A stretch of DNA of 64,000 bases. Origin: Candidatus Saccharimonadota bacterium (GTDB taxonomy: Bacteria; Patescibacteriota; Saccharimonadia; Saccharimonadales; Saccharimonadaceae). Where the stretch lies: NCBI GenBank assembly GCA_017514665.1, contig JAFWIX010000008.1:1-64000 (forward strand), given 5' to 3'. Numbering within the stretch: the stretch's first letter is position 1; every line of letters begins with the position of its first letter. A program made the translations under genes and the position numbers. Below, piece after piece: positions 1-64,000 of this stretch. The notes below the pieces were generated by a model. That model did no database searches. It worked only from the letters and a program-made list of their open reading frames with translations, and was not told the origin of the DNA.

Positions 1-131
1 ACCGCCCGTCAAACCATGAGAGTCACCAACACCCGAAGTCCGCTTCGGCGGCCTAAGGTGGGGGAGATGATTGGGGTTAAGTCGTAACAAGGCATCGGTA
101 CGAGAACGTGTCGATGGATTACCTCCTTTCT
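1..131 (+). rRNA. rrs: 16S ribosomal RNA, 3' end (partial)
   Basis: The window opens inside the conserved ACCGCCCGTC block near the 3' end of 16S rRNA. The helix-44 region follows, then GTCGTAACAAGG (about 82-93), and the 3' tail ends in ACCTCCTTTCT (121-131), which carries the anti-Shine-Dalgarno CCTCC. The usual GGATCACCTCC reads GGATTACCTCC here, so one base next to the anti-SD differs from the common form, while CCTCC itself is intact. The exact mature 3' end is estimated from homology. No 5S or 23S gene follows. Confidence 0.97.
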
Positions 132-289
132 TGAGAAGGATTTGATGCGTCTAGAATCCGCAAGGACACTAGATAGCTAGGTCGGACGTAGTTGTATCTC
201 TTAAGCTTAAGATATAACTTTTCTGTTTTTGCAGATGCGAAATGAGCTTTAGAGCTAGATGAAGAATTGCACAACCAAGCTGTTAAGAA
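132..289 (+). other. 16S trailer without 23S or tRNA
   Basis: About 160 nt separate the 16S end from a terminator. I see no tRNA and no 23S start. The trailer holds a small dyad (TCTAG at 150-154 with CTAGA at 169-173) and a perfect 14-nt palindrome TCTTAAGCTTAAGA at 199-212. These may belong to pre-rRNA processing stems whose 5' partners lie outside the window. Confidence 0.6.
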
Positions 290-319
290 AACCACTCCTG
301 TATAGGAGTGGTTTTTTTT
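290..319 (+). terminator. Rho-independent terminator of the 16S unit
   Basis: A 10-bp perfect stem, AACCACTCCT (290-299) with AGGAGTGGTT (304-313) and loop GTAT, is followed by a run of eight T (312-319). It closes the rRNA transcript before any 23S gene. Confidence 0.9.
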
Positions 320-320
320 G

Positions 321-349
321 TTGCTTATTTATTATGAATATGCTATTAT
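321..349 (+). promoter_or_regulatory. Promoter for the 402-1181 gene
   Basis: TTGCTT (321-326), a 17-nt spacer and TATTAT (344-349) with an upstream TG (extended -10) lie directly after the 16S terminator. The leader to the start codon is about 46 nt and contains an AAGGAG ribosome-binding site at 391-396. Confidence 0.7.
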
Positions 350-401
350 AAGCGTAAGTGGTGTTCTGCGTATTGCGAATGCTGAACAAGAAGGAGCTAA
401 A

Positions 402-1181
402 ATGATATTCCCAGGAGAAAACATAAATCAAGGATTAGGTAGAGTTAGCGGCGGGAGTGAAAAATTTGAGAATGGCGCTGATTTGTCCGTCAGGAAAGAA
501 AGCAATTCATGGGAATCTTTGGGGGATGAAGTAGCTTTTGCGGGAGACTCTGAAAAAAAAGATAGTAAGCGTGAAATCGTGGATGCAACTGAATTGTCTG
601 CTGGAGGTGAACAGGAGAAAAACGGGGCAGAAAATAAAGAAAAAGAAGAAAAGTTTGTTCAAGAGAAAATTGATTTTGCAATAAAAACATACGTTGAACG
701 GGGCATGAAAGCACAAGGTATCAACTTAGCGTCGCCCAATAAAAAAATGCTGTCTAGGGAGGAATTTGAAAAAATTGGTCTTGAATCTTTGAAGTCAAAT
801 TTTGAACGGTTGATTAATGAAACTCGTGGAGGTAATGGGGATAATTTTAGCGGAGCAATGTATGCGGGGGGGATGCAACCTATTGAAGTTAATAGTATCA
901 AGGAGCTTTTTAGAGTTGGATATATTTCTGATTCTGGCGATTTTGATGAAAAAGATGGAGATTTTGATAGTTGGGCTGAAACTACGGGTGTATATACTCA
1001 AAATAGAAGAAACATAGAATGGAGCAATCCAAAGAATGTTAATTTTTTAATGAAGGGGATTTCCGAGGCAGTCAAAGAGGCTCCAGCATCGATAGAGAGG
1101 TTGTACGACAAAGAATATGGTGAAGCTGTTGAAAACGAGAAGCTTGCAAAAGAAATTATGGAAACTATGAACAGTTGGTAA
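402..1181 (+). CDS. Hypothetical soluble acidic protein
   Basis: A 259-residue protein with no recognised family. The start at 402 is chosen because AAGGAG (391-396) lies 5 nt upstream; the frame is open further upstream to 318, but that stretch overlaps the promoter. There is no signal peptide or membrane segment. Residues 1-90 are low-complexity and rich in Glu, Lys, Gly and Ser. From about residue 95 a more ordered part begins with KEEKFVQEKIDFAIKTYVER, and the C-terminal third has scattered Trp and Tyr. It is transcribed from its own promoter between the 16S terminator and the methylase gene. Function unknown; it could be a lineage-specific regulator or secretion substrate, but nothing here shows it. 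Confidence 0.75.
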   Translation: MIFPGENINQGLGRVSGGSEKFENGADLSVRKESNSWESLGDEVAFAGDSEKKDSKREIVDATELSAGGEQEKNGAENKEKEEKFVQEKIDFAIKTYVERGMKAQGINLASPNKKMLSREEFEKIGLESLKSNFERLINETRGGNGDNFSGAMYAGGMQPIEVNSIKELFRVGYISDSGDFDEKDGDFDSWAETTGVYTQNRRNIEWSNPKNVNFLMKGISEAVKEAPASIERLYDKEYGEAVENEKLAKEIMETMNSW

Positions 1182-1243
1182 AAATGTTTTGCCTAGGGGC
1201 CGGGCTGTATTGATAATGCAATGTGCGCCTAAATTGTGGTGCA

Positions 1244-1252
1244 TGATATAAT
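1244..1252 (+). promoter_or_regulatory. Extended -10, leaderless type
   Basis: TGATATAAT occupies 1244-1252 and the ATG of the next gene begins at 1259, leaving exactly 6 nt. Initiation would therefore fall at or next to the start codon. No good -35 is visible. Confidence 0.7.
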
Positions 1253-1258
1253 TGAGGC

Positions 1259-1783
1259 ATGGAAGATACGCGGAATTTGCTGGATGAATACAAGGGGATG
1301 AGTAATGAGCAAGTTTTTGGCGCGCTGAGTAAGAAACGTAATGCGCTGGAAGTGGCGATCGAAAATGTTGAGCATGATTTTAATATTGGGACGATTGTAA
1401 GAAATGCAAATGCATTTAATGTGAACAAGGTGCATATTATTGGTAAGAAAAAATATAATCGCCGAGGAGCGATGTGCACGGATAAGTATCTAGAAATTGT
1501 TCACTGGGTCAGCATAGATGAGTTTTTGGCAAGTCAGAAGGGTAGAGAATTGGTGGCGATAGAGAATAATGTGCCAGGAGTGAAGCCTTTGGGTAGCAAG
1601 GAGTTTAAGAAGCAGACGACGTTGATATTTGGCGGTGAAGGTGAAGGGATTTCCCAGGAATTGCTGGATGAAGCGAATGATGTGAGAGAGATTGAAAGTT
1701 TTGGCTCGACTAGAAGCGTGAATGTGGGAGTGGCGTCGGGGATAGCGATGTATGAATGGGTAAGACAATGGGCGATAAAGTAA
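1259..1783 (+). CDS. SpoU/TrmH-family RNA 2'-O-methyltransferase
   Basis: A 174-residue SPOUT-class methylase predicted to put a 2'-O-methyl group on tRNA or rRNA from S-adenosylmethionine. The family motifs are present in order: motif 1 NIGTIVRNANAFNV (about residues 42-55, with the catalytic Arg), motif 2 LIFGGEGEGIS (about 122-132) and motif 3 with the knot region STRSVNVGVASGIAMYEW (about 150-168). It lacks an N-terminal substrate-binding extension, so it is the minimal catalytic form. The start codon is 6 nt after a TGATATAAT element and has no Shine-Dalgarno. The 3' end overlaps the deacetylase start, suggesting coupled translation. The RNA target cannot be told from sequence. Confidence 0.88.
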   Translation: MEDTRNLLDEYKGMSNEQVFGALSKKRNALEVAIENVEHDFNIGTIVRNANAFNVNKVHIIGKKKYNRRGAMCTDKYLEIVHWVSIDEFLASQKGRELVAIENNVPGVKPLGSKEFKKQTTLIFGGEGEGISQELLDEANDVREIESFGSTRSVNVGVASGIAMYEWVRQWAIK

Positions 1784-2598
1784 AACTAGAGTATATTGAT
1801 GCAGGAGAAAAACATTGGTGGAGAGAGAATTGGCGCTGGATGAAATTTGGTGTGATGGGGTTGGTGATTGCCTGGCTTTTGGGAGTGAATTTAGGATGGT
1901 GGCGCGAGGATGCAGGAGTGAATCCACGCAAAATATCAGCGGTGGCGGTAAATCCTGGAGTGGAGGTGCCAGATTTACCGCAACGCTTCCTAGATGGCAG
2001 CAAGAAATTGGTAGCATTGACTTTTGATGATGGACCAAACGAAAGCACTACTTCGAGGCTATTGGATATTTTGAAGGAGAAAAATGCCTATGCGACGTTT
2101 TTTGTACTGGGTATACAGGCAGAAAAATATCCTGATCTGGTAAAACGAGAAGTGAGGGAAGGACATGAGGTAGGAAGCCACACGATGCGACATAAAATTT
2201 TAAGTACTTTACCGGCTAATGCGATAAAAGATGATAAAAACGAGATGTCTAAAGTGATAACTGGAATATTGGGGTATAACACAAAGATTATTAGGCCACC
2301 ATATGGAGCGATCAATAATACCGTAAGAGATAGTTTAGGGGTGCCGTTAATAATTTGGACAGTAGACACCGAAGACTGGAAGAGCAAAAATGCAGATGCG
2401 ATAAAGGCGGAAGCAGAAAGAGCAACGTTTGACGGAGCGATTGTGTTGATGCACGATATTTATCCATCTACCGTGGATGCGGTGGGGGGAATAATTGATA
2501 GTTTGAGGAAGCAAAATTATGAATTTGTGACAGTGTCGGAAATGGCAAAAGCACGAAAAGTGAAGATGAAAAATGGGGAAGTGTACGGAGCTTTTTAA
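1756..2598 (+). CDS. Membrane-anchored polysaccharide deacetylase (NodB/CE4 family)
   Basis: A 280-residue protein that should remove acetyl groups from cell-wall glycan. A short cytoplasmic N terminus rich in Trp and basic residues is followed by one membrane segment (about 30-46) and an extracellular NodB domain (about 85-265). CE4 motifs are visible: TFDDGPNES (metal-binding and catalytic Asp), SHTMRH (the two metal His), RPPYG, the aromatic-rich VDTEDW and the C-terminal VLMHD. All catalytic residues are therefore present. The start is uncertain between 1756 and the in-frame ATG at 1768; both overlap the end of the methylase gene, so the two are probably co-transcribed. In an episymbiont it could modify its own wall or that of the host; this is inference. 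Confidence 0.9.
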   Translation: MGKTMGDKVKLEYIDAGEKHWWRENWRWMKFGVMGLVIAWLLGVNLGWWREDAGVNPRKISAVAVNPGVEVPDLPQRFLDGSKKLVALTFDDGPNESTTSRLLDILKEKNAYATFFVLGIQAEKYPDLVKREVREGHEVGSHTMRHKILSTLPANAIKDDKNEMSKVITGILGYNTKIIRPPYGAINNTVRDSLGVPLIIWTVDTEDWKSKNADAIKAEAERATFDGAIVLMHDIYPSTVDAVGGIIDSLRKQNYEFVTVSEMAKARKVKMKNGEVYGAF

Positions 2599-2609
2599 GG
2601 GGTGAGAAG

Positions 2610-2638
2610 TTGACAAAAAATCTAAAGCTTTATATTAT
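2610..2638 (+). promoter_or_regulatory. Consensus promoter, leaderless GTG gene
   Basis: TTGACA (2610-2615), a 17-nt spacer and TATTAT (2633-2638). The GTG start of the pilin-like gene begins at 2645, 6 nt after the -10, and no Shine-Dalgarno is possible in that space. Confidence 0.8.
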
Positions 2639-2644
2639 AGTAGT

Positions 2645-3109
2645 GTGAAACGAAAAAACAAAACGGCCTTGAAATTGTTTGGGGGTATAGCTTTGTTGGT
2701 TTCGGTTGTTATTGCAGCTACTGTTTTTGTGACTCAGCCAACTTTTGCTGCCTGTCCAGAAGGTTCGGTCCAGACTAATTTCTTTGGTTGTGTAAAGGAT
2801 GACGAAAAGGGCTGCGGTGTCTGGATGACAATAAATTTGGGCCTTACGATTATGACTTATGGTGTGGGCATCGCTGCTACGGTTGGTTTGGTAATCGTAT
2901 CTATTATGTACCTTACAGCTCGTGATAATGCCAGCCAATTAACTAAAGCTAAAACACGGATATTAGAGATTATCATAGGGCTGGCTATTTATGCGGCGAT
3001 GTGGAGCATTGCTTCCTGGCTAATTCCTGGCGGAGTTTTTAATAGTGGTTCGGTATGTAAAACTTCTTCTCCTACTAGTGGTTCTTCTAACCCAGGACCG
3101 GAACGTTAA
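2645..3109 (+). CDS. T4SS-type pilin-like (VirB2/TrbC-like) protein
   Basis: A 154-residue exported protein starting at GTG. It has a signal peptide (basic MKRKNK, hydrophobic stretch to about residue 30, cleavage near TFA-ACP) and then two hydrophobic segments, about 60-85 and 100-122, separated by a short polar basic loop TARDNASQLTKAKTR. This two-helix hairpin with small loop is the architecture of VirB2/T4SS pilins common in CPR genomes. Cysteines in the mature N-terminal part (CPEG, FGCVK, KGCGVW) could form disulfides. The tail is Ser/Pro/Gly-rich. It is alone here, without other T4SS genes, and transcribed from its own strong promoter. The family assignment rests on architecture, not on a profile search. 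Confidence 0.7.
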   Translation: MKRKNKTALKLFGGIALLVSVVIAATVFVTQPTFAACPEGSVQTNFFGCVKDDEKGCGVWMTINLGLTIMTYGVGIAATVGLVIVSIMYLTARDNASQLTKAKTRILEIIIGLAIYAAMWSIASWLIPGGVFNSGSVCKTSSPTSGSSNPGPER

Positions 3110-3125
3110 TACTAGTTTAGAAACT

Positions 3126-3155
3126 AAAACGACCCCTGTAAATCGGGGACGTTTT
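3126..3155. terminator. Bidirectional terminator-like hairpin
   Basis: AAAACGACCCC (3126-3136) pairs with GGGGACGTTTT (3145-3155) with one central mismatch and an 8-nt loop. It lies between the pilin-like gene on + and the tRNA pair on -, and can serve both transcripts. Confidence 0.65.
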
Positions 3156-3189
3156 GATTACGAAATAACTTCGGGTCTTATCGTATTGA

Positions 3190-3266
3190 TGGTGGAGTAG
3201 TGGGGATTCAAACCCCAGACCTCCGCCTTGCAAAGGCGGCGCTCTAATCAGCTGAGCTACTACCCC
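3190..3266 (-). tRNA. tRNA-Ala (TGC)
   Basis: Full cloverleaf on the minus strand with 7-bp acceptor GGGGTAG/CTACTCC, which includes the G3-U70 wobble that is the alanine identity element. Anticodon TGC sits in CTTTGCAAG, the T-arm reads GGTTTGAATCC, and CCA is genome-encoded at 3190-3192. It lies 14 nt downstream of tRNA-Ile and is probably co-transcribed with it. Confidence 0.97.
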
Positions 3267-3280
3267 ATATAAAAAAGTGC

Positions 3281-3357
3281 TGGTGGGGATATGTGGACTT
3301 GAACCACAGACCTCGTCATTATCAGTGACGCGCTCTAACCAGCTGAGCTATATCCCC
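3281..3357 (-). tRNA. tRNA-Ile (GAT)
   Basis: Full cloverleaf on the minus strand with acceptor GGGGATA/TATCCCC, anticodon GAT within CTGATAATG, T-arm GGTTCAAGTCC and encoded CCA at 3281-3283. In most bacteria Ile(GAT)-Ala(TGC) sits inside the 16S-23S spacer; here it is outside the rRNA unit. Confidence 0.97.
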
Positions 3358-3384
3358 GTAAATATCTATCCCCCAGTGGTTATA

Positions 3385-3413
3385 ATTTTAGCGCATTTTA
3401 ATACAAAAATCAA
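3385..3413 (-). promoter_or_regulatory. Promoter for the tRNA-Ile/tRNA-Ala unit
   Basis: On the minus strand TTGATT (3408-3413), a 17-nt spacer and TAAAAT (3385-3390) precede tRNA-Ile by about 27 nt. Confidence 0.7.
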
Positions 3414-3430
3414 CCATAAGAATTAAGGGT

Positions 3431-3465
3431 AAAACAAAAAGCCACCTGGATCCCGGGTGACTTTT
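3431..3465 (-). terminator. Terminator of the small RNA candidate
   Basis: On the minus strand AAAAGTCACC pairs with GGTGGCTTTT (3437-3465), followed by a T-rich TTTTTGTTTT tract reaching 3431. Confidence 0.7.
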
Positions 3466-3598
3466 CGTATGTTTAAGGTCATTAGTTGGCGCAATTTGGG
3501 AGAGAGGGGGGTGAGCACCTCTGCTCCGCGCCAAGGAGTTAATCGTGTAGATTAACCGGATTGAACAACCTCGCAGTAAGACTTGTTCAATACATCTC
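3431..3598 (-). ncRNA. Candidate structured small RNA, unassigned
   Basis: This roughly 165-nt stretch lies between a promoter and a terminator on the minus strand and has no plausible ORF. In transcript order it can fold into three hairpins: ATTGAACAA/TTGTTCAAT (9 bp), GTTAATC/GATTAAC (7 bp) and TTGGCGC/GCGCCAA (7 bp, enclosing a smaller GAGC/GCTC stem), then the terminator stem. The terminator stem contains a G-U pair on the minus strand that would be a C-A mismatch on the plus strand, which supports minus transcription. I could not match it to SRP RNA, tmRNA, RNase P or 6S RNA. With it, the 3358-3813 interval without protein genes is largely explained. Confidence 0.5.
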
Positions 3599-3599
3599 T

Positions 3600-3628
3600 A
3601 GTTTATATCACAAAACGAATAATGTCAA
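3600..3628 (-). promoter_or_regulatory. Promoter for the small RNA candidate
   Basis: On the minus strand TTGACA (3623-3628) is followed by TGATATAAACT. The -10 is either TATAAA with a TG extension (15-nt spacer) or TAAACT (3600-3605, 17-nt spacer). Confidence 0.6.
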
Positions 3629-3718
3629 TACCTTTTTTCCACATTTTGTGGAAAATTTTTATAAAAAGTGTTCGGGTTTTGAGAAAAATATTATAACATA
3701 TTTTTTAGAAAAAGCGTA

Positions 3719-3747
3719 TTGACAAAACGGAAGCGGTATGATATAAT
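3719..3747 (+). promoter_or_regulatory. Promoter for the KGG-motif protein
   Basis: TTGACA (3719-3724), 17-nt spacer, TATAAT (3742-3747): a full consensus promoter. It leaves a leader of about 60 nt before the ATG at 3814. Confidence 0.8.
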
Positions 3748-3813
3748 GTAAGTATTCACTCTGTAAGGGGTGGCGTTATTATTAATATTTGGTGGGCAGA
3801 AAGAGAGTTTCAA

Positions 3814-4014
3814 ATGGCTGGAACTAAAGCTGGTGGCTTAAAGGCTGCTGCTACCAATAAGAGCAAATATGGTAAAGAATTTTATGCTCGTATTGGTCGC
3901 AAAGGCGGTCAAGCTGGTCACACTGGTGGTTTTGCCGCTAACCCAGCTCTAGCACGTATTGCTGGTGCTAAGGGTGGCAGAATCTCAAAACGTGGTCCTG
4001 CTAAAAAAGCCTAA
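3814..4014 (+). CDS. Small KGG-motif stress-type protein
   Basis: A 66-residue, strongly basic, Gly/Ala/Lys-rich protein. It contains two copies of a pattern ending in GRKGGQAG and GAKGGRIS, the KGG repeat seen in GsiB-like and con-10-like stress-induced proteins, where the repeats are thought to be hydrophilic and disordered. Codon use favours GCT, GGT and CGT, suggesting high expression, which fits the perfect consensus promoter. The Shine-Dalgarno is weak (AGAGAG about 7 nt upstream). It overlaps the minus-strand HEXXH gene by 4 bp tail to tail. A DNA- or RNA-binding role would also fit the charge; function is not established. Confidence 0.75.
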   Translation: MAGTKAGGLKAAATNKSKYGKEFYARIGRKGGQAGHTGGFAANPALARIAGAKGGRISKRGPAKKA

Positions 4015-4415
4015 ACCAAATCACAATGTGGGCAATGATAGTGGCCGTCACTCGTTTGATAACGGGTGAGGCCACATTTTTTGCATTTGGATTTAGTATG
4101 TAACCAGTCACGGTAAGTATCGAGTTGTGATTCGGCAAAATCGTCGTCAAATTTAAGGTTAAATTCGGCGGCGAGTTCGCGGGCCTTATCCCAGGCTTCG
4201 CGCTCGATTTTGAGACGTTCGACGTGAGTACCGAAATTTTGATGGCCGCACAATGCGTGCCCGACTTCGTGCAGCGCGAGCAGGGAATAATGTGGCTCTA
4301 GTGGGCCGAGAGTGATGGTGTTAGGATATTTATAAGAGAAACGAGCGCCAATTTTGAAACGAAAATCAGGGAATTTGGCTGAAAGGAATTTTTGGGCAGA
4401 GGCTGGGTCGTTCAT
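4011..4415 (-). CDS. HEXXH metallopeptidase-like protein with zinc ribbon
   Basis: A 134-residue soluble protein. The core is ALHEVGHALCGH (about residues 47-58), an HEXXH zinc-protease signature followed by an extra His, and then an acidic helix with Glu (ERLKIEREAW) that could supply the third ligand. The C terminus has CKKCGL and CPHC, a four-Cys zinc ribbon. The arrangement is reminiscent of small ImmA/IrrE- or SprT-like peptidases but does not match either closely. The ATG lies exactly 6 nt after a TGCTACAAT element with no Shine-Dalgarno. Substrate unknown. Confidence 0.75.
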   Translation of the reverse strand: MNDPASAQKFLSAKFPDFRFKIGARFSYKYPNTITLGPLEPHYSLLALHEVGHALCGHQNFGTHVERLKIEREAWDKARELAAEFNLKFDDDFAESQLDTYRDWLHTKSKCKKCGLTRYQTSDGHYHCPHCDLV

Positions 4416-4421
4416 AGATTA

Positions 4422-4430
4422 ATTGTAGCA
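4422..4430 (-). promoter_or_regulatory. Extended -10, leaderless type
   Basis: On the minus strand TGCTACAAT (4422-4430) ends 6 nt before the ATG at 4415. Confidence 0.7.
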
Positions 4431-4437
4431 TATGTAT

Positions 4438-4561
4438 AGGGAGTAATGAAACCAACCTTTGCTCGGATGACTTGAAATGAAAAAATGCTCCTTTGGGTGG
4501 TATTTTTTCATTTCAAATCTGGACTTAACAAAATCCTCGTAAAGGCTAGTTTCATTACCCT
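4438..4561. repeat. MITE-like 124-nt inverted-repeat element
   Basis: The ends are imperfect inverted repeats of about 30 nt (left 4438-4467, right 4532-4561) sharing TAATGAAAC, CCTTT and GGAT blocks. An inner dyad pairs GAAATGAAAAAAT with ATTTTTTCATTTC around a 15-nt loop, so the whole unit can fold into one long hairpin. TAG occurs on both sides (4437-4439 and 4561-4563) and could be a 3-bp target duplication. It sits between two divergent promoters, so it is not simply a terminator. No second copy was seen in the window. Confidence 0.6.
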
Positions 4562-4563
4562 AG

Positions 4564-4592
4564 TAGACAAAATGAATAAAATTTGCTAAAAT
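4564..4592 (+). promoter_or_regulatory. rpsA promoter
   Basis: TAGACA (4564-4569), 17-nt spacer, TAAAAT (4587-4592) with TG extension. It begins immediately after the inverted-repeat element. Confidence 0.75.
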
Positions 4593-4608
4593 GGAGGAAG
4601 TTTTGGGT

Positions 4609-4646
4609 CTGTTCAAGAACTGCTAGGGTGAGCGGTTGTTGAACAG
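4609..4646 (+). promoter_or_regulatory. Hairpin in the rpsA leader, possible S1 autoregulatory element
   Basis: CTGTTCAA-AAC-GCT (from 4609) pairs with AGC-GTT-TTGAACAG (to 4646) with two single mismatches. The hairpin ends 7 nt before the AAGGAAGG ribosome-binding site, a position suited to translational control. Confidence 0.55.
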
Positions 4647-4669
4647 GCCTAAAAGGAAGGAAATATTAT

Positions 4670-5734
4670 ATGGCAGATGCCAAAAAAACAACTATGGAAG
4701 AGCTGACAAAGGCCGATGGCAGCTTATTAAAACGTTTGGCCGTGGGGGATATGGTGACTGGTAAAGTAATGACAGTCAAGAAGCACGAAGTGCTGATAGA
4801 TTTGGGCGCACAGGGCGTAGGTTTGGTGCCACGTCGTGAAGCTTCGTTTGCGCGCAACCTCAATGTAGGGGATGACGTGACAGCTTCGGTGATCGATTCC
4901 GAGATGAAAGACGGTATGGTACTTTTGTCTTTGCGCAAAGCCGTAAAGGATAAGGGTTGGGATGAAATCCAAGCGCGTCTTGATGCGGGCGAGATCGTAG
5001 AAGTCACGCCGTTTGATGCCAACAGAGGTGGCTTACTAGCAGAATACGAAGGGATTCGTGGGTTCTTGCCGGTGTCACAACTTTCGGCAGAACATTATCC
5101 GCGTGTGGGTTCGGCTGATAAGGATGAAATTTTACAGAGATTGAATTCCTTAGTCGGGCAGTCGATTAAGGTACGTATTTTAGACGCCAACAAGCGCGAT
5201 AATAAATTGATTTTCTCAGAGAAAGAAGCAATCAAAGACAGCTTGGCCGAAAGGTTTGCTGAACTCAAGGTTGGTGATACTATCAAGGGTGTAGTGACCG
5301 GAATTGTGGACTTTGGTGTGTTTGTGAACGTTGAAGGAATTGAAGGCTTGATTCACATTTCAGAAATCTCTTGGGAACGCGTAAATAACCCAGCTGATTT
5401 GGTGAAAATTGGCGAGACGATTGAAGCCAAGATTATTGCGATTGATAAGGAACGTTTGTCGCTTTCAATCAAGCAATTGACCGATGATCCATGGTTAGCC
5501 GAGGTTGAGAATTTGAAGAAGGGTGACAAAGTTGAGGGAACTGTCACTAGAATCACACCATTTGGTGCATTTGTACAGATTTCGCCAGCAGTGGAAGCGT
5601 TGGTGCACGTATCTGAGCTAGGTGAAGGCAGCGATGTCGACCCAGAAAAAATCTTTACTCTCAACGAACGCAAAAAATTCAAGATTATTGATATTGATAA
5701 AGAAGGGCGTAGGATCTCTCTGTCGGTAGCATAG
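4670..5734 (+). CDS. rpsA: 30S ribosomal protein S1 (four S1 domains)
   Basis: A 354-residue protein that binds mRNA on the 30S subunit and aids initiation. Four S1 (OB-fold) repeats are visible at about 24-90, 105-180, 200-268 and 284-354. The third and fourth carry the clearest signatures (GVVTGIVDFGVFVNVEG with GLIHISEIS, and GTVTRITPFGAFVQI with ALVHVSELG). E. coli S1 has six domains and is about 557 residues, so this is a shortened four-domain form of the sort seen in Gram-positive and reduced genomes. A strong AAGGAAGG precedes the ATG, and a leader hairpin suggests feedback control. A terminator follows, so it is monocistronic. Confidence 0.93.
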   Translation: MADAKKTTMEELTKADGSLLKRLAVGDMVTGKVMTVKKHEVLIDLGAQGVGLVPRREASFARNLNVGDDVTASVIDSEMKDGMVLLSLRKAVKDKGWDEIQARLDAGEIVEVTPFDANRGGLLAEYEGIRGFLPVSQLSAEHYPRVGSADKDEILQRLNSLVGQSIKVRILDANKRDNKLIFSEKEAIKDSLAERFAELKVGDTIKGVVTGIVDFGVFVNVEGIEGLIHISEISWERVNNPADLVKIGETIEAKIIAIDKERLSLSIKQLTDDPWLAEVENLKKGDKVEGTVTRITPFGAFVQISPAVEALVHVSELGEGSDVDPEKIFTLNERKKFKIIDIDKEGRRISLSVA

Positions 5735-5740
5735 GCAAGA

Positions 5741-5766
5741 AGAGCAAAGACTAGTTTTGCTCTTTA
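5741..5766 (+). terminator. rpsA terminator
   Basis: AGAGCAAA (5741-5748) pairs with TTTGCTCT (5756-5763), followed by TTTAT. Confidence 0.75.
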
Positions 5767-5817
5767 TGGCAATAATAACAAATGCTCACAAAACCCCATT
5801 ATCTTGCCTTCTTAGTG

Positions 5818-5826
5818 TGTTACAAT
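5818..5826 (+). promoter_or_regulatory. Extended -10, leaderless type
   Basis: TGTTACAAT (5818-5826) lies exactly 6 nt before the ATG at 5833 and decides that start over the upstream in-frame ATG at 5782. Confidence 0.7.
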
Positions 5827-5832
5827 AAGGAC

Positions 5833-6315
5833 ATGCTAAGTAGGATTTTGCTGGTTTTCTTGATTGCGATGGTGCCGCTGATTGAACTTCGAGGGGCGAT
5901 ACCAATTGCAGTAGGACTCGATATCGGCTTACCGGAGTGGGCGATACTCTTGGTGGCGGTGCTCGGGAATATTTTGCCAGTGCCGTTTATTTACCTATTT
6001 GCAAGACGGTTTCTAGAATGGGGCAGTCGGCAAAAATGGGAATATATGAAGAAGTTTTGTCGATTTTGCCTGAACAAGGGCGAAAAAGCTGGGCAGAAGT
6101 TGTTAAAAAAGGCAGGAAATGGTATGTATTTGGCGCTGTTTATGTTTGTAGCGATTCCGATACCGGGTACGGGAGCCTGGACGGGGACACTTGCGGCGAG
6201 CATTTTGGACTTGGATTTTAGAAAAACAGTAATAACTATGGCAGCTGGTGTGGTGACGGCGGGATTGATAATGCTACTAGCTTCGCTCGGGGTATTTAAA
6301 GGAATTTTGGGATAG
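5833..6315 (+). CDS. COG2426 small multidrug-export-like membrane protein
   Basis: A 160-residue integral membrane protein of the Sm_multidrug_ex (COG2426) family. The start at 5833 is taken from the promoter position; the frame is open back to 5782 but that ATG lies upstream of the -10. The family's conserved PLIELRGAIPIAVG follows an N-terminal hydrophobic segment, then come GNILPVPFIYLFAR, a basic cytoplasmic loop, and FVAIPIPGTGAWTGTLAA, all characteristic of the family. Four to five membrane segments are expected. Transport activity has been proposed for relatives but the substrate is not known. Confidence 0.85.
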   Translation: MLSRILLVFLIAMVPLIELRGAIPIAVGLDIGLPEWAILLVAVLGNILPVPFIYLFARRFLEWGSRQKWEYMKKFCRFCLNKGEKAGQKLLKKAGNGMYLALFMFVAIPIPGTGAWTGTLAASILDLDFRKTVITMAAGVVTAGLIMLLASLGVFKGILG

Positions 6316-6341
6316 ACAAAAAACCATAAACGTGATAAATT
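6313..6341 (+). promoter_or_regulatory. Promoter of FISUMP gene 1, leaderless type
   Basis: TAGACA (6313-6318), 17-nt spacer, TAAATT (6336-6341) preceded by TG. The ATG is at 6348, 6 nt after the -10. Confidence 0.65.
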
Positions 6342-6347
6342 AGAAGT

Positions 6348-7760
6348 ATGAACAATAAGGTCATTCATCTGATCCCCATATTAGCATTTGCTGTTTTAAT
6401 GGGCTTTTTTGCATTTAATAGCAATATGGGTGTAGATACTGTTCACGCTGAAGCTAGTAACGCTCAAGCCTCATTAGAACTAGATCCAGTCATAGATATC
6501 TCAGCTCCTAGTACAGTAACTCTAAACTGTACTCCAGGCTCTACCGATGCTACTTCTCAACTTTGTACTAGTAATGCTACGGTTAGTGTAACCACTAATA
6601 ATATTACTGGCTATACTTTACAAATGAATACTACTTCTGGTTCTTCTAACTCTCTCACTAATTCAGTTGCCTCTCCTGCTGCTACTATCCCTACACTAAG
6701 CCAAGCTTACAGCTCGGCTAACTTTCCGGTAAACTACTGGGGCTATACTGGTGGTACAGATAAATCAAGTGAAACAGGAGGCTATAATTGCTCTACTAAC
6801 TATTGTCCTATTCTAGCTTATGAATCTACTGCAACTAACTATGCTCCTAACCACACTATTAAACAAACCGATGCTCCAGCTAATAATTCTACTACTACTT
6901 TAACCTTTGCTGGTAAAGTAAACACTACTAAACCTTCTGGTACTTATACTACTTCCATTACCTTTACGGCAGTGACTAATGAACCACCTACTCAACCAAT
7001 CACCAATGGTATGGATATGCAGGACATAGACTCAGAAGTCTGTGGAGCCACTTCTACGGATATCACTTACACGGTAGTAGATAGCAGAGACAGCAAAGAA
7101 TATACTGTAGCCAGACTTCAAGACGGCAACTGCTGGATGACCCAAAACCTTGCCCTAGGTAGTTCCACCGCTATGAACCTCACCCAAGCTAATTCTAATG
7201 TAGGCCCCAGTGGTTTTACTCTTCCGGCTAGTGTGACTGAAGGTGACTGGACTAATTCTCTAAATGATCCAGCAGTCTTTGACTACGCTGGCAACCACCC
7301 ATCTGAGCAAGCTACCACTAAATATGGTAACTATTATAATTGGGCTGCCGCTACTGCTGGTTCTGGTACTAATACTGCTGGCGAGGATGCTCCATACGAC
7401 ATCTGCCCCAAGAACTGGCGTTTACCATCTGCTGGTACTGACGATATAACTAACGATGAGTTTTACACGATGCTCAGCTACTATATCACCACCGGCACTT
7501 GGGATGATTTATACACACAACATTGGTCTGGTGTTACTATATCTCAACTTACCAATGCTCCAATTTCTATTGTATTTTCGGGTTATTATTGGGGTGATTT
7601 TCGCGACCAAGACGCTAGTCACTTGTGGTCGTCTACCGTTTATAGTGATATTGGCGCTCGTTTCTTGAGCATAAAAGACAATGGCGACGTGTATCCGCGC
7701 AATACTTTTTACCGCAGAAGTATTGGTACCTCTATGCGCTGTTTGATACCGGGGGTGTAA
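6348..7760 (+). CDS. Secreted FISUMP-domain surface protein 1
   Basis: A 470-residue exported protein. An N-terminal signal sequence (about 1-35, ending VHAEA) is followed by a Thr/Ser/Asn-rich beta-type region (about 40-215) and a C-terminal FISUMP domain (about 230-470) with hallmarks QDGNCWMTQNLAL, YGNYYNW, ICPKNWRLPS and a final MRCL. FISUMP domains adopt a C-type-lectin-like fold and are thought to be surface or adhesin modules. No anchor motif or C-terminal membrane helix is seen. It is one of four paralogues in the window; long stretches of DNA are nearly identical to the gene at 41107 (compare 6437-6706 with 41194-41460 and 7070-7190 with 41820-41940), while the last 100 codons differ. 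Codons are pyrimidine-rich, unlike the flanking genes. Confidence 0.88.
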   Translation: MNNKVIHLIPILAFAVLMGFFAFNSNMGVDTVHAEASNAQASLELDPVIDISAPSTVTLNCTPGSTDATSQLCTSNATVSVTTNNITGYTLQMNTTSGSSNSLTNSVASPAATIPTLSQAYSSANFPVNYWGYTGGTDKSSETGGYNCSTNYCPILAYESTATNYAPNHTIKQTDAPANNSTTTLTFAGKVNTTKPSGTYTTSITFTAVTNEPPTQPITNGMDMQDIDSEVCGATSTDITYTVVDSRDSKEYTVARLQDGNCWMTQNLALGSSTAMNLTQANSNVGPSGFTLPASVTEGDWTNSLNDPAVFDYAGNHPSEQATTKYGNYYNWAAATAGSGTNTAGEDAPYDICPKNWRLPSAGTDDITNDEFYTMLSYYITTGTWDDLYTQHWSGVTISQLTNAPISIVFSGYYWGDFRDQDASHLWSSTVYSDIGARFLSIKDNGDVYPRNTFYRRSIGTSMRCLIPGV

Positions 7761-9701
7761 TTAGAGGAGAGATGGGGGGTCGAGAGTGATGATGGTGTTG
7801 GGTTTTTCGGAGATAGGTTGCAAAATTTTCAGGAGCTGAGTGCGAGATTGGGCGCGGAGAGTGAGCTGCCAGGTGTAACCGCGCGCGGTACGTTCGTGGA
7901 AAGCAGGGGTGGGAGGTGAGGTGAGGATATTGCGATGAGCGGATAATTCGCGATAGATAGCGCGAATTTTGCTTAATGTAGTATGCTCGGTCTTATAGGT
8001 AACAGCGATGCGGGCAAGGTAAGTGAAGGGTGGAAAATGTTGCTTAGAGCGAATCTTTAAAGTATAGTTGATAAAGCTTTGATAATCGGCGTTGATAGCA
8101 GAGGTGATGATGGGACTATCGGGATGAAAAGTCTGGATGATGACCGAGGTATGCTCGAGGTGGCCGCGGCCGACGCGGCCGATAACCTGGGTAAGGAGTT
8201 CGTAAGTACGCTCGGGGGCAGAATAATCAGGGAGCGAGAGGCCGGCGTCGGCCTGAACTACACCGACGGTGGCTAAGCGGGGCAAATCTAAACCTTTGGC
8301 GACAGTTTGGGTACCCACAATGATGTCAATGCGGCCACCTTTGACTTCGTCGTAAAGTGCAGCGAGAGAATCCGCTTTGGTATTATCAGCGTCAAAACGC
8401 GCAATACGGGCGTCGGGAAAGAGCTTACGTAGTTCATTTTCGAGCAATTTGGTGCCAAAACCTTTGTGAATCAACCCGGGATGCTGACATTCAGGACAAT
8501 TAACCGGGACAGCACAGTAATAATCGCAAGTGTGACAGCGCAATGTGTAGTCATTAGCATGAAGTGTGAGTGGCAAAAAACAATTAGGGCAGAGAGCCTC
8601 ATAGCCGCAATTTTCACAGATGGTTAAGGGTGCGGAACCACGACGATTGTGAAAGATTAGGGTTTGATGATGGTGCTCGAGGTTTTGCTTGATTTCAGTG
8701 ATGAGTTGGTCAGAAAAATAGCGATTTTTGTTAAAATTGGTACGTGATTTGAGATCAATAACAGAGATTTCGGGAGCGGAAGCAGGTTTGGCTTTTTCGT
8801 TCAAAGCAACGAGGGAATTATGTGTCTTAGCGAGATGATAATCGGTGGCAAGCGGAGTGGCAGTACCGAGAATGCAATCGATTTTGAGGTAATTGGCTAT
8901 AAAACTAGCAAGGCGAAGCGCAGAATAACGGGGTGTGTTTTCTTGAAAATAAGAGGAATCATGAGCCTCGTCGATGATAATGAGGCCAAGATTATGTAGC
9001 GGTGCAAAGAGAGCAGAGCGAGGACCAATGACAATAACTGGAGTGTCGCAAGTAAGGCATTGCTGCCAAATTTGATGGCGTTCAGCCTCGGTCTGGCGGG
9101 AATGCATTAAAATAGTACGTCCAGGAAAGGTGTTTTCAAAAACTTGTACGAGTTGTGAAGTGAGGGCGATTTCGGGCACTAAAAGGATGGTTGATTTACC
9201 CTCTAAAAGGGCCGTAGAGGCCATCTGGAGATAGATGTTGGTCTTTCCGCTTCCGGTTATACCATGCAGGAGTTTAGTGCGACTAGAGGCGCTTTCCAGG
9301 CCTCTCAGGGCCGTTTTTTGCGCGGGGTTAAGGGCGATTTTGGCATTTTTTAACGTTTTGGGCGGGTTTAATAGCGATTTTGCCGGATTGCGACGTTTTT
9401 TATCAATACCGATAGGGAGAATGAGCTTGGCGACTGTGGGTAGAGGTACCAAATAATACTCTGAAAGCCAGAGGAGGGCTTTGACGAGGTGAGTAGGTAA
9501 AGGAGTATCATAAAGCGCTCCAGAGATTGGTTTGGTAGGGAAATCTACAGGGGCGACTTTTTTGATGACAATGCCAGTGGTGGTGGTGCGGCCGAGAGGA
9601 ATTGTGACGATGGTGCCAATTTTTAATGGTATATCAGAAGAATAGGCGAGAATACCAGCACCCGCGCGAAAGAGTTTGAGTGGTATCACCTCGTAAAACA
9701 T
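7761..9701 (-). CDS. priA: Primosomal replication helicase PriA
   Basis: A 646-residue 3'-5' DNA helicase that restarts stalled forks and reloads the replicative helicase. Visible in order: N-terminal DNA-binding region (about 1-110), Walker A LLHGITGSGKTNIYLQMA (about 143-160), DEAHDSS box (about 244), GTATPLA motif III, then the cysteine cluster CENCGY, CPNC, CHTC and CPEC that binds two zinc ions (about 366-412), and the helicase C motifs GTQTVAKGLDLPRL and VIGRVGRG. It is somewhat shorter than E. coli PriA (732). The start lies 6 nt after TGTTAAAAT with no Shine-Dalgarno. It is tail to tail with FISUMP gene 1 without spacer. Confidence 0.95.
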   Translation of the reverse strand: MFYEVIPLKLFRAGAGILAYSSDIPLKIGTIVTIPLGRTTTTGIVIKKVAPVDFPTKPISGALYDTPLPTHLVKALLWLSEYYLVPLPTVAKLILPIGIDKKRRNPAKSLLNPPKTLKNAKIALNPAQKTALRGLESASSRTKLLHGITGSGKTNIYLQMASTALLEGKSTILLVPEIALTSQLVQVFENTFPGRTILMHSRQTEAERHQIWQQCLTCDTPVIVIGPRSALFAPLHNLGLIIIDEAHDSSYFQENTPRYSALRLASFIANYLKIDCILGTATPLATDYHLAKTHNSLVALNEKAKPASAPEISVIDLKSRTNFNKNRYFSDQLITEIKQNLEHHHQTLIFHNRRGSAPLTICENCGYEALCPNCFLPLTLHANDYTLRCHTCDYYCAVPVNCPECQHPGLIHKGFGTKLLENELRKLFPDARIARFDADNTKADSLAALYDEVKGGRIDIIVGTQTVAKGLDLPRLATVGVVQADAGLSLPDYSAPERTYELLTQVIGRVGRGHLEHTSVIIQTFHPDSPIITSAINADYQSFINYTLKIRSKQHFPPFTYLARIAVTYKTEHTTLSKIRAIYRELSAHRNILTSPPTPAFHERTARGYTWQLTLRAQSRTQLLKILQPISEKPNTIITLDPPSLL

Positions 9702-9707
9702 AGATTT

Positions 9708-9716
9708 ATTTTAACA
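9708..9716 (-). promoter_or_regulatory. priA extended -10, leaderless type
   Basis: On the minus strand TGTTAAAAT (9708-9716) ends 6 nt before the ATG at 9701. Confidence 0.65.
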
Positions 9717-9751
9717 AAATGTTGTGAAAAATACTAGTTTTTGAGAAAACG

Positions 9752-9760
9752 TGCTATAAT
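9752..9760 (+). promoter_or_regulatory. Extended -10 for the winged-helix/recJ unit
   Basis: TGCTATAAT at 9752-9760. A short leader contains AAGGAGG (9772-9778), so this unit uses a conventional Shine-Dalgarno. Confidence 0.7.
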
Positions 9761-9781
9761 TGAAATAAGAAAAGGAGGAAA

Positions 9782-10069
9782 ATGCTGGATATATTTATTA
9801 CATCAAGGGTCAGACGCAAGATAATTGTGGTGTTTGCAAAATATCCAGATTTTAAGACTCATGTAAGGGGGTTGTCGAAGTTGATTAAAGAAGATCCAGG
9901 TAACATCCAGCGCGAATTGCAGAAGCTAGAAAAGGGTAACTTTTTGATTGTGACTAAGAAGGGAAATACCAAGATTTATCAGACTAACAAGCATTTTCCG
10001 ATTTTGAAAGAGTTGCAGAGTATTGTGATTAAGAGTCAACAAAGCAAACCAAGCAAGACGATTGGGTAG
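9782..10069 (+). CDS. Small winged-helix DNA-binding protein
   Basis: A 95-residue basic protein consisting of a single winged helix-turn-helix of ArsR/MarR style. Helix LSKLIKEDPGNIQRELQKLE (about 38-57) matches a recognition HTH, and FLIVTKKGNTKIYQTNK (about 60-76) matches the beta wing. No metal-binding Cys are present, so it is not a classical ArsR metal sensor. A strong AAGGAGG sets the start. It ends 3 nt before the recJ TTG start, so the two are co-transcribed, and it may regulate this unit. Its target is unknown. Confidence 0.75.
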   Translation: MLDIFITSRVRRKIIVVFAKYPDFKTHVRGLSKLIKEDPGNIQRELQKLEKGNFLIVTKKGNTKIYQTNKHFPILKELQSIVIKSQQSKPSKTIG

Positions 10070-10072
10070 AAT

Positions 10073-11686
10073 TTGAGTAAATTATTTGAAAGATTACTAG
10101 AGAAGCGTGGCTTGAAAAAGGATTTTTTGTTGCCAAAATATGATGAACTGAAGAGCGGGGACGACTTGCCGGATATTGATAAAGCTTTGGAAAGGATTTT
10201 AAAAGCGGCGCGTGACGGAGAAAAAGTATTAATATATGGTGATTATGACGCGGATGGAGTGACGGCGAGTATAGCGATGCATGACACCTTGAAATTAGTG
10301 GGCGTAAAAGAGATAGAAATTATGCTGCCGAACCGATTTGAGGATGGCTATGGGATGAGTGAGAAGGTGATAGAGCGAGCGGTGCGCGATAAGGTGGGAT
10401 TGGTGATTACGGTGGACTGTGGCAGTGGTAACCGCGAAATCGTAGCAAAATTGGCCGATGCGGGGATAGATACAATTATTACTGACCACCATGAATGTCC
10501 AGAAGAGTTGCCGGTAGCAGTGGCGATAGTGAATCCGAAACGACTAGAAAAAAGCGAGTGGCGCGATTTGGCAGGAGTGGGAGTGGTATTTATGTTGGCA
10601 CATAAATTGATGGAGATGGGTAAAATCCCAGCAGGACAAGAGAAGTGGCTACTAGACCTAGTGGCGATTGGGACGATTTGCGATAATATGCGACTATTAA
10701 GAGAAAATAGGCGCTTAGTGTATTGGGGATTAAAAGTAATTGAGAAGACTAGGCGAGTGGGGTTAAGAGAATTAATCAAGTGTGCTGAAGTAAAGAATAT
10801 AAATAGTTATGCGGTGGGCTTCATCTTGGGGCCGAGGTTAAATGCGGCAGGACGAATAGAGTCAGCGGATATTGCGCTGAAATTACTGATGACTTCATCG
10901 AGAGTGGAGGCGGCTAAACTAGCAGAAGAATTAGAGGGATTAAACCTAAAGAGACGAAACGAGCAAACCCAAGCGTTGAAAGAGATAAAACAGAGCGGTC
11001 AGGAAAAAACACCGGTGATGGTGGTGGCAGGGAATTGGCACGAAGGTGTGTTGGGAATTATAGCCGGGAATCTGACGGAAGATTTCAAGCGCCCGAGTTT
11101 TGTGCTGACTGAGGTGGACGGTATATATAAGGGATCAGGGAGAAGCTTCGGCGATTTTGATTTGGCCAAAGCTCTGAAAGCTTGCGAGAAGGAAATTATC
11201 GGTGGTGGTGGTCATGCGGGAGCTTGTGGCGTAAAGATAGAGAAAGACAAGCTGGCAGATTTTAAGAAGGCAGTAAATGATTATTATAAGAGTTTGAGGC
11301 TGACCGACCAAGAGAGATTTCTCGAGAAAAAAGCAGATATTGAGATAGAAGATTTAAGCGAAGTGACCCTGGATTTGATGGCAGAATTAAAACAACTGGA
11401 ACCCTTTGGCATTGGGAATTTAGAGCCGGTATGGTTGATAAGGGATGCGCTAATTTTAAACGTGCAGAAATTGGGGCAAAACGAGCAACATCTTAAAATG
11501 GCAATTACTGATGGCAAGAAGCAACTAGTGTTAATTGCGTTTAACGCCCCCAGTAAATGGTTGGAAATTAGAAAGGGGATGAGGTGTGATTTTACCGTGA
11601 GATTGATGATAAATGAGTGGAATGGCTTGACGAGCGTAGAGGGAATGATTGAAAAAATAGGGGTTGAAAATTCAGAGGAGTTCTGA
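10073..11686 (+). CDS. recJ: Single-stranded-DNA exonuclease RecJ
   Basis: A 537-residue DHH-family 5'-3' exonuclease acting in recombination and mismatch repair. N-terminal motifs: LIYGDYDADGVTA (metal ligands, about 57-69), TVDCGSGN, TDHHECPE (the DHH motif, about 136-143) and IVNPKR. The DHHA1 part has the Gly-rich GGGGHAGACG (about 380-389), and a C-terminal OB-like domain ends the protein. The start is TTG at 10073, 3 nt after the preceding gene's stop, with only weak ribosome-binding sequence, so translation is probably coupled. It ends with TGA, showing TGA is a stop codon here. The length is close to the usual 550-580. Confidence 0.94.
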   Translation: MSKLFERLLEKRGLKKDFLLPKYDELKSGDDLPDIDKALERILKAARDGEKVLIYGDYDADGVTASIAMHDTLKLVGVKEIEIMLPNRFEDGYGMSEKVIERAVRDKVGLVITVDCGSGNREIVAKLADAGIDTIITDHHECPEELPVAVAIVNPKRLEKSEWRDLAGVGVVFMLAHKLMEMGKIPAGQEKWLLDLVAIGTICDNMRLLRENRRLVYWGLKVIEKTRRVGLRELIKCAEVKNINSYAVGFILGPRLNAAGRIESADIALKLLMTSSRVEAAKLAEELEGLNLKRRNEQTQALKEIKQSGQEKTPVMVVAGNWHEGVLGIIAGNLTEDFKRPSFVLTEVDGIYKGSGRSFGDFDLAKALKACEKEIIGGGGHAGACGVKIEKDKLADFKKAVNDYYKSLRLTDQERFLEKKADIEIEDLSEVTLDLMAELKQLEPFGIGNLEPVWLIRDALILNVQKLGQNEQHLKMAITDGKKQLVLIAFNAPSKWLEIRKGMRCDFTVRLMINEWNGLTSVEGMIEKIGVENSEEF

Positions 11687-11692
11687 TATAAT
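11684..11692 (+). promoter_or_regulatory. rpsU extended -10, nearly leaderless
   Basis: TGATATAAT (11684-11692) overlaps the recJ stop (TGA) and lies 7 nt before the ATG at 11700. Confidence 0.7.
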
Positions 11693-11699
11693 CCAGAGT

Positions 11700-11918
11700 A
11701 TGTCAATTAAAGTTACAAGAAAAGACCAGAACGAAGCGAATGAGAACATCATCCGTCGTTTTAATCGCAAAGTTTTACAGAGTGGAGTAATGCCATTGGC
11801 AAAATCACAGATGCGTTTTAGCAAACCGATTTCTAAAAGAGAACGTCGTAAGAAGGCGATTCTCAGAGAACAGCATAAAGCCGAAAAGCTAGAAAAGATG
11901 CGTTTAGGATTGAAATAG
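11700..11918 (+). CDS. rpsU: 30S ribosomal protein bS21
   Basis: A 72-residue, highly basic protein of the small subunit that helps mRNA engagement near the anti-Shine-Dalgarno. The core NENIIRRFNRKVLQSGVM matches the bS21 helix pattern, followed by a basic tail with SKRERRKKAILREQHKAEK. The start at 11700 (MSIKVTRK) is chosen over the in-frame ATG at 11664 because the latter is inside recJ and upstream of the -10 element. There is no Shine-Dalgarno, a feature worth noting for a protein tied to mRNA selection. A strong terminator follows. Confidence 0.9.
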   Translation: MSIKVTRKDQNEANENIIRRFNRKVLQSGVMPLAKSQMRFSKPISKRERRKKAILREQHKAEKLEKMRLGLK

Positions 11919-11919
11919 A

Positions 11920-11947
11920 AAATCTCGCTTTAAAAGCGAGATTTTTG
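11920..11947 (+). terminator. rpsU terminator
   Basis: AAATCTCGCTT (11920-11930) pairs with AAGCGAGATTT (11934-11944) with a 3-nt loop and a T tract. The adk -10 element starts within its tail. Confidence 0.88.
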
Positions 11948-11954
11948 TTATAAT
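11946..11954 (+). promoter_or_regulatory. adk-map extended -10, short leader
   Basis: TGTTATAAT (11946-11954) lies 9 nt before the ATG at 11964, leaving a leader of only a few nucleotides. Confidence 0.65.
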
Positions 11955-11963
11955 AAAGATAAG

Positions 11964-12488
11964 ATGATTTTACTATTTGGATTAGCTGGTTCAGGAAAGA
12001 GTACACAAGGCCGAATTTTGGCGAAGAACTATAATATGAAGTGGCTCTCGGCGGGAGAGGTGCTGAGAGAACACGGGGGATTTGAAAAAGAAATGGAAAA
12101 AGGCGAACTAGTAGATGACGATGTAGTGATTGAATTAATGTTAGAAGAAGTTGAAAAGGCTAAAACGGAGGGGAAGGAAGCGATATTAGATGGATTTCCG
12201 CGTGATATTTATCAGGCAGAGAAATTGGTTAAAAAATTAAATGGCGAGATTAAAAAAGCGATCTATTTGGAAGTGCCGCGCGAAGAGCTGATCAAAAGAA
12301 TTAATTTGCGTGGCCGTGCAGACGATACGCCAGAAGCCGTGGAAAAGCGATTTTTGATAGTTGAACAAAATATTTATTCAATTTTATCCCTGTTAGAATC
12401 GAAAAATGTGCCTGTGAGGCGGCTTGATGGGGTAGGCACGATTGAAGAAGTGGCCGAACGTATGGCTAAAGAAATGGAAGACTTATGA
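11964..12488 (+). CDS. adk: Adenylate kinase-like nucleoside monophosphate kinase
   Basis: A 174-residue P-loop kinase expected to convert AMP + ATP to 2 ADP. Walker A GLAGSGKST (about 6-14), LDGFPRD (about 80-86) and RGRADDTPEAVEKRF (about 113-127) are all diagnostic. It is the short form: the LID insertion with its four zinc-binding Cys, present in many Gram-positive enzymes, is absent and replaced by a short loop. The stop overlaps map by 4 bp (ATGA), so the pair is translationally coupled. A UMP/CMP kinase role is an alternative, but the position next to map, as in many ribosomal operons, favours adk. Confidence 0.88.
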   Translation: MILLFGLAGSGKSTQGRILAKNYNMKWLSAGEVLREHGGFEKEMEKGELVDDDVVIELMLEEVEKAKTEGKEAILDGFPRDIYQAEKLVKKLNGEIKKAIYLEVPREELIKRINLRGRADDTPEAVEKRFLIVEQNIYSILSLLESKNVPVRRLDGVGTIEEVAERMAKEMEDL

Positions 12489-13231
12489 ACCAAGAAAAAA
12501 TTAGTGCAATGCGCGCGGGCGGGCAAATTTTAGGAAATTTGTTAAAAGATTTAAAGGATTATGTGAAGCCTGGCATGAGCGAAAAAGAAATTGATGCTTG
12601 GGTGCGCAAAGAGATTGTGAAACGGGGCGCTAAAGTGGCTTATGACATGCTAGATGACAAATTTCCAGGGGCGATTTGCATATCGACTAATGATGAATTG
12701 GTACACGGAGCGCCAAGCGATTATGTGCTAGAAGAAGGTGATAAGGTTTCGTTTGATTTAGATATCTTTTATAAGGGGTATTTTACTGATTCGGCTTTTA
12801 CGATGATTGTGGGAAATAAGGGCTCAAAGGCAGTGAAAAATTTATTGTCGGTGACTGAATCTTCGATGTGGGAAGGTATTGAAAAAGTCAAAGCTGGCGT
12901 ACACCTAGGTGATATCGGTAGTGCGGTAGAAAAAGTGTTGAAGGCGGGGAAGCTAGGGATAATTACGAATTATGTAGGGCACGGTATTGGCAAAACGATG
13001 CATGAAGATCCGATGGTGCCTAACTTCGGCCGTAAAGGACACGGATATAAGCTGAAAGCTGGGGATACGATTTGTATTGAACCGATGAGTTCACTAGGCA
13101 AGCCCAAGAATCATATTAGCAAAGAAGATGGCTGGACAGTGATTTTGAACGATGGCTCGATTGGCTGTCATTTTGAGCACACAATCTTGGTATTAGAAGA
13201 TGGTTATGAAGTTTTGACATTACCGAAATAA
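12485..13231 (+). CDS. map: Type I methionine aminopeptidase
   Basis: A 248-residue metalloprotease that removes the initiator Met after deformylation. The five metal ligands can be placed: Asp in FDLDIFYKGY and in FTDSAFT, His in YVGHGIGKTMHEDP, Glu in CIEPMSS, and Glu in FEHTILV. The substrate-pocket His lies in LVHGAPSDY. The length matches type I enzymes without an N-terminal SH3-like extension. It overlaps adk by 4 bp. With fmt, def and glyA also in this window, the N-terminal formylation and trimming pathway is largely covered. Confidence 0.95.
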   Translation: MNQEKISAMRAGGQILGNLLKDLKDYVKPGMSEKEIDAWVRKEIVKRGAKVAYDMLDDKFPGAICISTNDELVHGAPSDYVLEEGDKVSFDLDIFYKGYFTDSAFTMIVGNKGSKAVKNLLSVTESSMWEGIEKVKAGVHLGDIGSAVEKVLKAGKLGIITNYVGHGIGKTMHEDPMVPNFGRKGHGYKLKAGDTICIEPMSSLGKPKNHISKEDGWTVILNDGSIGCHFEHTILVLEDGYEVLTLPK

Positions 13232-13243
13232 CTGTGGTATAAT
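13214..13243 (+). promoter_or_regulatory. ftsA promoter, leaderless type
   Basis: TTGACA (13214-13219), 18-nt spacer, TATAAT (13238-13243) with TG extension. It overlaps the end of map and sits 6 nt before the ftsA ATG at 13250. Confidence 0.8.
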
Positions 13244-13249
13244 ACGCTT

Positions 13250-14482
13250 ATGGATGAGATGCGTTATGCGGTAGGGTTGGACGTAGGTACGGATAATGTG
13301 CGTGCGGTAATCTTATCGGTCAACAAAGAGGGGGTAAAAACTGTAGTAGGTTATGCTGAAGCCAAAAATGCTGGTATGCGCAAGGGCTTAGTGTCTAATT
13401 TGTCGGGTCCGGGTGAAGCGATCGACCGAATGTTAGGCGAAGCGGAACGCATGAGTGGTTATGAAGTCAATTCGGCCCACGTTTCGATTAATGGTAAGCA
13501 TATTATTTCGACGCCGACTGAAGGTATGATTGCAGTAGGGACGGTAGACCACGAGATTGATGAAGAAGATTTGGCGCGTGTAGAAGACGTGGCAGTGTCA
13601 GGGAGGATTCCAGCTAATCGTGACGTCCTAGATGTAGTACCATTAGAATTTGCGATTGATGGTCAAGGTGGCGTGAAAGACCCGATTGGCATGACTGGTT
13701 CGCGCCTAGAAATGCGAGCGACGGTAATCTCTGCATTGACGCCAAATTGTGACAATCTGAAAAAGGCTACTGAGAGCGCTAATGTATATGCCGAGAGGTT
13801 GGTGCCTAGCGTGGTGGCGTCAGCAAGAGCAGTTTTGGAAGAGCACCAGATGGAAAATGGCGTAGCAGTGGTAGATTTTGGTGCCGCGACGACTTCGATT
13901 GCGATTTTTGAAGAAGGTGACTTGCAATACGTAAGTGTGATTCCGGCGGGTTCTAATAATGTCACTAATGATTTGGCTATAATGCTAGGTATCGACACAA
14001 AGACGGCTGACGATTTGAAATGTAAACATGTGACCGGGATGATTGGCAGCAAAGAGAAGCCAATATCGATGAAGGTTGATAACGACATGGTGGAATTTGA
14101 ACGTCGACAAATCGATGAAGTGGTACAGATACGCTTAAAAGAAATCTTTGAACACGTCCAGAAGGAAATCAAAGCGGCACATTATGAGAAGCGTTTGCCC
14201 GAAGGTATCGTGTTGACTGGTGGCGGTACCAAGATGAAAGATTTGGATAAATTTGTGAAACTCGAACTGGGCTGCTCGGTGAAAGTTGGTGTGCCTAGGG
14301 GGATTGTCGGTGGCGTGGTAGACGCTGTGAGCAAGCCAGAATATGCTGCGGCAGTAGGCTTGGCATTGATAGCGACAGATAACGAAGAGAAAGTTGCTGC
14401 AGGCAGAAAAGGCTTTAAGCCAAAACTAAAGACGAAGTCTAACGGTAAAGGATTTTGGGCGAAAATTTTTGGCAGAAAGTAG
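13250..14482 (+). CDS. ftsA: Cell division protein FtsA
   Basis: A 410-residue actin-like ATPase that links FtsZ filaments to the membrane. Phosphate-1 motif VGLDVGTDNVRAVI (about 8-21), the FtsA-specific 1C insertion with VSINGKHI, phosphate-2 VVDFGAATTS (about 206-215) and the adenosine motif VLTGGGTKM (about 321-329) are all present. The last residues, KGFWAKIFGRK, form the expected amphipathic membrane-targeting helix. It stands directly upstream of ftsZ, the classical division gene order, but each gene has its own promoter. Confidence 0.95.
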   Translation: MDEMRYAVGLDVGTDNVRAVILSVNKEGVKTVVGYAEAKNAGMRKGLVSNLSGPGEAIDRMLGEAERMSGYEVNSAHVSINGKHIISTPTEGMIAVGTVDHEIDEEDLARVEDVAVSGRIPANRDVLDVVPLEFAIDGQGGVKDPIGMTGSRLEMRATVISALTPNCDNLKKATESANVYAERLVPSVVASARAVLEEHQMENGVAVVDFGAATTSIAIFEEGDLQYVSVIPAGSNNVTNDLAIMLGIDTKTADDLKCKHVTGMIGSKEKPISMKVDNDMVEFERRQIDEVVQIRLKEIFEHVQKEIKAAHYEKRLPEGIVLTGGGTKMKDLDKFVKLELGCSVKVGVPRGIVGGVVDAVSKPEYAAAVGLALIATDNEEKVAAGRKGFKPKLKTKSNGKGFWAKIFGRK

Positions 14483-14510
14483 GCTTTTTAAGAGTTTTTA
14501 AAGAAATTTG

Positions 14511-14519
14511 TGTTATACT
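14511..14519 (+). promoter_or_regulatory. ftsZ extended -10
   Basis: TGTTATACT (14511-14519). The leader of about 30 nt carries GTGAGG (14543-14548) before the ATG at 14556. Confidence 0.6.
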
Positions 14520-14555
14520 GTTAATAAGAGATAAAGTAATAAGTGAGGAAAAAAT

Positions 14556-15776
14556 ATGCCAGAAGTAAAACCTACAGAGATAGAGAGCACAGCTAGCATC
14601 AAAGTTGTGGGTGTTGGTGGCGCCGGCGGTTCAGCGATTGACCGTATGAAAGAGGTCGGTTTGAATGGAGTGGAATTTGTAGCCGTTAATACTGATGCGC
14701 AGGCTTTGCATCATTCGTCTGCCGATACTAAAGTTCATATTGGTAAAGGCTTAGGCGCAGGTGGCGATCCAGAAAAAGGTCGCGAAGCCGCCGAGGAAAG
14801 CCGAGAAGAAATTGGTAAAGCCCTAGATGGTTCAGACATGATTTTCATTACGCTTGGTGCTGGTGGTGGTACTGGTTCAGGTGCTGGCCCTATCGTGGCT
14901 GAGGAGGCTCGTAATCGCGATATTTTGACGGTTGGTGTAGCAACTAAGCCATTTACTTTTGAAGGCATTAAACGCCGCGAGAATGCCGATGTGGCGATTG
15001 ATAAGCTATCTCATCAAGTAGATGCTTTGATTACCATCCCAAATGATAGATTACTGCAGACAATTGATCCTAGGACACCGTTACTCGAGACGTTCAAGAT
15101 TGCTGATGATGTTTTGAGACAAGGTGTGCAAGGGATTTCAGAGTTGATTACTGAACACGCTTTGATTAATTTGGACTTTGCGGATGTGAAGGCAATTATG
15201 AAGAACGCCGGCTCGGCTTTGATGGGTATTGGTAGAGCTTCGGGCGAAAACCGTGCGGCTTTGGCGGCCCAACAAGCGATTGAATCACCATTAATTGAAG
15301 TAAAGATTGAAGGTGCTAGAGGCGTACTGTTCTCAGTGGCTGGCGGTTATGACATGTCGATGAGCGAAATCCAAGAAGCCGCTGAAGTGATTACCGGTGC
15401 GGTAGCACCAGATGCTAATATTATCTTTGGTGCTGCGATACGCCCAGAGTTAGAAGACGAAGTGGTGATTACTGTGGTAGCTACTGGTTTTGATTCAGAA
15501 TATTATCGTGAATTAGATGCCGAACGCGCCAAGGAAGAGGCCGCAGATCGCTTGATGGCAGCTTCTGAAGAGGGCGAGACAAAAAACAAACCAGAGACTG
15601 CATCTAATGATGAGCAGAAAAAGGCTTCACAAAGTAGCTTTACGAGCGAGAATAAAGGCAACATGTGGGATGCCATTAAGACTGATGAACCAGCTAAACC
15701 AGAACAAGAAGAGGAAGATTTGGACGTGCCTCCATCCTTGCGCGAAAAGTTACGTGCTCGCAAGAAGAAGGCTTAG
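14556..15776 (+). CDS. ftsZ: Cell division GTPase FtsZ
   Basis: A 406-residue tubulin-like GTPase that forms the division ring. GTP-binding loop T1 GVGGAGGSAIDRM (about 19-31), the signature GAGGGTGSGAGP (residues 101-112) and the T7 catalytic loop LINLDFADVK (about 203-212) are intact. After the core (to about 325) comes an acidic linker rich in Glu, Lys and Ser, then the conserved C-terminal peptide DVPPSLREKLRARKKKA that contacts FtsA. It is followed within 3 nt by nrdR, so those two are probably co-transcribed. Confidence 0.97.
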   Translation: MPEVKPTEIESTASIKVVGVGGAGGSAIDRMKEVGLNGVEFVAVNTDAQALHHSSADTKVHIGKGLGAGGDPEKGREAAEESREEIGKALDGSDMIFITLGAGGGTGSGAGPIVAEEARNRDILTVGVATKPFTFEGIKRRENADVAIDKLSHQVDALITIPNDRLLQTIDPRTPLLETFKIADDVLRQGVQGISELITEHALINLDFADVKAIMKNAGSALMGIGRASGENRAALAAQQAIESPLIEVKIEGARGVLFSVAGGYDMSMSEIQEAAEVITGAVAPDANIIFGAAIRPELEDEVVITVVATGFDSEYYRELDAERAKEEAADRLMAASEEGETKNKPETASNDEQKKASQSSFTSENKGNMWDAIKTDEPAKPEQEEEDLDVPPSLREKLRARKKKA

Positions 15777-15779
15777 ATT

Positions 15780-16241
15780 ATGGTGAATCCGAAGTTCAGA
15801 ATTGGCGACAGCAAGGTGCTGGAAAGCCGAGAGACTTTGGATGGCGCGATGATTCGTCGTCGCAGAATTTCTTCGGATGGCAAACATCGCTTCACGACTT
15901 ATGAGAGAATTGAATTACCGAGCCTGACGGTATTAAAACGCAATGGTAATCGAGAGATTTTTGACAGAGATAAATTATTGACAGCAGTGCGTCGTAGTGT
16001 AGGCAAATTCTTTAATTCAGACCTAGAAGTAGAAGAAGTAGTCGACAAGGCGACAAATTTAGTCTATGGTTTGGGGACAGAAGAAGTGACTTCAAAACAG
16101 ATTGGCGAAGCGATATTAGATGTTTTGGCTGAGATGAACGAAGTGGCTTACGTGCGGTTTGCAAGTGTGTTTCATGAGTTCAAAACTCTAGATGATTTCG
16201 AACAAATTTTAATTGAACAAAAGAAGAAAGGCAAAAAATGA
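15780..16241 (+). CDS. nrdR: NrdR-type regulator lacking its zinc-ribbon cysteines
   Basis: A 153-residue homologue of the ATP-cone repressor of ribonucleotide reductase genes. The ATP-cone (about 48-140) is well kept: LTVLKRNGNREIFDRDKLL and VAYVRFASVFHEF. The N-terminal part still has RRRR (26-29) and RFTTYE (37-42), but all four zinc ligands are changed: canonical Cys 3, 6, 31 and 34 are Asn, Phe, Ser and Gly. The DNA-binding ribbon must therefore fold without zinc or be non-functional. It sits behind ftsZ and overlaps the next gene by 4 bp. Whether it still binds NrdR boxes is open. Confidence 0.88.
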   Translation: MVNPKFRIGDSKVLESRETLDGAMIRRRRISSDGKHRFTTYERIELPSLTVLKRNGNREIFDRDKLLTAVRRSVGKFFNSDLEVEEVVDKATNLVYGLGTEEVTSKQIGEAILDVLAEMNEVAYVRFASVFHEFKTLDDFEQILIEQKKKGKK

Positions 16242-16504
16242 AAGTAGTTTGTGTATGGCGTGATAATACTGATTATGCGAGAGAGGTGACTGAGTGGCTG
16301 GAGGAATTTGCTAAGCGAGATGCCGGAGAAATTGAATCACTAGATCCAGACACAATTGAAGGAGAAGCGTTTGCTAGGGCTCATGATGTGGTAGAATACC
16401 CAACAATTATAGCAGTAGATGATGAAGGTCGAGAGTTAGAAGTATGGCGAGGCTTGCCGCTACCATTGATGGACCAAGTAGCATATTACGCTAAAGAGAG
16501 CTAA
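16238..16504 (+). CDS. Thioredoxin-fold protein without CXXC
   Basis: An 88-residue protein whose layout resembles thioredoxin or glutaredoxin: beta strand MKVVCVWRD, helix, strand EIESLDPDT, helix, then VEYPTIIAVDDEGRELEVW, which looks like the cis-Pro loop and the last two strands, and a final helix. The active-site CXXC is absent; the residues at that place are WRDNTDY, and the only Cys is residue 5. It is therefore unlikely to be a dithiol oxidoreductase. It overlaps nrdR by 4 bp (ATGA), and the ftsZ-nrdR-trx-like order suggests a division or redox-coupled role, but this is inference. Confidence 0.7.
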   Translation: MKVVCVWRDNTDYAREVTEWLEEFAKRDAGEIESLDPDTIEGEAFARAHDVVEYPTIIAVDDEGRELEVWRGLPLPLMDQVAYYAKES

Positions 16505-16512
16505 GCTTATTT

Positions 16513-16541
16513 TTGAAAAAATTGGGAAAATTTGGTATAAT
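16513..16541 (+). promoter_or_regulatory. Promoter for the HD protein and ileS
   Basis: TTGAAA (16513-16518), 17-nt spacer, TATAAT (16536-16541) with TG extension. GAGG at 16557-16561 precedes the GTG start at 16568. Confidence 0.75.
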
Positions 16542-16567
16542 TTTTGTATTAATTAAAGAGGCAAAAC

Positions 16568-17233
16568 GTGAAAAAAGATAAAATGCCAACCAGAAGTGAA
16601 GCCGAAGAGATTTTTGCGTGGGCAAAGATGCAAAATTCTGGTAGTTGGGCCGAACATTCCGAAGTGACAGCACGCATAGCAGAAACGATTGCTAAGCATT
16701 GCAACCTGAAACCAGAAAAGGCCTATATTTTGGGATTACTCCATGATGTGGGGCGCTATGAAGGCTATCAAGTGGGATTACGTCATGTAACAGAAGGGTA
16801 TAGATATTTGAAGAAAAAAGGCTTTGATACGGCAGCGAGGGTGTGTTTGTCGCATTCATTTTATACTTATTTGGATCCGGATGATAAATTTTATATTGAC
16901 CAACTGAAAGATGAGAGTGACAAGAAATTGTTACGCGATTTTGCGACGAAATTGCGCAATGGCACGGCAGCTTTTGATGAATATGACAGATTGATACAAC
17001 TAGCAGATTGTATGGCAAGGCCGTATGGTGCAGTGACGATTAATGATCGCTTTGTTGATATTATGTTGCGCTATGATTTTCCGGATTTGAGAGCGCAGAT
17101 AACGGGAATTTGGCGAGTGAAGAAATATTTTGACGAAAAAATGGGAACAGATGTCTACGATTTGTTTAGAAAAGAATTAGCGGAAAATATATCAAAAGAG
17201 CCAAGCGGAGTAATGGAGGAAGGCGCAGAATGA
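16568..17233 (+). CDS. HD-domain phosphohydrolase
   Basis: A 221-residue protein starting at GTG. The HD superfamily ligands are visible: His in AEHSEVTARIAE (about 27-38), the HD pair in LGLLHDVGRYEG (about 56-67), a further His in LRHVTEGYRYL and LSHSFYTY, and Asp in QLADCMARP (about 148-156). It is predicted to hydrolyse a phosphate mono- or diester, possibly a nucleotide. The resemblance is to stand-alone HDIG-type hydrolases of unknown substrate. It overlaps ileS by 4 bp and has the ileS ribosome-binding sequence GGAGGA inside its last codons. Confidence 0.85.
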   Translation: MKKDKMPTRSEAEEIFAWAKMQNSGSWAEHSEVTARIAETIAKHCNLKPEKAYILGLLHDVGRYEGYQVGLRHVTEGYRYLKKKGFDTAARVCLSHSFYTYLDPDDKFYIDQLKDESDKKLLRDFATKLRNGTAAFDEYDRLIQLADCMARPYGAVTINDRFVDIMLRYDFPDLRAQITGIWRVKKYFDEKMGTDVYDLFRKELAENISKEPSGVMEEGAE

Positions 17234-20200
17234 AATACCAATCAGGGAATCGTAGGCGAGCTTTAGAATATGAAAAGGCTATCAGTGAATGGTGGAAACA
17301 GAATCAGATTTTTGAGAAATCAGTAAAGCAGAGATCAGCGCGCAAGAGCTATGTGTTTTACGATGGGCCACCGTTTATTACGGGGAATCCGCACCATGGA
17401 ACGCTTTTAAGCTCGATTGTGAAGGACGCAGTGCCAAGATTCTGGACGATGCGAGGTCATCGTTGTGAAAGGCGTTGGGGTTGGGATTGTCATGGTCTAC
17501 CGGCAGAGAATTTTGTCGAGAAACAATTAGGAATTACGGATAGGCGTGAGATTGGCACTAAGTGGTCTCTAGAAGATTACATTGTGAAGGCCAGGGAATC
17601 GATGGTGGCGAATTCGGAGACCTGGGAGGAAACGATTGACCGCGTGGGGCGCTGGGTAGATTTCAAGGGTGCTTATCGTACCATGGATAAGGATTATATG
17701 GAGTCGGTTTGGTGGGCATTTAAAGAGCTGTATGAAGCTGGGAAGATTTACGAAGGGCGTAAAGTTTTAATGTATGATACGAAATTTGCGACGCCGGTGT
17801 CAAAGGCCGAAGTGACGATGGATAATGACGCATATCGCGAGGTTACGGATCCATCGGCGTATGTCAAGTTCAAGATATCAGGAGAACTTTTTGAGAAGCA
17901 TTTTTCTCGAGAACAGCGTTCGCACGGCCCGTCTTCACGGGCGCGCGCCGCTTCATTCTCGGCAGCAGCCTGCGAAACGTCTCTCGAAAAAGCTTCTCCA
18001 AAAAGTTCTCCGATATACCTGTTGGCTTGGACGACGACGCCGTGGACGTTGCCGGCGAATATGTGCTTGGCGGTGAATCCGGAAATGAAGTACGGCATTT
18101 ATGATGTTGAGGGGGAGAAATTTATCTTAGCAGTAGAACGTGCTGAAGTGATTTTGCCAGATTTGAAACCAGAAGGAGTGATGGATGGTGAGAACTTGGT
18201 AGGATTAAAATATGAACCCTTGGTAGAAGTGGCAGATGGATTATTTGACTTAGGTTTGCGAGGCGACAAAGGTACAGTAAAACGACCAGAGACTTATACA
18301 GTGGTGGCGGCAGAGTTTGTTTCAAATGCGGATGGTACTGGAATAGTGCACTGTGCACCGGCTTATGGTGAGGATGATTATGCTTTGAGTCTGGAACACG
18401 AAATCGACTTTGTCGATTGTTTGGATGAGAATGGTTACTATTTGCCAGAAATGGCAGAAAAATTGCATGAGCTGGGCGTACGTGATACAGACGAACATGG
18501 TATCAATGCGTGGGATGGCAATAAATTTATTGCCAAAATGTTAGAGGCGGAAGGGAAGGTTTGGAAGATTGAATATATCAAGCACGAATATCCGTTTAAT
18601 CCGCGCAGTAAAGAGCGTATTATGTACCGAGCATTTCCGAGTTGGTTCTTTGACGTGGCAAACTCAAAGACTTTGATGTTGGAGCAAAATGAGAATATTC
18701 ATTGGTTCCCAGAGTATTTGAAGCACGGGCGTTTTGCTAAGAATATCGAGCAGGCCCCAGATTGGAATTTGTCGCGTGATCGTTTTTGGGCGACGGCAAT
18801 GCCGGTTTGGAAGGGCGACAATGGCTCGATAAAGGTAGTAGGTTCGTACGATGAGTTGTATGAACTATCTGGCGTGCGACTGAATGATTATCATAGGCCG
18901 TGGGTAGACGAGATCGAATTTGATATTGATGGCGAGCACTTTACGCGTATCGAAAAAGTGTTAGACTGTTGGTTTGAAAGTGGTTCGATGCCGTTTGCGC
19001 AATTGCACTATCCGTTTGAAAACAGGGAAAAATTTGAGAAAAATTATCCAGCGGACTTTATCGTAGAATATGTGGGGCAAGTAAGAGCATGGTTTTATTA
19101 CGTACACTGCGTAAATACAGCTTTAGCAGAAGTAGGGGCGTTTGGTGAATTGAAACACGGCAAAAAGAATGCTTATAAAAATGTAATTACTACAGGGACG
19201 CTGGCGGGAAATGATGGTCGCAAGATGTCTAAATCATTAGGTAATTATACCGACCCAAACGAATTGATGGATAAATATTCGGCGGATTCGTTGAGATTTC
19301 TGCTGTTGTCTAGTCCAGTGTTGTCGGGAGAAGATTTTGCGCTGCTAGATAAGGATGTTTCGGATGTGGCAAGAAAACTTTCGATGATTTGGAATGTATA
19401 TGATTTCTTTACGATGTACGCAAGTGTGGATAATATAGATAGTGAGAAGCTGTCTGAAAACTTTTCTTCGCCACTTGATATTTGGATTGTGTCGCGAGCA
19501 CATCAGCTAAGAAATGAGATTACCGAGGGAATGGAAGCATATGATCTGCCGAGGGCGCTTGAGGGCGTGCTGCCGTTTGTGGACGACCTTTCGAACTGGT
19601 TTGTGCGTAGAAGCCGTAGGCGCTTTTGGAAATCGGAAGACGATGCCGATAAAATGAGCGCTTATGCGACGTTGTACTACGTACTGATTTATCTGAGTAA
19701 AATTTTGGCACCCTTTGTACCATTCTTGTCCGAAGAGTTGTACAAAAAAATGACGGACGATGAAAATTCAGTGCATTTGCTGGATTGGCCAGAGGCGGGC
19801 GAGATAGATGAAGAAGTTTTGAACGAAATGGCGCGTACGCGCGAGATTATTACTGAAGGTTTGGCCTTAAGAATGCAAAAGTCTGAGACCGAAGAGCAGA
19901 TTAAGGTGCGCCAACCGTTGTCACTACTAAGTTATGGTGGCGATAAATTGCCAGAATTTTATGAACAAATTATTGGAAATGAAGTGAATGTCAAGAAAGT
20001 GGTAAACAGTGGCGATGAAGTTAAATTGGACAAGACTTTGACTGACGAATTGAAAGAAGAAGGCTTTGTGAGGGAATTGATTCGCCAAGTGCAATCAGCG
20101 CGCAAGAAAGCGGGCTTGAATGTAGATGATAGGATAAAGCTATCCGTGATGACAAAGGTACCGAAAAAATGGCAGAAGACCCTGATGGCAGAAACTTTGG

Positions 20201-20295
20201 CGGTAGAGTTAACGGAAGAGAACTACGCTTACGATGAAATCGTGAAGGTGAACGGGGAAAACATTACGATTTCGTTAGAGAAGATTGAGAAATAA
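17230..20295 (+). CDS. ileS: Isoleucyl-tRNA synthetase with in-frame insertion
   Basis: A 1021-residue class I synthetase charging tRNA-Ile. The HIGH-type motif is PHHGT (His55-His56-Gly57), followed by RRWGWDCHGLPAE; the CP1 editing domain contains LLAWTTTPWTLPAN; KMSKS is at 665-669. No C-terminal zinc finger is seen, so it resembles the eukaryote-like type II enzymes. Between the end of VKFKI and the editing-domain motif lies an unusual stretch of about 45 residues (about 216-262) coded by a GC-rich palindromic element. That stretch is rich in Ser, Arg, Ala and Glu and does not belong to the family. The frame is intact, so the enzyme is presumably functional. Confidence 0.95.
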   Translation: MKYQSGNRRRALEYEKAISEWWKQNQIFEKSVKQRSARKSYVFYDGPPFITGNPHHGTLLSSIVKDAVPRFWTMRGHRCERRWGWDCHGLPAENFVEKQLGITDRREIGTKWSLEDYIVKARESMVANSETWEETIDRVGRWVDFKGAYRTMDKDYMESVWWAFKELYEAGKIYEGRKVLMYDTKFATPVSKAEVTMDNDAYREVTDPSAYVKFKISGELFEKHFSREQRSHGPSSRARAASFSAAACETSLEKASPKSSPIYLLAWTTTPWTLPANMCLAVNPEMKYGIYDVEGEKFILAVERAEVILPDLKPEGVMDGENLVGLKYEPLVEVADGLFDLGLRGDKGTVKRPETYTVVAAEFVSNADGTGIVHCAPAYGEDDYALSLEHEIDFVDCLDENGYYLPEMAEKLHELGVRDTDEHGINAWDGNKFIAKMLEAEGKVWKIEYIKHEYPFNPRSKERIMYRAFPSWFFDVANSKTLMLEQNENIHWFPEYLKHGRFAKNIEQAPDWNLSRDRFWATAMPVWKGDNGSIKVVGSYDELYELSGVRLNDYHRPWVDEIEFDIDGEHFTRIEKVLDCWFESGSMPFAQLHYPFENREKFEKNYPADFIVEYVGQVRAWFYYVHCVNTALAEVGAFGELKHGKKNAYKNVITTGTLAGNDGRKMSKSLGNYTDPNELMDKYSADSLRFLLLSSPVLSGEDFALLDKDVSDVARKLSMIWNVYDFFTMYASVDNIDSEKLSENFSSPLDIWIVSRAHQLRNEITEGMEAYDLPRALEGVLPFVDDLSNWFVRRSRRRFWKSEDDADKMSAYATLYYVLIYLSKILAPFVPFLSEELYKKMTDDENSVHLLDWPEAGEIDEEVLNEMARTREIITEGLALRMQKSETEEQIKVRQPLSLLSYGGDKLPEFYEQIIGNEVNVKKVVNSGDEVKLDKTLTDELKEEGFVRELIRQVQSARKKAGLNVDDRIKLSVMTKVPKKWQKTLMAETLAVELTEENYAYDEIVKVNGENITISLEKIEK
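17875..18016. repeat. Palindromic element inserted in frame in ileS
   Basis: The left arm starts ATATC-A-GGAGAACTTTTT and continues GAGAAGC, TTTTTCTCGAGA (to about 17913). The right arm, read on the other strand from 18016, is ATATC-GGAGAACTTTTT, GGAGAAGC, TTTTTCGAGAGA. Inner arms CGTTCGCA and TGCGAAACG continue the pairing around a GC-rich centre. The unit is 142 nt, folds into one long hairpin, and is read through as coding sequence. It resembles in organisation the Rickettsia palindromic elements that insert inside genes. Confidence 0.75.
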
Positions 20296-20298
20296 AGC

Positions 20299-21702
20299 TT
20301 ATGTGCTAGGCACCAAACATCGAATTGATTGGCCGGTGCGTTTATTCTCGTCATAGCGAGGGTAGATGTTGCCATCACTATCTGCGTATGAGAAGAAGGA
20401 ATCGGTGGGTTCAACACTGGCGGTAGATGCCCACCAGGTGCAGCTATCGCTCTGGCTGTACACATCACCGTAATAACCGCCAGAGAACACGAGAGAGATA
20501 GGGGGGGTAGTAAATTGAGAAGTGGGGACGTCAGACCAGTAATAATCCAAATTCCAAGTAGCACCAGAAATATAGTTGTTGAGCATAGTATAGAATTCGT
20601 TGTCAGTAGTGACGTCGGTGCCAACAGAGGGGAGTCGCCAGTTTTTAGGACAAATTGAGTGAGAAGCATCACTTGAAATAGTGGCGCTAGTACCAGAACC
20701 AGCAGTAGCAGCATTCCAGTTATAGTAGTTGCCGTACTTATTAGTCGCTTGCTGGGAAGGGTAGTTGCCAGCGTAATCGAAGAATTCAGGGCTGTCAAGG
20801 GAGCCAGCCCAACTACCTTCAGTGACACTGGCTGGAAGAGTGAAACCAGAAGGACCTACATTAGAATCAGCTTGAGTGAGGTTCATAGCGGTAGAGCCAC
20901 CTAAAGCGAGGTTTTGTGTCATCCAACAATTGCCATCTTGGAGTTTAGCTACAGTATATTCAGTATTATCACGAGTGTCAGTGAGAGTAAAGGTCTGATC
21001 CATAGTTGCGTTAGCGCAGGCTGCGCTATCAAAGTCTTGCATGGTAGTAATAGGTACCTCATTAGTTACAGCTGTAAAGGTTACTGACGTTGAATAAGTA
21101 CCAGAAGGTTTGCTGATATCTACTTTAGCTCCAAAGGTAATATCAGTGTTTGAAGTAGTAGATGGAGCATCAGTGACTTTAATGACGTGATTAGGAGCAT
21201 AAGATGAAGAGTCTGAATTATAAGCTAGGATAGGACAGTAGTTAGTAGAACAATCATAACCACCAGTCTCACTTGATTTATCTAGGCCACCTGTATAGCC
21301 CCAAGAGTTAATTGGGAAGTTTGATGAACTATAAGCTTGGAAAAGTGTAGGGATAGTAGCAGCTGGAGAAGCGGCTGAGTTAGTAAGAGCTGTAGGAGAA
21401 CCAGAAGTAGCATTCATTTGAAGAGTATAGCCAGTAATATTATTAGTACCTACACCTACAGTAACGTTAGTAGTACAAAGCTGTGCTGCTGCTGCTGTAG
21501 CTCCAGGGTTACAGTTAATAGTAGCAGTAGTTGGAGCAGAGATATTAATGACACTATCTACATTCAAAGCTATTTCTGTGTTAGTGCTAGCCTGAGTAGC
21601 ATGGGCGGATCCTGAATTAATACTTAGATTGCTACTAGAAATAAAAAGGCCTGCCAATAAGACAAACATTAAGAAGGGAATTACTCTGATGACCTTGTTC
21701 AT
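20299..21702 (-). CDS. Secreted FISUMP-domain surface protein 2
   Basis: A 467-residue exported paralogue of the 6348 and 41107 products. The start at 21702 (MNKVIRVIP) is chosen by the promoter 6 nt upstream; the frame stays open to 21777 but that region contains the promoter. Signal peptide about 1-37, Thr/Ser-rich N-terminal domain, then FISUMP (about 230-467) with QDGNCWMTQNLALGG, YGNYYNW, ICPKNWRLPS and a terminal IRCL. The N-terminal half is more diverged than the other two are from each other (for example HATQASTNTEIALNVD). The C-terminal face between WWAST and IRCL is again different. It is tail to tail with ileS, 3 nt apart. Confidence 0.88.
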   Translation of the reverse strand: MNKVIRVIPFLMFVLLAGLFISSSNLSINSGSAHATQASTNTEIALNVDSVINISAPTTATINCNPGATAAAAQLCTTNVTVGVGTNNITGYTLQMNATSGSPTALTNSAASPAATIPTLFQAYSSSNFPINSWGYTGGLDKSSETGGYDCSTNYCPILAYNSDSSSYAPNHVIKVTDAPSTTSNTDITFGAKVDISKPSGTYSTSVTFTAVTNEVPITTMQDFDSAACANATMDQTFTLTDTRDNTEYTVAKLQDGNCWMTQNLALGGSTAMNLTQADSNVGPSGFTLPASVTEGSWAGSLDSPEFFDYAGNYPSQQATNKYGNYYNWNAATAGSGTSATISSDASHSICPKNWRLPSVGTDVTTDNEFYTMLNNYISGATWNLDYYWSDVPTSQFTTPPISLVFSGGYYGDVYSQSDSCTWWASTASVEPTDSFFSYADSDGNIYPRYDENKRTGQSIRCLVPST

Positions 21703-21708
21703 ACTTAT

Positions 21709-21737
21709 ATTGTATATGGTTAAAACGAAAAATGCAA
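21709..21737 (-). promoter_or_regulatory. Promoter of FISUMP gene 2, leaderless type
   Basis: On the minus strand TTGCAT (21732-21737), 17-nt spacer, TACAAT (21709-21714), then 6 nt to the ATG. Confidence 0.7.
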
Positions 21738-21760
21738 GTATGAAATAAACATAAACACTA

Positions 21761-21789
21761 TTGACAAATTTAAGCAAGTGTGCTATAAT
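21761..21789 (+). promoter_or_regulatory. Consensus promoter for the 49-aa gene
   Basis: TTGACA (21761-21766), 17-nt spacer, TATAAT (21784-21789) with TG extension: one of the strongest promoters in the window. The leader is about 65 nt. Confidence 0.82.
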
Positions 21790-21859
21790 GGAAGATAGTT
21801 AGATAATAAAAAACAACATCTAACAAATAAATACAAACATAAAAATAAGGAAAAGGCAA

Positions 21860-22009
21860 ATGGCAGATGCAGACAATATGAAATTCGAGTTCTTCAAGAA
21901 CGAGAAGACGTACAAATCGCCAGAGGAAGTGAACGGAGATGCGAGAAAGCGAATTTTGCGCTGGGAAAGCATTGAAGCGATGAAAACCAAGTTGCAGGCC
22001 AATTCCTAA
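21860..22009 (+). CDS. Hypothetical 49-aa charged protein
   Basis: A 49-residue ORF starting at ATG 21860 after AAGGAAAAGG, ending TAA at 22007-22009. It is hydrophilic and helical in character: FEFFKNEKTYKSPEEV, then RKRILRWESIEAMKTKLQ. No family recognised. Support for being real: a full consensus promoter, a good ribosome-binding site and an immediate strong terminator, so it forms its own transcription unit. It precedes the cell-wall hydrolase locus. Role unknown. Confidence 0.7.
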   Translation: MADADNMKFEFFKNEKTYKSPEEVNGDARKRILRWESIEAMKTKLQANS

Positions 22010-22031
22010 AGGAGTGCGTATAAGATAAACG

Positions 22032-22062
22032 CCAAAAAACCGAACTTAGTTCGGTTTTTTGG
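22032..22062. terminator. Strong bidirectional terminator
   Basis: CCAAAAAACCGAAC (22032-22045) pairs with GTTCGGTTTTTTGG (22049-22062) with a 3-nt loop, A-rich before and T-rich after. Confidence 0.9.
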
Positions 22063-22074
22063 TCTGAAGAAGTA

Positions 22075-22083
22075 TGGTATAAT
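22075..22083 (+). promoter_or_regulatory. Extended -10 for the hydrolase gene
   Basis: TGGTATAAT (22075-22083) lies 7 nt before the ATG at 22091; near-leaderless. Confidence 0.7.
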
Positions 22084-22090
22084 TAAGTTA

Positions 22091-25051
22091 ATGTTTAGTT
22101 TAATACATAAACATAGAGTTATTGGGTCAATTTTGGCTTTGATTTTTGCAGTAGCATTGGCACAGCCGGTGTTTGCGGATTTGACCGAAGAAGAGCAGAC
22201 GATTTTTTCGCAAAACCATGTAGTGTTTTATGAGCCATGCAGTGATACAGGCGACGAAGTGTCTTTGAGCGGAGAAATTTCAATATCTGGTGATACGGCA
22301 GAAGAAAAAGTTTGGTCTGGCCTGACAAGCTTTTTGACGCCGGAGCAAGCGGCGGGGGTTTTGGGCAACATGGCTTATGAGAATGGTACTTACGGTCCGG
22401 TGCGGCGTGAAGGTGGCCAGAGTGGAGATATTTGGAATAGTAGCACTCAGATGGGCATGGGGTTGATTCAGTGGTCGTTTGGTCGCAGGGTAAAACTTTT
22501 GAACTACATAAAATCTCAAGATCAAGAGCTGCTTAAATATTTTGAAGATAGTTCGTTAGGTAATATGTCGGGCGATGATTTTATTGCTAAATATGGCCAT
22601 GAAACCGCAAATAAAATTTATCAATTAGAGCTGCAATATTTGAAACAAGAATTAGATACTGTACCAAAATATCATGGGATTTATGACCAAAAAACGGTAG
22701 ATGCGGCGGCGGATTTTTTCTTGGAACATGTAGAGTTGCCACAAAATATGGTCGCACAGAAGCCGTTGCGACGAGCGTCGGCGGAAAAGATGTACACGAA
22801 ATATAGTGGTAAGACTTTTACTAGTAATGGCGTAGCTTCTTCTACGATAGGAACGCCAGATAGTACCTTGACCGCCAATATAAACAGCAAAGCGTGGGAA
22901 TTGGCAGACCAAACAAGAGAAGCAAGCGCCAAGGGACCGACCGAAGCGTATTTGCAAGCACAGAAATCAGTAAAGTGTCCGAACGATTGCTATAAAAATG
23001 GCGAGAGTTGTGATCGTTTTGTATCGGTAGTGGTGCGAGCGGCTGGTGTGGACAACAATATCCCTTGGGGCGATGTGGCTACGCAAGAAAATTACATGAT
23101 AGCTACGCCAAATATTTATACACGAATTGAAGGCGATGCGGCAAGCGAAGCTATTTATCAACCTGGCGATATTAGAGTAAAAATTGTGAACGGCGTGAGA
23201 AAACATATTGAAATATATGGGCAGAAGGGTGGTAAGGGATATATTTTGTCTGCATCAAACAATGATAGATGGGCGGGATATACAGACTTCTTTGCAGATA
23301 GCGGTGCTGAGTACCATATCTATCGCGTTCAGGGTACGCCAAAGTGCATCGATAGTGGTGATGGCTGCGCGCAAAATAATATGGACTTAGTCGGGACGAC
23401 AATATGTTTGGCGCATCCTTTGGGCACAAAACACGAAGCAAAAGCGTGGTATGGTGGCGCGCCTACGACAACATTTAGGGATGCTATAGATATTGTGTAC
23501 CCCAATCGTAAACGCGATACGCAAGTTGATGCAGGGGCTTCTAGTGATGTGGCTGTAGGCACTGTGGTGAGATATTCTGGCGTCGATAAACAATTCCCGA
23601 AGACCTTGAAAGAAGATTTTGAAGACATAGCAGCCAAAGGTAGCGATGAAACATGGGAAGTATTAAAAAATTTGAGCAAAAATGATTTGCAACCGGGCGA
23701 TATTCCGCTTTATCATAATTCTGGTGGTGGTGAGCATATCTTTATATGGCTGGGAGAAGTAGATGGAGAAGGATACGGTGCGCATGCCTATTATGGCGCT
23801 AGGCAGGGCGAATATTTAGGAATAGAAAAAACTACACTTAAAGACCATTATGAGTATGTGTTAAGAGCAAAAGATGCTAGAAATACTGTCCAAGTGACCA
23901 AAAAAATGTTAGAAAATGCAGGACAAAAAGACGTGATGAATCCAGAAAAACCTTCTGGAGATGACGCTAAGAACACGAGCAATATAAATGCGGCGGCGGT
24001 TGAGTTGGCGTGGCCGCTTGATACTGAACAAAACAAGTATACTTTATTGAAAGGGGGTGATGGAGTGCCAGTATGGCGAGAGTATTATGATTCTATTTAT
24101 CCTAAGAAAAGACAGACTGCAAGCTGGAAAAAAGGCGCAAGTTGCTCGGTATGGGTGTCTAGTGTGTTGATGTATGCTGGAGTGACAAAAAATTTAAGTG
24201 GCTGGAATGATACACCGATACATAGCCCTAAAGGATTAAGTAGAATTTTCCAAAGTAGCAATGATTGGGAAAAAGTAGATGTAAAAAACGCATCAGATTA
24301 TCAACCTGGAGATGTGATGGTTTGGCCGTCAGGACGACGAGGCGGAGAAGGGCATGCGGCAATTTATGTAGAAATTAATGGCAAGGGTTATACTGCGCAA
24401 GCTTCGAAGTATAAATATCAATTTGGTCATATTGTCGACAAAGTGAGAGTGGCCACAGAAGTTTGGCGATACAAAGGAGCAACTTCTAGTGGTGACGATT
24501 GTGACAGTTGTCAACCCGTGGATGGTGATAATGTTGGTTTGAAAAAAGGAGGTATCACATTGAAAGAAGCAAAGCAGTGGATGGAGACCTATAGGCAAGA
24601 GGCCGCAAAAAAGAGACGAGGAAGTTATATGTTTCAGAGTGCGTATGTACTAGATGCTGGCTGTGGTGGTGGTACTCTGAATAATTGCGTAGCGTTTTCG
24701 CAATGGTTTTTGAATAAATATACTTCGATTGGTCCGAGTTGGGCTAACACAGCAAATGGCGATCAAATGGTGAATCGCCTGAAGACTTCTAAAGGATTAA
24801 AAACTGGCAACGAACCAAGACCATATGCAATTTTCAGTACCGGGACTTATAACCATACTGGTGTAGTTATGGGTGTAACTAATAACAGTATAGTAGTCTG
24901 CGAGGCGTCGTGTAGCAGTGGCTATACTAGTTATTGGCCAGGTTGTAGCGAATGGTCGCTCGAAACGGCGAAATCAAAAAGAATGACCTATGCTTATACC
25001 GATGACATTCTGAAGCCAGGAGCTGGTGGAGGTGGTGGAAGTAATTGGTGA
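22091..25051 (+). CDS. Secreted multi-module peptidoglycan hydrolase
   Basis: A 986-residue exported protein. A signal peptide (about 1-29, ending VFA) is followed by a phage-tail-lysozyme-like domain (about 65-250; TPEQAAGVLGNMAYENGTYG and MGMGLIQWSFGRR). Three related NlpC/P60-like modules follow, marked by GESCDRFVSVVVRAAG (Cys307), GASSDVAVGTVVRYSG (Ser485 at the Cys position) and GASCSVWVSSVLMYAG (Cys685), each with a downstream QPGD and a His strand (for example EGHAAIYVEI). A C-terminal CHAP-like domain has NNCVAFSQWF (Cys866) and YNHTGVVMGV. The middle module has lost its nucleophile. The end is Gly-rich. Such enzymes can open cell walls for secretion machines or prey on host wall; which wall is unknown. 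Confidence 0.82.
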   Translation: MFSLIHKHRVIGSILALIFAVALAQPVFADLTEEEQTIFSQNHVVFYEPCSDTGDEVSLSGEISISGDTAEEKVWSGLTSFLTPEQAAGVLGNMAYENGTYGPVRREGGQSGDIWNSSTQMGMGLIQWSFGRRVKLLNYIKSQDQELLKYFEDSSLGNMSGDDFIAKYGHETANKIYQLELQYLKQELDTVPKYHGIYDQKTVDAAADFFLEHVELPQNMVAQKPLRRASAEKMYTKYSGKTFTSNGVASSTIGTPDSTLTANINSKAWELADQTREASAKGPTEAYLQAQKSVKCPNDCYKNGESCDRFVSVVVRAAGVDNNIPWGDVATQENYMIATPNIYTRIEGDAASEAIYQPGDIRVKIVNGVRKHIEIYGQKGGKGYILSASNNDRWAGYTDFFADSGAEYHIYRVQGTPKCIDSGDGCAQNNMDLVGTTICLAHPLGTKHEAKAWYGGAPTTTFRDAIDIVYPNRKRDTQVDAGASSDVAVGTVVRYSGVDKQFPKTLKEDFEDIAAKGSDETWEVLKNLSKNDLQPGDIPLYHNSGGGEHIFIWLGEVDGEGYGAHAYYGARQGEYLGIEKTTLKDHYEYVLRAKDARNTVQVTKKMLENAGQKDVMNPEKPSGDDAKNTSNINAAAVELAWPLDTEQNKYTLLKGGDGVPVWREYYDSIYPKKRQTASWKKGASCSVWVSSVLMYAGVTKNLSGWNDTPIHSPKGLSRIFQSSNDWEKVDVKNASDYQPGDVMVWPSGRRGGEGHAAIYVEINGKGYTAQASKYKYQFGHIVDKVRVATEVWRYKGATSSGDDCDSCQPVDGDNVGLKKGGITLKEAKQWMETYRQEAAKKRRGSYMFQSAYVLDAGCGGGTLNNCVAFSQWFLNKYTSIGPSWANTANGDQMVNRLKTSKGLKTGNEPRPYAIFSTGTYNHTGVVMGVTNNSIVVCEASCSSGYTSYWPGCSEWSLETAKSKRMTYAYTDDILKPGAGGGGGSNW

Positions 25052-25080
25052 TAAAATATAATTAAAATTGAGGAGGTAAA

Positions 25081-25650
25081 ATGGATAATAAAAATTTATA
25101 TAAATCATCAGAAAGTACAAAAGAACCAAGTGGAATGAAATTATTTTGGCAGAATTTGAGCCAAAAACAAAAAATTGGTTTTGTGATTGGTGGTGTGATA
25201 ATTGTGATTTTGTTGGTGATTGGATTTGTGGCGTCGATGAACGCAATGCAAGATCAAAGTGGTAGCGAAAATAACGAAACTGTTAATAGCGGAGAAGAGT
25301 CTTCAGAGGGCGGAAATACAGAAAATGGAGGAGACGATGGCTATATTGATCCTATCAAGACGCCTATAGAGGGAGGTGACGTTAATAATATAGATACTTA
25401 TTTGCCGCATGAAGCAACTATAGAAATTTCACCAGAATTATCTGAAGATGACATTTTTGATATCGAATATAGCATAGACGTAGATAAAAATAATAAAATC
25501 ATTACGATATATCTTTTTGATGAAGATGATGCAGAAGTGCGAGCAAGAGCAGAGGCGTATTTGGCGACAATTCCGGCTGAAGTACTAGAGGGCTACAAAA
25601 TAGAAACAACCGTATTTTATGATGAAGAAAATTCATATAGCGAGGACTAA
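25081..25650 (+). CDS. Single-pass membrane protein with acidic exterior
   Basis: A 189-residue protein after a strong GAGGAGG site, 29 nt downstream of the hydrolase, so in the same operon. Residues 1-32 are cytoplasmic and basic, a hydrophobic helix spans about 33-52 (IGFVIGGVIIVILLVIGFVA), then a Glu/Gly/Ser/Asn-rich linker (about 60-95) leads to a compact acidic domain (about 108-189; ATIEISPELSEDD, NKIITIYLFDEDD, YKIETTVFYDE). No family recognised. The outside domain may be a partner or regulator of the hydrolase, judged only from the neighbourhood. Confidence 0.75.
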   Translation: MDNKNLYKSSESTKEPSGMKLFWQNLSQKQKIGFVIGGVIIVILLVIGFVASMNAMQDQSGSENNETVNSGEESSEGGNTENGGDDGYIDPIKTPIEGGDVNNIDTYLPHEATIEISPELSEDDIFDIEYSIDVDKNNKIITIYLFDEDDAEVRARAEAYLATIPAEVLEGYKIETTVFYDEENSYSED

Positions 25651-25668
25651 AACTGTATTTTAAATTAC

Positions 25669-25697
25669 TTGACGATTTTAAGCATAAGTGGTAATCT
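25669..25697 (+). promoter_or_regulatory. Promoter for 25738 and downstream genes
   Basis: TTGACG (25669-25674), 17-nt spacer, TAATCT (25692-25697) with TG extension; leader about 35 nt with AAAGG before the ATG. Confidence 0.6.
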
Positions 25698-25737
25698 GGA
25701 ATTATACAAGGTCTAATTTTAAAAAGAAAGGTTTGTT

Positions 25738-26103
25738 ATGGACGAAGAAAATGAAGCTTTGATGAGGCAATTCATCGGGCAAATGTTAACGGAAAAAGGT
25801 TTTGGTGATGCGCCTGAAGAAACTTTTGAGCAGATGATAGATGAGCTGGAAGAAAAATTGATTTATTATATTAATCGTAATATTATTGCACAATTGCCTG
25901 CAGAACATCGTCGCAAATTGGACGTTTCGCTAGATGACAATACGGCTAGCTTTGATAGTGTGAATGCCTTGATTGAAGAGTCTGGCATTGATACTGAACC
26001 AATCATTGAACAAACCTTGAAAGAATTTAAAGAACAGTACCTAAAGGGCGAAATGCCTGAAAAAGAACAAAAACAAGAACCGGCGGAAGAAGCCGCAGCA
26101 TAA
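25738..26103 (+). CDS. Hypothetical acidic helical protein
   Basis: A 121-residue soluble protein with no signal or membrane segment. It is acidic and almost entirely helical in prediction by eye: MRQFIGQMLTEKGF, EQMIDELEEKLIYYINRNII, then a loop and TLKEFKEQYLKGEM, ending in a Glu/Ala/Gln tail. Family not recognised; small proteins of this type recur in CPR genomes. It lies 12 nt before the 1316-residue gene and is probably its operon partner, perhaps a cytoplasmic chaperone, although nothing direct shows that. Confidence 0.75.
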   Translation: MDEENEALMRQFIGQMLTEKGFGDAPEETFEQMIDELEEKLIYYINRNIIAQLPAEHRRKLDVSLDDNTASFDSVNALIEESGIDTEPIIEQTLKEFKEQYLKGEMPEKEQKQEPAEEAAA

Positions 26104-26115
26104 TTAGGAGGTAGT

Positions 26116-29100
26116 ATGCCAGGAGAAGCTGAGGGAGGAAATACAAATCCAGAAGGATCTAATCCTACTCCCGAACAAAACAATGGGAACAATGAGTGGA
26201 AAATTTTGGAAGATGTAGATTTTGCTACCGCGGAAGTTACTGAAGAAAGTAAGAAGAATATTGCCGCAGAAAGGGCCAGAGCGAGATTAGAAGCCGAACA
26301 AAAAGAATGGGCTAAAGATCATAAGGTCTTGGGCGATGAAAAAGGCTTGGGGCGAGTATTGAAGTCATTATGGCTCTCTGCTAGGAATACTGGTAAACAT
26401 CTTAAAGAAGATGGTATTGGCAAAACCATTAAAAACACGGCAAAATTTGGTATTGGCCGTGACGTGACGCTTGGTAAGTATGCTGGCGAAGAGTTAAAAG
26501 AAATCAACAAAATTGAAGAAGCGGGCGGTAATATATATACTGGAACTGGAGAAGAAGGAGAAGAGGGAGAAAACGCTGCTGCTTGGCAATCAATGGCGGC
26601 GAGGGTCGCTCTTGCTAGTCAACAGAAAAGAGAAAAAGATAGAGATATATTGTCCAAAAAAGAAGGAGAGGGATTTGAGGAAGACCTCAGCGAAGAGAAT
26701 AAAGATATCAAGGACGAGCTTAAGAAAGTAATAAACAGAGTCAACAGTTTAAATGATGTAGATAAAGACAAACGTGACGAACAATTAAAAGACATAATAG
26801 AGGATTTTGAACAATCAGTCTTTAATGTTCTTGGCGATGACGGCAGAAAGAAGATGAAGAGAGGTAATTATACCTTGGCAGCCAAGAATGTGGCGGAACA
26901 GATATATGATAAGAGAGTAGATGATGAAGCCTTTACTCTTTCAGTAGACCAGATAACAGATTTCCTTGATAAGCAAGTGCATTTTAGTGCTGGTCAAGTA
27001 GAAGCTGGTTTGGCGCAAACAGAAAGTCTGACTACTACTACTAAAGCGGTGATGGATTTGGGGGCCAAAGGCGCTGAAGCTCTTGGTTTGACAGTAGGTG
27101 TCGCTTTGATAATTGGTGGCTTTGCAACTAAGAAAGGCGCGAAGGCGGCATTGATAGCAAGTGGCGTAGGCGCATTGGCTTATGGTGCCGTAGCTGCGGG
27201 TTGGGCCTGGAAGAATGCTGGTAAAAAAGCTGAGAGCGAGATAATATCCGAAAAGAAACAAGCTACACTCGGTGAAGGCTTGGATTATCAATTGTCAGCG
27301 AGTGATGCATTAAAGAGCATGGACGATATTCAGAAGACTTTGGATAAGGGAGAAAACCTAAGCGACGACCAATTGAAGGCTCTAGCAGACATAAAAGCAA
27401 GAATCGCATTGGAAAAAGAAGCCAAGGCGGCAAAGATTACAAAAACCAATGTAGATTTATTTAATTATGCTGATGGTAATGAAGATGCCTTGAAAAATGA
27501 CTTAAAGAATCAATTGGACAGACTGGAGTTGAGCAAAGAAGATTTAGAAAAATTAGAAGGCAGTGATGATGGGAAAGTAGAAGGGTATATAGACACTGCA
27601 GAAGCACCCATAATTAAGCAACTCAAAGAGCAAAGAAATATTGATGTGAAACGCATCAGAAGAAGGCAAAGAGAAGCTGCCTTAGCTGCCGGAATTGTGG
27701 GTACTGCTATTGGTGAAGGTATTGATTTTGCGGAAGCGGGAACTGGTGGCGCAGAGGCACTTTATGACACTACCAGCAACGCTGCTAGTGGCGCCAAAGA
27801 GGCTATAGAAAATCATTTTAACCCCGAAGATGCTGCTGGCGCAGACGATGGAAAAGTTCCGGAGTTTGAAAGTTTTGAAAACTCGTCAATTGAATCTATT
27901 GAGGGCGAACTGGAAGACCCGAGCAATAAAACTGAATATTGGAATAGCGAGGGCGAGCTAAAGCCAGAAGTAACAGAAAAATTAGAAGAACGTTTTGAAG
28001 TTGAAGAAGCATCTAATGCAGATGAAATTGATAAACTAGTTTCTACTACGGGGGAATCACAAAGCGTACAAGAATTTATCGACGATAATCCCGACAAAAT
28101 TACGCATATCAATAACAGACACTGGAGTGGCGGTGATATATCAATTGGTAATCCACGCATTGAAGGTGATGAGTATGTGATAGACGTGACTTCAAGAAGT
28201 GGCGCAGATGTAGATAATATGCAATTTGCGATGTCGGCAAACGAAGACCATCAGATGGATGTGCTTACTGCAGATATTGAGGATAGGCAGATTCGTATTC
28301 CGGTAGATAGTCCAGAGGCGAGTATGTTCTCGACCGACGGCAGAGGTATCACAACCTTTGATGGGCGCTTCGGTGAAATTTTGTCGAATGATGGTAGCGG
28401 CAATATGACAGTTTATAGTACGATTGAAGGTAATGGTGTAGATTCTGTCAGCACGCCAGAAATCGTAGAAGCACATACTTACAACGTGACTGATCCTGCA
28501 ACGAATAAGGAAGTGCAAATTTCCACACCTGGTAGCGAGATTAATGAAGAAGACTTGGCTGCTGGTGGTATCGTAGAAGGCGCTACAGCCACAGTGGATA
28601 GCGAGACAGTTAATAACTGGAGATTAGAAGAAGGTACAACTTACGATAAAAACTTAGATGTCTATAATTTGTCTGGTAAATTGAGTTCAAATAACTTGGG
28701 CCCATCGCTATACAACGGCAATAAGTCAGAAGCAGAAATGTTTGAGGGCTTAATGGGCGGTATTGCAACTTCGCCAGAGCAGACTTCGTTGTGGCAGACG
28801 GCTCTTAATATGGAAGGTGCTAGCAATGTAGATAGCGTCAGCGAGTTGAATGGTTTGGCGAACAACATAGCAAGCGCTAATTCGGCAGAATATATGGCGA
28901 CTATGAATGATACGCAAAATGAAATTCTATCAAGAATGGAAGAAGGTCAAATTGAATCGGTGAACTTTTCCGAGGAGCCGTATACCAGATCTATTTATGA
29001 ATATCCAAATGGCAGTGATGGCACAGTGTTGCAAACTACACCGATTAACGGAACTTCTGGTCACGGCTTGAGACTTTTGGATACTCATGGTAATAATATC

Positions 29101-30066
29101 TTGATGTACGATGAGGCCGGTAACGATATTTCAGGCAATTTGCGCGAAATTTACAATGTGCCAGAAGGTCAAAAGGGTGAGTTTGTAGTACGTTTGGATT
29201 GTGGTGGTCAGATAGTCTGGGTGCCAGAACAAAGTGACGTGACTGTAGGTGAGGTTGTTGGCGGCAGTACTGGTGGCGGTAATAATCCTGGATCTGGCGG
29301 CGGTACCCCAACTCCACCGACTCCACCAGATAATCCAACTCCACCAGAGACTCCTCCAGATAATCCGCCAGACAATCCTCCAGATAATCCACCAGACAAT
29401 CCTCCAGATAATCCACCAGACAATCCTCCAGAAAATCCTCCAGAAAATCCACCAGAAAATCCACCAGAAAACCCACCAGAAGAGATAGAACAAAAGAATC
29501 CTGAAACTGAGGAGAGGATTGCAAACGACGAAGAATTACAGGGTGTTGTAGATAAGGATACTCCGCGAAATGAAGAAGTGACAGAAGATAAGAATCATGA
29601 CGAAGGTGGTGGCGCACAAGAAAATGAATCGACAGGTAGTGCAGAAGAAGCTAGTACGCAGGTCGAAACGGATAGCAAAGAAAGAACGAGCGAAACAACG
29701 CAGGATGACGTAAAAGCAGCTACGGAAGCAAAGAGAAAATCAGAAACAACTTCAGGTGACTCTAGCAGTAAGTCTGATGGCGGCTCCAGTGGTGGATCCG
29801 GTGGTAGCTCTGGTGGCTCCAGTGGCGGTTCCGGCGGTAGCTCTGGTGGCAGCTCTGGTGGCAGCTCTGGTGGCTCCAGTGGTGGATCCGGTGGTAGCTC
29901 TGGTGGCTCCAGTGGCGGTTCCGGCGGTAGCTCTGGTGGCAGCTCTGGTGGCTCCAGTGGCGGTTCTGGCGGTAGCTCTGGTGGTAGCTCTGGTGGCTCT
30001 GACGGCGGAGGCGGTGGTGACTCCGGCAGTAATGAAAGTTCGCAGGAAGGAGGCGAAGGTGAATAA
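26116..30066 (+). CDS. Giant repeat-bearing membrane/surface protein (1316 aa)
   Basis: The protein begins after GGAGG at 26107. Residues 1-310 are charged and helical (many Glu/Lys). A hydrophobic hairpin follows at about 318-365 (ALGLTVGVALIIGGFATKKG then ALIASGVGALAYGAVAAGWA), the only membrane candidate. About 430-540 is coiled-coil-like. From about 640 to 1040 there is a mostly beta, Asn/Gly/Ser-rich part. A proline-rich tract of DNPP and ENPP units (about 1073-1123) and a Gly-Ser tail (about 1220-1300) end the protein. There is no N-terminal signal peptide, so export would need the internal hairpin or another route. No family recognised. Low-complexity tracts vary easily in length. Its neighbours suggest an envelope or host-contact role. 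Confidence 0.78.
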   Translation: MPGEAEGGNTNPEGSNPTPEQNNGNNEWKILEDVDFATAEVTEESKKNIAAERARARLEAEQKEWAKDHKVLGDEKGLGRVLKSLWLSARNTGKHLKEDGIGKTIKNTAKFGIGRDVTLGKYAGEELKEINKIEEAGGNIYTGTGEEGEEGENAAAWQSMAARVALASQQKREKDRDILSKKEGEGFEEDLSEENKDIKDELKKVINRVNSLNDVDKDKRDEQLKDIIEDFEQSVFNVLGDDGRKKMKRGNYTLAAKNVAEQIYDKRVDDEAFTLSVDQITDFLDKQVHFSAGQVEAGLAQTESLTTTTKAVMDLGAKGAEALGLTVGVALIIGGFATKKGAKAALIASGVGALAYGAVAAGWAWKNAGKKAESEIISEKKQATLGEGLDYQLSASDALKSMDDIQKTLDKGENLSDDQLKALADIKARIALEKEAKAAKITKTNVDLFNYADGNEDALKNDLKNQLDRLELSKEDLEKLEGSDDGKVEGYIDTAEAPIIKQLKEQRNIDVKRIRRRQREAALAAGIVGTAIGEGIDFAEAGTGGAEALYDTTSNAASGAKEAIENHFNPEDAAGADDGKVPEFESFENSSIESIEGELEDPSNKTEYWNSEGELKPEVTEKLEERFEVEEASNADEIDKLVSTTGESQSVQEFIDDNPDKITHINNRHWSGGDISIGNPRIEGDEYVIDVTSRSGADVDNMQFAMSANEDHQMDVLTADIEDRQIRIPVDSPEASMFSTDGRGITTFDGRFGEILSNDGSGNMTVYSTIEGNGVDSVSTPEIVEAHTYNVTDPATNKEVQISTPGSEINEEDLAAGGIVEGATATVDSETVNNWRLEEGTTYDKNLDVYNLSGKLSSNNLGPSLYNGNKSEAEMFEGLMGGIATSPEQTSLWQTALNMEGASNVDSVSELNGLANNIASANSAEYMATMNDTQNEILSRMEEGQIESVNFSEEPYTRSIYEYPNGSDGTVLQTTPINGTSGHGLRLLDTHGNNILMYDEAGNDISGNLREIYNVPEGQKGEFVVRLDCGGQIVWVPEQSDVTVGEVVGGSTGGGNNPGSGGGTPTPPTPPDNPTPPETPPDNPPDNPPDNPPDNPPDNPPDNPPENPPENPPENPPENPPEEIEQKNPETEERIANDEELQGVVDKDTPRNEEVTEDKNHDEGGGAQENESTGSAEEASTQVETDSKERTSETTQDDVKAATEAKRKSETTSGDSSSKSDGGSSGGSGGSSGGSSGGSGGSSGGSSGGSSGGSSGGSGGSSGGSSGGSGGSSGGSSGGSSGGSGGSSGGSSGGSDGGGGGDSGSNESSQEGGEGE
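29332..29483 (+). repeat. Tandem 12-bp repeats coding (D/E)NPP
   Basis: About a dozen 12-nt units of the type GATAATCCTCCA or GAAAATCCACCA run in tandem, coding DNPP then ENPP. The units differ mainly at synonymous sites. Frame-neutral changes in copy number are possible. Confidence 0.85.
29776..30003 (+). repeat. Gly-Ser repeat tract with a 90-bp direct duplication
   Basis: The DNA codes repeated GGSSGGS units. A block starting near 29781 is repeated at an offset of exactly 90 bp (for example GGTGGATCCG at 29791 and 29881), identical for about 80 nt. The offset is a multiple of three, so expansion keeps the frame. Confidence 0.85.
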
Positions 30067-30949
30067 AAAATATAAAATTGCGGGTGGACTATTAATATCA
30101 ACTTTAGCAGTAGTAGCACTACCGGCTAGCTCGGTGATGGCGTGGGGGCCAGAACGCAAGATGTTCACTAATGAGGAGCCAGCGACATACCCAGTGTTTA
30201 ATTCGATTAGCAATAATGCTGGGGTGGGTGATGAGCGTGATTTTGTGCGTATTGCGGAAATTTCTACCGATGGCAGCAAAAATCCATACGTGAATAACCT
30301 GAAAGTAGAACCTGGCAAATCGTACGAAGTTTGGATTTTTTATCACAATAATGCTTCAGCGACTTTTAATGACGAGGCGCACAACTATTCAGGTGTAGCG
30401 CGAGACGTAAGAGTGTCTTCTTGGTTCTCGTCGGTAGTTAAGCCCGGCGAAAGAGGTGAAGTAGATGGTAGAATCACCTCGAGTAACGCTAATCCAGAAA
30501 AGGTTTGGGACGAAGCCTATCTGACTTCAGATGAAAATGTATATTTGCATTATCATTTGGCATCGGCAAAAGTTTTGAATGATGATTGGCCGACAGATGG
30601 AGCTGCATTAGCGACAAGCCTATTCTCAGACAAAGGAACATTCATCGGCATAAATGAATTGAATGGTGCGATACCCGGATGTGCTGAATACTCTGGTATG
30701 GTGGTTTACACTCTAGATGCAACCGGAGAAGGTGAACCAACGCCACCAGATACTGAAGAAGTAACAACGCCAAGCGAAATGCCAGAGACTGGTCCAGCCG
30801 AGATTATCATTGCTTCGGTAATTGTGCTAGCAATTATTGGCGGCGGAATTTACTGGTACAAGACTCACAAGGCAGTCAAGAGTACCAAGAGGAAGGTGAC
30901 TACTAGAAAGAAAACCACCAGGAAACCTGTTGCGAAGAAACGCAAATAG
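30059..30949 (+). CDS. MPETG-anchored surface protein
   Basis: A 296-residue exported protein. The GTG at 30059 is chosen: GGAGG lies about 8 nt upstream, and residue 1 opens a proper signal peptide (VNKKYK, hydrophobic core, cleavage near VMA-WGPE). The frame is open further upstream, but only as a shadow of the Gly-Ser tail of the preceding gene, which it overlaps by 8 bp. The mature part (about 30-240) looks like an Ig-like or DUF11-type beta domain. After a Thr/Pro/Glu linker come MPETG (about 242-246), a hydrophobic helix and a Lys/Arg-rich tail, the layout of a sortase substrate. No sortase gene is in the window. Confidence 0.82.
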   Translation: MNKKYKIAGGLLISTLAVVALPASSVMAWGPERKMFTNEEPATYPVFNSISNNAGVGDERDFVRIAEISTDGSKNPYVNNLKVEPGKSYEVWIFYHNNASATFNDEAHNYSGVARDVRVSSWFSSVVKPGERGEVDGRITSSNANPEKVWDEAYLTSDENVYLHYHLASAKVLNDDWPTDGAALATSLFSDKGTFIGINELNGAIPGCAEYSGMVVYTLDATGEGEPTPPDTEEVTTPSEMPETGPAEIIIASVIVLAIIGGGIYWYKTHKAVKSTKRKVTTRKKTTRKPVAKKRK

Positions 30950-30958
30950 TGATATAAT
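30950..30958 (+). promoter_or_regulatory. rplU extended -10
   Basis: TGATATAAT (30950-30958) directly follows the preceding stop codon; the leader carries AAAAGG before the ATG at 30988. Confidence 0.7.
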
Positions 30959-30987
30959 ACCTCTATTATTAACTAAAAGGAAAAGCG

Positions 30988-31296
30988 ATGAAAAAAGCAG
31001 TTGTACTTTTGGGCGGGAAGCAATATCTCGTGCAAGAGAAAGAGACCCTGCAGGTGGACCTCCTCCCGACAGGCACTAAAGAGCTCAAACTGGACGCTTT
31101 ACTGGTGATTGACGGTGACAAGACCACTGTAGGCACGCCTACAGTAAAAGGTGTTGAAGTCAAAGCTAAAGTGGTAGAAGAGAAGGTTTTGGGCGATAAA
31201 ATTAGAGTGATTCACTATAAACCAAAGAAACGTGAACACACCGAGACTGGTCACCGACAGAAATATTCACTTATCGAAATCACCTCGATAAAATAA
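30988..31296 (+). CDS. rplU: 50S ribosomal protein bL21
   Basis: A 102-residue large-subunit protein. The start KKAVVLLGGKQYLVQEKETL and the end IRVIHYKPKKREHTETGHRQ match bL21, including the His/Gln-rich 23S-contacting loop, and the length is normal. In most bacteria rpmA (bL27) follows directly; here a terminator and parA follow instead, so rplU is monocistronic and separated from rpmA. Confidence 0.95.
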   Translation: MKKAVVLLGGKQYLVQEKETLQVDLLPTGTKELKLDALLVIDGDKTTVGTPTVKGVEVKAKVVEEKVLGDKIRVIHYKPKKREHTETGHRQKYSLIEITSIK

Positions 31297-31324
31297 AAAA
31301 GGAGCCTATATAGGCTCCTTTTTT
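31295..31324. terminator. Terminator after rplU
   Basis: AAAAAAGGAGCCTA pairs perfectly with TAGGCTCCTTTTTT around a 2-nt centre; it works in either direction. The parA -10 begins right after it. Confidence 0.9.
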
Positions 31325-31325
31325 G

Positions 31326-31334
31326 TGGTATAAT
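31326..31334 (+). promoter_or_regulatory. parA extended -10, leaderless type
   Basis: TGGTATAAT (31326-31334) ends 6 nt before the parA ATG at 31341 and decides that start over the in-frame ATG at 31323. Confidence 0.75.
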
Positions 31335-31340
31335 GTGATT

Positions 31341-32108
31341 ATGGCTAATGTGATTTGTGTAACGAATCAAAAGGGAGGTGTCGGGAAGACTACTACGGCA
31401 ATTAATTTGGCGTATTATCTGGCAAAAGCAAAAAAACGAGTACTTTTGATAGATTTGGACCCTCAAGGCAATGCTACTAGTGGCCTAGGCCTTAATAAAA
31501 CCGATTTACAAGAGAGTATGACCGAAGTAATGTTAGGCGTAGTAAAATTAGCAAAAGTTATAACAAAGACTAATTTTAAAAATTTGGATTTGGCTCCGAC
31601 GACCCCACAACTGGCAAATGCCGAAGTTGAAATTGCTAAGATGGATAAAAAATTTACTTATCTCAGAGAAGGCATTAGAGTAGTAAGTAAAAATTATGAC
31701 TATATAATCATTGATTCACCGCCGAGTCTGTCGTTCTTGACAGTAAATGCAATGGTGTCGGCGAATTACTTGTTGTTACCGGTTCAAACGGAGTTTTATG
31801 CGCTAGAAGGGGTAGTACAACTGCTTGAGAGCATGAAATTAGTGAAAAAGGCTATGAATCCAAACTTGAAACTAGTTGGTGTGGTGGCGACGATGTACGA
31901 TAAGCGCACTTCGTTGTCAGCGCAAGTATTGGATGAAATTAAGAAATACTTTAAGGATGCGGTGTTTGAGACAAAGATTCCGCGTAATGTGCGCGTAGCA
32001 GAAGCGCCGAGTCATGGCGTACCAGTAGGGGCTTATGATAAGTTTAGTAGAGGCGCAAAGGCCTACAAAGATTTAGCAAAAGAATTGGAGGGCAGAATAA
32101 ATGGTTAA
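31341..32108 (+). CDS. parA: Chromosome partitioning ATPase ParA (Soj)
   Basis: A 255-residue deviant Walker ATPase that positions the origin region with ParB. The deviant Walker A QKGGVGKTTTAINL (about 9-22) has both Lys. Walker A' LLIDLDPQGNATSG (about 35-48) and Walker B DYIIIDSPPSL (about 116-126) are intact. It lacks the N-terminal HTH of plasmid type Ia ParA, so it is the chromosomal Soj type. It overlaps parB by 8 bp. Confidence 0.95.
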   Translation: MANVICVTNQKGGVGKTTTAINLAYYLAKAKKRVLLIDLDPQGNATSGLGLNKTDLQESMTEVMLGVVKLAKVITKTNFKNLDLAPTTPQLANAEVEIAKMDKKFTYLREGIRVVSKNYDYIIIDSPPSLSFLTVNAMVSANYLLLPVQTEFYALEGVVQLLESMKLVKKAMNPNLKLVGVVATMYDKRTSLSAQVLDEIKKYFKDAVFETKIPRNVRVAEAPSHGVPVGAYDKFSRGAKAYKDLAKELEGRING

Positions 32109-32949
32109 AGCAAGAGGCTTGGGGCGCGGATTCGAAGATTTGATTCCGACGGACTTAACGGATGAAGAATTCGATCCAACCGCTGCAGAAGACGAAAAGA
32201 TTAGCAGCCTAAAAGAATTATCGCTTGATGAAATAGTACCAGATAAAGAGCAGCCAAGAAAAGATTTTGATACTGGGAGCCTAGAGGCTTTGGCGGATTC
32301 GATTAAGGAAAACGGTGTATTGCAACCAATCGTGGTAACACGTGAAGAAGATAAATACAAGATTGTAGCCGGCGAGAGGCGTTATCGAGCGTCTAAATTG
32401 GCAGGATTAAAAACAATCCCAGCCATTATCCGTACAATTGATGCTCAGAATCGCTTGGAGCTTTCAATTATCGAGAATGCACAGCGTGAAGATTTGAACG
32501 CAATTGAACTAGCGACGGCTTATGCTAAACTAAAGGCGCAATTTAATTTGACGACGGCAGAAATTGCCAAGCGAGTAGGGAAGAAAGAAAATAGCATCGT
32601 AAACACGTTGAGGCTGCTAAATTTGTCCGATAAGGCAAAAAAGGCGGCAGTAGAGCATAAATTGTCGGAAGGTGTACTAAGACCGCTGATAAACGCTGAT
32701 ACGGAGCTCGTAGAGAGAGTTTTACCAAAGATTGTGGATGAAGGTTGGTCGACACGCAAAGTCGAGCGTTACATGGCCGAAAACAAGGCCAAAAGCTCGA
32801 CTAAGGCAGTAAAAGTACACGAATATTTGAAAGACGAAAATAAATTAAGTGAAAAATATGGAGCGACCGTGAGGGTAAAGGGAAGAAGCTTAAACTTTGC
32901 CTGTAAGGACGAAAAAGAATTAAGAGCCTTGATTCGTAAGCTTGTTTAG
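32101..32949 (+). CDS. parB: Chromosome partitioning protein ParB
   Basis: A 282-residue CTP-dependent parS-binding protein. The N-terminal ParB/Srx domain has LDEIVPDKEQPRKDFD and the nucleotide-binding motifs GVLQPIVV and AGERRYRASKLAGL (about 86-99); ENAQREDLNAIE follows and the HTH lies at about 152-185. The C-terminal part is a short dimerisation region. No parS-like TGTTTCACGTGAAACA site is seen in the window. The last 30 bp overlap the end of relA on the other strand. Confidence 0.94.
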   Translation: MVKARGLGRGFEDLIPTDLTDEEFDPTAAEDEKISSLKELSLDEIVPDKEQPRKDFDTGSLEALADSIKENGVLQPIVVTREEDKYKIVAGERRYRASKLAGLKTIPAIIRTIDAQNRLELSIIENAQREDLNAIELATAYAKLKAQFNLTTAEIAKRVGKKENSIVNTLRLLNLSDKAKKAAVEHKLSEGVLRPLINADTELVERVLPKIVDEGWSTRKVERYMAENKAKSSTKAVKVHEYLKDENKLSEKYGATVRVKGRSLNFACKDEKELRALIRKLV

Positions 32950-34419
32950 TTGTTGACGGAGTTTTTGGCGGGCGTGGCGAGTGAATAGCTTGTCAAACCA
33001 GGAATCTTTGGGGGTTTGGTTCTTGTTGGTGATGATTTCGACGACGTCACCTTGTTTTAATTTGGTTTTGAGGTTGCTCATTTTGCCATTGATTTTAGCG
33101 CCAACGACGTGTCCGCCGATTTCGGAATGGAGTTGATAGGCAAAATCTAGGGGCATGGAGCCTTTGGGGAGTGCGATGATGTCACCTTTGGGGGTATAAA
33201 CGAAGATTTGGTCAGAAAAGAGATCGAGCTTGAGTTTGCCGAGATCAACTTTCTGGCCACTGCGGAGTTTGGCGGCAGCAGTTTGAAGTTCGTTAATCCA
33301 GAGAAGATTAGTGGGGAGATGTTGGATTTTGCCGGAACGATAATTTTCGGTGAGCTTTTGTTCATTGTAATAAAAGCTAGCGGCGAGACCGCGTTCGGCG
33401 TATTCATGCATTTCGTGAGTGCGAATTTGAAATTCAATAATGTTTTTCTCTGGGGTAATGACAGTAGTATGAATAGACTGATAGCCATTTTGTTTAGGCA
33501 TGGCGATGTAGTCTTTAATACGGCCGTCAAGTGGCGTGTAAAGGGAATGAATGAGACCAAGCGTAAGATAGCAGGTAGTGATGTCGTCAACAATAAAGCG
33601 GAGAGCAAGAAGATCGTAGATAGCGTCAATATTTTGGTCGTATTTGGCGAGTTTTTTATGAAGAGAATAGATAGATTTGGCGCGGCCAGAAATCTCAAAA
33701 TCGATTTTTTCTTTTTTAAGCAGGGCGCTGATTTCTTCCTCGATTTTTTTGATAGTTTTGGCAGCGGATTTATTGCGGGTTTCAATGAGGGTTTTGAGTT
33801 CTTGATAACGTTTGGGGTTGGCATATTGAAAGGCGCGGTCGGCAAGCTCAACGCGAAGTTGACCCATATTGAGGCGGTCGGCGAGAGGGGCAAAAACCTC
33901 CAAAGTTTCGGTGGCAATTTTCTTTTGTTTGTCGGGAGGGAGGGCAGAAATGGTGCGAATATTGTGCAAACGGTCGGCGAGTTTAATAATAAGAACGCGA
34001 ATATCGGAGCCGAGGGCGATGAGGAGACGCAGGAAGTTGTCGCGAGTTTCAGGGAGATAAGTGTTGAGATCACGCATGCCGGAACGGGCTTGGCTGACTT
34101 TAGTAACGCCATCGACGAGAAAGGCGACAGATTCGCCGAATTCTTTTTTGATGTCGTCTAGAGTAAGATCAGTGTCTTCGATGGTATCATGCAAAATGCC
34201 AGCAATGATGGTGTCTTCGTCCATGCCCCATTCGGTGAGGATTTTTTGTACGGCGAGGGGATGAGAAATATAGGGTTCGCCGTTGCGACGCATTTGTCCG
34301 GCATGGGCTTTGGTAGCAACATCGATGGCTTTTTGGATTTTAGGGGATGCAGTAGCTGGTTTAGCTTTTGTCTTAGTTTTTGGTTTAACCTTAGCTGGTG
34401 ATTTTTTCTCCGTAGTCAT
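32920..34419 (-). CDS. relA: Bifunctional (p)ppGpp synthetase/hydrolase RelA/SpoT
   Basis: A 499-residue alarmone enzyme. The HD hydrolase part has ISHPLAVQKIL, GILHDTIEDTD (about 76-86) and LADRLHNIRTI. The synthetase part has SGRAKSIYSLHKKL and YDLLALRFIV (about 265-285) and the nucleotide-contacting MPKQNGYQSIHT. A TGS domain follows (about 405-465; IFVYTPKGDIIALPKGS). The ACT and zinc-finger domains of full-length Rel (about 730 residues) are missing, so it is a truncated but family-consistent form, with both catalytic domains apparently complete. A Lys/Pro/Ala-rich tail of 30 residues starts it. The ATG is 6 nt after a GATAAT element. Confidence 0.93.
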   Translation of the reverse strand: MTTEKKSPAKVKPKTKTKAKPATASPKIQKAIDVATKAHAGQMRRNGEPYISHPLAVQKILTEWGMDEDTIIAGILHDTIEDTDLTLDDIKKEFGESVAFLVDGVTKVSQARSGMRDLNTYLPETRDNFLRLLIALGSDIRVLIIKLADRLHNIRTISALPPDKQKKIATETLEVFAPLADRLNMGQLRVELADRAFQYANPKRYQELKTLIETRNKSAAKTIKKIEEEISALLKKEKIDFEISGRAKSIYSLHKKLAKYDQNIDAIYDLLALRFIVDDITTCYLTLGLIHSLYTPLDGRIKDYIAMPKQNGYQSIHTTVITPEKNIIEFQIRTHEMHEYAERGLAASFYYNEQKLTENYRSGKIQHLPTNLLWINELQTAAAKLRSGQKVDLGKLKLDLFSDQIFVYTPKGDIIALPKGSMPLDFAYQLHSEIGGHVVGAKINGKMSNLKTKLKQGDVVEIITNKNQTPKDSWFDKLFTRHARQKLRQQLNKLTNQGS

Positions 34420-34425
34420 AAGTTT

Positions 34426-34434
34426 ATTATCTCA
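34426..34434 (-). promoter_or_regulatory. relA extended -10, leaderless type
   Basis: On the minus strand TGAGATAAT (34426-34434), -10 GATAAT with TG extension, 6 nt before the ATG at 34419. Confidence 0.6.
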
Positions 34435-34502
34435 TATTTTTTGCAGTTATGAAATGAAATGTTGCATAAGCTGAAGCAGGAAATTTTTGGACGAAAAAAT
34501 GA

Positions 34503-34511
34503 TGCTAGAAT
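34503..34511 (+). promoter_or_regulatory. Extended -10 for the MurI-like gene
   Basis: TGCTAGAAT (34503-34511). A GAGGA site at 34521-34525 precedes the ATG at 34532, which is preferred over the in-frame ATG at 34487. Confidence 0.55.
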
Positions 34512-34531
34512 GGCGAAAAACGAGGATTATT

Positions 34532-35176
34532 ATGGCAAAAATAGTAGTATTTGATAGCGGGCGAGGCGGGGAAGAAGTAGTGAAGTATCTCGAAGACGAG
34601 TTGCCAATATTAGAGGTGAAACGAGTGGCTGGAAGTGAAGAGATTGAAGCAAAACACACTAAATACGGGATGTGTGTAGCAATAGAACACGAATTACTGC
34701 CTTATATTTTTAAAGTAGATTTGATAGTATTGGGTGGATTTCTGGTATCACAAGTAGTTGAATGGCTGCAGAGTAAATATCCTGGACAAAAGTTTGTGGC
34801 GGTAAAATGTGATCTGGAAGAATTGTCGCCAACTATGATGAATAACGTAATGATATTAGCTGATGATAAACTGAAAAAGACTTGGCAATACCGACGTTTA
34901 AAGATGAATTTTAAAGATTATAACGTGATGGAACCGCAGTGCGCGCATTGGCGCGAGTTGGTATGTGACAAAACAATTTTGGGGATGAATTTGCGATTAA
35001 AAAACGAACTGGCAAAATACAAAAGTGACAAAATAGATACCATAGTGATAATGAATACTTATTTTACAAAGCTTGAAGAAAATTTGTTTGAAGTTTTTGG
35101 GCGACAAATATGGATAATAGATTTCAAGAAGAAATTAAGGAAAGATATCAATGAAGCGCTGGGCTTGAAGGAATAA
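34532..35176 (+). CDS. MurI-like Asp/Glu racemase homologue lacking both catalytic Cys
   Basis: A 214-residue protein with the glutamate racemase fold signature at the N terminus (IVVFDSGRGGEEVVKYL, compare GVFDSGVGG). The two catalytic cysteines of MurI are not there: the first site, normally VIACNTA, reads VLGGFLVS (about 68-75), and the second, normally LGCTHYP, reads IMNTYFT (about 174-180). The length is also shorter than MurI (about 265). It is therefore probably a non-catalytic relative, perhaps a binding or regulatory protein, or it uses other chemistry. If this is the only homologue, D-Glu must come from elsewhere. Confidence 0.75.
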   Translation: MAKIVVFDSGRGGEEVVKYLEDELPILEVKRVAGSEEIEAKHTKYGMCVAIEHELLPYIFKVDLIVLGGFLVSQVVEWLQSKYPGQKFVAVKCDLEELSPTMMNNVMILADDKLKKTWQYRRLKMNFKDYNVMEPQCAHWRELVCDKTILGMNLRLKNELAKYKSDKIDTIVIMNTYFTKLEENLFEVFGRQIWIIDFKKKLRKDINEALGLKE

Positions 35177-35183
35177 AAATAAA

Positions 35184-35498
35184 TTATTTCAATTTTACGG
35201 CTGTACCAAAAGCTAACATTTCGCTAGCTCCACCCATTATGGTTGAAGAAACATAACGCATTCCTACTATTGCATCAGCCCCTTTCTTTTCGGCATCGAC
35301 TACCATTCGTTCAAATGCTTGTCTGCGAGCTTTTTCCATCATATCGGTGTAACCTTTGACTTCACCACCCACGATATTTCGTAATCCAGCGGCGAAATCA
35401 CTGCCTAAATGTTTTGCCATTACTACTGAGCCTTGAGCAATACCGAGAGATTCCTTAATGGTTTTGCCGCTAATTGTTTCTATTGTTACAACTTTCAT
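35184..35498 (-). CDS. YbjQ-family protein
   Basis: A 104-residue protein of the YbjQ (DUF74) family, recognised from VTIETISGKTIKESLGIAQG at the start, the central RNIVGGEVKGYTDMMEKAR, and GADAIVGMRYVSSTI near the end. The family forms a pentameric fold of unknown function, sometimes called heavy-metal-binding without strong proof. GGAGG lies 8 nt upstream of the ATG on the minus strand. It converges on the MurI-like gene with a 7-nt gap. Confidence 0.9.
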   Translation of the reverse strand: MKVVTIETISGKTIKESLGIAQGSVVMAKHLGSDFAAGLRNIVGGEVKGYTDMMEKARRQAFERMVVDAEKKGADAIVGMRYVSSTIMGGASEMLAFGTAVKLK

Positions 35499-35589
35499 AA
35501 AATCCTCCGATTATTTATTTCTATTATACTACAAAAAATGGCTCCCAGAATTGATCATGGAATCCATGCTCCGGGTCGCAAAATCAAAA

Positions 35590-35612
35590 ATAGAAGCGCA
35601 AGCGCTTCATTT
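35590..35612. terminator. Terminator downstream of tRNA-Asn
   Basis: GAAGCGC-AA-GCGCTTC (35593-35608) with A-rich and T-rich flanks works on the minus strand after tRNA-Asn. Confidence 0.75.
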
Positions 35613-35619
35613 TTAATTT

Positions 35620-35694
35620 TGGCTCCCCGGATTGGACTCGAACCAACAACCTCGAAGTTAACAGCTTCTTGCTCCACCATTGAGCTACCGGGGA
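35620..35694 (-). tRNA. tRNA-Asn (GTT)
   Basis: Minus-strand cloverleaf with acceptor TCCCCGG/CCGGGGA, anticodon GTT within CTGTTAACT, T-arm GGTTCGAGTCC and encoded CCA at 35620-35622. It is solitary. Confidence 0.96.
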
Positions 35695-35720
35695 ATCTGT
35701 AGGTATTATAGCACAAGTGA

Positions 35721-35749
35721 TTGAAAAAAAGAAGGGGATTTAGTATAAT
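35721..35749 (+). promoter_or_regulatory. Promoter for the TspO-family gene
   Basis: TTGAAA (35721-35726), 17-nt spacer, TATAAT (35744-35749). AAGGAG at 35762-35767 precedes the ATG at 35775. Confidence 0.75.
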
Positions 35750-35774
35750 CAAAATAAGCATAAGGAGAATTTAT

Positions 35775-36464
35775 ATGGCCGCCAAAAGTACGAAATCTAA
35801 GAAAAAACCAGTAGCGAAGTCGACAAAAAAGACCACGACTAAACCGAGAAAAATTGAAATAAATAAGATTGAAACAAAAGAAACAACAGAAACAAAAGAA
35901 ACAAAGAAGCCTACCGCAAAAGTGTCGACGAAAACCGTAAACAATACCGTAAAAATGCAAAAGTCATCGTCAAATACCACCGTGGGCAAAAAAATCGTTA
36001 AACTAGTAATTTGTGTGATTTTGCCGTTAATAGTTGGTGGTATATCGGCAATGATTACTGGTGATATGGTGGCGAAATTTGGCGAATTAGAACAGCCAAT
36101 TTTATCGCCTCCTGAATGGCTATTCCCGATAGCCTGGACGATTTTGTATATCTTAATGGGTCTAGCTTCATTCTTTATTTTGCAACAAAAACCGGCAAAC
36201 AAACTAGAAAAGGGAGGCAAGATTGCTTGGTTATCATTATATGGAGTGCAACTCGCATTTAATTTTATGTGGCCAATTTTCTTCTTTATAATGGCTGACT
36301 TTAACTTCGCTTTGTTCTGGTTGTTGGCTCTATGGATAATGGTTTTGGTACTAGTATTTATGGCAAATCGTCACTCGCAAGCAGCGATGTGGTGCATGTT
36401 GCCATATGCACTGTGGGTGACTTTTGCAGCCTATCTTAATCTGATGATAATGGTGTTAAACTAA
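35775..36464 (+). CDS. TspO/MBR family membrane protein with Lys/Thr-rich extension
   Basis: A 229-residue protein. The start at 35775 follows AAGGAG. Residues 1-75 form a hydrophilic tail rich in Lys, Thr and Ser. The TspO domain then has five membrane segments, with the family motifs PPEWLFPIAWTILYILMG (about 112-129), LAFNFMWPIFFF (about 165-176) and LPYALWVTFAAYLN (about 209-222). TspO proteins bind porphyrins or sterol-like ligands and are stress-linked. The basic tail is not part of the family and may bind nucleic acid or partners in the cytoplasm. It has its own promoter. Confidence 0.88.
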   Translation: MAAKSTKSKKKPVAKSTKKTTTKPRKIEINKIETKETTETKETKKPTAKVSTKTVNNTVKMQKSSSNTTVGKKIVKLVICVILPLIVGGISAMITGDMVAKFGELEQPILSPPEWLFPIAWTILYILMGLASFFILQQKPANKLEKGGKIAWLSLYGVQLAFNFMWPIFFFIMADFNFALFWLLALWIMVLVLVFMANRHSQAAMWCMLPYALWVTFAAYLNLMIMVLN

Positions 36465-36472
36465 GCGGATAA

Positions 36473-36501
36473 GAGACAAAATTAAAAAACTGTGATATAA
36501 T
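36473..36501 (+). promoter_or_regulatory. infB promoter
   Basis: GAGACA (36473-36478), 17-nt spacer, TATAAT (36496-36501) with TG extension; the leader is about 60 nt and carries AAAGGAG before the ATG at 36566. Confidence 0.65.
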
Positions 36502-36565
36502 GAAAAGAGGTATAATTTTGTTGCTGTTTGAATGAATAAAAATATAGAACAGAGAAAGGAGTAGC

Positions 36566-38341
36566 ATGGCTGAAGCACAGGAAAAAGTGATTCAAATCGC
36601 CGGGTCAATTACCGTAGACGAATTGGCCGGGGCTTTGGGTTTGAGTGTTACTTCTTTGATTGGCGAATTATTCAAAAACGGCATTGTGGCAACTATCAAT
36701 CAGAGGTTAGATTTTGAGACAGCTTCGATTATTGTTGATGAGTTAGGTATGAAGAATGTGCGATTGGAGCGTAAGAATACTTCGACACAAACTTCAAGTG
36801 AACACCGGGAACTATCTGAAAAAGCGGTACCGAGACCTCCAGTGGTAGCAGTGATGGGTCACGTAGATCATGGTAAGACCACTTTACTTGATACATTGCT
36901 AGGCAAGAAGACAGTAGAATCAGAAGCGGGGGGAATTACACAACATATTTCGGCTTATCAGTTGAAGCACAATAATAAATTGATTACTTTCCTTGATACG
37001 CCTGGGCACGAGGCTTTTGCGGCGATTCGTCAACACGGAGCTTTGTTGACTGATATTGTGGTGATTGTGGTAGCGGCGGATGATGGCGTAAAACCACAGA
37101 CAATTGAAGCAATTAAGTTTGCGCAGAGTGCCAATGCCAAGATTATTGTAGCAATTAACAAGATTGACCGCGAAGGTGCCGATATTCCACGTACGATGGC
37201 GGATTTGGCGCAAAATGGCTTGCAGCCTGAAGAATGGGGCGGTGACGTGGTGATGGTACCAGTGTCGGCAAAAAATAATGAGAATTTGGATAAATTGTTA
37301 GACATGATTTTATTGACGGCTGATTTAGAAGAGTTGAAAGCTGATGAAGATATCCCAGCCGAAGGTTTGGTAATTGAATCGCATATGGAAGTAGGGAAGG
37401 GTTCAGTAGTAAATCTATTGGTGACTGGTGGTGAATTGAAAGTCGGTGAATATGTAGTGGCTGGTTCGACTTATGGTAAAGTGCGCACAATGCTAGATTT
37501 TAATGGAAAACCAAAGGGCAAGGCGACACCTTCAACTCCGGTAGTAGTAACTGGTTTCAAAGATTTGCCGAATTTTGGCGATCGATTTAATGAAGTAACC
37601 GATGAAAAAACTGCACGCAAAATGGCGCTTTTGAATGAACAATCAGAGGCGGATGCAAGTGCTTCGGCCAATGTGACCTCGTCAGATTTGCTCAGAATGA
37701 TGAATGTAGCTGATAATTCGAAGATGTTTAATGTGATTATTAAAGGCGATGTGCTAGGTTCGGTGACGAGTGTAGTGGATTCGCTGAAATTAATTGATAC
37801 CAATGGTGAAATTACTTTGAATATTGTGGCTACTGGAGTGGGTGATATCACCGAAAATGATGTTTATATGGCAGCTGGTGATAACACAGTGATTTATGGT
37901 TTTAATGTGACAGTGCCGGTAAATATTGCCAAGATGGCAGCGCGTGATGGCGTAGCAATCCGTACTTTTAAGGTGATTTATGAATTACTAGATGACGCTA
38001 AAGCCTCGATGTCTGAGCTTCTGGATGCCGAGATAGTAGAAGAAGATACTGGCGAAATGAAAGTGATGGGAGTATTTAGGGTAGAAAAGACTGCCTTGAT
38101 TGCTGGGGGCGAAATGCTAAAAGGTAAGGTAAGTGCAGGCATGCGTGGACGAGTGATTCGCGATAAGAAATATCTAGGCGAAGTGGAAGTAGAGAGCGTA
38201 CAAAAAGAAAAGATTGACGTGAAAGAGTTGATAGAAAAAGAAGTAGGGGGGTTGTCAATGAAGACAGAGAAGAAGATACAGCTTGAAGTGGGCGATAGAA
38301 TTAAATTCTTTACTAGAGAAGTTAAGAAGAGGACGCTTTAA
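36566..38341 (+). CDS. infB: Translation initiation factor IF-2
   Basis: A 591-residue GTPase that brings formyl-Met-tRNA to the 30S subunit. A short IF2-N region (about 10-60) is followed by the G domain: AVMGHVDHGKTTLLD (G1, about 95-109), GGITQHISAY (G2), DTPGHEAF (G3) and INKIDRE (G4). Domains II, III and the C-terminal fMet-tRNA-binding barrel follow to the end. It is short compared with E. coli (890), having lost the long N-terminal part, as usual in small genomes. The stop codon region overlaps the end of fmt on the other strand by 20 bp. Confidence 0.96.
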   Translation: MAEAQEKVIQIAGSITVDELAGALGLSVTSLIGELFKNGIVATINQRLDFETASIIVDELGMKNVRLERKNTSTQTSSEHRELSEKAVPRPPVVAVMGHVDHGKTTLLDTLLGKKTVESEAGGITQHISAYQLKHNNKLITFLDTPGHEAFAAIRQHGALLTDIVVIVVAADDGVKPQTIEAIKFAQSANAKIIVAINKIDREGADIPRTMADLAQNGLQPEEWGGDVVMVPVSAKNNENLDKLLDMILLTADLEELKADEDIPAEGLVIESHMEVGKGSVVNLLVTGGELKVGEYVVAGSTYGKVRTMLDFNGKPKGKATPSTPVVVTGFKDLPNFGDRFNEVTDEKTARKMALLNEQSEADASASANVTSSDLLRMMNVADNSKMFNVIIKGDVLGSVTSVVDSLKLIDTNGEITLNIVATGVGDITENDVYMAAGDNTVIYGFNVTVPVNIAKMAARDGVAIRTFKVIYELLDDAKASMSELLDAEIVEEDTGEMKVMGVFRVEKTALIAGGEMLKGKVSAGMRGRVIRDKKYLGEVEVESVQKEKIDVKELIEKEVGGLSMKTEKKIQLEVGDRIKFFTREVKKRTL

Positions 38342-39125
38342 GGCCATTAAGGAATGATTTAGCGTCCATAGGGTTGCGGCTTTCGGGTTGCAAGAGGTCG
38401 ACGGCGATTTTGGCGCCGTCTGCGCATGTGAAAGAAAGAAGTGGGGTCTCAGCTGGGTCGACTAGATGAGCTTCTAAAATAGTGCAATTTACGCCTTCTA
38501 GAGGGTATTTGGGTTTAGGAAAGCCTTGATAGGCTAAAATCTGTTGGAAAATAACAGAGGCGGGGTATTTATCGGGTTTAAGGGCGCCATCTTCTTTGGT
38601 GAGTTTTTTAGTAAAAGTAGCCTTTATATGGTCTTGCTCGGTAGGGGTAGGGAGCTGAGCAAAATTTTTATTCAACCACTGAGCACCCAGAGTCGCAAGA
38701 GTGTGATAGAGGTGGAATTTGAGGTCGGGACGACGAGGATTATCTGGGGTATATTTGGTTTGATAGTAAATTGGGCCGGCGTCCATTTTGGCGACTAACT
38801 TCATAACAGAGATACCAAAGACGGTATCACCGGCCAAAATGGCACTTTCGATAGGAGAAGCACCGCGATAAAGGGGCAACAAGGAAGGATGAATATTAAT
38901 AATACCTTCGGGCTCAAAAGCCTTGAGAACTTCAGTGGGGATAATGACACCAAAAGAGGCTAGGACGGCGTGAGCGTGGGGGTGTTTTTGCTTCAAATTA
39001 ACTACTTCAGCGAGATCTTCTTTGGTATGTGCGTGAAAGATGATTTCGCAACGTTTTCGGAGTTCATTCAGGGCGGCATCAGCGAGCGGGCCATTGCCAA
39101 GGAAGATGATTTGTGGTTTAGTCAT
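38322..39125 (-). CDS. fmt: Methionyl-tRNA formyltransferase
   Basis: A 267-residue enzyme transferring a formyl group from 10-formyl-THF to Met-tRNA. The catalytic formyltransferase signature is visible in GIINIHPSLLPLYRGASPIE (Asn, His) with Asp in MDAGPIYYQ. The C-terminal OB-like tRNA-binding domain is shortened, and the protein is smaller than E. coli Fmt (315). It overlaps def by 8 bp, so the two are translationally coupled in a glyA-def-fmt minus-strand group. Confidence 0.93.
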   Translation of the reverse strand: MTKPQIIFLGNGPLADAALNELRKRCEIIFHAHTKEDLAEVVNLKQKHPHAHAVLASFGVIIPTEVLKAFEPEGIINIHPSLLPLYRGASPIESAILAGDTVFGISVMKLVAKMDAGPIYYQTKYTPDNPRRPDLKFHLYHTLATLGAQWLNKNFAQLPTPTEQDHIKATFTKKLTKEDGALKPDKYPASVIFQQILAYQGFPKPKYPLEGVNCTILEAHLVDPAETPLLSFTCADGAKIAVDLLQPESRNPMDAKSFLNGLKASSS

Positions 39126-39690
39126 CAGGGAAGAGCTCCTTGTTGTCTTTGATCTCAGTATTGTAATCTATGGGTTCGATTTTGCCGTCATCGAGCATGC
39201 GAAAGAAGGCTTTTTTGTCGTTTTTGATGTGATCGATAAAGAGAATGCCATTAAGATGATCAATTTCGTGGAGTAGAGTGCGGGCGAGATAACCAGAGGC
39301 GCGGAGACGGACTTCGTGACCGTCTTCGAGCAAGGCTTTGACTTTGACTTTACTGGGGCGAGAAACTAAGCCATAGATAAAGGGAACGGAAAGACAACCT
39401 TCGTAATCTTTGACAGTTTTGCCTTCGGTATTGGTGACCTCGGGATTAATAAAAGCAGTGAAAGATTGATTGTCTTTATTCTCAAGGTCGTCGCGAACAA
39501 GGATGATTCGCTGATTGATACCGAGCTGAGGGGCGGCGATGGCAGCGGAAAGTTCGTGGGGGTGTTTGGCTTCCCAATCTAGAGAAGCTTTGAGCATCTT
39601 GGCGATAATATCACGAGTTTCGTCGGTGATTTTCTTGACCTTTTTGGAAGGGGTGCGCAAGCGTGGGTCGGGAGTGGTAATTACTTTCAT
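39118..39690 (-). CDS. def: Peptide deformylase
   Basis: A 190-residue metalloprotease that removes the formyl group from nascent proteins. The three motifs are AAPQLGINQRI (about 50-60), YEGCLSVPF (Cys ligand, about 96-104) and LLHEIDHLNGILF (HEXDH, about 139-151), all intact. The ATG lies 6 nt after a TATAAT within the 3' end of glyA, so def-fmt can be expressed separately from glyA. Confidence 0.95.
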   Translation of the reverse strand: MKVITTPDPRLRTPSKKVKKITDETRDIIAKMLKASLDWEAKHPHELSAAIAAPQLGINQRIILVRDDLENKDNQSFTAFINPEVTNTEGKTVKDYEGCLSVPFIYGLVSRPSKVKVKALLEDGHEVRLRASGYLARTLLHEIDHLNGILFIDHIKNDKKAFFRMLDDGKIEPIDYNTEIKDNKELFPDD

Positions 39691-41033
39691 AGCTTAATTA
39701 TACCTTGTTTTGTGAATTTTAGAGAAAGCTCGCGAACTTCGGAGCGGATTTGGTCGTAATCTGAATCAGGAGTACCAGGGTTCTTAGCAAGAAGAGCGAC
39801 GCGGTGGAGCCAGTCGGCAAGGATTACCATTTCTTTGGTGCCGAGACCGCGCGTGGTGATAGCCGGAGTACCAAGACGGACACCCGAAGGGCGAAACGCA
39901 CCGCCTTTATCAGAGAGGAGAGCGTTGGCATTTAAAGTGAGACCGACACGATCAAGTGCCGTTTCGTAAGTTTTGCCATCGATGCCGAAGCTAGATTTAA
40001 TATCTATGAGTACGAGGTGATTGTCGGTGCCGCCACCTTGCAATTTGAAGTCATGTTTTAATAAGGCATCAGCGAGGACTTTGGCGTTTTTGACGACACT
40101 ATGTGCGTATTCGGTAAATTCGGGTTGCAGAGCTTCGCCAAAAGCTACGGCTTTGGCGGCGATGACGTGCTCTAAAGGGCCGCCTTGAGTGCCAGGGAAA
40201 ACGGCGCGGTCGATGAGAGTGGGAATATTCTCAAGTGTGTGCTCGGGTTTCTTAAGCGGGGAAGAGACTTTGCCACGACTCAAGATTAAGCCGCCACGAG
40301 GGCCACGTAGAGTCTTGTGCGTAGTAGAGGTCATAACATGAAAACCGTATTCAAGGGGGTTGGGATGAACGCCGCCGGCGATGAGACCGGTGACATGAGC
40401 CATATCGGCCATTAAGAGACAACCAGGAATTTTGGCGCCAATTTTGGCGACGCGCTTGAAGTCTGGGATTTTCATAAAAGCGGAATAGCCGACGAGAATA
40501 ATTTTAGGTTTTTCGGCAAGAGCTTTTTTCTCTAATTCATCATAATCGATATCGCCTTCGGGAGTGACGCCATAGGAGATAAAATTATAAATTTTGGCAG
40601 AACGAGTGACGGGAGCACCGTGGGTGAGATGACCGCCGGCAGGGAGCGACATGGCAAGAATTTTGTCGCCGGGTTTGCACCAAGCAAAATAAACAGCTTC
40701 GTTGGCGTTGACGCCAGAGTGAGGTTGAACATTGGCGTGGTCGGCGTGAAAGAGACGACAGGCGCGGTCGATGGCGAGACGTTCGATGCGATCAATATTC
40801 ACTTGACCACCATAATAGCGATAATTAGGTAAGACGCGCTCGGCGATTTCGGTTTCGTTCCATTCGTTGATGCCGTCAAAGCTAGGATACCCTTCGGAAT
40901 ATTTGTTGGTCAAAATTGAACCCATAGCCTGAAGTACGGCGCTAGAAACATAGTTTTCGCTCGGAATGAGCTCCAAGCCTTCGCATTGGCGCTTTTTTTC
41001 TTGTTCAATTAACTTAAACACGATGTCTTTCAT
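39687..41033 (-). CDS. glyA: Serine hydroxymethyltransferase
   Basis: A 448-residue PLP enzyme converting serine and THF to glycine and 5,10-methylene-THF. The folate-site LIPSENYVS is at about 21-29, the PLP-Lys motif TSTTHKTLRGPRGG lies near 235, and the cofactor region MADMAHVTGLIAGG upstream of it is intact. It supplies one-carbon units for the formylation done by the fmt product in the same group. The ATG is 6 nt after TGTTATAAT. The promoter is back to back with that of FISUMP gene 3. Confidence 0.95.
   Translation of the reverse strand: MKDIVFKLIEQEKKRQCEGLELIPSENYVSSAVLQAMGSILTNKYSEGYPSFDGINEWNETEIAERVLPNYRYYGGQVNIDRIERLAIDRACRLFHADHANVQPHSGVNANEAVYFAWCKPGDKILAMSLPAGGHLTHGAPVTRSAKIYNFISYGVTPEGDIDYDELEKKALAEKPKIILVGYSAFMKIPDFKRVAKIGAKIPGCLLMADMAHVTGLIAGGVHPNPLEYGFHVMTSTTHKTLRGPRGGLILSRGKVSSPLKKPEHTLENIPTLIDRAVFPGTQGGPLEHVIAAKAVAFGEALQPEFTEYAHSVVKNAKVLADALLKHDFKLQGGGTDNHLVLIDIKSSFGIDGKTYETALDRVGLTLNANALLSDKGGAFRPSGVRLGTPAITTRGLGTKEMVILADWLHRVALLAKNPGTPDSDYDQIRSEVRELSLKFTKQGIIKL
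39697..39702 (-). promoter_or_regulatory. def internal -10, leaderless type
   Basis: On the minus strand TATAAT (39697-39702) ends 6 nt before the def ATG at 39690. Confidence 0.6.
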
Positions 41034-41039
41034 AGAGAT

Positions 41040-41048
41040 ATTATAACA
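41040..41048 (-). promoter_or_regulatory. glyA extended -10, leaderless type
   Basis: On the minus strand TGTTATAAT (41040-41048) ends 6 nt before the ATG at 41033. Confidence 0.7.
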
Positions 41049-41072
41049 TGAGGAGAGGGAAAAAGAAAAAGC

Positions 41073-41100
41073 TTGCGTTTTTTATTAAAACGATTATAAT
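41073..41100 (+). promoter_or_regulatory. Promoter of FISUMP gene 3, leaderless type
   Basis: TTGCGT (41073-41078), 16-nt spacer, TATAAT (41095-41100), then GGAGGT and the ATG at 41107. GGAGGT directly abuts the start codon, too close to work as a Shine-Dalgarno. Confidence 0.68.
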
Positions 41101-41106
41101 GGAGGT

Positions 41107-42516
41107 ATGAACAATAGGGTCATTAATCTAATTCCTGTACTGACATTTGTCATTTTGGCAGGTCTTTTTGCTTTTAATAGTATTGTTAGTATAGATACTG
41201 TTCACGCTGAAGCTAGTAACGCTCAAGCCTCATTAGAACTAGATCCAGTCATAGATATCTCAGCTCCTAGTACAGTAACTCTAAACTGTACTCCAGGTTC
41301 TACCGATGCTACCTCTCAACTTTGTACTAGTAATGCTACGATTAGTGTAACCACTAATAATATTGCTGGCTATACTTTACAAATGAATACTACTTCTGGT
41401 TCTTCTAACTCTCTCACTAATTCAGCTGCCTCTCCTGCTGCTACTATCCCTACACTAAGCCAAGCCTATACTTCAGCTAACTTTCCAGTAAACTCTTGGG
41501 GTTATACTGGAGGAACCGATAAATCAAGTGAAGCTGGCGGTTATGATTGTTCTACTAACTATTGTCCTATTCTAGCTTATGAATCTACTGCTTCTAATTA
41601 TGCTCCTAACCACACTATTAAACAAACCGATGCTCCAGCTAATAATTCTACTACTACTTTAACCTTTGCTGGTAGAGTTAACACTACTAAACCTTCTGGT
41701 ACTTATACTACTTCCATTACTTTTACGGCGGTGACTAATGAACCACCTTATAATGGCATAGTAAATGGCATGAATATGCAAGACATAGATTCTACCACTT
41801 GTACTGCCACTTCTACAGATATTACTTACACGGTAGTAGATAGCAGAGACAGCAAAGAATATACTGTAGCCAGGCTCCAAGACGGCAACTGCTGGATGAC
41901 CCAAAACCTTGCCCTAGGTAGTTCCACCGCTATGAACCTTACTCAAGCCAATTCTAATGTAGGTCCTAGTGGCTTCACTCTTCCTGCTAGCGTGACCGAA
42001 GGTAATTGGAGTATGTCTCCTGATAATCCAGAATTTTTCGATTATGCAGGCAATTATCCATCGCAACAGGCCTCTAATAAATACGGTAACTACTACAACT
42101 GGCCTGCCGCTACTGCTGGCTCTGGTACTAGTGCCACTACTTCTGGCGATGCTCAATATTCCATCTGTCCCAAGAACTGGCGCCTCCCTTCCGCTGGTAC
42201 TACCGCCACCACTAATAATGAATTCTATACGATGCTAAATAACTACATCACTACTGGCACCTGGTATGACCTCTATTGGTCCGGTGTCACTACTTCAGAG
42301 TTCACGAGTACCCCAGTTTCTCTTGTGTTTTCGGATAGCTATACTGGTTACGTGAGTGAAGACCATATTGGCGATTGGTGGTCATCTACTGCTGCTAGTA
42401 GTGGTAATGCATATTATTTAGAAGCTATTGCTGCCAACGGATACATAGGTCCACGCGATGACCGTTTTTATAAAGAACACGGTTATTCTATCAGGTGTTT
42501 GGTGTCGGGGGTGTAG
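41107..42516 (+). CDS. Secreted FISUMP-domain surface protein 3
   Basis: A 469-residue exported paralogue nearly identical at DNA level to FISUMP gene 1 over the signal-peptide end and N-terminal domain (41194-41460 against 6437-6706) and over the first part of FISUMP. The C-terminal face differs clearly (WWSSTAASSGNAYYLEAIA here, LWSSTVYSDIGARFLSI there), ending again in IRCL. Signal peptide about 1-36; motifs QDGNCWMTQNLAL, YGNYYNW and ICPKNWRLPSAG are present. The pattern of constant scaffold and changed tip suggests recombination between copies plus selection on the binding face. Confidence 0.88.
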   Translation: MNNRVINLIPVLTFVILAGLFAFNSIVSIDTVHAEASNAQASLELDPVIDISAPSTVTLNCTPGSTDATSQLCTSNATISVTTNNIAGYTLQMNTTSGSSNSLTNSAASPAATIPTLSQAYTSANFPVNSWGYTGGTDKSSEAGGYDCSTNYCPILAYESTASNYAPNHTIKQTDAPANNSTTTLTFAGRVNTTKPSGTYTTSITFTAVTNEPPYNGIVNGMNMQDIDSTTCTATSTDITYTVVDSRDSKEYTVARLQDGNCWMTQNLALGSSTAMNLTQANSNVGPSGFTLPASVTEGNWSMSPDNPEFFDYAGNYPSQQASNKYGNYYNWPAATAGSGTSATTSGDAQYSICPKNWRLPSAGTTATTNNEFYTMLNNYITTGTWYDLYWSGVTTSEFTSTPVSLVFSDSYTGYVSEDHIGDWWSSTAASSGNAYYLEAIAANGYIGPRDDRFYKEHGYSIRCLVSGV

Positions 42517-42548
42517 CCTAGACTCTGGACTTTTTAGGGAAAATGGGG

Positions 42549-42554
42549 TATAAT
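42549..42554 (+). promoter_or_regulatory. uvrA -10
   Basis: TATAAT (42549-42554) lies 10 nt before ATG 42565; an in-frame ATG at 42553 overlaps the -10 itself and cannot be the start. Confidence 0.6.
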
Positions 42555-42564
42555 GGATGCGTTT

Positions 42565-45450
42565 ATGAAAGAGTTGATAAGTGAAAGATACATCCATGTC
42601 AAGGGGGCAAGACAGAATAATTTGCAAAATATTGACGTCAAAGTGCCACGCGATAAACTAGTGGTGATAACTGGACTGTCTGGAAGCGGTAAGTCGAGTT
42701 TGGCTTTCGATACGATTTATGCTGAGGGACAGCGCCGATACGTAGAGAGTTTGTCGAGTTATGCAAGAATGTTTCTCGGAGTGATGGACAAACCAGATGT
42801 GGATAGTATCACGGGACTGAGCCCGGCGATTAGTATCGATCAGAAATCAACTTCGCGCAATCCGCGTTCGACCGTGGCGACGGTGACAGAGGTATATGAT
42901 TATTTAAGGTTACTATTTGCACGCGTAGGGGTGCCGCATTGCCCGATTTGCCACAAAGAGGTACACCGCAGAAGTGTAGAAGATATCGTAAACGAAGCGA
43001 TGAAATTGCCTCTGGGAGCAAAATTGATGCTTTTGGCGCCTGTAGTGCAACAGAAAAAAGGCGAATTCGCCCATATTTCAGAGCAATACATCGCGAAAGG
43101 GTTTTCTCGAGTACGAATTGACGGTATTATCTATGCGTTGGATGAATTTCCGGAGCTCAATAAAAACGAACGTCATGATATTGAGATTGTAGTAGATAGA
43201 TTCGTGTTATCGCCGGAATTGCACACAAGAATTTTTAGTTCGATTGAACAAGCCTTGGAAATTGGACAAGGAATTATTAAGATTTTAAAAATTACCGATA
43301 ATTCGACTTCGGTGGATGGGCGGATTAACGAGAAAAATAGTGAAACAATTACTTATTCGCAAAGATACGCTTGCGAACTACACCCTGATGAATTGATCCC
43401 TGAATTAGAACCAAGACTATTTAGCTTTAATGCACCACAAGGAGCGTGCCCGACTTGTATGGGATTAGGTTCAAGAATGGTGGTGGATCCAGGGCTAGTA
43501 TTGAACCCGAATTTGACGATTGCCGAGGGCGGAATTCGGCCGTTCAACCGAGTGCAATATGATTCTTGGTGGCTAAGACGACTGAGTGCAGTGGGCGAAA
43601 AGCACGGATTTGATGTGTATACGCCGATTAAGGATTTGCCAGAAGAGGCGATTCAAAAAATCTTATATGGTACGGGTGACGAGAAATATGAAGTAAAGAT
43701 TCGCGGAACTGGCAAATTCAAAGAGGGGGCGACCTATGAAAGCATCTATGAAGGGGTAATTCCGACACTGGAGCGCAGACACCTGGAGACCGATTCGGAG
43801 TTTATTCGCAAAGACATCGAACGCTTTATGCGGGTGCACGAGTGCCAGACTTGTCATGGAGCGAGGTTGAAGCCGGCAGTGTTGGCAGTAACGGTGCATG
43901 ATTTAAATATTGTGGATATGTGCAATTTGGACGTAGATAACACTTTGGAACTATTAGAAAAGGACCTGAAATTTACTGATGCCGAAAAACAGATAGCAGA
44001 ACCGATTGTCAAGGAAATTAAAGAGCGCGTGAAGTTTATGCAGGATGTGGGTTTGGGTTATTTGGAGTTGTCTAGAGCGGCTAATACTTTGAGTGGTGGG
44101 GAAGCGCAACGTATACGCCTGGCAACCCAAATAGGTTCGGGATTGCAGGGGGTATTATATGTATTGGATGAACCGTCGATTGGTCTACATCAGCGTGATA
44201 ATAATAAATTGATTACGACTTTGAAACATTTACGTGACCTTGGTAATACAGTGTTAGTAGTAGAACATGATGAAGATACAATGCGGCAATCGGATTATAT
44301 TATTGATATTGGTCCTGGCGCGGGGGTGAATGGTGGTAAATTAATAGCAGCTGGTACGCCAGATGAAATTGCCAGGAATAAAGATTCGATAACAGGTCAA
44401 TATTTGAGCGGCGCGAAGAAAATCGCTACACCGAGAAAGCGTCGCACAGCCAAAAAAGGCCAAGAGTTGGTGGTGCGCGGAGCGCGCGAAAATAATCTGA
44501 AAAACATCGATGCACATTTCCCACTAGGTGTAATTACGGCAGTGACTGGAGTGTCTGGCTCTGGCAAATCAACCTTAGTGAATGAGATTTTGGCAAATGA
44601 GCTGCTGGCGAGACTACATCATGCCAAGACGGTGTCGGGAGCACATGATAATATCGAGGGAATTGAAAATATTAATAAGGTGATTGTGATAGATCAGAGT
44701 CCGATTGGGCGCACGCCACGTTCAAATCCGGCGACTTATACTGGAGTGTTTAATCAAATTCGTGAATTATTTGCTAAGCAGCCCGAAGCAGAGATGCGAG
44801 GATATAAAGCGGGGAGATTTTCGTTTAATGTAAAGGGCGGTAGATGTGAACACTGTAAGGGTGATGGAGTAAACAAAATTGAGATGCACTTCTTGCCGGA
44901 TGTGTATGTGACCTGTCCGGAATGTCATGGCAAGCGTTATAACCGCGAAGCGTTGGAGATTAAATATAAGGGCAAGACGATTTCGGATGTGCTGGAAATG
45001 ACGATAGATGAAGCGGTGGAATTTTTCAAAAATATCCCGAGCGTGCTGCCAAAATTGCAGACAATTCAAGACGTAGGGTTGGGCTATATTAAACTAGGCC
45101 AACCGGCGACGACATTTAGTGGCGGGGAAGCGCAGAGGATTAAGCTGGCAACTGAACTGGCGAGACGCAATACGGGCAAGACATTATATATATTAGATGA
45201 GCCAACGACTGGATTACACACAGATGACGTAAATCGATTGCTGATGATTTTGAATCAGTTGGTAAATGGCGGTAATTCGATGATTATTATTGAACATAAT
45301 TTGCACGTGATTAAATCGGCGGATTGGATTATCGATATGGGACCAGAAGGCGGACAAAAAGGCGGTAAGATTGTCGCTACAGGCACGCCAGAACAACTAG
45401 CAAAGGCAGGGAAGACCGATACTGGCAAATATTTAAGGCAGGTGTTATAA
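42565..45450 (+). CDS. uvrA: Excinuclease ABC subunit A
   Basis: A 961-residue damage-recognition ATPase of nucleotide excision repair with two ABC modules. Walker A sites are GLSGSGKSSLAFDTIYAEG (about 28-46) and GVSGSGKSTLVNEIL (about 656-670); signature motifs are NTLSGGEAQRIRLA and ATTFSGGEAQRIKLA. Zinc-binding cysteines are kept: CPIC, CELH with CPTC, and CEHC with CPEC, in contrast to RpoC and NrdR of this window. The start is set at 42565 from the -10 position. The length is normal. Confidence 0.96.
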   Translation: MKELISERYIHVKGARQNNLQNIDVKVPRDKLVVITGLSGSGKSSLAFDTIYAEGQRRYVESLSSYARMFLGVMDKPDVDSITGLSPAISIDQKSTSRNPRSTVATVTEVYDYLRLLFARVGVPHCPICHKEVHRRSVEDIVNEAMKLPLGAKLMLLAPVVQQKKGEFAHISEQYIAKGFSRVRIDGIIYALDEFPELNKNERHDIEIVVDRFVLSPELHTRIFSSIEQALEIGQGIIKILKITDNSTSVDGRINEKNSETITYSQRYACELHPDELIPELEPRLFSFNAPQGACPTCMGLGSRMVVDPGLVLNPNLTIAEGGIRPFNRVQYDSWWLRRLSAVGEKHGFDVYTPIKDLPEEAIQKILYGTGDEKYEVKIRGTGKFKEGATYESIYEGVIPTLERRHLETDSEFIRKDIERFMRVHECQTCHGARLKPAVLAVTVHDLNIVDMCNLDVDNTLELLEKDLKFTDAEKQIAEPIVKEIKERVKFMQDVGLGYLELSRAANTLSGGEAQRIRLATQIGSGLQGVLYVLDEPSIGLHQRDNNKLITTLKHLRDLGNTVLVVEHDEDTMRQSDYIIDIGPGAGVNGGKLIAAGTPDEIARNKDSITGQYLSGAKKIATPRKRRTAKKGQELVVRGARENNLKNIDAHFPLGVITAVTGVSGSGKSTLVNEILANELLARLHHAKTVSGAHDNIEGIENINKVIVIDQSPIGRTPRSNPATYTGVFNQIRELFAKQPEAEMRGYKAGRFSFNVKGGRCEHCKGDGVNKIEMHFLPDVYVTCPECHGKRYNREALEIKYKGKTISDVLEMTIDEAVEFFKNIPSVLPKLQTIQDVGLGYIKLGQPATTFSGGEAQRIKLATELARRNTGKTLYILDEPTTGLHTDDVNRLLMILNQLVNGGNSMIIIEHNLHVIKSADWIIDMGPEGGQKGGKIVATGTPEQLAKAGKTDTGKYLRQVL

Positions 45451-45451
45451 T
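45443..45451 (+). promoter_or_regulatory. Extended -10 for the methyltransferase gene
   Basis: TGTTATAAT (45443-45451) includes the uvrA stop codon and lies 8 nt before ATG 45460. Confidence 0.6.
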
Positions 45452-45459
45452 TTATTATT

Positions 45460-46224
45460 ATGACTACGACTAAGACTGCGAAAACCAAGAAAAAAGTGAT
45501 TAGCGACTACAACGGCTATGATTATAAGAAAATTTTCTGGGAAGATGCTGACCGCGCCTACGAGGATCAGGCGGACCGCATGGCGATTCGTAAACTTTTG
45601 CCAGTAAAAATGGAGAATTTTGTTGATATTGCTGGCGGTTATGGCAGATTGGCGGATGAATATATCCATCGTGCCAAGAAATCTACGGTGTTTGATTACT
45701 CTAAAACTGAACTCAAGCAAGCCAAAGAATTATATGGCGATAAAATTCACACCAAGGCCGGTGATATTTATGACTTGCCATTTAAGGATAATGAATTTGA
45801 TGCTTTGATGATGATTCGGGCGACCCATCATTTTAAGGATATGCAGAAGGTGTCGGATGAGCTGTATCGCGTACTGAAGCCTGGCGGTGTGGCGGTGATC
45901 GAAGTGGCGAATAAGAAGACTTTGCCGCGCATGGTGCGCTATTGGATCAAGAAAACAGATATTAACCCATTTGATCGGTCGGTAGCGAATCTGACTGAAA
46001 TTAGTAAGGATGGATTCTTTAATTATCATCCGAAATATATTGAGGAAATTTTTACAAAATCTGGATTTAAGATTGAAAAGGTGCTATCGGTGTCGAATTT
46101 CCGTAGTGGGACATTGAAAAAAGTGTTTGGCACAAAAGCTTTGGTAAAAATGGAAAACATTGCACAGGCACCACTGGCCAGTGTGCGCTTTGCGCCATCA
46201 ATTTATTATAAGTTAGTAAAATAA
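45460..46224 (+). CDS. Class I SAM-dependent methyltransferase
   Basis: A 254-residue methyltransferase. After a basic N terminus, motif I FVDIAGGYGRLADEYI (about 48-63) binds SAM; motif II VFDYSKTELKQAKE (about 70-83) and AGDIYDLPFKDNEFDALMM (about 91-109) follow, typical of the UbiE/Methyltransf_11 type. LYRVLKPGGVAVIEVAN matches motif III. The C-terminal part has a FRSGTLKKVF segment without clear family. The substrate cannot be deduced. It precedes FISUMP gene 4 but has its own -10. Confidence 0.88.
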   Translation: MTTTKTAKTKKKVISDYNGYDYKKIFWEDADRAYEDQADRMAIRKLLPVKMENFVDIAGGYGRLADEYIHRAKKSTVFDYSKTELKQAKELYGDKIHTKAGDIYDLPFKDNEFDALMMIRATHHFKDMQKVSDELYRVLKPGGVAVIEVANKKTLPRMVRYWIKKTDINPFDRSVANLTEISKDGFFNYHPKYIEEIFTKSGFKIEKVLSVSNFRSGTLKKVFGTKALVKMENIAQAPLASVRFAPSIYYKLVK

Positions 46225-46225
46225 G

Positions 46226-46264
46226 TTGATTTTATTTTTTACTTATGCTAAAATATTAGCATAA
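46226..46264 (+). promoter_or_regulatory. Promoter of FISUMP gene 4 with overlapping palindrome
   Basis: TTGATT (46226-46231), 17-nt spacer, TAAAAT (46249-46254) with TG extension. A 22-nt palindrome, TTATGCTAA-AATA-TTAGCATAA (46243-46264), covers the -10 and the likely start site, where a repressor could block initiation. Confidence 0.6.
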
Positions 46265-46267
46265 ACT

Positions 46268-48901
46268 ATGAAGGTTATTAGGAATAAACATTTTAGCGTG
46301 TATGATTTAAGGTTTTCTGGTCTGCAGTTAGCCTTGGCTTCTGGCGGTTTGATACTATTAGTAATTGGCCTTTTTATGGCGCCCAATTTTGTTTCAGAAT
46401 CTTCCTATGCCGATCCCGTCCCTCCCGCTGCGGACCCTTCTATTTCTATCGTTCCAGCTGGTGGTATCAACCTCGTAATGACTCCTATTGCTGGTTCAGG
46501 TGGTACTTTTGGTACTGCCATAGCTAATGTTACAGTAAATACCAGCAATACTACTGGCTATACCTTCACTATGAATACCGAAACTACCGACACTGATCTT
46601 AAAAATTCTAAAGTAGACTATACTACCCATCCAGACCAAAAGATTACCAATCTTACTACCACTACCACTGCCACAGACTTCCCATTTAATAAATGGGGCT
46701 ATAACGTACACAAAGCTGGTACTTACATTAAAGGTGCAGCCAACACTTATGTACCAGTTCCAAATAGCGGCAGCTCAGATGCAGATCGCCAAATTGAAGT
46801 TACTGACGCTGCTGGCTCTAATAACTATACTTTCGCTTATGGCGTAAAAGCTAACTTAAACCTACCATCTGGTGATTATAATACTACTTTAGTGTTCTCG
46901 GCTACGGCTAATCCAGTGCCTATTATGATGCAAGACTTCGATTATGCTGCTTGCCAAGCCCTATCTACTGGTGACACCGTCACTATGTACGACGAACGTG
47001 ACAACGAAGAATATCTCATTGGTAAGCTTGCAGACGATAACTGTTGGATGCTAGACAATCTGAGATTGGACCTTACTGATTCCACTATTCTTAACTCTCT
47101 CACTACCACAAATACCAACGTAGATTCTGCCTCTCTCACTAGCCTCAAGAGCGGCAATCGTTCTGCTGGCGCTAGATATGCTAGTAGTGGTTTTGAGGCA
47201 TGGGATTCTAACCATACTACAAACCAATACAATCAAGCCAAAGCCAATGCTGATTATAAAAATACTACTACCACTAGTTACGGCGCGGGCAGTGGTAAAA
47301 TTGGTGTCTATTATAACTTTTGTGCTGCTTCGGCTGGTAACTACTGCTATGACAAAAATGCTGGTGTAGACGATACTAGCACTCTTCAAGATGCCCAGTA
47401 TGATATCTGCCCTAAGAATTGGCGCATGCCTACTAGTGATTCTAGTGGTGAATACCAAGCCCTCCTCACCGCATACAATAACAATCAAACTGCTACCGAT
47501 TCCGGCAGTTTCCAATACAACCTGTCTACGCCGCTTTCTGGCCTCTTCTACAGTGGCTCGGCGAACGTTCAGGGTATCTACGGCGACTTCTGGTCTTCTA
47601 CTTGGTACGATGCTTACGATATGGGAGTCCTCGACGTCAGTGCTAGCTATGTCGATCTGTCCTATTCCAACGGTCGCGACACTGGCTTTTCAGTTAGGTG
47701 TATGGTCGACCCTTCTCTTTATAAAAGAGTTGCTAGTATGAGTAAAGGCACCCAGACTGCTGCAGACCTCCAAGCCGCGATCACCGTCCCTACCTCCGCA
47801 GATCGTACTCAGGATACAAGCAATTCTGGCGTTTATGAATATAATAGTAGTGTCTTTGGCACTTCTTCTGATGCTGCTAACACCAGCACTATCTACTACT
47901 ATCGTGGCGTCCTCGAAAATACTGTAGGTTCATACGGCTCAGATGGCTCCGCCGTGACTTATCCAAATTACGTTAAGCTCGGTGACACTTGTTGGCGAAT
48001 CGTAAGAACTACTGGCTCCGGTGGGGTAAAGATGATTTACAACGGCTCATATTCTGGCGGCACCACGGCTAACTCCTGCGCCAATACACAAACTAACGCT
48101 CAGGTCACCACTCAGGCCTTTGGTCTCAGAGGCAATTCTAAACAATCCACCTACTGGTACAGAAATATCAACCGTGTAGGTTACACTTTCAACGATAATT
48201 CCAGCATCCAGGATATCACTACTACTACCAGTGTAGATACGGTATTTGGTAGCAATGCTAATCCAGCCCTTAATAACGCTCGCTCTAATATTAAAACCTA
48301 TATCGAGGATACCTGGTACCCTAGCGCCTTATCCAGCTATACCAGCATTCTAGAAGCCAGTGCCGGCTATTGTAGCGACCGTACTGCTTATTCAGATGAC
48401 ACTACCTCAACCACACTCTCTACCATCCCACCCTATGCCACTTCAAGCGCCACAATGTACTTTGGTGCTTACGGTAGAAACGTAAACGCTACTAACGCTA
48501 ATAAAACCCCATCCCTTACCTGCCCCAGAAGTACCGTGAACCGCTACCGTTATGTAGCAAACAGTACTGGTGTATCTAATGAACTAAAATATCCTGCCGC
48601 TCTGCTTACTGCTGATGAAGCCTCCTTTGCTGGTTCGGGTAGAAGTACCGCTACAGAAGGCTCCAGCTACCATGCTAATAGCTTCTTGCGTTCCGGTTCG
48701 ACCTTTTGGTTGCTCTCGCCGTACTACCGCACCTCGGGCGGCTATGCGTACGAGTTCTACCTGTACTCGGACGGCGGCTTGAGCAGCACCCGCGTGAGCA
48801 ACTCGGTCGGTGTGCGGCCTGCCATTTCTCTTAAATCTGGAATTATTCCTGCCTCCGGTACTGGCACCGCTACAGATCCTTGGGTGGTGGATGCGCCATA
48901 G
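46268..48901 (+). CDS. Large secreted FISUMP/C-type-lectin-like surface protein 4
   Basis: An 877-residue exported protein. An N-terminal hydrophobic signal (about 17-45) precedes a Thr-rich domain (about 50-215), then a FISUMP domain (about 220-485; ADDNCWMLDNLRL, YDICPKNWRMPTS, FWSSTWYD, VRCMV), and a second, different C-terminal domain (about 500-877) with FWLLSPYYRTS near 814-824 and SVGVRPAISLKSG near 846-858. That end resembles DUF6273-type C-type-lectin-like folds, which include known targets of diversity-generating retroelements. The DNA for residues 806-852 is strikingly GC-rich against the rest of the gene. No C-terminal anchor is seen. No reverse transcriptase is present in the window. 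Confidence 0.85.
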   Translation: MKVIRNKHFSVYDLRFSGLQLALASGGLILLVIGLFMAPNFVSESSYADPVPPAADPSISIVPAGGINLVMTPIAGSGGTFGTAIANVTVNTSNTTGYTFTMNTETTDTDLKNSKVDYTTHPDQKITNLTTTTTATDFPFNKWGYNVHKAGTYIKGAANTYVPVPNSGSSDADRQIEVTDAAGSNNYTFAYGVKANLNLPSGDYNTTLVFSATANPVPIMMQDFDYAACQALSTGDTVTMYDERDNEEYLIGKLADDNCWMLDNLRLDLTDSTILNSLTTTNTNVDSASLTSLKSGNRSAGARYASSGFEAWDSNHTTNQYNQAKANADYKNTTTTSYGAGSGKIGVYYNFCAASAGNYCYDKNAGVDDTSTLQDAQYDICPKNWRMPTSDSSGEYQALLTAYNNNQTATDSGSFQYNLSTPLSGLFYSGSANVQGIYGDFWSSTWYDAYDMGVLDVSASYVDLSYSNGRDTGFSVRCMVDPSLYKRVASMSKGTQTAADLQAAITVPTSADRTQDTSNSGVYEYNSSVFGTSSDAANTSTIYYYRGVLENTVGSYGSDGSAVTYPNYVKLGDTCWRIVRTTGSGGVKMIYNGSYSGGTTANSCANTQTNAQVTTQAFGLRGNSKQSTYWYRNINRVGYTFNDNSSIQDITTTTSVDTVFGSNANPALNNARSNIKTYIEDTWYPSALSSYTSILEASAGYCSDRTAYSDDTTSTTLSTIPPYATSSATMYFGAYGRNVNATNANKTPSLTCPRSTVNRYRYVANSTGVSNELKYPAALLTADEASFAGSGRSTATEGSSYHANSFLRSGSTFWLLSPYYRTSGGYAYEFYLYSDGGLSSTRVSNSVGVRPAISLKSGIIPASGTGTATDPWVVDAP
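48683..48823 (+). other. Candidate variable region (DGR target-like cassette)
   Basis: These 47 codons (residues 806-852) end in G or C in 41 cases, and none ends in A, unlike the surrounding codons. Many codons are NNC types (TAC, CGC, ACC, GGC, AGC, GAC, AAC), as expected if AAC codons of a template had been changed at adenines. The position, in the last strands of a C-type-lectin-like domain just before VRPAISL, is the usual one for such variable regions. A matching template repeat was not found here. Confidence 0.45.
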
Positions 48902-48921
48902 AACATCAAATCAAAATCATA

Positions 48922-48950
48922 TTGTCAACTTTTCTCACCCGTGCTATAAT
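48922..48950 (+). promoter_or_regulatory. fusA promoter
   Basis: TTGTCA (48922-48927), 17-nt spacer, TATAAT (48945-48950) with TG extension; the leader of about 35 nt holds AAAGGAAC before the ATG. Confidence 0.75.
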
Positions 48951-48992
48951 ATGGAAAGTCTATTTTTAATGCTTAATAAATAAAGGAACCAA

Positions 48993-51092
48993 ATGGCAGC
49001 TGAAATCAAAGATTTATCAAAACTTCGTAATATCGGTATCATTGCACACATCGATGCCGGTAAGACTACTACTTCGGAGGCGATTCTTTATCGCACCGGT
49101 CTCAAACATAAAATCGATCTCGTTAAGGGCGACACTGGTGGTGCCGAGACCGACTGGATGGAACAAGAAAAAGAGCGTGGCATTACTATTACTTCAGCTG
49201 CTGTTACCGTTTATTGGAAAAATCACAAAATCAACATTATCGACACCCCAGGCCATATTGACTTTACTGCCGAAGTTGAGCGTTCACTGCGCGTGCTTGA
49301 TGGTGCTGTTGTGGTCTTTGATGGTAAAATGGGTGTCGAGGCTCAGTCCGAGACCGTTTGGCGTCAGGCTACCAAATATGGTGTTCCACGTATTTGTTTT
49401 GTGAATAAAATTAACCAAATTGGTGGTGATTTTTACAAATCTCTTGATAGTATTCACAAGCGTCTCAGTAAAAACGCTGTCGCCATTCATTTACCTATTG
49501 GCTTTGAAAAAGATATTTGCGGTGTAGTTGACCTGATTGACATGAAAGCTTATACCTACAAAGATTACGCTGATCACGAATTGACCGTCGGCGAAATCCC
49601 TGAAGATATGAAGGAAAAGGCTAAAAATGCCCGTGCTATGCTCATCGAAGAAGCTGTCCAGGCTGATGAAGCTTTGATGGAAAAATTCTTCGACCAAGGT
49701 GAAGATGCTATTACTACTGACGAGCTCAAAGCCGCGCTCCGCAAACGCGTACTCGATGGCGATTTCTTTCTTGTTACCGGTGGTGATGGCCGTGGCGTGA
49801 TTGTAGAAAAAGTTCTCGACCTCATGGCTGATTATTTACCTTCACCCCTTGATCGTGATCAAGGTCAAACTGTTGGTACTAGCCCCAAGACTGGTGACGA
49901 AATCGTTCGTAAGGCCGATGACAAAGAGCCTCTCACCGCTCTTGCCTTCAAGATTGCTACTGATCCATTTGTTGGTAAATTAATCTTTATTCGCGTTTAC
50001 GCTGGAAGATTACAATCTGGTTCGTTTATTTTGAACGCTTCTACTGGCAATAAAGAGCGTGTCGGTCGTATCGTCCGTATGTTCGCCGACAAACGCGAAG
50101 AAATCAACGAAATCACTGCTGGCGATATTGCTGCAGTGGTCGGGCTCAAAGATTGCACCACTGGTACTACTCTCTGTGACCCAGCTCATCCAATTTTACT
50201 TGAATCTATCGAATTCCCAGATCCTCCGGTATCTATTGCTGTCGAGCCTAAGACCAAATCCGACCAAGAAAAAATGGCGCTCGGCCTCCAAAAACTCGCC
50301 GAGGAAGACCCAACCTTCCGCGTTCATACCGATGAAGAAACCGGTCAGACCATCATTAGTGGTATGGGCGAATTACATCTTGAGATTATCATCGATCGCT
50401 TGCACCGTGAATATAAGGTAGATGCCAACACCGGCGCACCTCAGGTGGCCTACCGCGAAACTATCCGTGGTACCGCTGAAGCTCAAGGTAAGCACATCAA
50501 GCAGTCTGGTGGTCGTGGTCAGTATGGTGATGTCTGGATTAAATTTGAGCCCAATGAAGCTGGTAAAGGTTTTGAATTTATTGATCAGATTAAAGGTGGT
50601 GTGGTGCCGCAAGAATACCGTAAACCTGTCCAACAGGGTGTCGAAGAAACCCTCAGTGGTGGTGTAATTGCCGGTTACCCAGTAGTTGATATCAAGGCCA
50701 CTCTCTATGATGGCTCTTATCACGATGTAGACTCCTCTGAGCTCGCTTTCAAACTTGCCGGCTCATTGGCTACTCGCGAAGGCATCAAGAAGGCTAATCC
50801 AGTGCTCCTCGAGCCTATTATGAAGATGGAAATTACCACCCCAGAAGAATTCATGGGCGATGTCATCGGTGATATAAATTCACGCCGTGGTCGCATCGAT
50901 GAAATGGAAGATTTGAACGGTGGTGCCAAACTGATTCGCGCCTTCTGTCCACTAGCCAACCTCTTTGGTTATACCTCTGATCTACGTTCAATGTCTCAGG
51001 GCCGTGCTGCTTCGAGTATGGAGCTACATTCTTACGAAGAAGTGCCACCCAATGTCGCACAGGGTATCATCGACGAGCGCAATAGCAAGTAA
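48993..51092 (+). CDS. fusA: Translation elongation factor G
   Basis: A 699-residue GTPase that drives tRNA-mRNA translocation. G1 GIIAHIDAGKTTTSEAILY, G2 RGITITSAAV, G3 DTPGHIDFTAEV and G4 NKINQIGGD are at the expected places (about 15-145), and domains II to V follow, with VAYRETIRG and GGVIAGYPVVD in domain IV. The length is normal (about 690-700). It stands alone, not next to rpsL, rpsG or tuf. From this gene onward coding strands become richer in C than in the genes before 46 kb. Confidence 0.97.
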   Translation: MAAEIKDLSKLRNIGIIAHIDAGKTTTSEAILYRTGLKHKIDLVKGDTGGAETDWMEQEKERGITITSAAVTVYWKNHKINIIDTPGHIDFTAEVERSLRVLDGAVVVFDGKMGVEAQSETVWRQATKYGVPRICFVNKINQIGGDFYKSLDSIHKRLSKNAVAIHLPIGFEKDICGVVDLIDMKAYTYKDYADHELTVGEIPEDMKEKAKNARAMLIEEAVQADEALMEKFFDQGEDAITTDELKAALRKRVLDGDFFLVTGGDGRGVIVEKVLDLMADYLPSPLDRDQGQTVGTSPKTGDEIVRKADDKEPLTALAFKIATDPFVGKLIFIRVYAGRLQSGSFILNASTGNKERVGRIVRMFADKREEINEITAGDIAAVVGLKDCTTGTTLCDPAHPILLESIEFPDPPVSIAVEPKTKSDQEKMALGLQKLAEEDPTFRVHTDEETGQTIISGMGELHLEIIIDRLHREYKVDANTGAPQVAYRETIRGTAEAQGKHIKQSGGRGQYGDVWIKFEPNEAGKGFEFIDQIKGGVVPQEYRKPVQQGVEETLSGGVIAGYPVVDIKATLYDGSYHDVDSSELAFKLAGSLATREGIKKANPVLLEPIMKMEITTPEEFMGDVIGDINSRRGRIDEMEDLNGGAKLIRAFCPLANLFGYTSDLRSMSQGRAASSMELHSYEEVPPNVAQGIIDERNSK

Positions 51093-51104
51093 TTGCTTTT
51101 GCGC

Positions 51105-51133
51105 TTGACTTTTTGTCCGAAGTGTGATATAAC
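51105..51133 (+). promoter_or_regulatory. Promoter of the 137-aa orphan gene
   Basis: TTGACT (51105-51110), 17-nt spacer, TATAAC (51128-51133) with TG extension. 24 of 29 bases match the promoter at 53741-53769. The 114-nt leader can form a GCAAGCG/CGCTTGC stem (51159-51199). Confidence 0.75.
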
Positions 51134-51247
51134 AGTAGAGTATTCGTTATTTCTTAGAGCAAGCGGATAAGTCCTTTTTTATAGAGGTTTTTCGCTTGCC
51201 GCAATTGTTATTACTACACGCAAAAACTAGTAGAGGGGAGAAATACT

Positions 51248-51661
51248 ATGGCAAAAAATAAAGGTTTATGTGTAGAATTTGAAACGTCGGAGCTCAAGGC
51301 TATGGAGGTCTTGGTAGCTCATTACTACGGCAATGGCATTTACAGTTTAAAAAGTTTGAGCGATTACTGTAATGCCCAAAGAAACATTCTTGGGTGCAGA
51401 GAGTGGACGAGGGTCGCCGAGGTTATGGCCGAAGCCCAGAAAAAAGTAAAAGCTGTCTACGGTGGATTTACTTGGGAAGAATTGGTCACTCCGCTCTGGG
51501 AGAAAATCGACCGTCTGAGACCCCACGAACCCGGGCTTTTGCCTGGTTATGCCACGGCATCTAAAAAGAATTTGGCGTACTTCGTTCTCGCGATAACGAA
51601 ATATCGCAAAGAGAACGAACCGCGTCTGGTGGTTTCGTCAAAAAACCGTTACAGTCTCTAG
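51248..51661 (+). CDS. Hypothetical 137-aa protein
   Basis: A soluble basic protein preceded by GAGGGGAG about 7 nt upstream. No family recognised. By eye it is largely helical, with several aromatic residues (VAHYYGNGIYSLKSLSDYC, GGFTWEELVTPLWEKIDRL, NLAYFVLAITKYRKEN). Three Cys at about 8, 42 and 50 are not in a metal motif. It has its own promoter, a long structured leader and a strong terminator, so it is a separate unit between fusA and rpmF. Its promoter is nearly the same as that of the orphan at 53818, though the proteins are not similar. Confidence 0.72.
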   Translation: MAKNKGLCVEFETSELKAMEVLVAHYYGNGIYSLKSLSDYCNAQRNILGCREWTRVAEVMAEAQKKVKAVYGGFTWEELVTPLWEKIDRLRPHEPGLLPGYATASKKNLAYFVLAITKYRKENEPRLVVSSKNRYSL

Positions 51662-51670
51662 TACCTCACA

Positions 51671-51699
51671 ATCCCCCTGCCTCACGGCGGGGGATTTTT
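51671..51699 (+). terminator. Terminator after the 137-aa gene
   Basis: ATCCCCCTGCC pairs with GGCGGGGGAT (one T-G pair, TCAC loop), followed by six T. Confidence 0.88.
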
Positions 51700-51712
51700 T
51701 ATCTCAAGCTAC

Positions 51713-51741
51713 TTGCCAAATCCAAATTAAAGTGCTAGAAT
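51713..51741 (+). promoter_or_regulatory. Promoter of the rpmF-nusB-nudix-rnc operon
   Basis: TTGCCA (51713-51718), 17-nt spacer, TAGAAT (51736-51741) with TG extension; AAAAGGAG precedes the ATG at 51778. Confidence 0.65.
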
Positions 51742-51777
51742 AAGGTAAATTATCATATCAACTAAAAGGAGCATCTA

Positions 51778-51984
51778 ATGCCTGAACCTAAAAAACAAAG
51801 CAGTCCTCGCAAGACTGGCTTGCGTCGTAGCCACTTGCGTTTGAAGCTAGCTCGCTCAGTCAATAAGACTTCTCCGGTTAAGGCTTTTGAGACTAAGAAG
51901 CAGACTCCCAATCTCAAAGTCAAGACCACCTCTTGTCGCAAGTGTGGCGAGAGCCCATGTAAATGTAAAAAGAGTAAAAAATAA
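51778..51984 (+). CDS. rpmF: Probable 50S ribosomal protein bL32 with Cys-rich tail
   Basis: A 68-residue very basic protein. The MPEPKKQ start and GLRRSHLRLKLARSVN match the bL32 N-terminal pattern (PKKK with RRSH). Classical bL32 has a zinc ribbon made of two CXXC pairs directly after; here a longer basic stretch (NKTSPVKAFETKKQTPN) intervenes and the four Cys are at the very end, CRKCGESPCKCKK. The position before nusB and rnc also fits rpmF, which often neighbours rnc. It overlaps the nusB start by 1 bp. Assignment is probable, not certain. Confidence 0.6.
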   Translation: MPEPKKQSSPRKTGLRRSHLRLKLARSVNKTSPVKAFETKKQTPNLKVKTTSCRKCGESPCKCKKSKK

Positions 51985-52511
51985 TGGCAAGTAATCGGCA
52001 CCTCGGTAGAATCATCGTCTTACAAAGCTTGTATGAATACGAGTTTCGTAAAGGGGCGGGCGACCCAGATACCGACCTTGATCTCATTATTGCTAAGAAT
52101 ATCGAACCCTATCAAAAAGCACTTGGCGATACCGAATTTGTCTATACTTTGACGCATAGCGTAGCTGATACCACCAAAGAATTAGATAAAGTTCTCCAGC
52201 CTCTCGCTCCAGAGTGGCCCATTGAGACCATTTCGGCCATCGATCGCAATGTTTTACGTATCGGACTTTACGAGCTGCAATATTGCAGCGAGACTGTTCC
52301 ACCCAAAGTCGTAATCAACGAAGCCGTCGAGCTTGCCAAAGCTTTTGGTTCAGATAACTCTTCTAAATTCGTAAATGGCGTGCTTGGCACCGCTTTTAGA
52401 CAATTATATCCAGATGCCGAAGACGCCACAAAAGGAACTCATGTATCAAAATCAACCAAAGCTAAATCAGTCGAGGCCTCACAGCCAGAAACAGCCGTCG
52501 ACCAGTCGTAA
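51984..52511 (+). CDS. nusB: Transcription antitermination factor NusB
   Basis: A 175-residue helical protein that binds boxA RNA with ribosomal protein S10 in rRNA transcription. N-terminal NRHLGRIIVLQSLYEYEF and the C-terminal family motif IDRNVLRIGLYELQY (about 91-105) with PPKVVINEAVELAKAFGS and KFVNGVLGTA are diagnostic. About 30 extra residues rich in Ser, Lys and Glu form a tail that overlaps the nudix gene. ATG overlaps the preceding TAA by one base. Confidence 0.93.
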   Translation: MASNRHLGRIIVLQSLYEYEFRKGAGDPDTDLDLIIAKNIEPYQKALGDTEFVYTLTHSVADTTKELDKVLQPLAPEWPIETISAIDRNVLRIGLYELQYCSETVPPKVVINEAVELAKAFGSDNSSKFVNGVLGTAFRQLYPDAEDATKGTHVSKSTKAKSVEASQPETAVDQS

Positions 52512-53037
52512 AATCCCCGAAGCCTTACCTACTAAAGAATACAAAGAGTCTTTATCCGAAAAGATTAAGACTACAGTCTTTCGCAAGAAACCTACTATCA
52601 AAGAGATTGTCCGCGAACCGACCGCTGGTGGTATTATTTTCCGCATGAGCGCCGATAAAAAAGATATTGAAATCTTATTGATTCAAGATAGTAAAAATCG
52701 CTGGACTATTCCTAAGGGACATATTGAGCCAGGTGAGACCGCCAAACAGACCGCTATCCGCGAAATCGGCGAGGAGGCTGGGCTTTATCATATTCGCGTA
52801 CTAGCATGGCTCGGTAAGATTAATTTCAAATATCGTCGCCTCGATCAGCTTGTGCTTATGACTACCCAGATTTATCTCGTGCAGGCCTTAGATGACACTG
52901 AAACTCCTACTAAAGAAAAGTGGATGAAGGGCATCAAATGGTTCAAATTTACCGACGCTCTTGATGCTATCGAGTATGAAGATATCGAAAAATTAATGTT
53001 AATTGCCAAGAAGAAAATTCGCGCAGGAGAAGTATAA
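52441..53037 (+). CDS. Nudix hydrolase
   Basis: A 198-residue protein. The start at 52441 is chosen from AAAGGA 8 nt upstream; the frame is also open from 52375. It overlaps the nusB tail by 71 nt in another frame. A hydrophilic region (about 1-55) precedes the Nudix domain (about 60-185) with the box GETAKQTAIREIGEEAG (about 100-116) following PKGHIEP. The N-terminal TAGGIIF matches the first strand, as in Ap4A hydrolase and MutT relatives. The substrate is not clear; the short gap to rnc suggests RNA or nucleotide metabolism. It overlaps the rnc ATG by one base. Confidence 0.88.
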   Translation: MYQNQPKLNQSRPHSQKQPSTSRKIPEALPTKEYKESLSEKIKTTVFRKKPTIKEIVREPTAGGIIFRMSADKKDIEILLIQDSKNRWTIPKGHIEPGETAKQTAIREIGEEAGLYHIRVLAWLGKINFKYRRLDQLVLMTTQIYLVQALDDTETPTKEKWMKGIKWFKFTDALDAIEYEDIEKLMLIAKKKIRAGEV

Positions 53038-53744
53038 TGGACGTTACACCTTATCAAGAATTTGCCAAGGATAAATTGGGTTTTGAATTTAAAAATCCTG
53101 AACTTTTAGTTGAAGCCTTGACGCACCGCAGCTATGTCAATGAGCATAAGAAACAGCAGATTTCGCACAACGAACGCCTGGAATTTCTCGGCGACGCCGT
53201 GTTAGAACTAGTGGTTTCTGATTTTTTGTACCGCAATTACGACAAGCCAGAGGGCATTATGACTGCTTGGCGCGCCGCTCTCGTTCGCACTGAATCTATT
53301 GGTGCTGCCGGCTTTGAGCTCGGTTACGGGCCTCTAGTACGTCTTTCTAAAGGCGAGCGCAACAAGGGTAACGACCGCTCCCATGCCTCGATTTTTGCCG
53401 ATTGCTTTGAGGCGGTTATTGGCGCCACTTATATCGACCAGGGGTATGAAACCGCCAAACGCATTATCAATGAGCATATTTTGAATAAAATTGACGAAAT
53501 TATCGAAGATGGCACTTGGCGCGACCCCAAGTCGTATTTCCAAGAGCTTACTCAGCGTATCGATGGTCAAATTCCTACTTACAAATTGCTTACTGAAGAA
53601 GGCCCAGATCACGACAAACATTTTACCGTCGGCCTATTTGTCGCTGGTAAGAAGATAAGTCAGGGTGAAGGACACAGCAAACAAGAGGCTCAAACCAACG
53701 CTGCTCGTGCTGCTATTGAGATCTACAAACAGAAAGAAGATTGA
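53037..53744 (+). CDS. rnc: Ribonuclease III
   Basis: A 235-residue dsRNA endonuclease maturing rRNA. The signature ERLEFLGDAVLELVVSDF (about 43-60) holds the catalytic Glu and Asp; the downstream DCFEAVIGATYIDQGY supplies the other Asp/Glu pair (about 122-137). A dsRBD occupies about 165-232 (DPKSYFQELTQRIDG, GEGHSKQEAQTNAARAAIE). The length is normal. With 16S here unlinked from 23S, the enzyme must process separate precursors. Confidence 0.96.
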   Translation: MDVTPYQEFAKDKLGFEFKNPELLVEALTHRSYVNEHKKQQISHNERLEFLGDAVLELVVSDFLYRNYDKPEGIMTAWRAALVRTESIGAAGFELGYGPLVRLSKGERNKGNDRSHASIFADCFEAVIGATYIDQGYETAKRIINEHILNKIDEIIEDGTWRDPKSYFQELTQRIDGQIPTYKLLTEEGPDHDKHFTVGLFVAGKKISQGEGHSKQEAQTNAARAAIEIYKQKED

Positions 53745-53769
53745 CTTTTTAGCCAAAGTGTGGTATAAT
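53741..53769 (+). promoter_or_regulatory. Promoter of the 162-aa orphan gene
   Basis: TTGACT (53741-53746, overlapping the rnc stop), 17-nt spacer, TATAAT (53764-53769) with TG extension. Confidence 0.8.
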
Positions 53770-53817
53770 TAAAACGTAGTTTTTATTCCTAGATATATTC
53801 AGAAGGGGGGTGAGAAT

Positions 53818-54306
53818 ATGGGAAAAAACTATGAAATTGGAGAGCAGCTCCAATTTGACATCAAAGAAGACGTAACTTCAAACGACGAAGCTAAGGCTTC
53901 AGCGAGAAGATATTGGCAAGCTTGCCTGGATCTCCTCTGCGCGTGGGGTGAATACGATGCTCGGCGCAAGTTTCGTGATCAGTGTACTGATTACGTGAGA
54001 TTCGGCACTCATTTGCCCAAAAGGGCAAAAGAAGCCTTTGACACGACTTTTAAAGGAGACGTCAACAAAGTCTTCAGTCGAGTCAATAAGCTCAAAAGCC
54101 AGTTTGATAGCGCGTTGATTGTCTACGAAGCCGAATGTAGACGATGCGGCGTGCATTCAATTGGCGAAAACTGGCTGGAAAAGAACGCCAGGAACAGCAA
54201 CCAGAAAGAGAGCTACAAAGGCAAGGTTCAGACAAAAATTAAAAATGCGTCTGAGCCAATACCTATGGAGGACATTCCTCCATACAAGCCGAGGAATAAT
54301 CGCTAG
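53818..54306 (+). CDS. Hypothetical 162-aa protein
   Basis: A soluble basic protein with an unusually strong GGGGGG-type ribosome-binding site. No family recognised. It is mainly helical, with a region rich in Arg, Trp and Tyr (ARRYWQACLDLLCAWGEYDA, about 29-48) and four Cys (about 36, 41, 56 and 107-110 as CRRC). The C-terminal 45 residues are polar and probably disordered, ending PPYKPRNNR. A strong promoter, leader and terminator frame it as its own unit between rnc and rpsP. Confidence 0.72.
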   Translation: MGKNYEIGEQLQFDIKEDVTSNDEAKASARRYWQACLDLLCAWGEYDARRKFRDQCTDYVRFGTHLPKRAKEAFDTTFKGDVNKVFSRVNKLKSQFDSALIVYEAECRRCGVHSIGENWLEKNARNSNQKESYKGKVQTKIKNASEPIPMEDIPPYKPRNNR

Positions 54307-54327
54307 CAGCCGTTGTGTCAGTCTTCG

Positions 54328-54360
54328 AAGCCCCCCTACCAAGGGGGCTTTCCTTTTTCT
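54328..54360 (+). terminator. Terminator after the 162-aa gene
   Basis: AAGCCCCC pairs with GGGGGCTT around a 7-nt loop, followed by TCCTTTTTCTTT. Confidence 0.85.
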
Positions 54361-54368
54361 TTAAAATA

Positions 54369-54377
54369 TGCTATGAT
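54369..54377 (+). promoter_or_regulatory. rpsP extended -10
   Basis: TGCTATGAT (54369-54377); AAGGAG precedes the ATG at 54408. Confidence 0.6.
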
Positions 54378-54407
54378 AGACAAGATTAACAATTTAAGGA
54401 GATTTTT

Positions 54408-54866
54408 ATGCTTGCGATTCGTATGCAACGTAATGGCCGAGCACACTACCCTGTGTATCGGATAGTCGTCCAAGAATCCCAGCGCCACCCTCTCTCGGGT
54501 CGTGTTGTGGCTGAGGTCGGCAACTACAACCCACATACCAAAAAGACTATTCTTGATAAGGAAAAAGTCGAGTTTTATCTCAAAAACGGCGCTCAGCCTT
54601 CTAGCCGCGTAGCGTTTATTTTCAAGAAAAATAAGATTAAATTACCAGATTGGTACAAGGAAGCTCCTAAAAAGCAAGCTAAAGCCAAACATGCTGACAA
54701 ATTACGCAAAAATCAGCCTAAAGAAGCACCAGCTCCTGCCGTAGAAGCTCCTGCTGAGACACCCGCCGAGGCTCCTGCTGAACCAGCTGAAGCTCCAGAA
54801 GCCACTAAGGCCCCTGAAGCTCCTGCCAAAGAGGCTCCCGTAGACGAAAAACCTGCCGAAGCATAA
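54408..54866 (+). CDS. rpsP: 30S ribosomal protein bS16 with acidic extension
   Basis: A 152-residue protein. Residues 1-82 are a normal bS16 (LAIRMQRNGRAHYPVYRIVV, VEVGNYNPHTKK-type region, PSSRVAFIFKKN). The C-terminal 55 residues are a low-complexity Pro/Ala/Glu tail with repeated EAPA units, as in other bacteria with tailed bS16 but longer than in E. coli (82 residues total). It precedes khpA, a usual partner, though khpA has its own -10. Confidence 0.93.
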   Translation: MLAIRMQRNGRAHYPVYRIVVQESQRHPLSGRVVAEVGNYNPHTKKTILDKEKVEFYLKNGAQPSSRVAFIFKKNKIKLPDWYKEAPKKQAKAKHADKLRKNQPKEAPAPAVEAPAETPAEAPAEPAEAPEATKAPEAPAKEAPVDEKPAEA

Positions 54867-54873
54867 TCATTTA

Positions 54874-54882
54874 TGCTATAAT
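54874..54882 (+). promoter_or_regulatory. khpA extended -10
   Basis: TGCTATAAT (54874-54882) follows the rpsP stop; CGGAGA precedes the ATG at 54915. Confidence 0.68.
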
Positions 54883-54914
54883 AGACTATATAAAATTTAA
54901 TCGGAGAATCAGAT

Positions 54915-55376
54915 ATGTCAACTATTGACCAACAATTCGTAGAGTTCATTGTCAAAACTCTCGTAAGCAAACCAGAAAACGTTACCGTAGAACGCGAAAT
55001 TGACGAGCGCGGCGTGTTACTCAGCCTCACTGTCGATCCAGAAGATGTTGGCCGTGTCATCGGCAAACGTGGTGCCACCGCCCAATCTATCCGTACCTTA
55101 CTCCGCGTGCTAGGCACCAAGAATGGTGCTCGCTACAACCTCAAGATTGTCAACACCGATGATTATGACGGTTCAAGCGAAAAAGCCGAAAAAGAGACCA
55201 AAAAGCCCGAAAAAGAGACCAAAGAAGAACCTGCTCAGGAAGAACCAGAAACTGAGGCCGAAGAGACTCTTGCTGAAGAAGAGGCTACTGAAGAAGCCGA
55301 GGAAGATAAGACCAATTCTGAATTGGCCGAAAAAACTCGCGCCGAACTCGCCGATCTTGATGATTTAGATATTTAA
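54915..55376 (+). CDS. khpA: KH-domain RNA-binding protein KhpA with acidic tail
   Basis: A 153-residue protein. Residues 1-78 form a KH domain with the GXXG loop in VGRVIGKRGATAQSIRTLL, matching KhpA (YlqC), a small RNA chaperone linked to division and cell length in Firmicutes. The remaining 75 residues are a Glu/Lys/Thr tail (KETKKPEKETKEEP) not found in the standard 75-80-residue protein. Position after rpsP is conserved in many bacteria. Confidence 0.9.
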   Translation: MSTIDQQFVEFIVKTLVSKPENVTVEREIDERGVLLSLTVDPEDVGRVIGKRGATAQSIRTLLRVLGTKNGARYNLKIVNTDDYDGSSEKAEKETKKPEKETKEEPAQEEPETEAEETLAEEEATEEAEEDKTNSELAEKTRAELADLDDLDI

Positions 55377-55377
55377 T

Positions 55378-55406
55378 TTGCTTTTTGATAAAAACTGTGC
55401 TACTAT
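55378..55406 (+). promoter_or_regulatory. rpoBC promoter
   Basis: TTGCTT (55378-55383), 17-nt spacer, TACTAT (55401-55406) with TG extension. The leader of about 115 nt contains stems TCTAAAA/TTTTAGA near 55446-55466 and AATCTT/AAGATT near 55483-55500. Confidence 0.65.
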
Positions 55407-55529
55407 AGAGTATAAGAAGCAGTGTGCCGTGTTTTTGTGCATGTTCTAAAACTGGCGATTTTAGACATAAAACATAGCAGTAATCTTCAGCGCTAAAGAT
55501 TATATCAACACTAATAATAGAGGTAACTT

Positions 55530-58500
55530 GTGGAAGTAAAGACTAAAAACAAGCAGACTGGTCGCGTGTTCTTTACCGAAGGTGATCAGGCGCTTCCCGT
55601 CCCCGATTTGATTGCCCATCAAAAGGACAGTTGGGAAGATTTTGTCAAAAACGGTCTACGAGAGATTTTTAACGAAATCAATCCGATCGATGACTACACT
55701 GGGCAAAAGTTTTCACTCCGCTTTAAAGATTATCACTTTAAAGCTCCAGCTGAAAACGAATACGAAGCCAAATATAATCTCAGTACTTATGAGTCAGCTT
55801 TGCATGTTAATGTAGAGCTCACTAATAAGACTACTGGCCAGGTCAAGGAGCAGGAAATTTACTTTGGTAATTATCCTTGGATGACCGAACGCGCCACATT
55901 TATTATTAATGGCACTGAACGCGTGATTGTCTCGCAATTGATTCGTTCGGCTGGCGTATTCTTTAACAGTACTACTATTGGTACGCGCAATTACTACGGC
56001 GCCAAAGTCATTCCGGGTCGTGGGGCTTGGCTTGAATTTGAGACTGCCGCCAATGGTTGCATTAGCGTTAAGATTGACCGCCGTCGTAAGATTCCAGTTA
56101 CTACTTTCTTGCGCGCTCTCGGCGTCAGTAAAGATTCTGAAATTAAGAAACATTTTGAAAAGGTTGACACTGGCGAGATTAACTACATTGATGCTACACT
56201 TGAAAAAGACACGTCTAGCAACCAATCTGAAGCCTTGATTGAAGTTTATCGTCGTCTCCGTCCCGGTGATTTGGCTACTGTCGAGAACGCCAAGCAGATG
56301 ATTGAGCGCGCTTTCTTTGATCCTAAGCGTTATGATAGCTCCGAGGTTGGTCGTTATAAATTAAATACCAGGCTCGGTTTTGATACTCCTAATAACAGCA
56401 AGCATCGCACCTTGCAAATGGATGACGTTTTTGCCATTATCAGCGAAATTATTCGTCTTAATAATACGCAAGAACCAGCCGATGACATCGACTCGCTCAG
56501 CAATCGTCGTGTCAAATTGGTAGGTGAATTGGTCCAACGTCAATTCCGTCTCGGTATGCTTCGCCTACAACGTAATATTTTAGATCGTATGTCAATGGTC
56601 AGCCCCGAAGATGCTACGCCAGCACAGTTGCTTAATTCACGTCCAGTAGTCGCCGCGGTCAAAGAGTTCTTCGCCAGCTCTCAATTGTCGCAGCTCATGG
56701 ATGAGGCTAACCCATACTCCGAACTTTCACACAAGCGTCGCCTCAGTTCGATGGGGCCAGGCGGTTTAACCCGTGAGCGCGCCGGTTTTGATGTGCGTGA
56801 TGCTCACCCGACTCACTATGGTCGTATTTGTACTGTTGAGACGCCAGAAGGCGCCAACGTCGGCCTCGTACTTAACCTGGCGACTTATGCTCGTGTCAAT
56901 AAGTACGGCTTTATTGAAGCTCCTTATCGCGTCGTCAAAAATGGTAAAGTCACTGACGAAGTTATCTACGTCGATGCCGCCGCCGAAGACGACATGGTAA
57001 TCGCTGACGCTTCAGTCAAAGTTGACAAAAACGGTAAATTTGTCGAGGAATGGGTCTCGGCTCGTGTTCATGGCAAGCCTAGCCAAGTCGAAGCCAAATA
57101 CGTCACTCATATTGACGCCGTTCACAAAGAAATTCTCGGTGTTTCGGCTAGCTTAATTCCATTTGTCGAGAAAAACCGCGTCGACCGCTCTTTGATGGCC
57201 TGCGCGATGCAGAAGCAAGCTGTACCCCTGTTACATAATAGCGCTCCTATCGTTGGCACCGGCATCGAACACGAAGTTGCTCTTAATACCTCTCAACTAG
57301 TGCTTGCCGAAGGTCCAGGTGTCGTGAAAAAATCTGATGCCACTGCGATCGTAATTAAATACGATAAAGGTGGTGAAAAAGAATACAAAGTTAAACATTT
57401 CGAAAAGACCAACGAAGGCCGTTGCTACAATCAGCGCACCAAAGTAATACGCGGCCAAAAAGTCAAAAAAGGTGATGTGATTATCGAAGGTGCTTCAGTT
57501 GATGATGGTGAATTAGCTCTTGGTAAGAACTTAATCGTAGCTTTCATGCCATGGCGTGGTTACAACATGGATGATGCCATCGTGATTTCTTCTCGCCTAG
57601 TTGAAGACGATGAGTTGACTTCCATTAACATTAAAGATTATGATGTAGAAGTTCGCGATACTAAGCTCGGTCCCGAGCAAGTCACTCGTGATATTCCTAA
57701 TGTACCAGAACGCTCATTACGCCACCTCGGTGAAGACGGTATCGTCACCGTAGGTTCTGAGGTTTATCCAGGCGATATCCTAGTTGGTAAAATCACCCCT
57801 AAGGGCGAACAAGAGCTCAGTTCCGAAGAACGCTTGCTGCGCGCTATCTTTGGTGAAAAAGCCAAAGACGTCCGTGATACTTCTGTGCGTATGAACGGTG
57901 CTACCTCTGGTAAGGTGGTCGACGTCCGCATTTACACTCGCGAACAAGGTCACGAACTCAAATCTGGCGTCTTGATGCAAATCAAAATCTTTGTAGCTGA
58001 AATGCGCAAAATCGATGTTGGTGATAAGCTCGCCGGTCGTCACGGTAATAAGGGTGTAGTTTCCCGTATTTTACCAGTCGAAGACATGCCATTTATGGCC
58101 GACGGCACTCCAGTTGATATCTTGCTTTCACCAATGGGCGTACCGAGCCGTATGAACCTCGGTCAGCTCTTTGAGACTCATCTCGGTATGGCTGCCAAGG
58201 CTCTTGGCTACAAAGTTGCCACCCCGGCCTTTAACGGTGTGCCAGACGAAGTAATCAATAAAGAACTCGAAAAAGCTGGTTTTGACAAAGACGGTCGTGT
58301 CCAACTTTACGATGGTCTTACTGGCGAACCATTTAATAGCCGCACTTCAGTTGGTATCATGCATATTCTCAAACTTCACCACATGGTCGAAGACAAGATT
58401 CACGCTCGTTCCACCGGTCCTTACACCATGGTTACTCAACAGCCACTCGGTGGTAAGGCACAAAATGGTGGTCAGCGCTTTGGTGAGATGGAGGTCTGGG

Positions 58501-58961
58501 CACTTGAAGCTTACGGTGCTGCGACTACTCTCCAAGAGATGCTCACTATCAAATCTGATGATGTTTACGGCCGCGCCAAAGCTTATGAAGCCATCATCAA
58601 AAACGAGCCGATTGAAGGTCCTAAGTTGCCAGAAGGCTTTAACGTCTTAGTTAAAGAATTCCAGGGCTTGGGTCTCAAAGTTGATTTGCTTGATCATGGC
58701 AATACTAATGATGCTAGTGATGTAATCGAACAGACTTCTCGCGAGATTGAACGTTCTCAAGACGATGAACTCATCTATGCCGCTGCTCAATCTGAAGCAC
58801 GCGAGCAGAACCAAGGTGATTTAGTTGATCTAGACGAAGATCTTGATGCTGAAGGCGCACAAATAATTGAGGCAGATTTTGCCGACCCAGTCGAAGATGA
58901 ATCTCCGGGAGACGAATTCGACGAAGACGACGGCACAATTGACCTCGGAGAGGAGATGTAA
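55530..58961 (+). CDS. rpoB: RNA polymerase subunit beta
   Basis: An 1143-residue core subunit. It begins with GTG after GAGGT at 55520. Family blocks are present: fork loop and rifampicin region (SSQLSQLMDEANPYSELSHK then RRLSSMGPGGLTRERAG), ERFEVRDAH-type HPTHYGRICTVETPEG, the active-site basic motif KMAGRHGNKG-like DKLAGRHGNKGVVSRILP, and the C-terminal clamp with GGKAQNGGQRFGEMEVWALE. The end is an acidic tail. In the rifampicin region the usual DQNNP-type residues read DEANP with SHKRR, so binding residues may differ from sensitive bacteria. rpoC follows after 2 nt. Confidence 0.97.
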   Translation: MEVKTKNKQTGRVFFTEGDQALPVPDLIAHQKDSWEDFVKNGLREIFNEINPIDDYTGQKFSLRFKDYHFKAPAENEYEAKYNLSTYESALHVNVELTNKTTGQVKEQEIYFGNYPWMTERATFIINGTERVIVSQLIRSAGVFFNSTTIGTRNYYGAKVIPGRGAWLEFETAANGCISVKIDRRRKIPVTTFLRALGVSKDSEIKKHFEKVDTGEINYIDATLEKDTSSNQSEALIEVYRRLRPGDLATVENAKQMIERAFFDPKRYDSSEVGRYKLNTRLGFDTPNNSKHRTLQMDDVFAIISEIIRLNNTQEPADDIDSLSNRRVKLVGELVQRQFRLGMLRLQRNILDRMSMVSPEDATPAQLLNSRPVVAAVKEFFASSQLSQLMDEANPYSELSHKRRLSSMGPGGLTRERAGFDVRDAHPTHYGRICTVETPEGANVGLVLNLATYARVNKYGFIEAPYRVVKNGKVTDEVIYVDAAAEDDMVIADASVKVDKNGKFVEEWVSARVHGKPSQVEAKYVTHIDAVHKEILGVSASLIPFVEKNRVDRSLMACAMQKQAVPLLHNSAPIVGTGIEHEVALNTSQLVLAEGPGVVKKSDATAIVIKYDKGGEKEYKVKHFEKTNEGRCYNQRTKVIRGQKVKKGDVIIEGASVDDGELALGKNLIVAFMPWRGYNMDDAIVISSRLVEDDELTSINIKDYDVEVRDTKLGPEQVTRDIPNVPERSLRHLGEDGIVTVGSEVYPGDILVGKITPKGEQELSSEERLLRAIFGEKAKDVRDTSVRMNGATSGKVVDVRIYTREQGHELKSGVLMQIKIFVAEMRKIDVGDKLAGRHGNKGVVSRILPVEDMPFMADGTPVDILLSPMGVPSRMNLGQLFETHLGMAAKALGYKVATPAFNGVPDEVINKELEKAGFDKDGRVQLYDGLTGEPFNSRTSVGIMHILKLHHMVEDKIHARSTGPYTMVTQQPLGGKAQNGGQRFGEMEVWALEAYGAATTLQEMLTIKSDDVYGRAKAYEAIIKNEPIEGPKLPEGFNVLVKEFQGLGLKVDLLDHGNTNDASDVIEQTSREIERSQDDELIYAAAQSEAREQNQGDLVDLDEDLDAEGAQIIEADFADPVEDESPGDEFDEDDGTIDLGEEM

Positions 58962-58963
58962 TC

Positions 58964-61900
58964 ATGGCTTGGATGGATAATTTTATTAGTGCCAGCGACT
59001 TTGATGCAATTCGTCTATCAGTAGCTAGTAAAGAAGATGTTCTCAACTGGAGCTATGGCGAAGTATTAAAGCCCGAAACTATTAACTACCGTACTCAAAA
59101 ACCTGAACGTGATGGTTTGTTCTGCGAACGTATCTTTGGTCCAGTCAAGGATATCAATCCTCATGACGCCAAGATTAAAGGCGTACGCTCTCGCGAAGCT
59201 GCCGTCGATAAAGAAGGCAATCTAGTTACCAAATCAATTGCTCGTCGTGAGCGCATGGGCCACATTTCTTTAGCTGCCCCAGTCGTGCACATCTGGTTTA
59301 TGCGCGGTACTCCTAGTGCTCTCAGTACCTTGCTTGATCTTACCGTCAAAAATATCGAAAAAGTGGTTTATTTCGCTTCTTATCTGATTATTGATGCTAA
59401 GGCTGATAAGATTGAGCAGGTTTTGGCCGATTTAGAGTCTCAAACCGCCGCTGCACGTGACGCTATTGGCTTGCGTTATGAAAAAGCCGTCAAAGAGGAA
59501 GGTGTAGACAAAAAAGCTTTAGAAACGGCTAAAAACAAGGAATTAGAGGAATTAGAGGAAGAATACAGCAGTAAAAAACGTACTTTGACCAGCCTCTACA
59601 AGGGTGGTGTGATTTCCGAGCTAGATTATCGTAATCTACCTGAGGAATACGAAGATCTCATTACTGTTGAAATGGGTGCTACCGCTATCGAAGCGATGCT
59701 CAACGAAATTGACCTCAAGGAGTTAATTTCCAAGCTTCACGAAGAGGCTGACAATTGCAAAGGCCAAAAACAGAAGAAAATCATCAAACGCCTCAAGACG
59801 CTCGAAGGCATGGAATCTGCTGGTATTAAACCAACTGATTTGATTCTTTCGGTTATTCCGGTAATTCCACCAGATCTACGCCCGATGATTTCTTTGCCTG
59901 GTGGTCGTTTTGCCGCTTCTGATCTTAACGATCTCTATCGTCGCGTGATCAACCGCAACAACCGCCTCAAGAAGCTAATCAGCCTCAACGCCCCAGCGGT
60001 AATTTGTCGCAACGAAATGCGCATTCTCCAAGAGGCCGTTGACGCTTTGATCGACAACTCAGCTACTCACGGTTCACGTGCTGCTAGCTCCCAAAACGGT
60101 CGTCGCAAACTCAAATCAATCTCCGATCTTCTCAAGGGTAAACAAGGTCGCTTCCGCCAAAACTTGCTCGGTAAGCGTGTTGATTACTCTGGTCGTTCGG
60201 TGATTGTCGTCGGCCCAGAGCTCAAGCTCCACGAATGTGGTTTGCCTAAGCAAATGGCCCTTGAACTTTTCAAACCATTTGTAATTAGTTGGCTCGTTCG
60301 CAATGAGAAGGCTTCCAATATCCGCGCTGCTTCGCGTATGATTGATGCTGGCGAACCAGTAATTTGGGATGCTCTCGACGAATGCATTAAGGGTAAATAT
60401 GTGCTCTTAAACCGCGCTCCATCACTTCATCGCTTGTCAGTTCAGGCTTTTCAGCCTAAATTAATTGAAGGTAAAGCAATTCAGCTACACCCACTAGTAG
60501 CTAGCGGTTTTAACGCCGACTACGATGGCGATCAGATGGCGGTTCATCTACCTCTATCAAATGCTGCACAAGCCGAAGCTCGTGAATTGATGGCTGCCGA
60601 TAAAAATCTTTTGAAGCCAGCCGATGGCGCACCAGTACTCGCGATTTATCAGGATGTCGTACTCGGTATTTATTATCTCACCTACGACAAGCCAGGTACT
60701 GACACCAAAGACGTTAAAGCCTTTAGCTCCGTTTACGAAGCCGAAATGGCTTATGAGCAGGGTATTATTGCTTTGCAGACGCCAATTCGTGTCTTTACTA
60801 AGAAGGAGATTCGCGATACTACCCTCGGTCGCATCTTCTTTAATGAAGTTTTACCAAAGGATTATCCTTACGACAACAACGTTCAGACCAGCAAGCAACT
60901 CAAGAAAGTCATGGCTAACATCTTTGACAATTACGGCGCTGATGTCACTGTCAAAACCGCCGACGCCATCAAAGATCTCGCTTTTGAGTATGAAACTATC
61001 GCTTCAGTTTCTACCGCTAAGGATGATTACCCAACTTATCCAGAGATTGAAGACTTCATCGCCGAAGGTGATGCTAAGACTGCTTTGATTCAGGAACAAT
61101 TCGACCAAGGCATGGTTACCGAAGAAGAGCGTTACAATCTCACTGTCGCTAACTGGCGCGAAATCGACAACAAGATTTCCGAATTCTTAAAGAGTAAACT
61201 TTCTGAGATGGATACTGATATCGCTGTTATGGTAAACTCTGGCGCGCGTGGCTCAGTTTCCAACATTAAGTTGGCTGCTGCCGAAATCGGTATTCAGGTC
61301 GATATTAATAACAATGAGATTGAGCTCCCAGTTAAATCAAGCTTCAAGAAAGGCCTTAACACTCTCGAGTCCTTCATCGTTACTCGTGGTGCTCGTCAGG
61401 GTCAGGTATCTACAGCGCTCCGTACTGCCGACTCTGGTTACCTTACTCGTCGCTTGGTAGATGTCGCTCAAGACGTCTTTACGATCGAAGAAGAGGCTGA
61501 GGATCCAGGCTTTACGCTCTTCCGTGAAGAGTCTGATTATACTGGCATCAGCTTTGCGGCTCGCCTCAACGGTCGTTATACCGCCGAGTCAATCCCGGGC
61601 TACCTAGAAGCAGATCAACTTATTACAAAGGAAATCGCTGATCAAATTGAAAATGACGACAAAATTGAAGCCGTCAAGATTCAATCTGTGCTCACCACTA
61701 CTGCAGTCAAGGGTATTCCGCGCAAGGCTTATGGTATTGACATGGCCACTCGTGAATTAGTGGCTTCCGCCGAGCCAGTTGGCGTGATTGCTGCTCAGTC
61801 ACTTGGTGAACCAGGTACTCAGCTGACGCTTGATACTAAGCACAGTTCTGGTTCAGCCGGTTCTGGCGCGATTGCTCGTGGTTTGCCGCGTGTTGAAGAG

Positions 61901-62773
61901 TTGCTCGAAGCTCGCACTCCTAAGGGTCAAGCTTGGGTTAGCCCAGTAGCTGGCATAGTTGAAGTTTGGGAAGATGGCAATCATTATGTAGCCCAAATTA
62001 CTCCTGAAGCTGGCGAAACTACACGCTTGCCACTCGAAGGTCGCAAGCCTAAGATTAAGGATGGCGCTACCGTCAAAGCTGGTGAAACTCTCACCAACAA
62101 ACCACGTGGCGGCGAAGCTCTCAAATCACCTTGTAGTGGTATTGCTGAGCTTACCGACGACGCAATTATCATCGTCGCCAACGCCAGCGCCCCCGTCCGC
62201 CTAGAAATTCCTGGCGATGCCGAACTTGTTGTTAAGTCCGGCAGTGCCGTCGAAGCTGGTGATCGCATCACTGCTGGTTCTTTGAACTTACAAGATCTCT
62301 TGAAGTACAAAGGCGCCGAAGCTACAGCACGTTACATCATGAATGATGTTACCGCCGTATATGCCGCCCAGGGTCACGAGATTTCTGCCAAACACCTTGA
62401 AGTGATTGTGCGTCAGATGTTTAGTCGTGTTTCGATTGATGAACCAGGTGATTCATCCTTTGTCTCTGGCGATATCGTCTCCAAGGCTGCAGTGGTCACC
62501 GAAAACGAAGCCTTGGCCAAAGATGGCAAGAAATTAGCCACCTTTACGCCACTACTACTTGGTATCACCAAAGTTTCGATTTGGTCTGACTCCTTCTTAT
62601 CGGCCGCTTCTTTCCAAGACACCACTCGTGTACTTATCAATGCTGCCATCAATGGTCGCGTTGATCACCTCACTGGTTTGAAGGAAAACGTCATCATCGG
62701 CCGCAAGATTCCAGTCGGCACTGGCGTCCACCCCATCGATCAACCCACTCCCGAGGAAATTGAGGAAATTTAA
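58964..62773 (+). CDS. rpoC: RNA polymerase subunit beta' without zinc-site cysteines
   Basis: A 1269-residue catalytic core subunit. The active-site loop NADYDGDQMAVH holds Asp519, Asp521 and Asp523 that bind magnesium. The N-terminal zinc-binding domain (residues 62-93), normally with four Cys, reads DINPHDAKIKGVRS and has none, although the flanking RRERMGHISLA is kept. The second zinc site is also gone: the canonical four Cys are Ala845, Thr912, Pro919 and Ala922 (VLTTTAVKGIPRKAYG). The rest, including VGVIAAQSLGEPGTQLTL, the trigger loop and the jaw, is normal. The gene follows rpoB by 2 nt with GGAGAGG upstream. Confidence 0.97.
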   Translation: MAWMDNFISASDFDAIRLSVASKEDVLNWSYGEVLKPETINYRTQKPERDGLFCERIFGPVKDINPHDAKIKGVRSREAAVDKEGNLVTKSIARRERMGHISLAAPVVHIWFMRGTPSALSTLLDLTVKNIEKVVYFASYLIIDAKADKIEQVLADLESQTAAARDAIGLRYEKAVKEEGVDKKALETAKNKELEELEEEYSSKKRTLTSLYKGGVISELDYRNLPEEYEDLITVEMGATAIEAMLNEIDLKELISKLHEEADNCKGQKQKKIIKRLKTLEGMESAGIKPTDLILSVIPVIPPDLRPMISLPGGRFAASDLNDLYRRVINRNNRLKKLISLNAPAVICRNEMRILQEAVDALIDNSATHGSRAASSQNGRRKLKSISDLLKGKQGRFRQNLLGKRVDYSGRSVIVVGPELKLHECGLPKQMALELFKPFVISWLVRNEKASNIRAASRMIDAGEPVIWDALDECIKGKYVLLNRAPSLHRLSVQAFQPKLIEGKAIQLHPLVASGFNADYDGDQMAVHLPLSNAAQAEARELMAADKNLLKPADGAPVLAIYQDVVLGIYYLTYDKPGTDTKDVKAFSSVYEAEMAYEQGIIALQTPIRVFTKKEIRDTTLGRIFFNEVLPKDYPYDNNVQTSKQLKKVMANIFDNYGADVTVKTADAIKDLAFEYETIASVSTAKDDYPTYPEIEDFIAEGDAKTALIQEQFDQGMVTEEERYNLTVANWREIDNKISEFLKSKLSEMDTDIAVMVNSGARGSVSNIKLAAAEIGIQVDINNNEIELPVKSSFKKGLNTLESFIVTRGARQGQVSTALRTADSGYLTRRLVDVAQDVFTIEEEAEDPGFTLFREESDYTGISFAARLNGRYTAESIPGYLEADQLITKEIADQIENDDKIEAVKIQSVLTTTAVKGIPRKAYGIDMATRELVASAEPVGVIAAQSLGEPGTQLTLDTKHSSGSAGSGAIARGLPRVEELLEARTPKGQAWVSPVAGIVEVWEDGNHYVAQITPEAGETTRLPLEGRKPKIKDGATVKAGETLTNKPRGGEALKSPCSGIAELTDDAIIIVANASAPVRLEIPGDAELVVKSGSAVEAGDRITAGSLNLQDLLKYKGAEATARYIMNDVTAVYAAQGHEISAKHLEVIVRQMFSRVSIDEPGDSSFVSGDIVSKAAVVTENEALAKDGKKLATFTPLLLGITKVSIWSDSFLSAASFQDTTRVLINAAINGRVDHLTGLKENVIIGRKIPVGTGVHPIDQPTPEEIEEI

Positions 62774-62776
62774 GGG

Positions 62777-62805
62777 TTGCGTGCGTGGGGGAGGTGTGCT
62801 ATAAT
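62777..62805 (+). promoter_or_regulatory. rplC-rplD promoter
   Basis: TTGCGT (62777-62782), 17-nt spacer, TATAAT (62800-62805) with TG extension, just after the rpoC stop. Confidence 0.75.
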
Positions 62806-62806
62806 A

Positions 62807-62872
62807 ATTACATTAACTAGACGCAAAGGTAAGTCTGTCTCAGATACTGCCTAAAAGTCTAGTTTCTGTAAT
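62807..62872 (+). promoter_or_regulatory. Long leader hairpin before rplC
   Basis: ATTACA-TT-AACTAGAC (from 62807) pairs with GTCTAGTT-TC-TGTAAT (to 62872), a 14-bp stem with a small internal loop around about 33 nt. It starts at the likely first transcribed base and ends 25 nt before the rplC ATG, a typical position for ribosomal-protein feedback control. Confidence 0.6.
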
Positions 62873-62897
62873 GTTAAATTAAAGGGAAAGGAAACAG

Positions 62898-63515
62898 ATG
62901 CAAGTCATCATCGGCACCAAAGTTGGTATGACCCAGATCATCGGCAAAGATGGCGTAGTGACCCCAATCACTGTCATTCAAGCCGGACCAGCTACAGTGA
63001 CTCAGATTAAAACTGTCGACACCGACGGTTATAACGCTGTGCAAGTTGGTTACGGTCCGGGTAAGAATCTGAGCAAAGCCGTGTCTGGCCACGTTAAAAA
63101 AGCCGGCGAAAATATCAAACCAAAAATCCTGCGCGAATTCCGTGTCGCAGAGATTCCTGAAATCAAACTTGGTGATCAAATCACCGTCGAAGCTTTCAAT
63201 CTAGGTGACAAAGTTACTGTTACCGGCACTAGCAAAGGTAAAGGTTTTGCTGGTACTGTCAAACGTCACAATTTCATTGAATCTCGCAACACTCACGGCT
63301 TCAAGGGCAATATCCGTAGAGTTGGCTCTATTGGCTCTATGTACCCACAAAAAGTTTGGAAAGGCAAGAAAATGCCAGGTCGCATGGGACACGAACAAGT
63401 TACCGTCAAGAATTTGGCCGTGGCTTACATCGACAAAGATAATAATTTAATTGGTCTCAAAGGCGCCGTTCCTGGTCCCAAGAAAAGCGTTGTGACCATC
63501 GAGGGAAAGGAGTAA
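62898..63515 (+). CDS. rplC: 50S ribosomal protein uL3
   Basis: A 205-residue large-subunit protein. The family signature FAGTVKRHNF is at about 117-126, followed by GSIGSMYPQKVWKGKKMPGR; the N terminus IGTKVGMTQI is typical. It is the first gene of an S10-type operon here: rpsJ, which usually comes first, does not precede it, and rpoC does instead. AAAGGGAAAGG lies upstream of the ATG. Confidence 0.96.
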   Translation: MQVIIGTKVGMTQIIGKDGVVTPITVIQAGPATVTQIKTVDTDGYNAVQVGYGPGKNLSKAVSGHVKKAGENIKPKILREFRVAEIPEIKLGDQITVEAFNLGDKVTVTGTSKGKGFAGTVKRHNFIESRNTHGFKGNIRRVGSIGSMYPQKVWKGKKMPGRMGHEQVTVKNLAVAYIDKDNNLIGLKGAVPGPKKSVVTIEGKE

Positions 63516-63516
63516 T

Positions 63517-64000
63517 ATGGCTACTTTGAATAAAACCGTTTTTGGCCTTTCCGTCAAGAATCATGAACTCATTAAGCTTGCTTATGACGCATATCTTGCC
63601 AATTCACGCAGTTCTCACGCCAAGACTCTGAAGCGTGGCGAAGTTCGTGGCGGCGGCAAGAAACCTTGGCGCCAAAAAGGCACTGGTCGCGCTCGTTTTG
63701 GTTCCACCCGTAACCCAATTTGGCGTCACGGTGGTGTTGCCTTCGGTCGCACTGGCGAAGAGAACTTCACCAAAAAGATCAGTAAGGCTAATAAGCAACT
63801 TGCTATCAAGCAGGCCCTTTCGTTGAAGAATAAAGCCAAGGCTATCACCGTATTAGATGCCGCCGTTAAGTTTTCTGGCAAAACTAAAGATGCTGCCAAA
63901 TTTATTAAAGATTTGAAGCTTGATGACAAGAATGTTGTTCTCGTAGTTAACGAAAAAACTCCTGAAATTCTCAAATCCACCAATAACCTAAATCACGTCA
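63517..64000 (+). CDS. rplD: 50S ribosomal protein uL4 (partial, runs off the window)
   Basis: The first 161 codons of uL4, starting one base after the rplC stop with GGAAAGGAG upstream. The central extended loop that lines the exit tunnel is recognisable: [20 protein letters not shown] then [13 protein letters not shown]. The frame is open to the window end. uL4 is the usual regulator of S10-type operons in proteobacteria, which makes the leader hairpin upstream of rplC of interest. Confidence 0.96.

Follow-up and report, generated by a model that had tools for sequence, protein, structure and literature searches.

Diversity-generating retroelements (DGRs), in which a reverse transcriptase randomises adenines, are common in CPR bacteria (PMC8144416, PMC10221324), and both FISUMP and DUF6273 proteins are already known as DGR targets (PMC4159848, PMC10743442, PMC11792537). 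For DUF6273, a C-type-lectin-like fold is predicted and the variable region (VR) lies at the C-terminal end (PMC10743442, PMC11792537). Remote targets, and also targets without a reverse transcriptase (RT), have been described in Treponema denticola (PMC4891356), Thiohalocapsa (PMC10907252), and Nanoarchaeota (PMC4372165), and targets with several VRs are also known (PMC10907252). Here we analysed a 64,000-nucleotide stretch of DNA (the window) from a Candidatus Saccharimonadota bacterium, whose genome assembly (G000) consists of 10 contigs and is 95.65% complete. One gene in the window encodes a protein with an N-terminal leader and repeats, followed by a FISUMP domain and then a DUF6273 domain; a VR was mapped in each of the two domains (Table 1). 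fusA (48993) is the direct next gene 3' of this target gene, with no cassette assembled in between.

Table 1. Position, strand, and basis of assignment of the target gene and its variable segments in the window.
Feature	Coordinates	Strand	Basis
Target gene, 877 aa	46268..48901	+	ORF
VR-1, variable codons of FISUMP domain	47543..47683	+	Codon-position differences from C4, C5, and C7 paralogues
VR-2, DGR variable region, DUF6273 end, 46 codons, LRSG...VRPA	48686..48823	+	Ungapped TR match, 4 sister species
Constant 3' anchor of VR-2, GGTGTGCGGCCTGCCATTTC, at IMH place	48809..48828	+	G052/G012/G023 TR/VR alignments

An earlier, sequence-only reading had noticed a DGR-like segment at 48683-48823, placed it at the end of a FISUMP protein, and assigned it to a C-type-lectin-like domain. 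The FISUMP domain is indeed present, being recognised by alignment with several same-genome paralogues, but it lies earlier in the gene and carries a VR of its own that had been missed. The segment itself sits at the end of a domain that is not FISUMP but DUF6273 (PF19789), as judged by a sub-threshold Pfam match that covers the domain end only (aa 802-857; score 19.2 bits where the cut-off is 23.5; E 0.0012). By analogy with published DUF6273 work (PMC10743442), the domain would adopt a C-type-lectin-like fold with VR-2 at its end. A sequence search of the PDB found no relative, and AlphaFold modelling of the DUF6273 domain from 7 sequences gave a pLDDT of 30. Relatives of the domain are encoded by 38 of the 147 genomes in the genus set; those with names are MAGs of Saccharibacteria, and ruminant guts were the source of several; the nearest genus relative of the VR-2 segment shows 70% protein identity. 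Elsewhere in the window, 26116-30066 encodes a 1316-aa protein whose C-terminal end has long tandem repeats, both proline-rich and Ser-Gly-Gly.

The codon bias that had drawn attention to the segment was confirmed. Read in frame, 48683-48823 has G or C at the third position of 41 of its 47 codons and A at none, while the rest of the target gene (45-codon VR set aside) has ∼41% GC3 and contains 128 A-ending codons. The segment ties for the top GC3 among all 47-codon stretches of the gene, and none of 20,000 within-gene shuffles of synonymous codons produced a count of 41, whether at the segment's own position or elsewhere along the gene.

DUF6273-type RTs were found in 4 of the 147 genus genomes. 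In G012, G023, G052, and G103, a second copy of the VR, the template repeat (TR), is located ∼0.4-0.5 kb downstream of the target; it reads LRSGSNFWLLSPNNRNSNGNANEYNLNSNGNLNNNNVNNTNGVRPA or nearly so and is AAC-rich like DGR templates. These sister cassettes adjoin the DUF6273 target and comprise the target, the A-rich TR, an Avd-like protein, and an RT with a DGR motif; both the Avd-like protein and the RT, which bears IGxxxSQ and YMDD motifs, are encoded behind the TR. Within the best 70-base stretch of each TR/VR pair, mismatches at adenines and at other bases numbered 19 and 0 in G052, 23 and 0 in G012, 19 and 0 in G023, and 13 and 2 in G103. TR/VR pairs also accompany RT relatives (30-38% identity) in 19 of the 25 viral contigs checked, and the sister RT therefore belongs among DGR RTs. 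Two of the sister cassettes, those of G103 (L083) and G023 (L084), have an interrupted RT but retain the TR and VR, possibly reflecting a recent decay of the system. Five other RT loci of the genus with TR/VR pairs (L086, L088, L095, L096, and L097 in G001, G127, G009, G132, and G080, respectively) show TR/VR mismatches at adenines only (0-1 others) and are apparently DGRs of other target families.

The limits of VR-2 could be mapped from the sister TR/VR pairs to 48686-48823, followed by the constant 3' anchor up to ∼48828, and the coordinates first proposed thus proved accurate. Within these 46 codons GC3 is 40/46 with no A-ending codon, and the limits of the GC-rich stretch are exactly those of the TR/VR match. 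In the TR/VR alignments of G052, G012, and G023, the sister VRs contain GCCATTTC at the anchor place and their TRs contain GCACTTTC. The anchor of the target matches the sister VR ends; TR and VR diverge just behind it, as expected for IMH/IMH*, and by its position the anchor is probably the initiation-of-mutagenic-homing (IMH) site.

VR-2 aligned without gaps to the TRs of G012, G023, G052, and G103 over all 46 codons. The templates used in this comparison are those of other species and show 9-17 third-position differences from VR-2, so the native template is not identical to the sister TRs. At codon positions 1 and 2, depending on which of the four TRs is compared, 21-23 of the 36-39 template adenines have another base in VR-2, as do just 3-4 of the 53-56 remaining sites, an adenine excess with Fisher p values of 1.6e-7 to 1.6e-8. 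In the DNA upstream of VR-2, the same comparison gave p values of 0.17 and 0.51 and hence no sign of an adenine bias. When 30 VRs from the genus are taken together, template-A sites have an entropy of 1.65 bits, compared with 0.31 at other position 1 and 2 sites. The template adenines are distributed as 18 at codon position 1, 18 at position 2, and 1 at position 3, which explains the C/G-ending codons of VR-2: their third bases are inherited from the template. Since the differences from the sister TRs fall on template adenines and the flanking DNA is unbiased, the DGR interpretation already given by the sequence-only reading gains strong support: 48686-48823 is very probably the variable region of a DGR target, written by mutagenic retrohoming from an A-rich template. 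The VR-2 pattern is inexplicable unless a DGR has acted.

A related signature was found in VR-1. Compared with the C4, C7, and C5 paralogues, VR-1 has 1-3 third-position differences and 27-34 first- and second-position differences in 49-50 codons, while the 101 codons upstream have 20-32 third-position differences; Fisher tests of VR-1 against the upstream codons gave 1e-9 (C4), 8e-8 (C7), and 4e-4 (C5). The four FISUMP VR copies share one underlying framework, in which the variable sites are NNC/NNT codons, as expected if a single template had been copied into dispersed genes. With a template common to VR-1 and the dispersed paralogues, VR-1 was therefore written in trans. The target was thus written at least partly in trans, one of the two routes that had been envisaged; the other, in which the cassette arrived by recombination, need not be invoked. 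Three more FISUMP genes of the window (6348-7760, 20299-21777 on the minus strand, and 41107-42516) were considered as carriers of further VRs and rejected, as the differences between their C-terminal regions are spread over all three codon positions, with diverged third positions. They represent another subtype (type-2) devoid of the DGR signature and serve as a negative control for the VR-1 pattern. The combination of FISUMP and DUF6273 in one protein also occurs in sister genomes (L101, L021, and L106); at 5947-9120 of L101, a 1058-aa protein has FISUMP, DUF6273, and FISUMP in a row, possibly with three variable faces. In the literature consulted, which represents part of the field, we found no protein described as having VRs in two domain families, each written from a template of its own.

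The RT and the template had been reported as missing from the window, and a search of the whole 95.65% complete assembly likewise found no RT, TR, or Avd. No match was obtained to RVT_1 or to the sister RT alignment, nor to the sister Avd alignment in a search run without a positive control; A-tolerant patterns of both VRs matched only the VRs themselves, and a sister TR as query matched VR-2 alone. Absence of RT and template is one half of what the sequence-only reading had named as evidence against itself, and it is what the assembly shows, yet this assembly is incomplete and broken at these very gene families. The start of contig C8 and the ends of C2, C4, and C8 fall inside FISUMP-family genes (the C2 and C8 ends being assigned to the family by leader sequences); because four contig ends lie inside such genes, FISUMP-family repeats are break points of the assembly. 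G142 has three DUF6273 VRs whose third positions are identical except for 0-1, and no TR was found in that genome either. At C4:15164-15265 (L005 1501-1602, minus strand), directly behind a FISUMP gene, there is a truncated 3' end of a second DUF6273 gene, which is the remnant of a lost target.

Whether VR-2 is still being rewritten is a separate matter from how it arose, and only the former is touched by the possibility of a relict, in which an ancestral DGR wrote the VR, the RT, Avd, and TR were since lost, and the frozen segment will erode. The missing machinery would fit such a loss, as would the rarity of DUF6273-type RTs relative to the domain (4 compared with 38 genomes), the broken RTs of G103 and G023, the truncated remnant on C4, and the existence of T. 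denticola strains that have target genes without RT and TR (PMC4891356). VR-2 itself, however, is uneroded: in sister genomes, old copies have accumulated 5-11 codons ending in A and show a GC3 of 11-28 of 46, and by that measure the last rewriting of VR-2 was recent. Moreover, the FISUMP VRs of the same genome have frameworks alike almost base for base, and contig ends are located in FISUMP-family genes. A relict is therefore a plausible but, on balance, doubtful account. It is somewhat probable, in our judgement and not by computation, that the writer is still encoded outside the assembled part, in an unassembled region or on an element; by the same kind of judgement, a recent loss of the writer has a real though smaller chance.

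Accounts that dispense with retrohoming as the origin of the VR fare far worse. Diversifying selection on a binding face, combined with gene conversion between paralogues, could draw on the paralogues that exist and on the location of the varying codons in the probable ligand-binding face. Selection would nevertheless not hold third positions identical while positions 1 and 2 are replaced, and it would not limit changes to sites that are adenine in a separate non-coding repeat; the pattern is also lacking in the upstream DNA and in the type-2 FISUMP genes of the window, which have the same kind of domain. Plain positive selection is rejected by the TR comparison, given that the sister TRs are indeed templates, and an explanation without any retroelement is highly improbable. 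Horizontal import of a GC-rich cassette, perhaps of phage origin, that is still unadapted in codon usage might be suspected from the weak PHROGs match of the DUF6273 domain to a phage Hoc-like decoration family and from the DUF6273 DGR targets known in Faecalibacterium phages (PMC10743442, PMC11792537). Such an import is hardly credible and was rejected, as the same VR occupies the same place in the same domain across the genus, homology is just as strong in the part of the domain upstream of the VR, the GC-rich stretch coincides with the TR/VR limits, and relatives of the domain are absent from the viral contigs.

In the DGR mechanism that very probably acted here, an error-prone reverse transcriptase made cDNA from an A-rich template RNA and randomised the template adenines in doing so, and this cDNA took the place of the target segment 48686-48823 (mutagenic retrohoming). 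Non-adenine framework positions were kept, and AAC/AAT-type template codons became NNC/NNT codons in the DUF6273 domain. VR-1 in the FISUMP domain was written in trans from a different template, common to paralogues elsewhere in the genome. The target protein is probably a surface receptor or adhesin with a varied binding face. More tentatively, it may expose two hypervariable faces (FISUMP and DUF6273) in one surface protein, each written from its own template by a DGR acting in trans on the dispersed receptors of a very small genome, with the writer away from its targets and possibly on an element outside the chromosome assembly.

Cultured Saccharibacteria (TM7) live attached to other bacteria. 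Hypermutated surface proteins of gut and rumen members are a concrete, testable candidate for how they recognise their partners. Even in a draft genome that is missing the RT and TR, the VR by itself can reveal a DGR target, and third-position stability among paralogues together with templates from sister species offers a route to such orphan VRs. Surveys that demand an RT beside the repeat would miss them.

Among described systems, the sister DGR cassettes (G052:C30 and G012:C31, the latter being RGIG2252) resemble the target in DUF6273 domain, VR length and boundaries, and template framework; in those cassettes the target is followed immediately by the TR, the Avd-like protein, and the RT, whereas in our genome it is followed by fusA. 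The DUF6273 targets of Faecalibacterium phages and prophages (tentaclins; PMC10743442, PMC11792537) likewise have the VR at the C-terminal end of DUF6273, a domain with a predicted C-type-lectin-like fold. Tentaclins, however, are phage proteins encoded with their own cassette, whereas the present target is bacterial and no phage genes were seen in its neighbourhood. Similarly to our genome, T. denticola has several dispersed targets per genome, and some strains have targets without RT/TR (PMC4891356), but each strain contains one target family and one TR type, in contrast to the two domain families in one protein observed here. The DGRs of Thiohalocapsa PB-PSB1 share trans-diversified targets, multi-VR targets, and apparently incomplete loci (PMC10907252); the two VRs described here differ in lying in different domain families with different frameworks. 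The nanoarchaeal VRs also show adenine-directed differences without an RT gene and are either fossil or remotely diversified (PMC4372165), but these are archaeal, and the genes targeted are orphans that belong to neither DUF6273 nor FISUMP.
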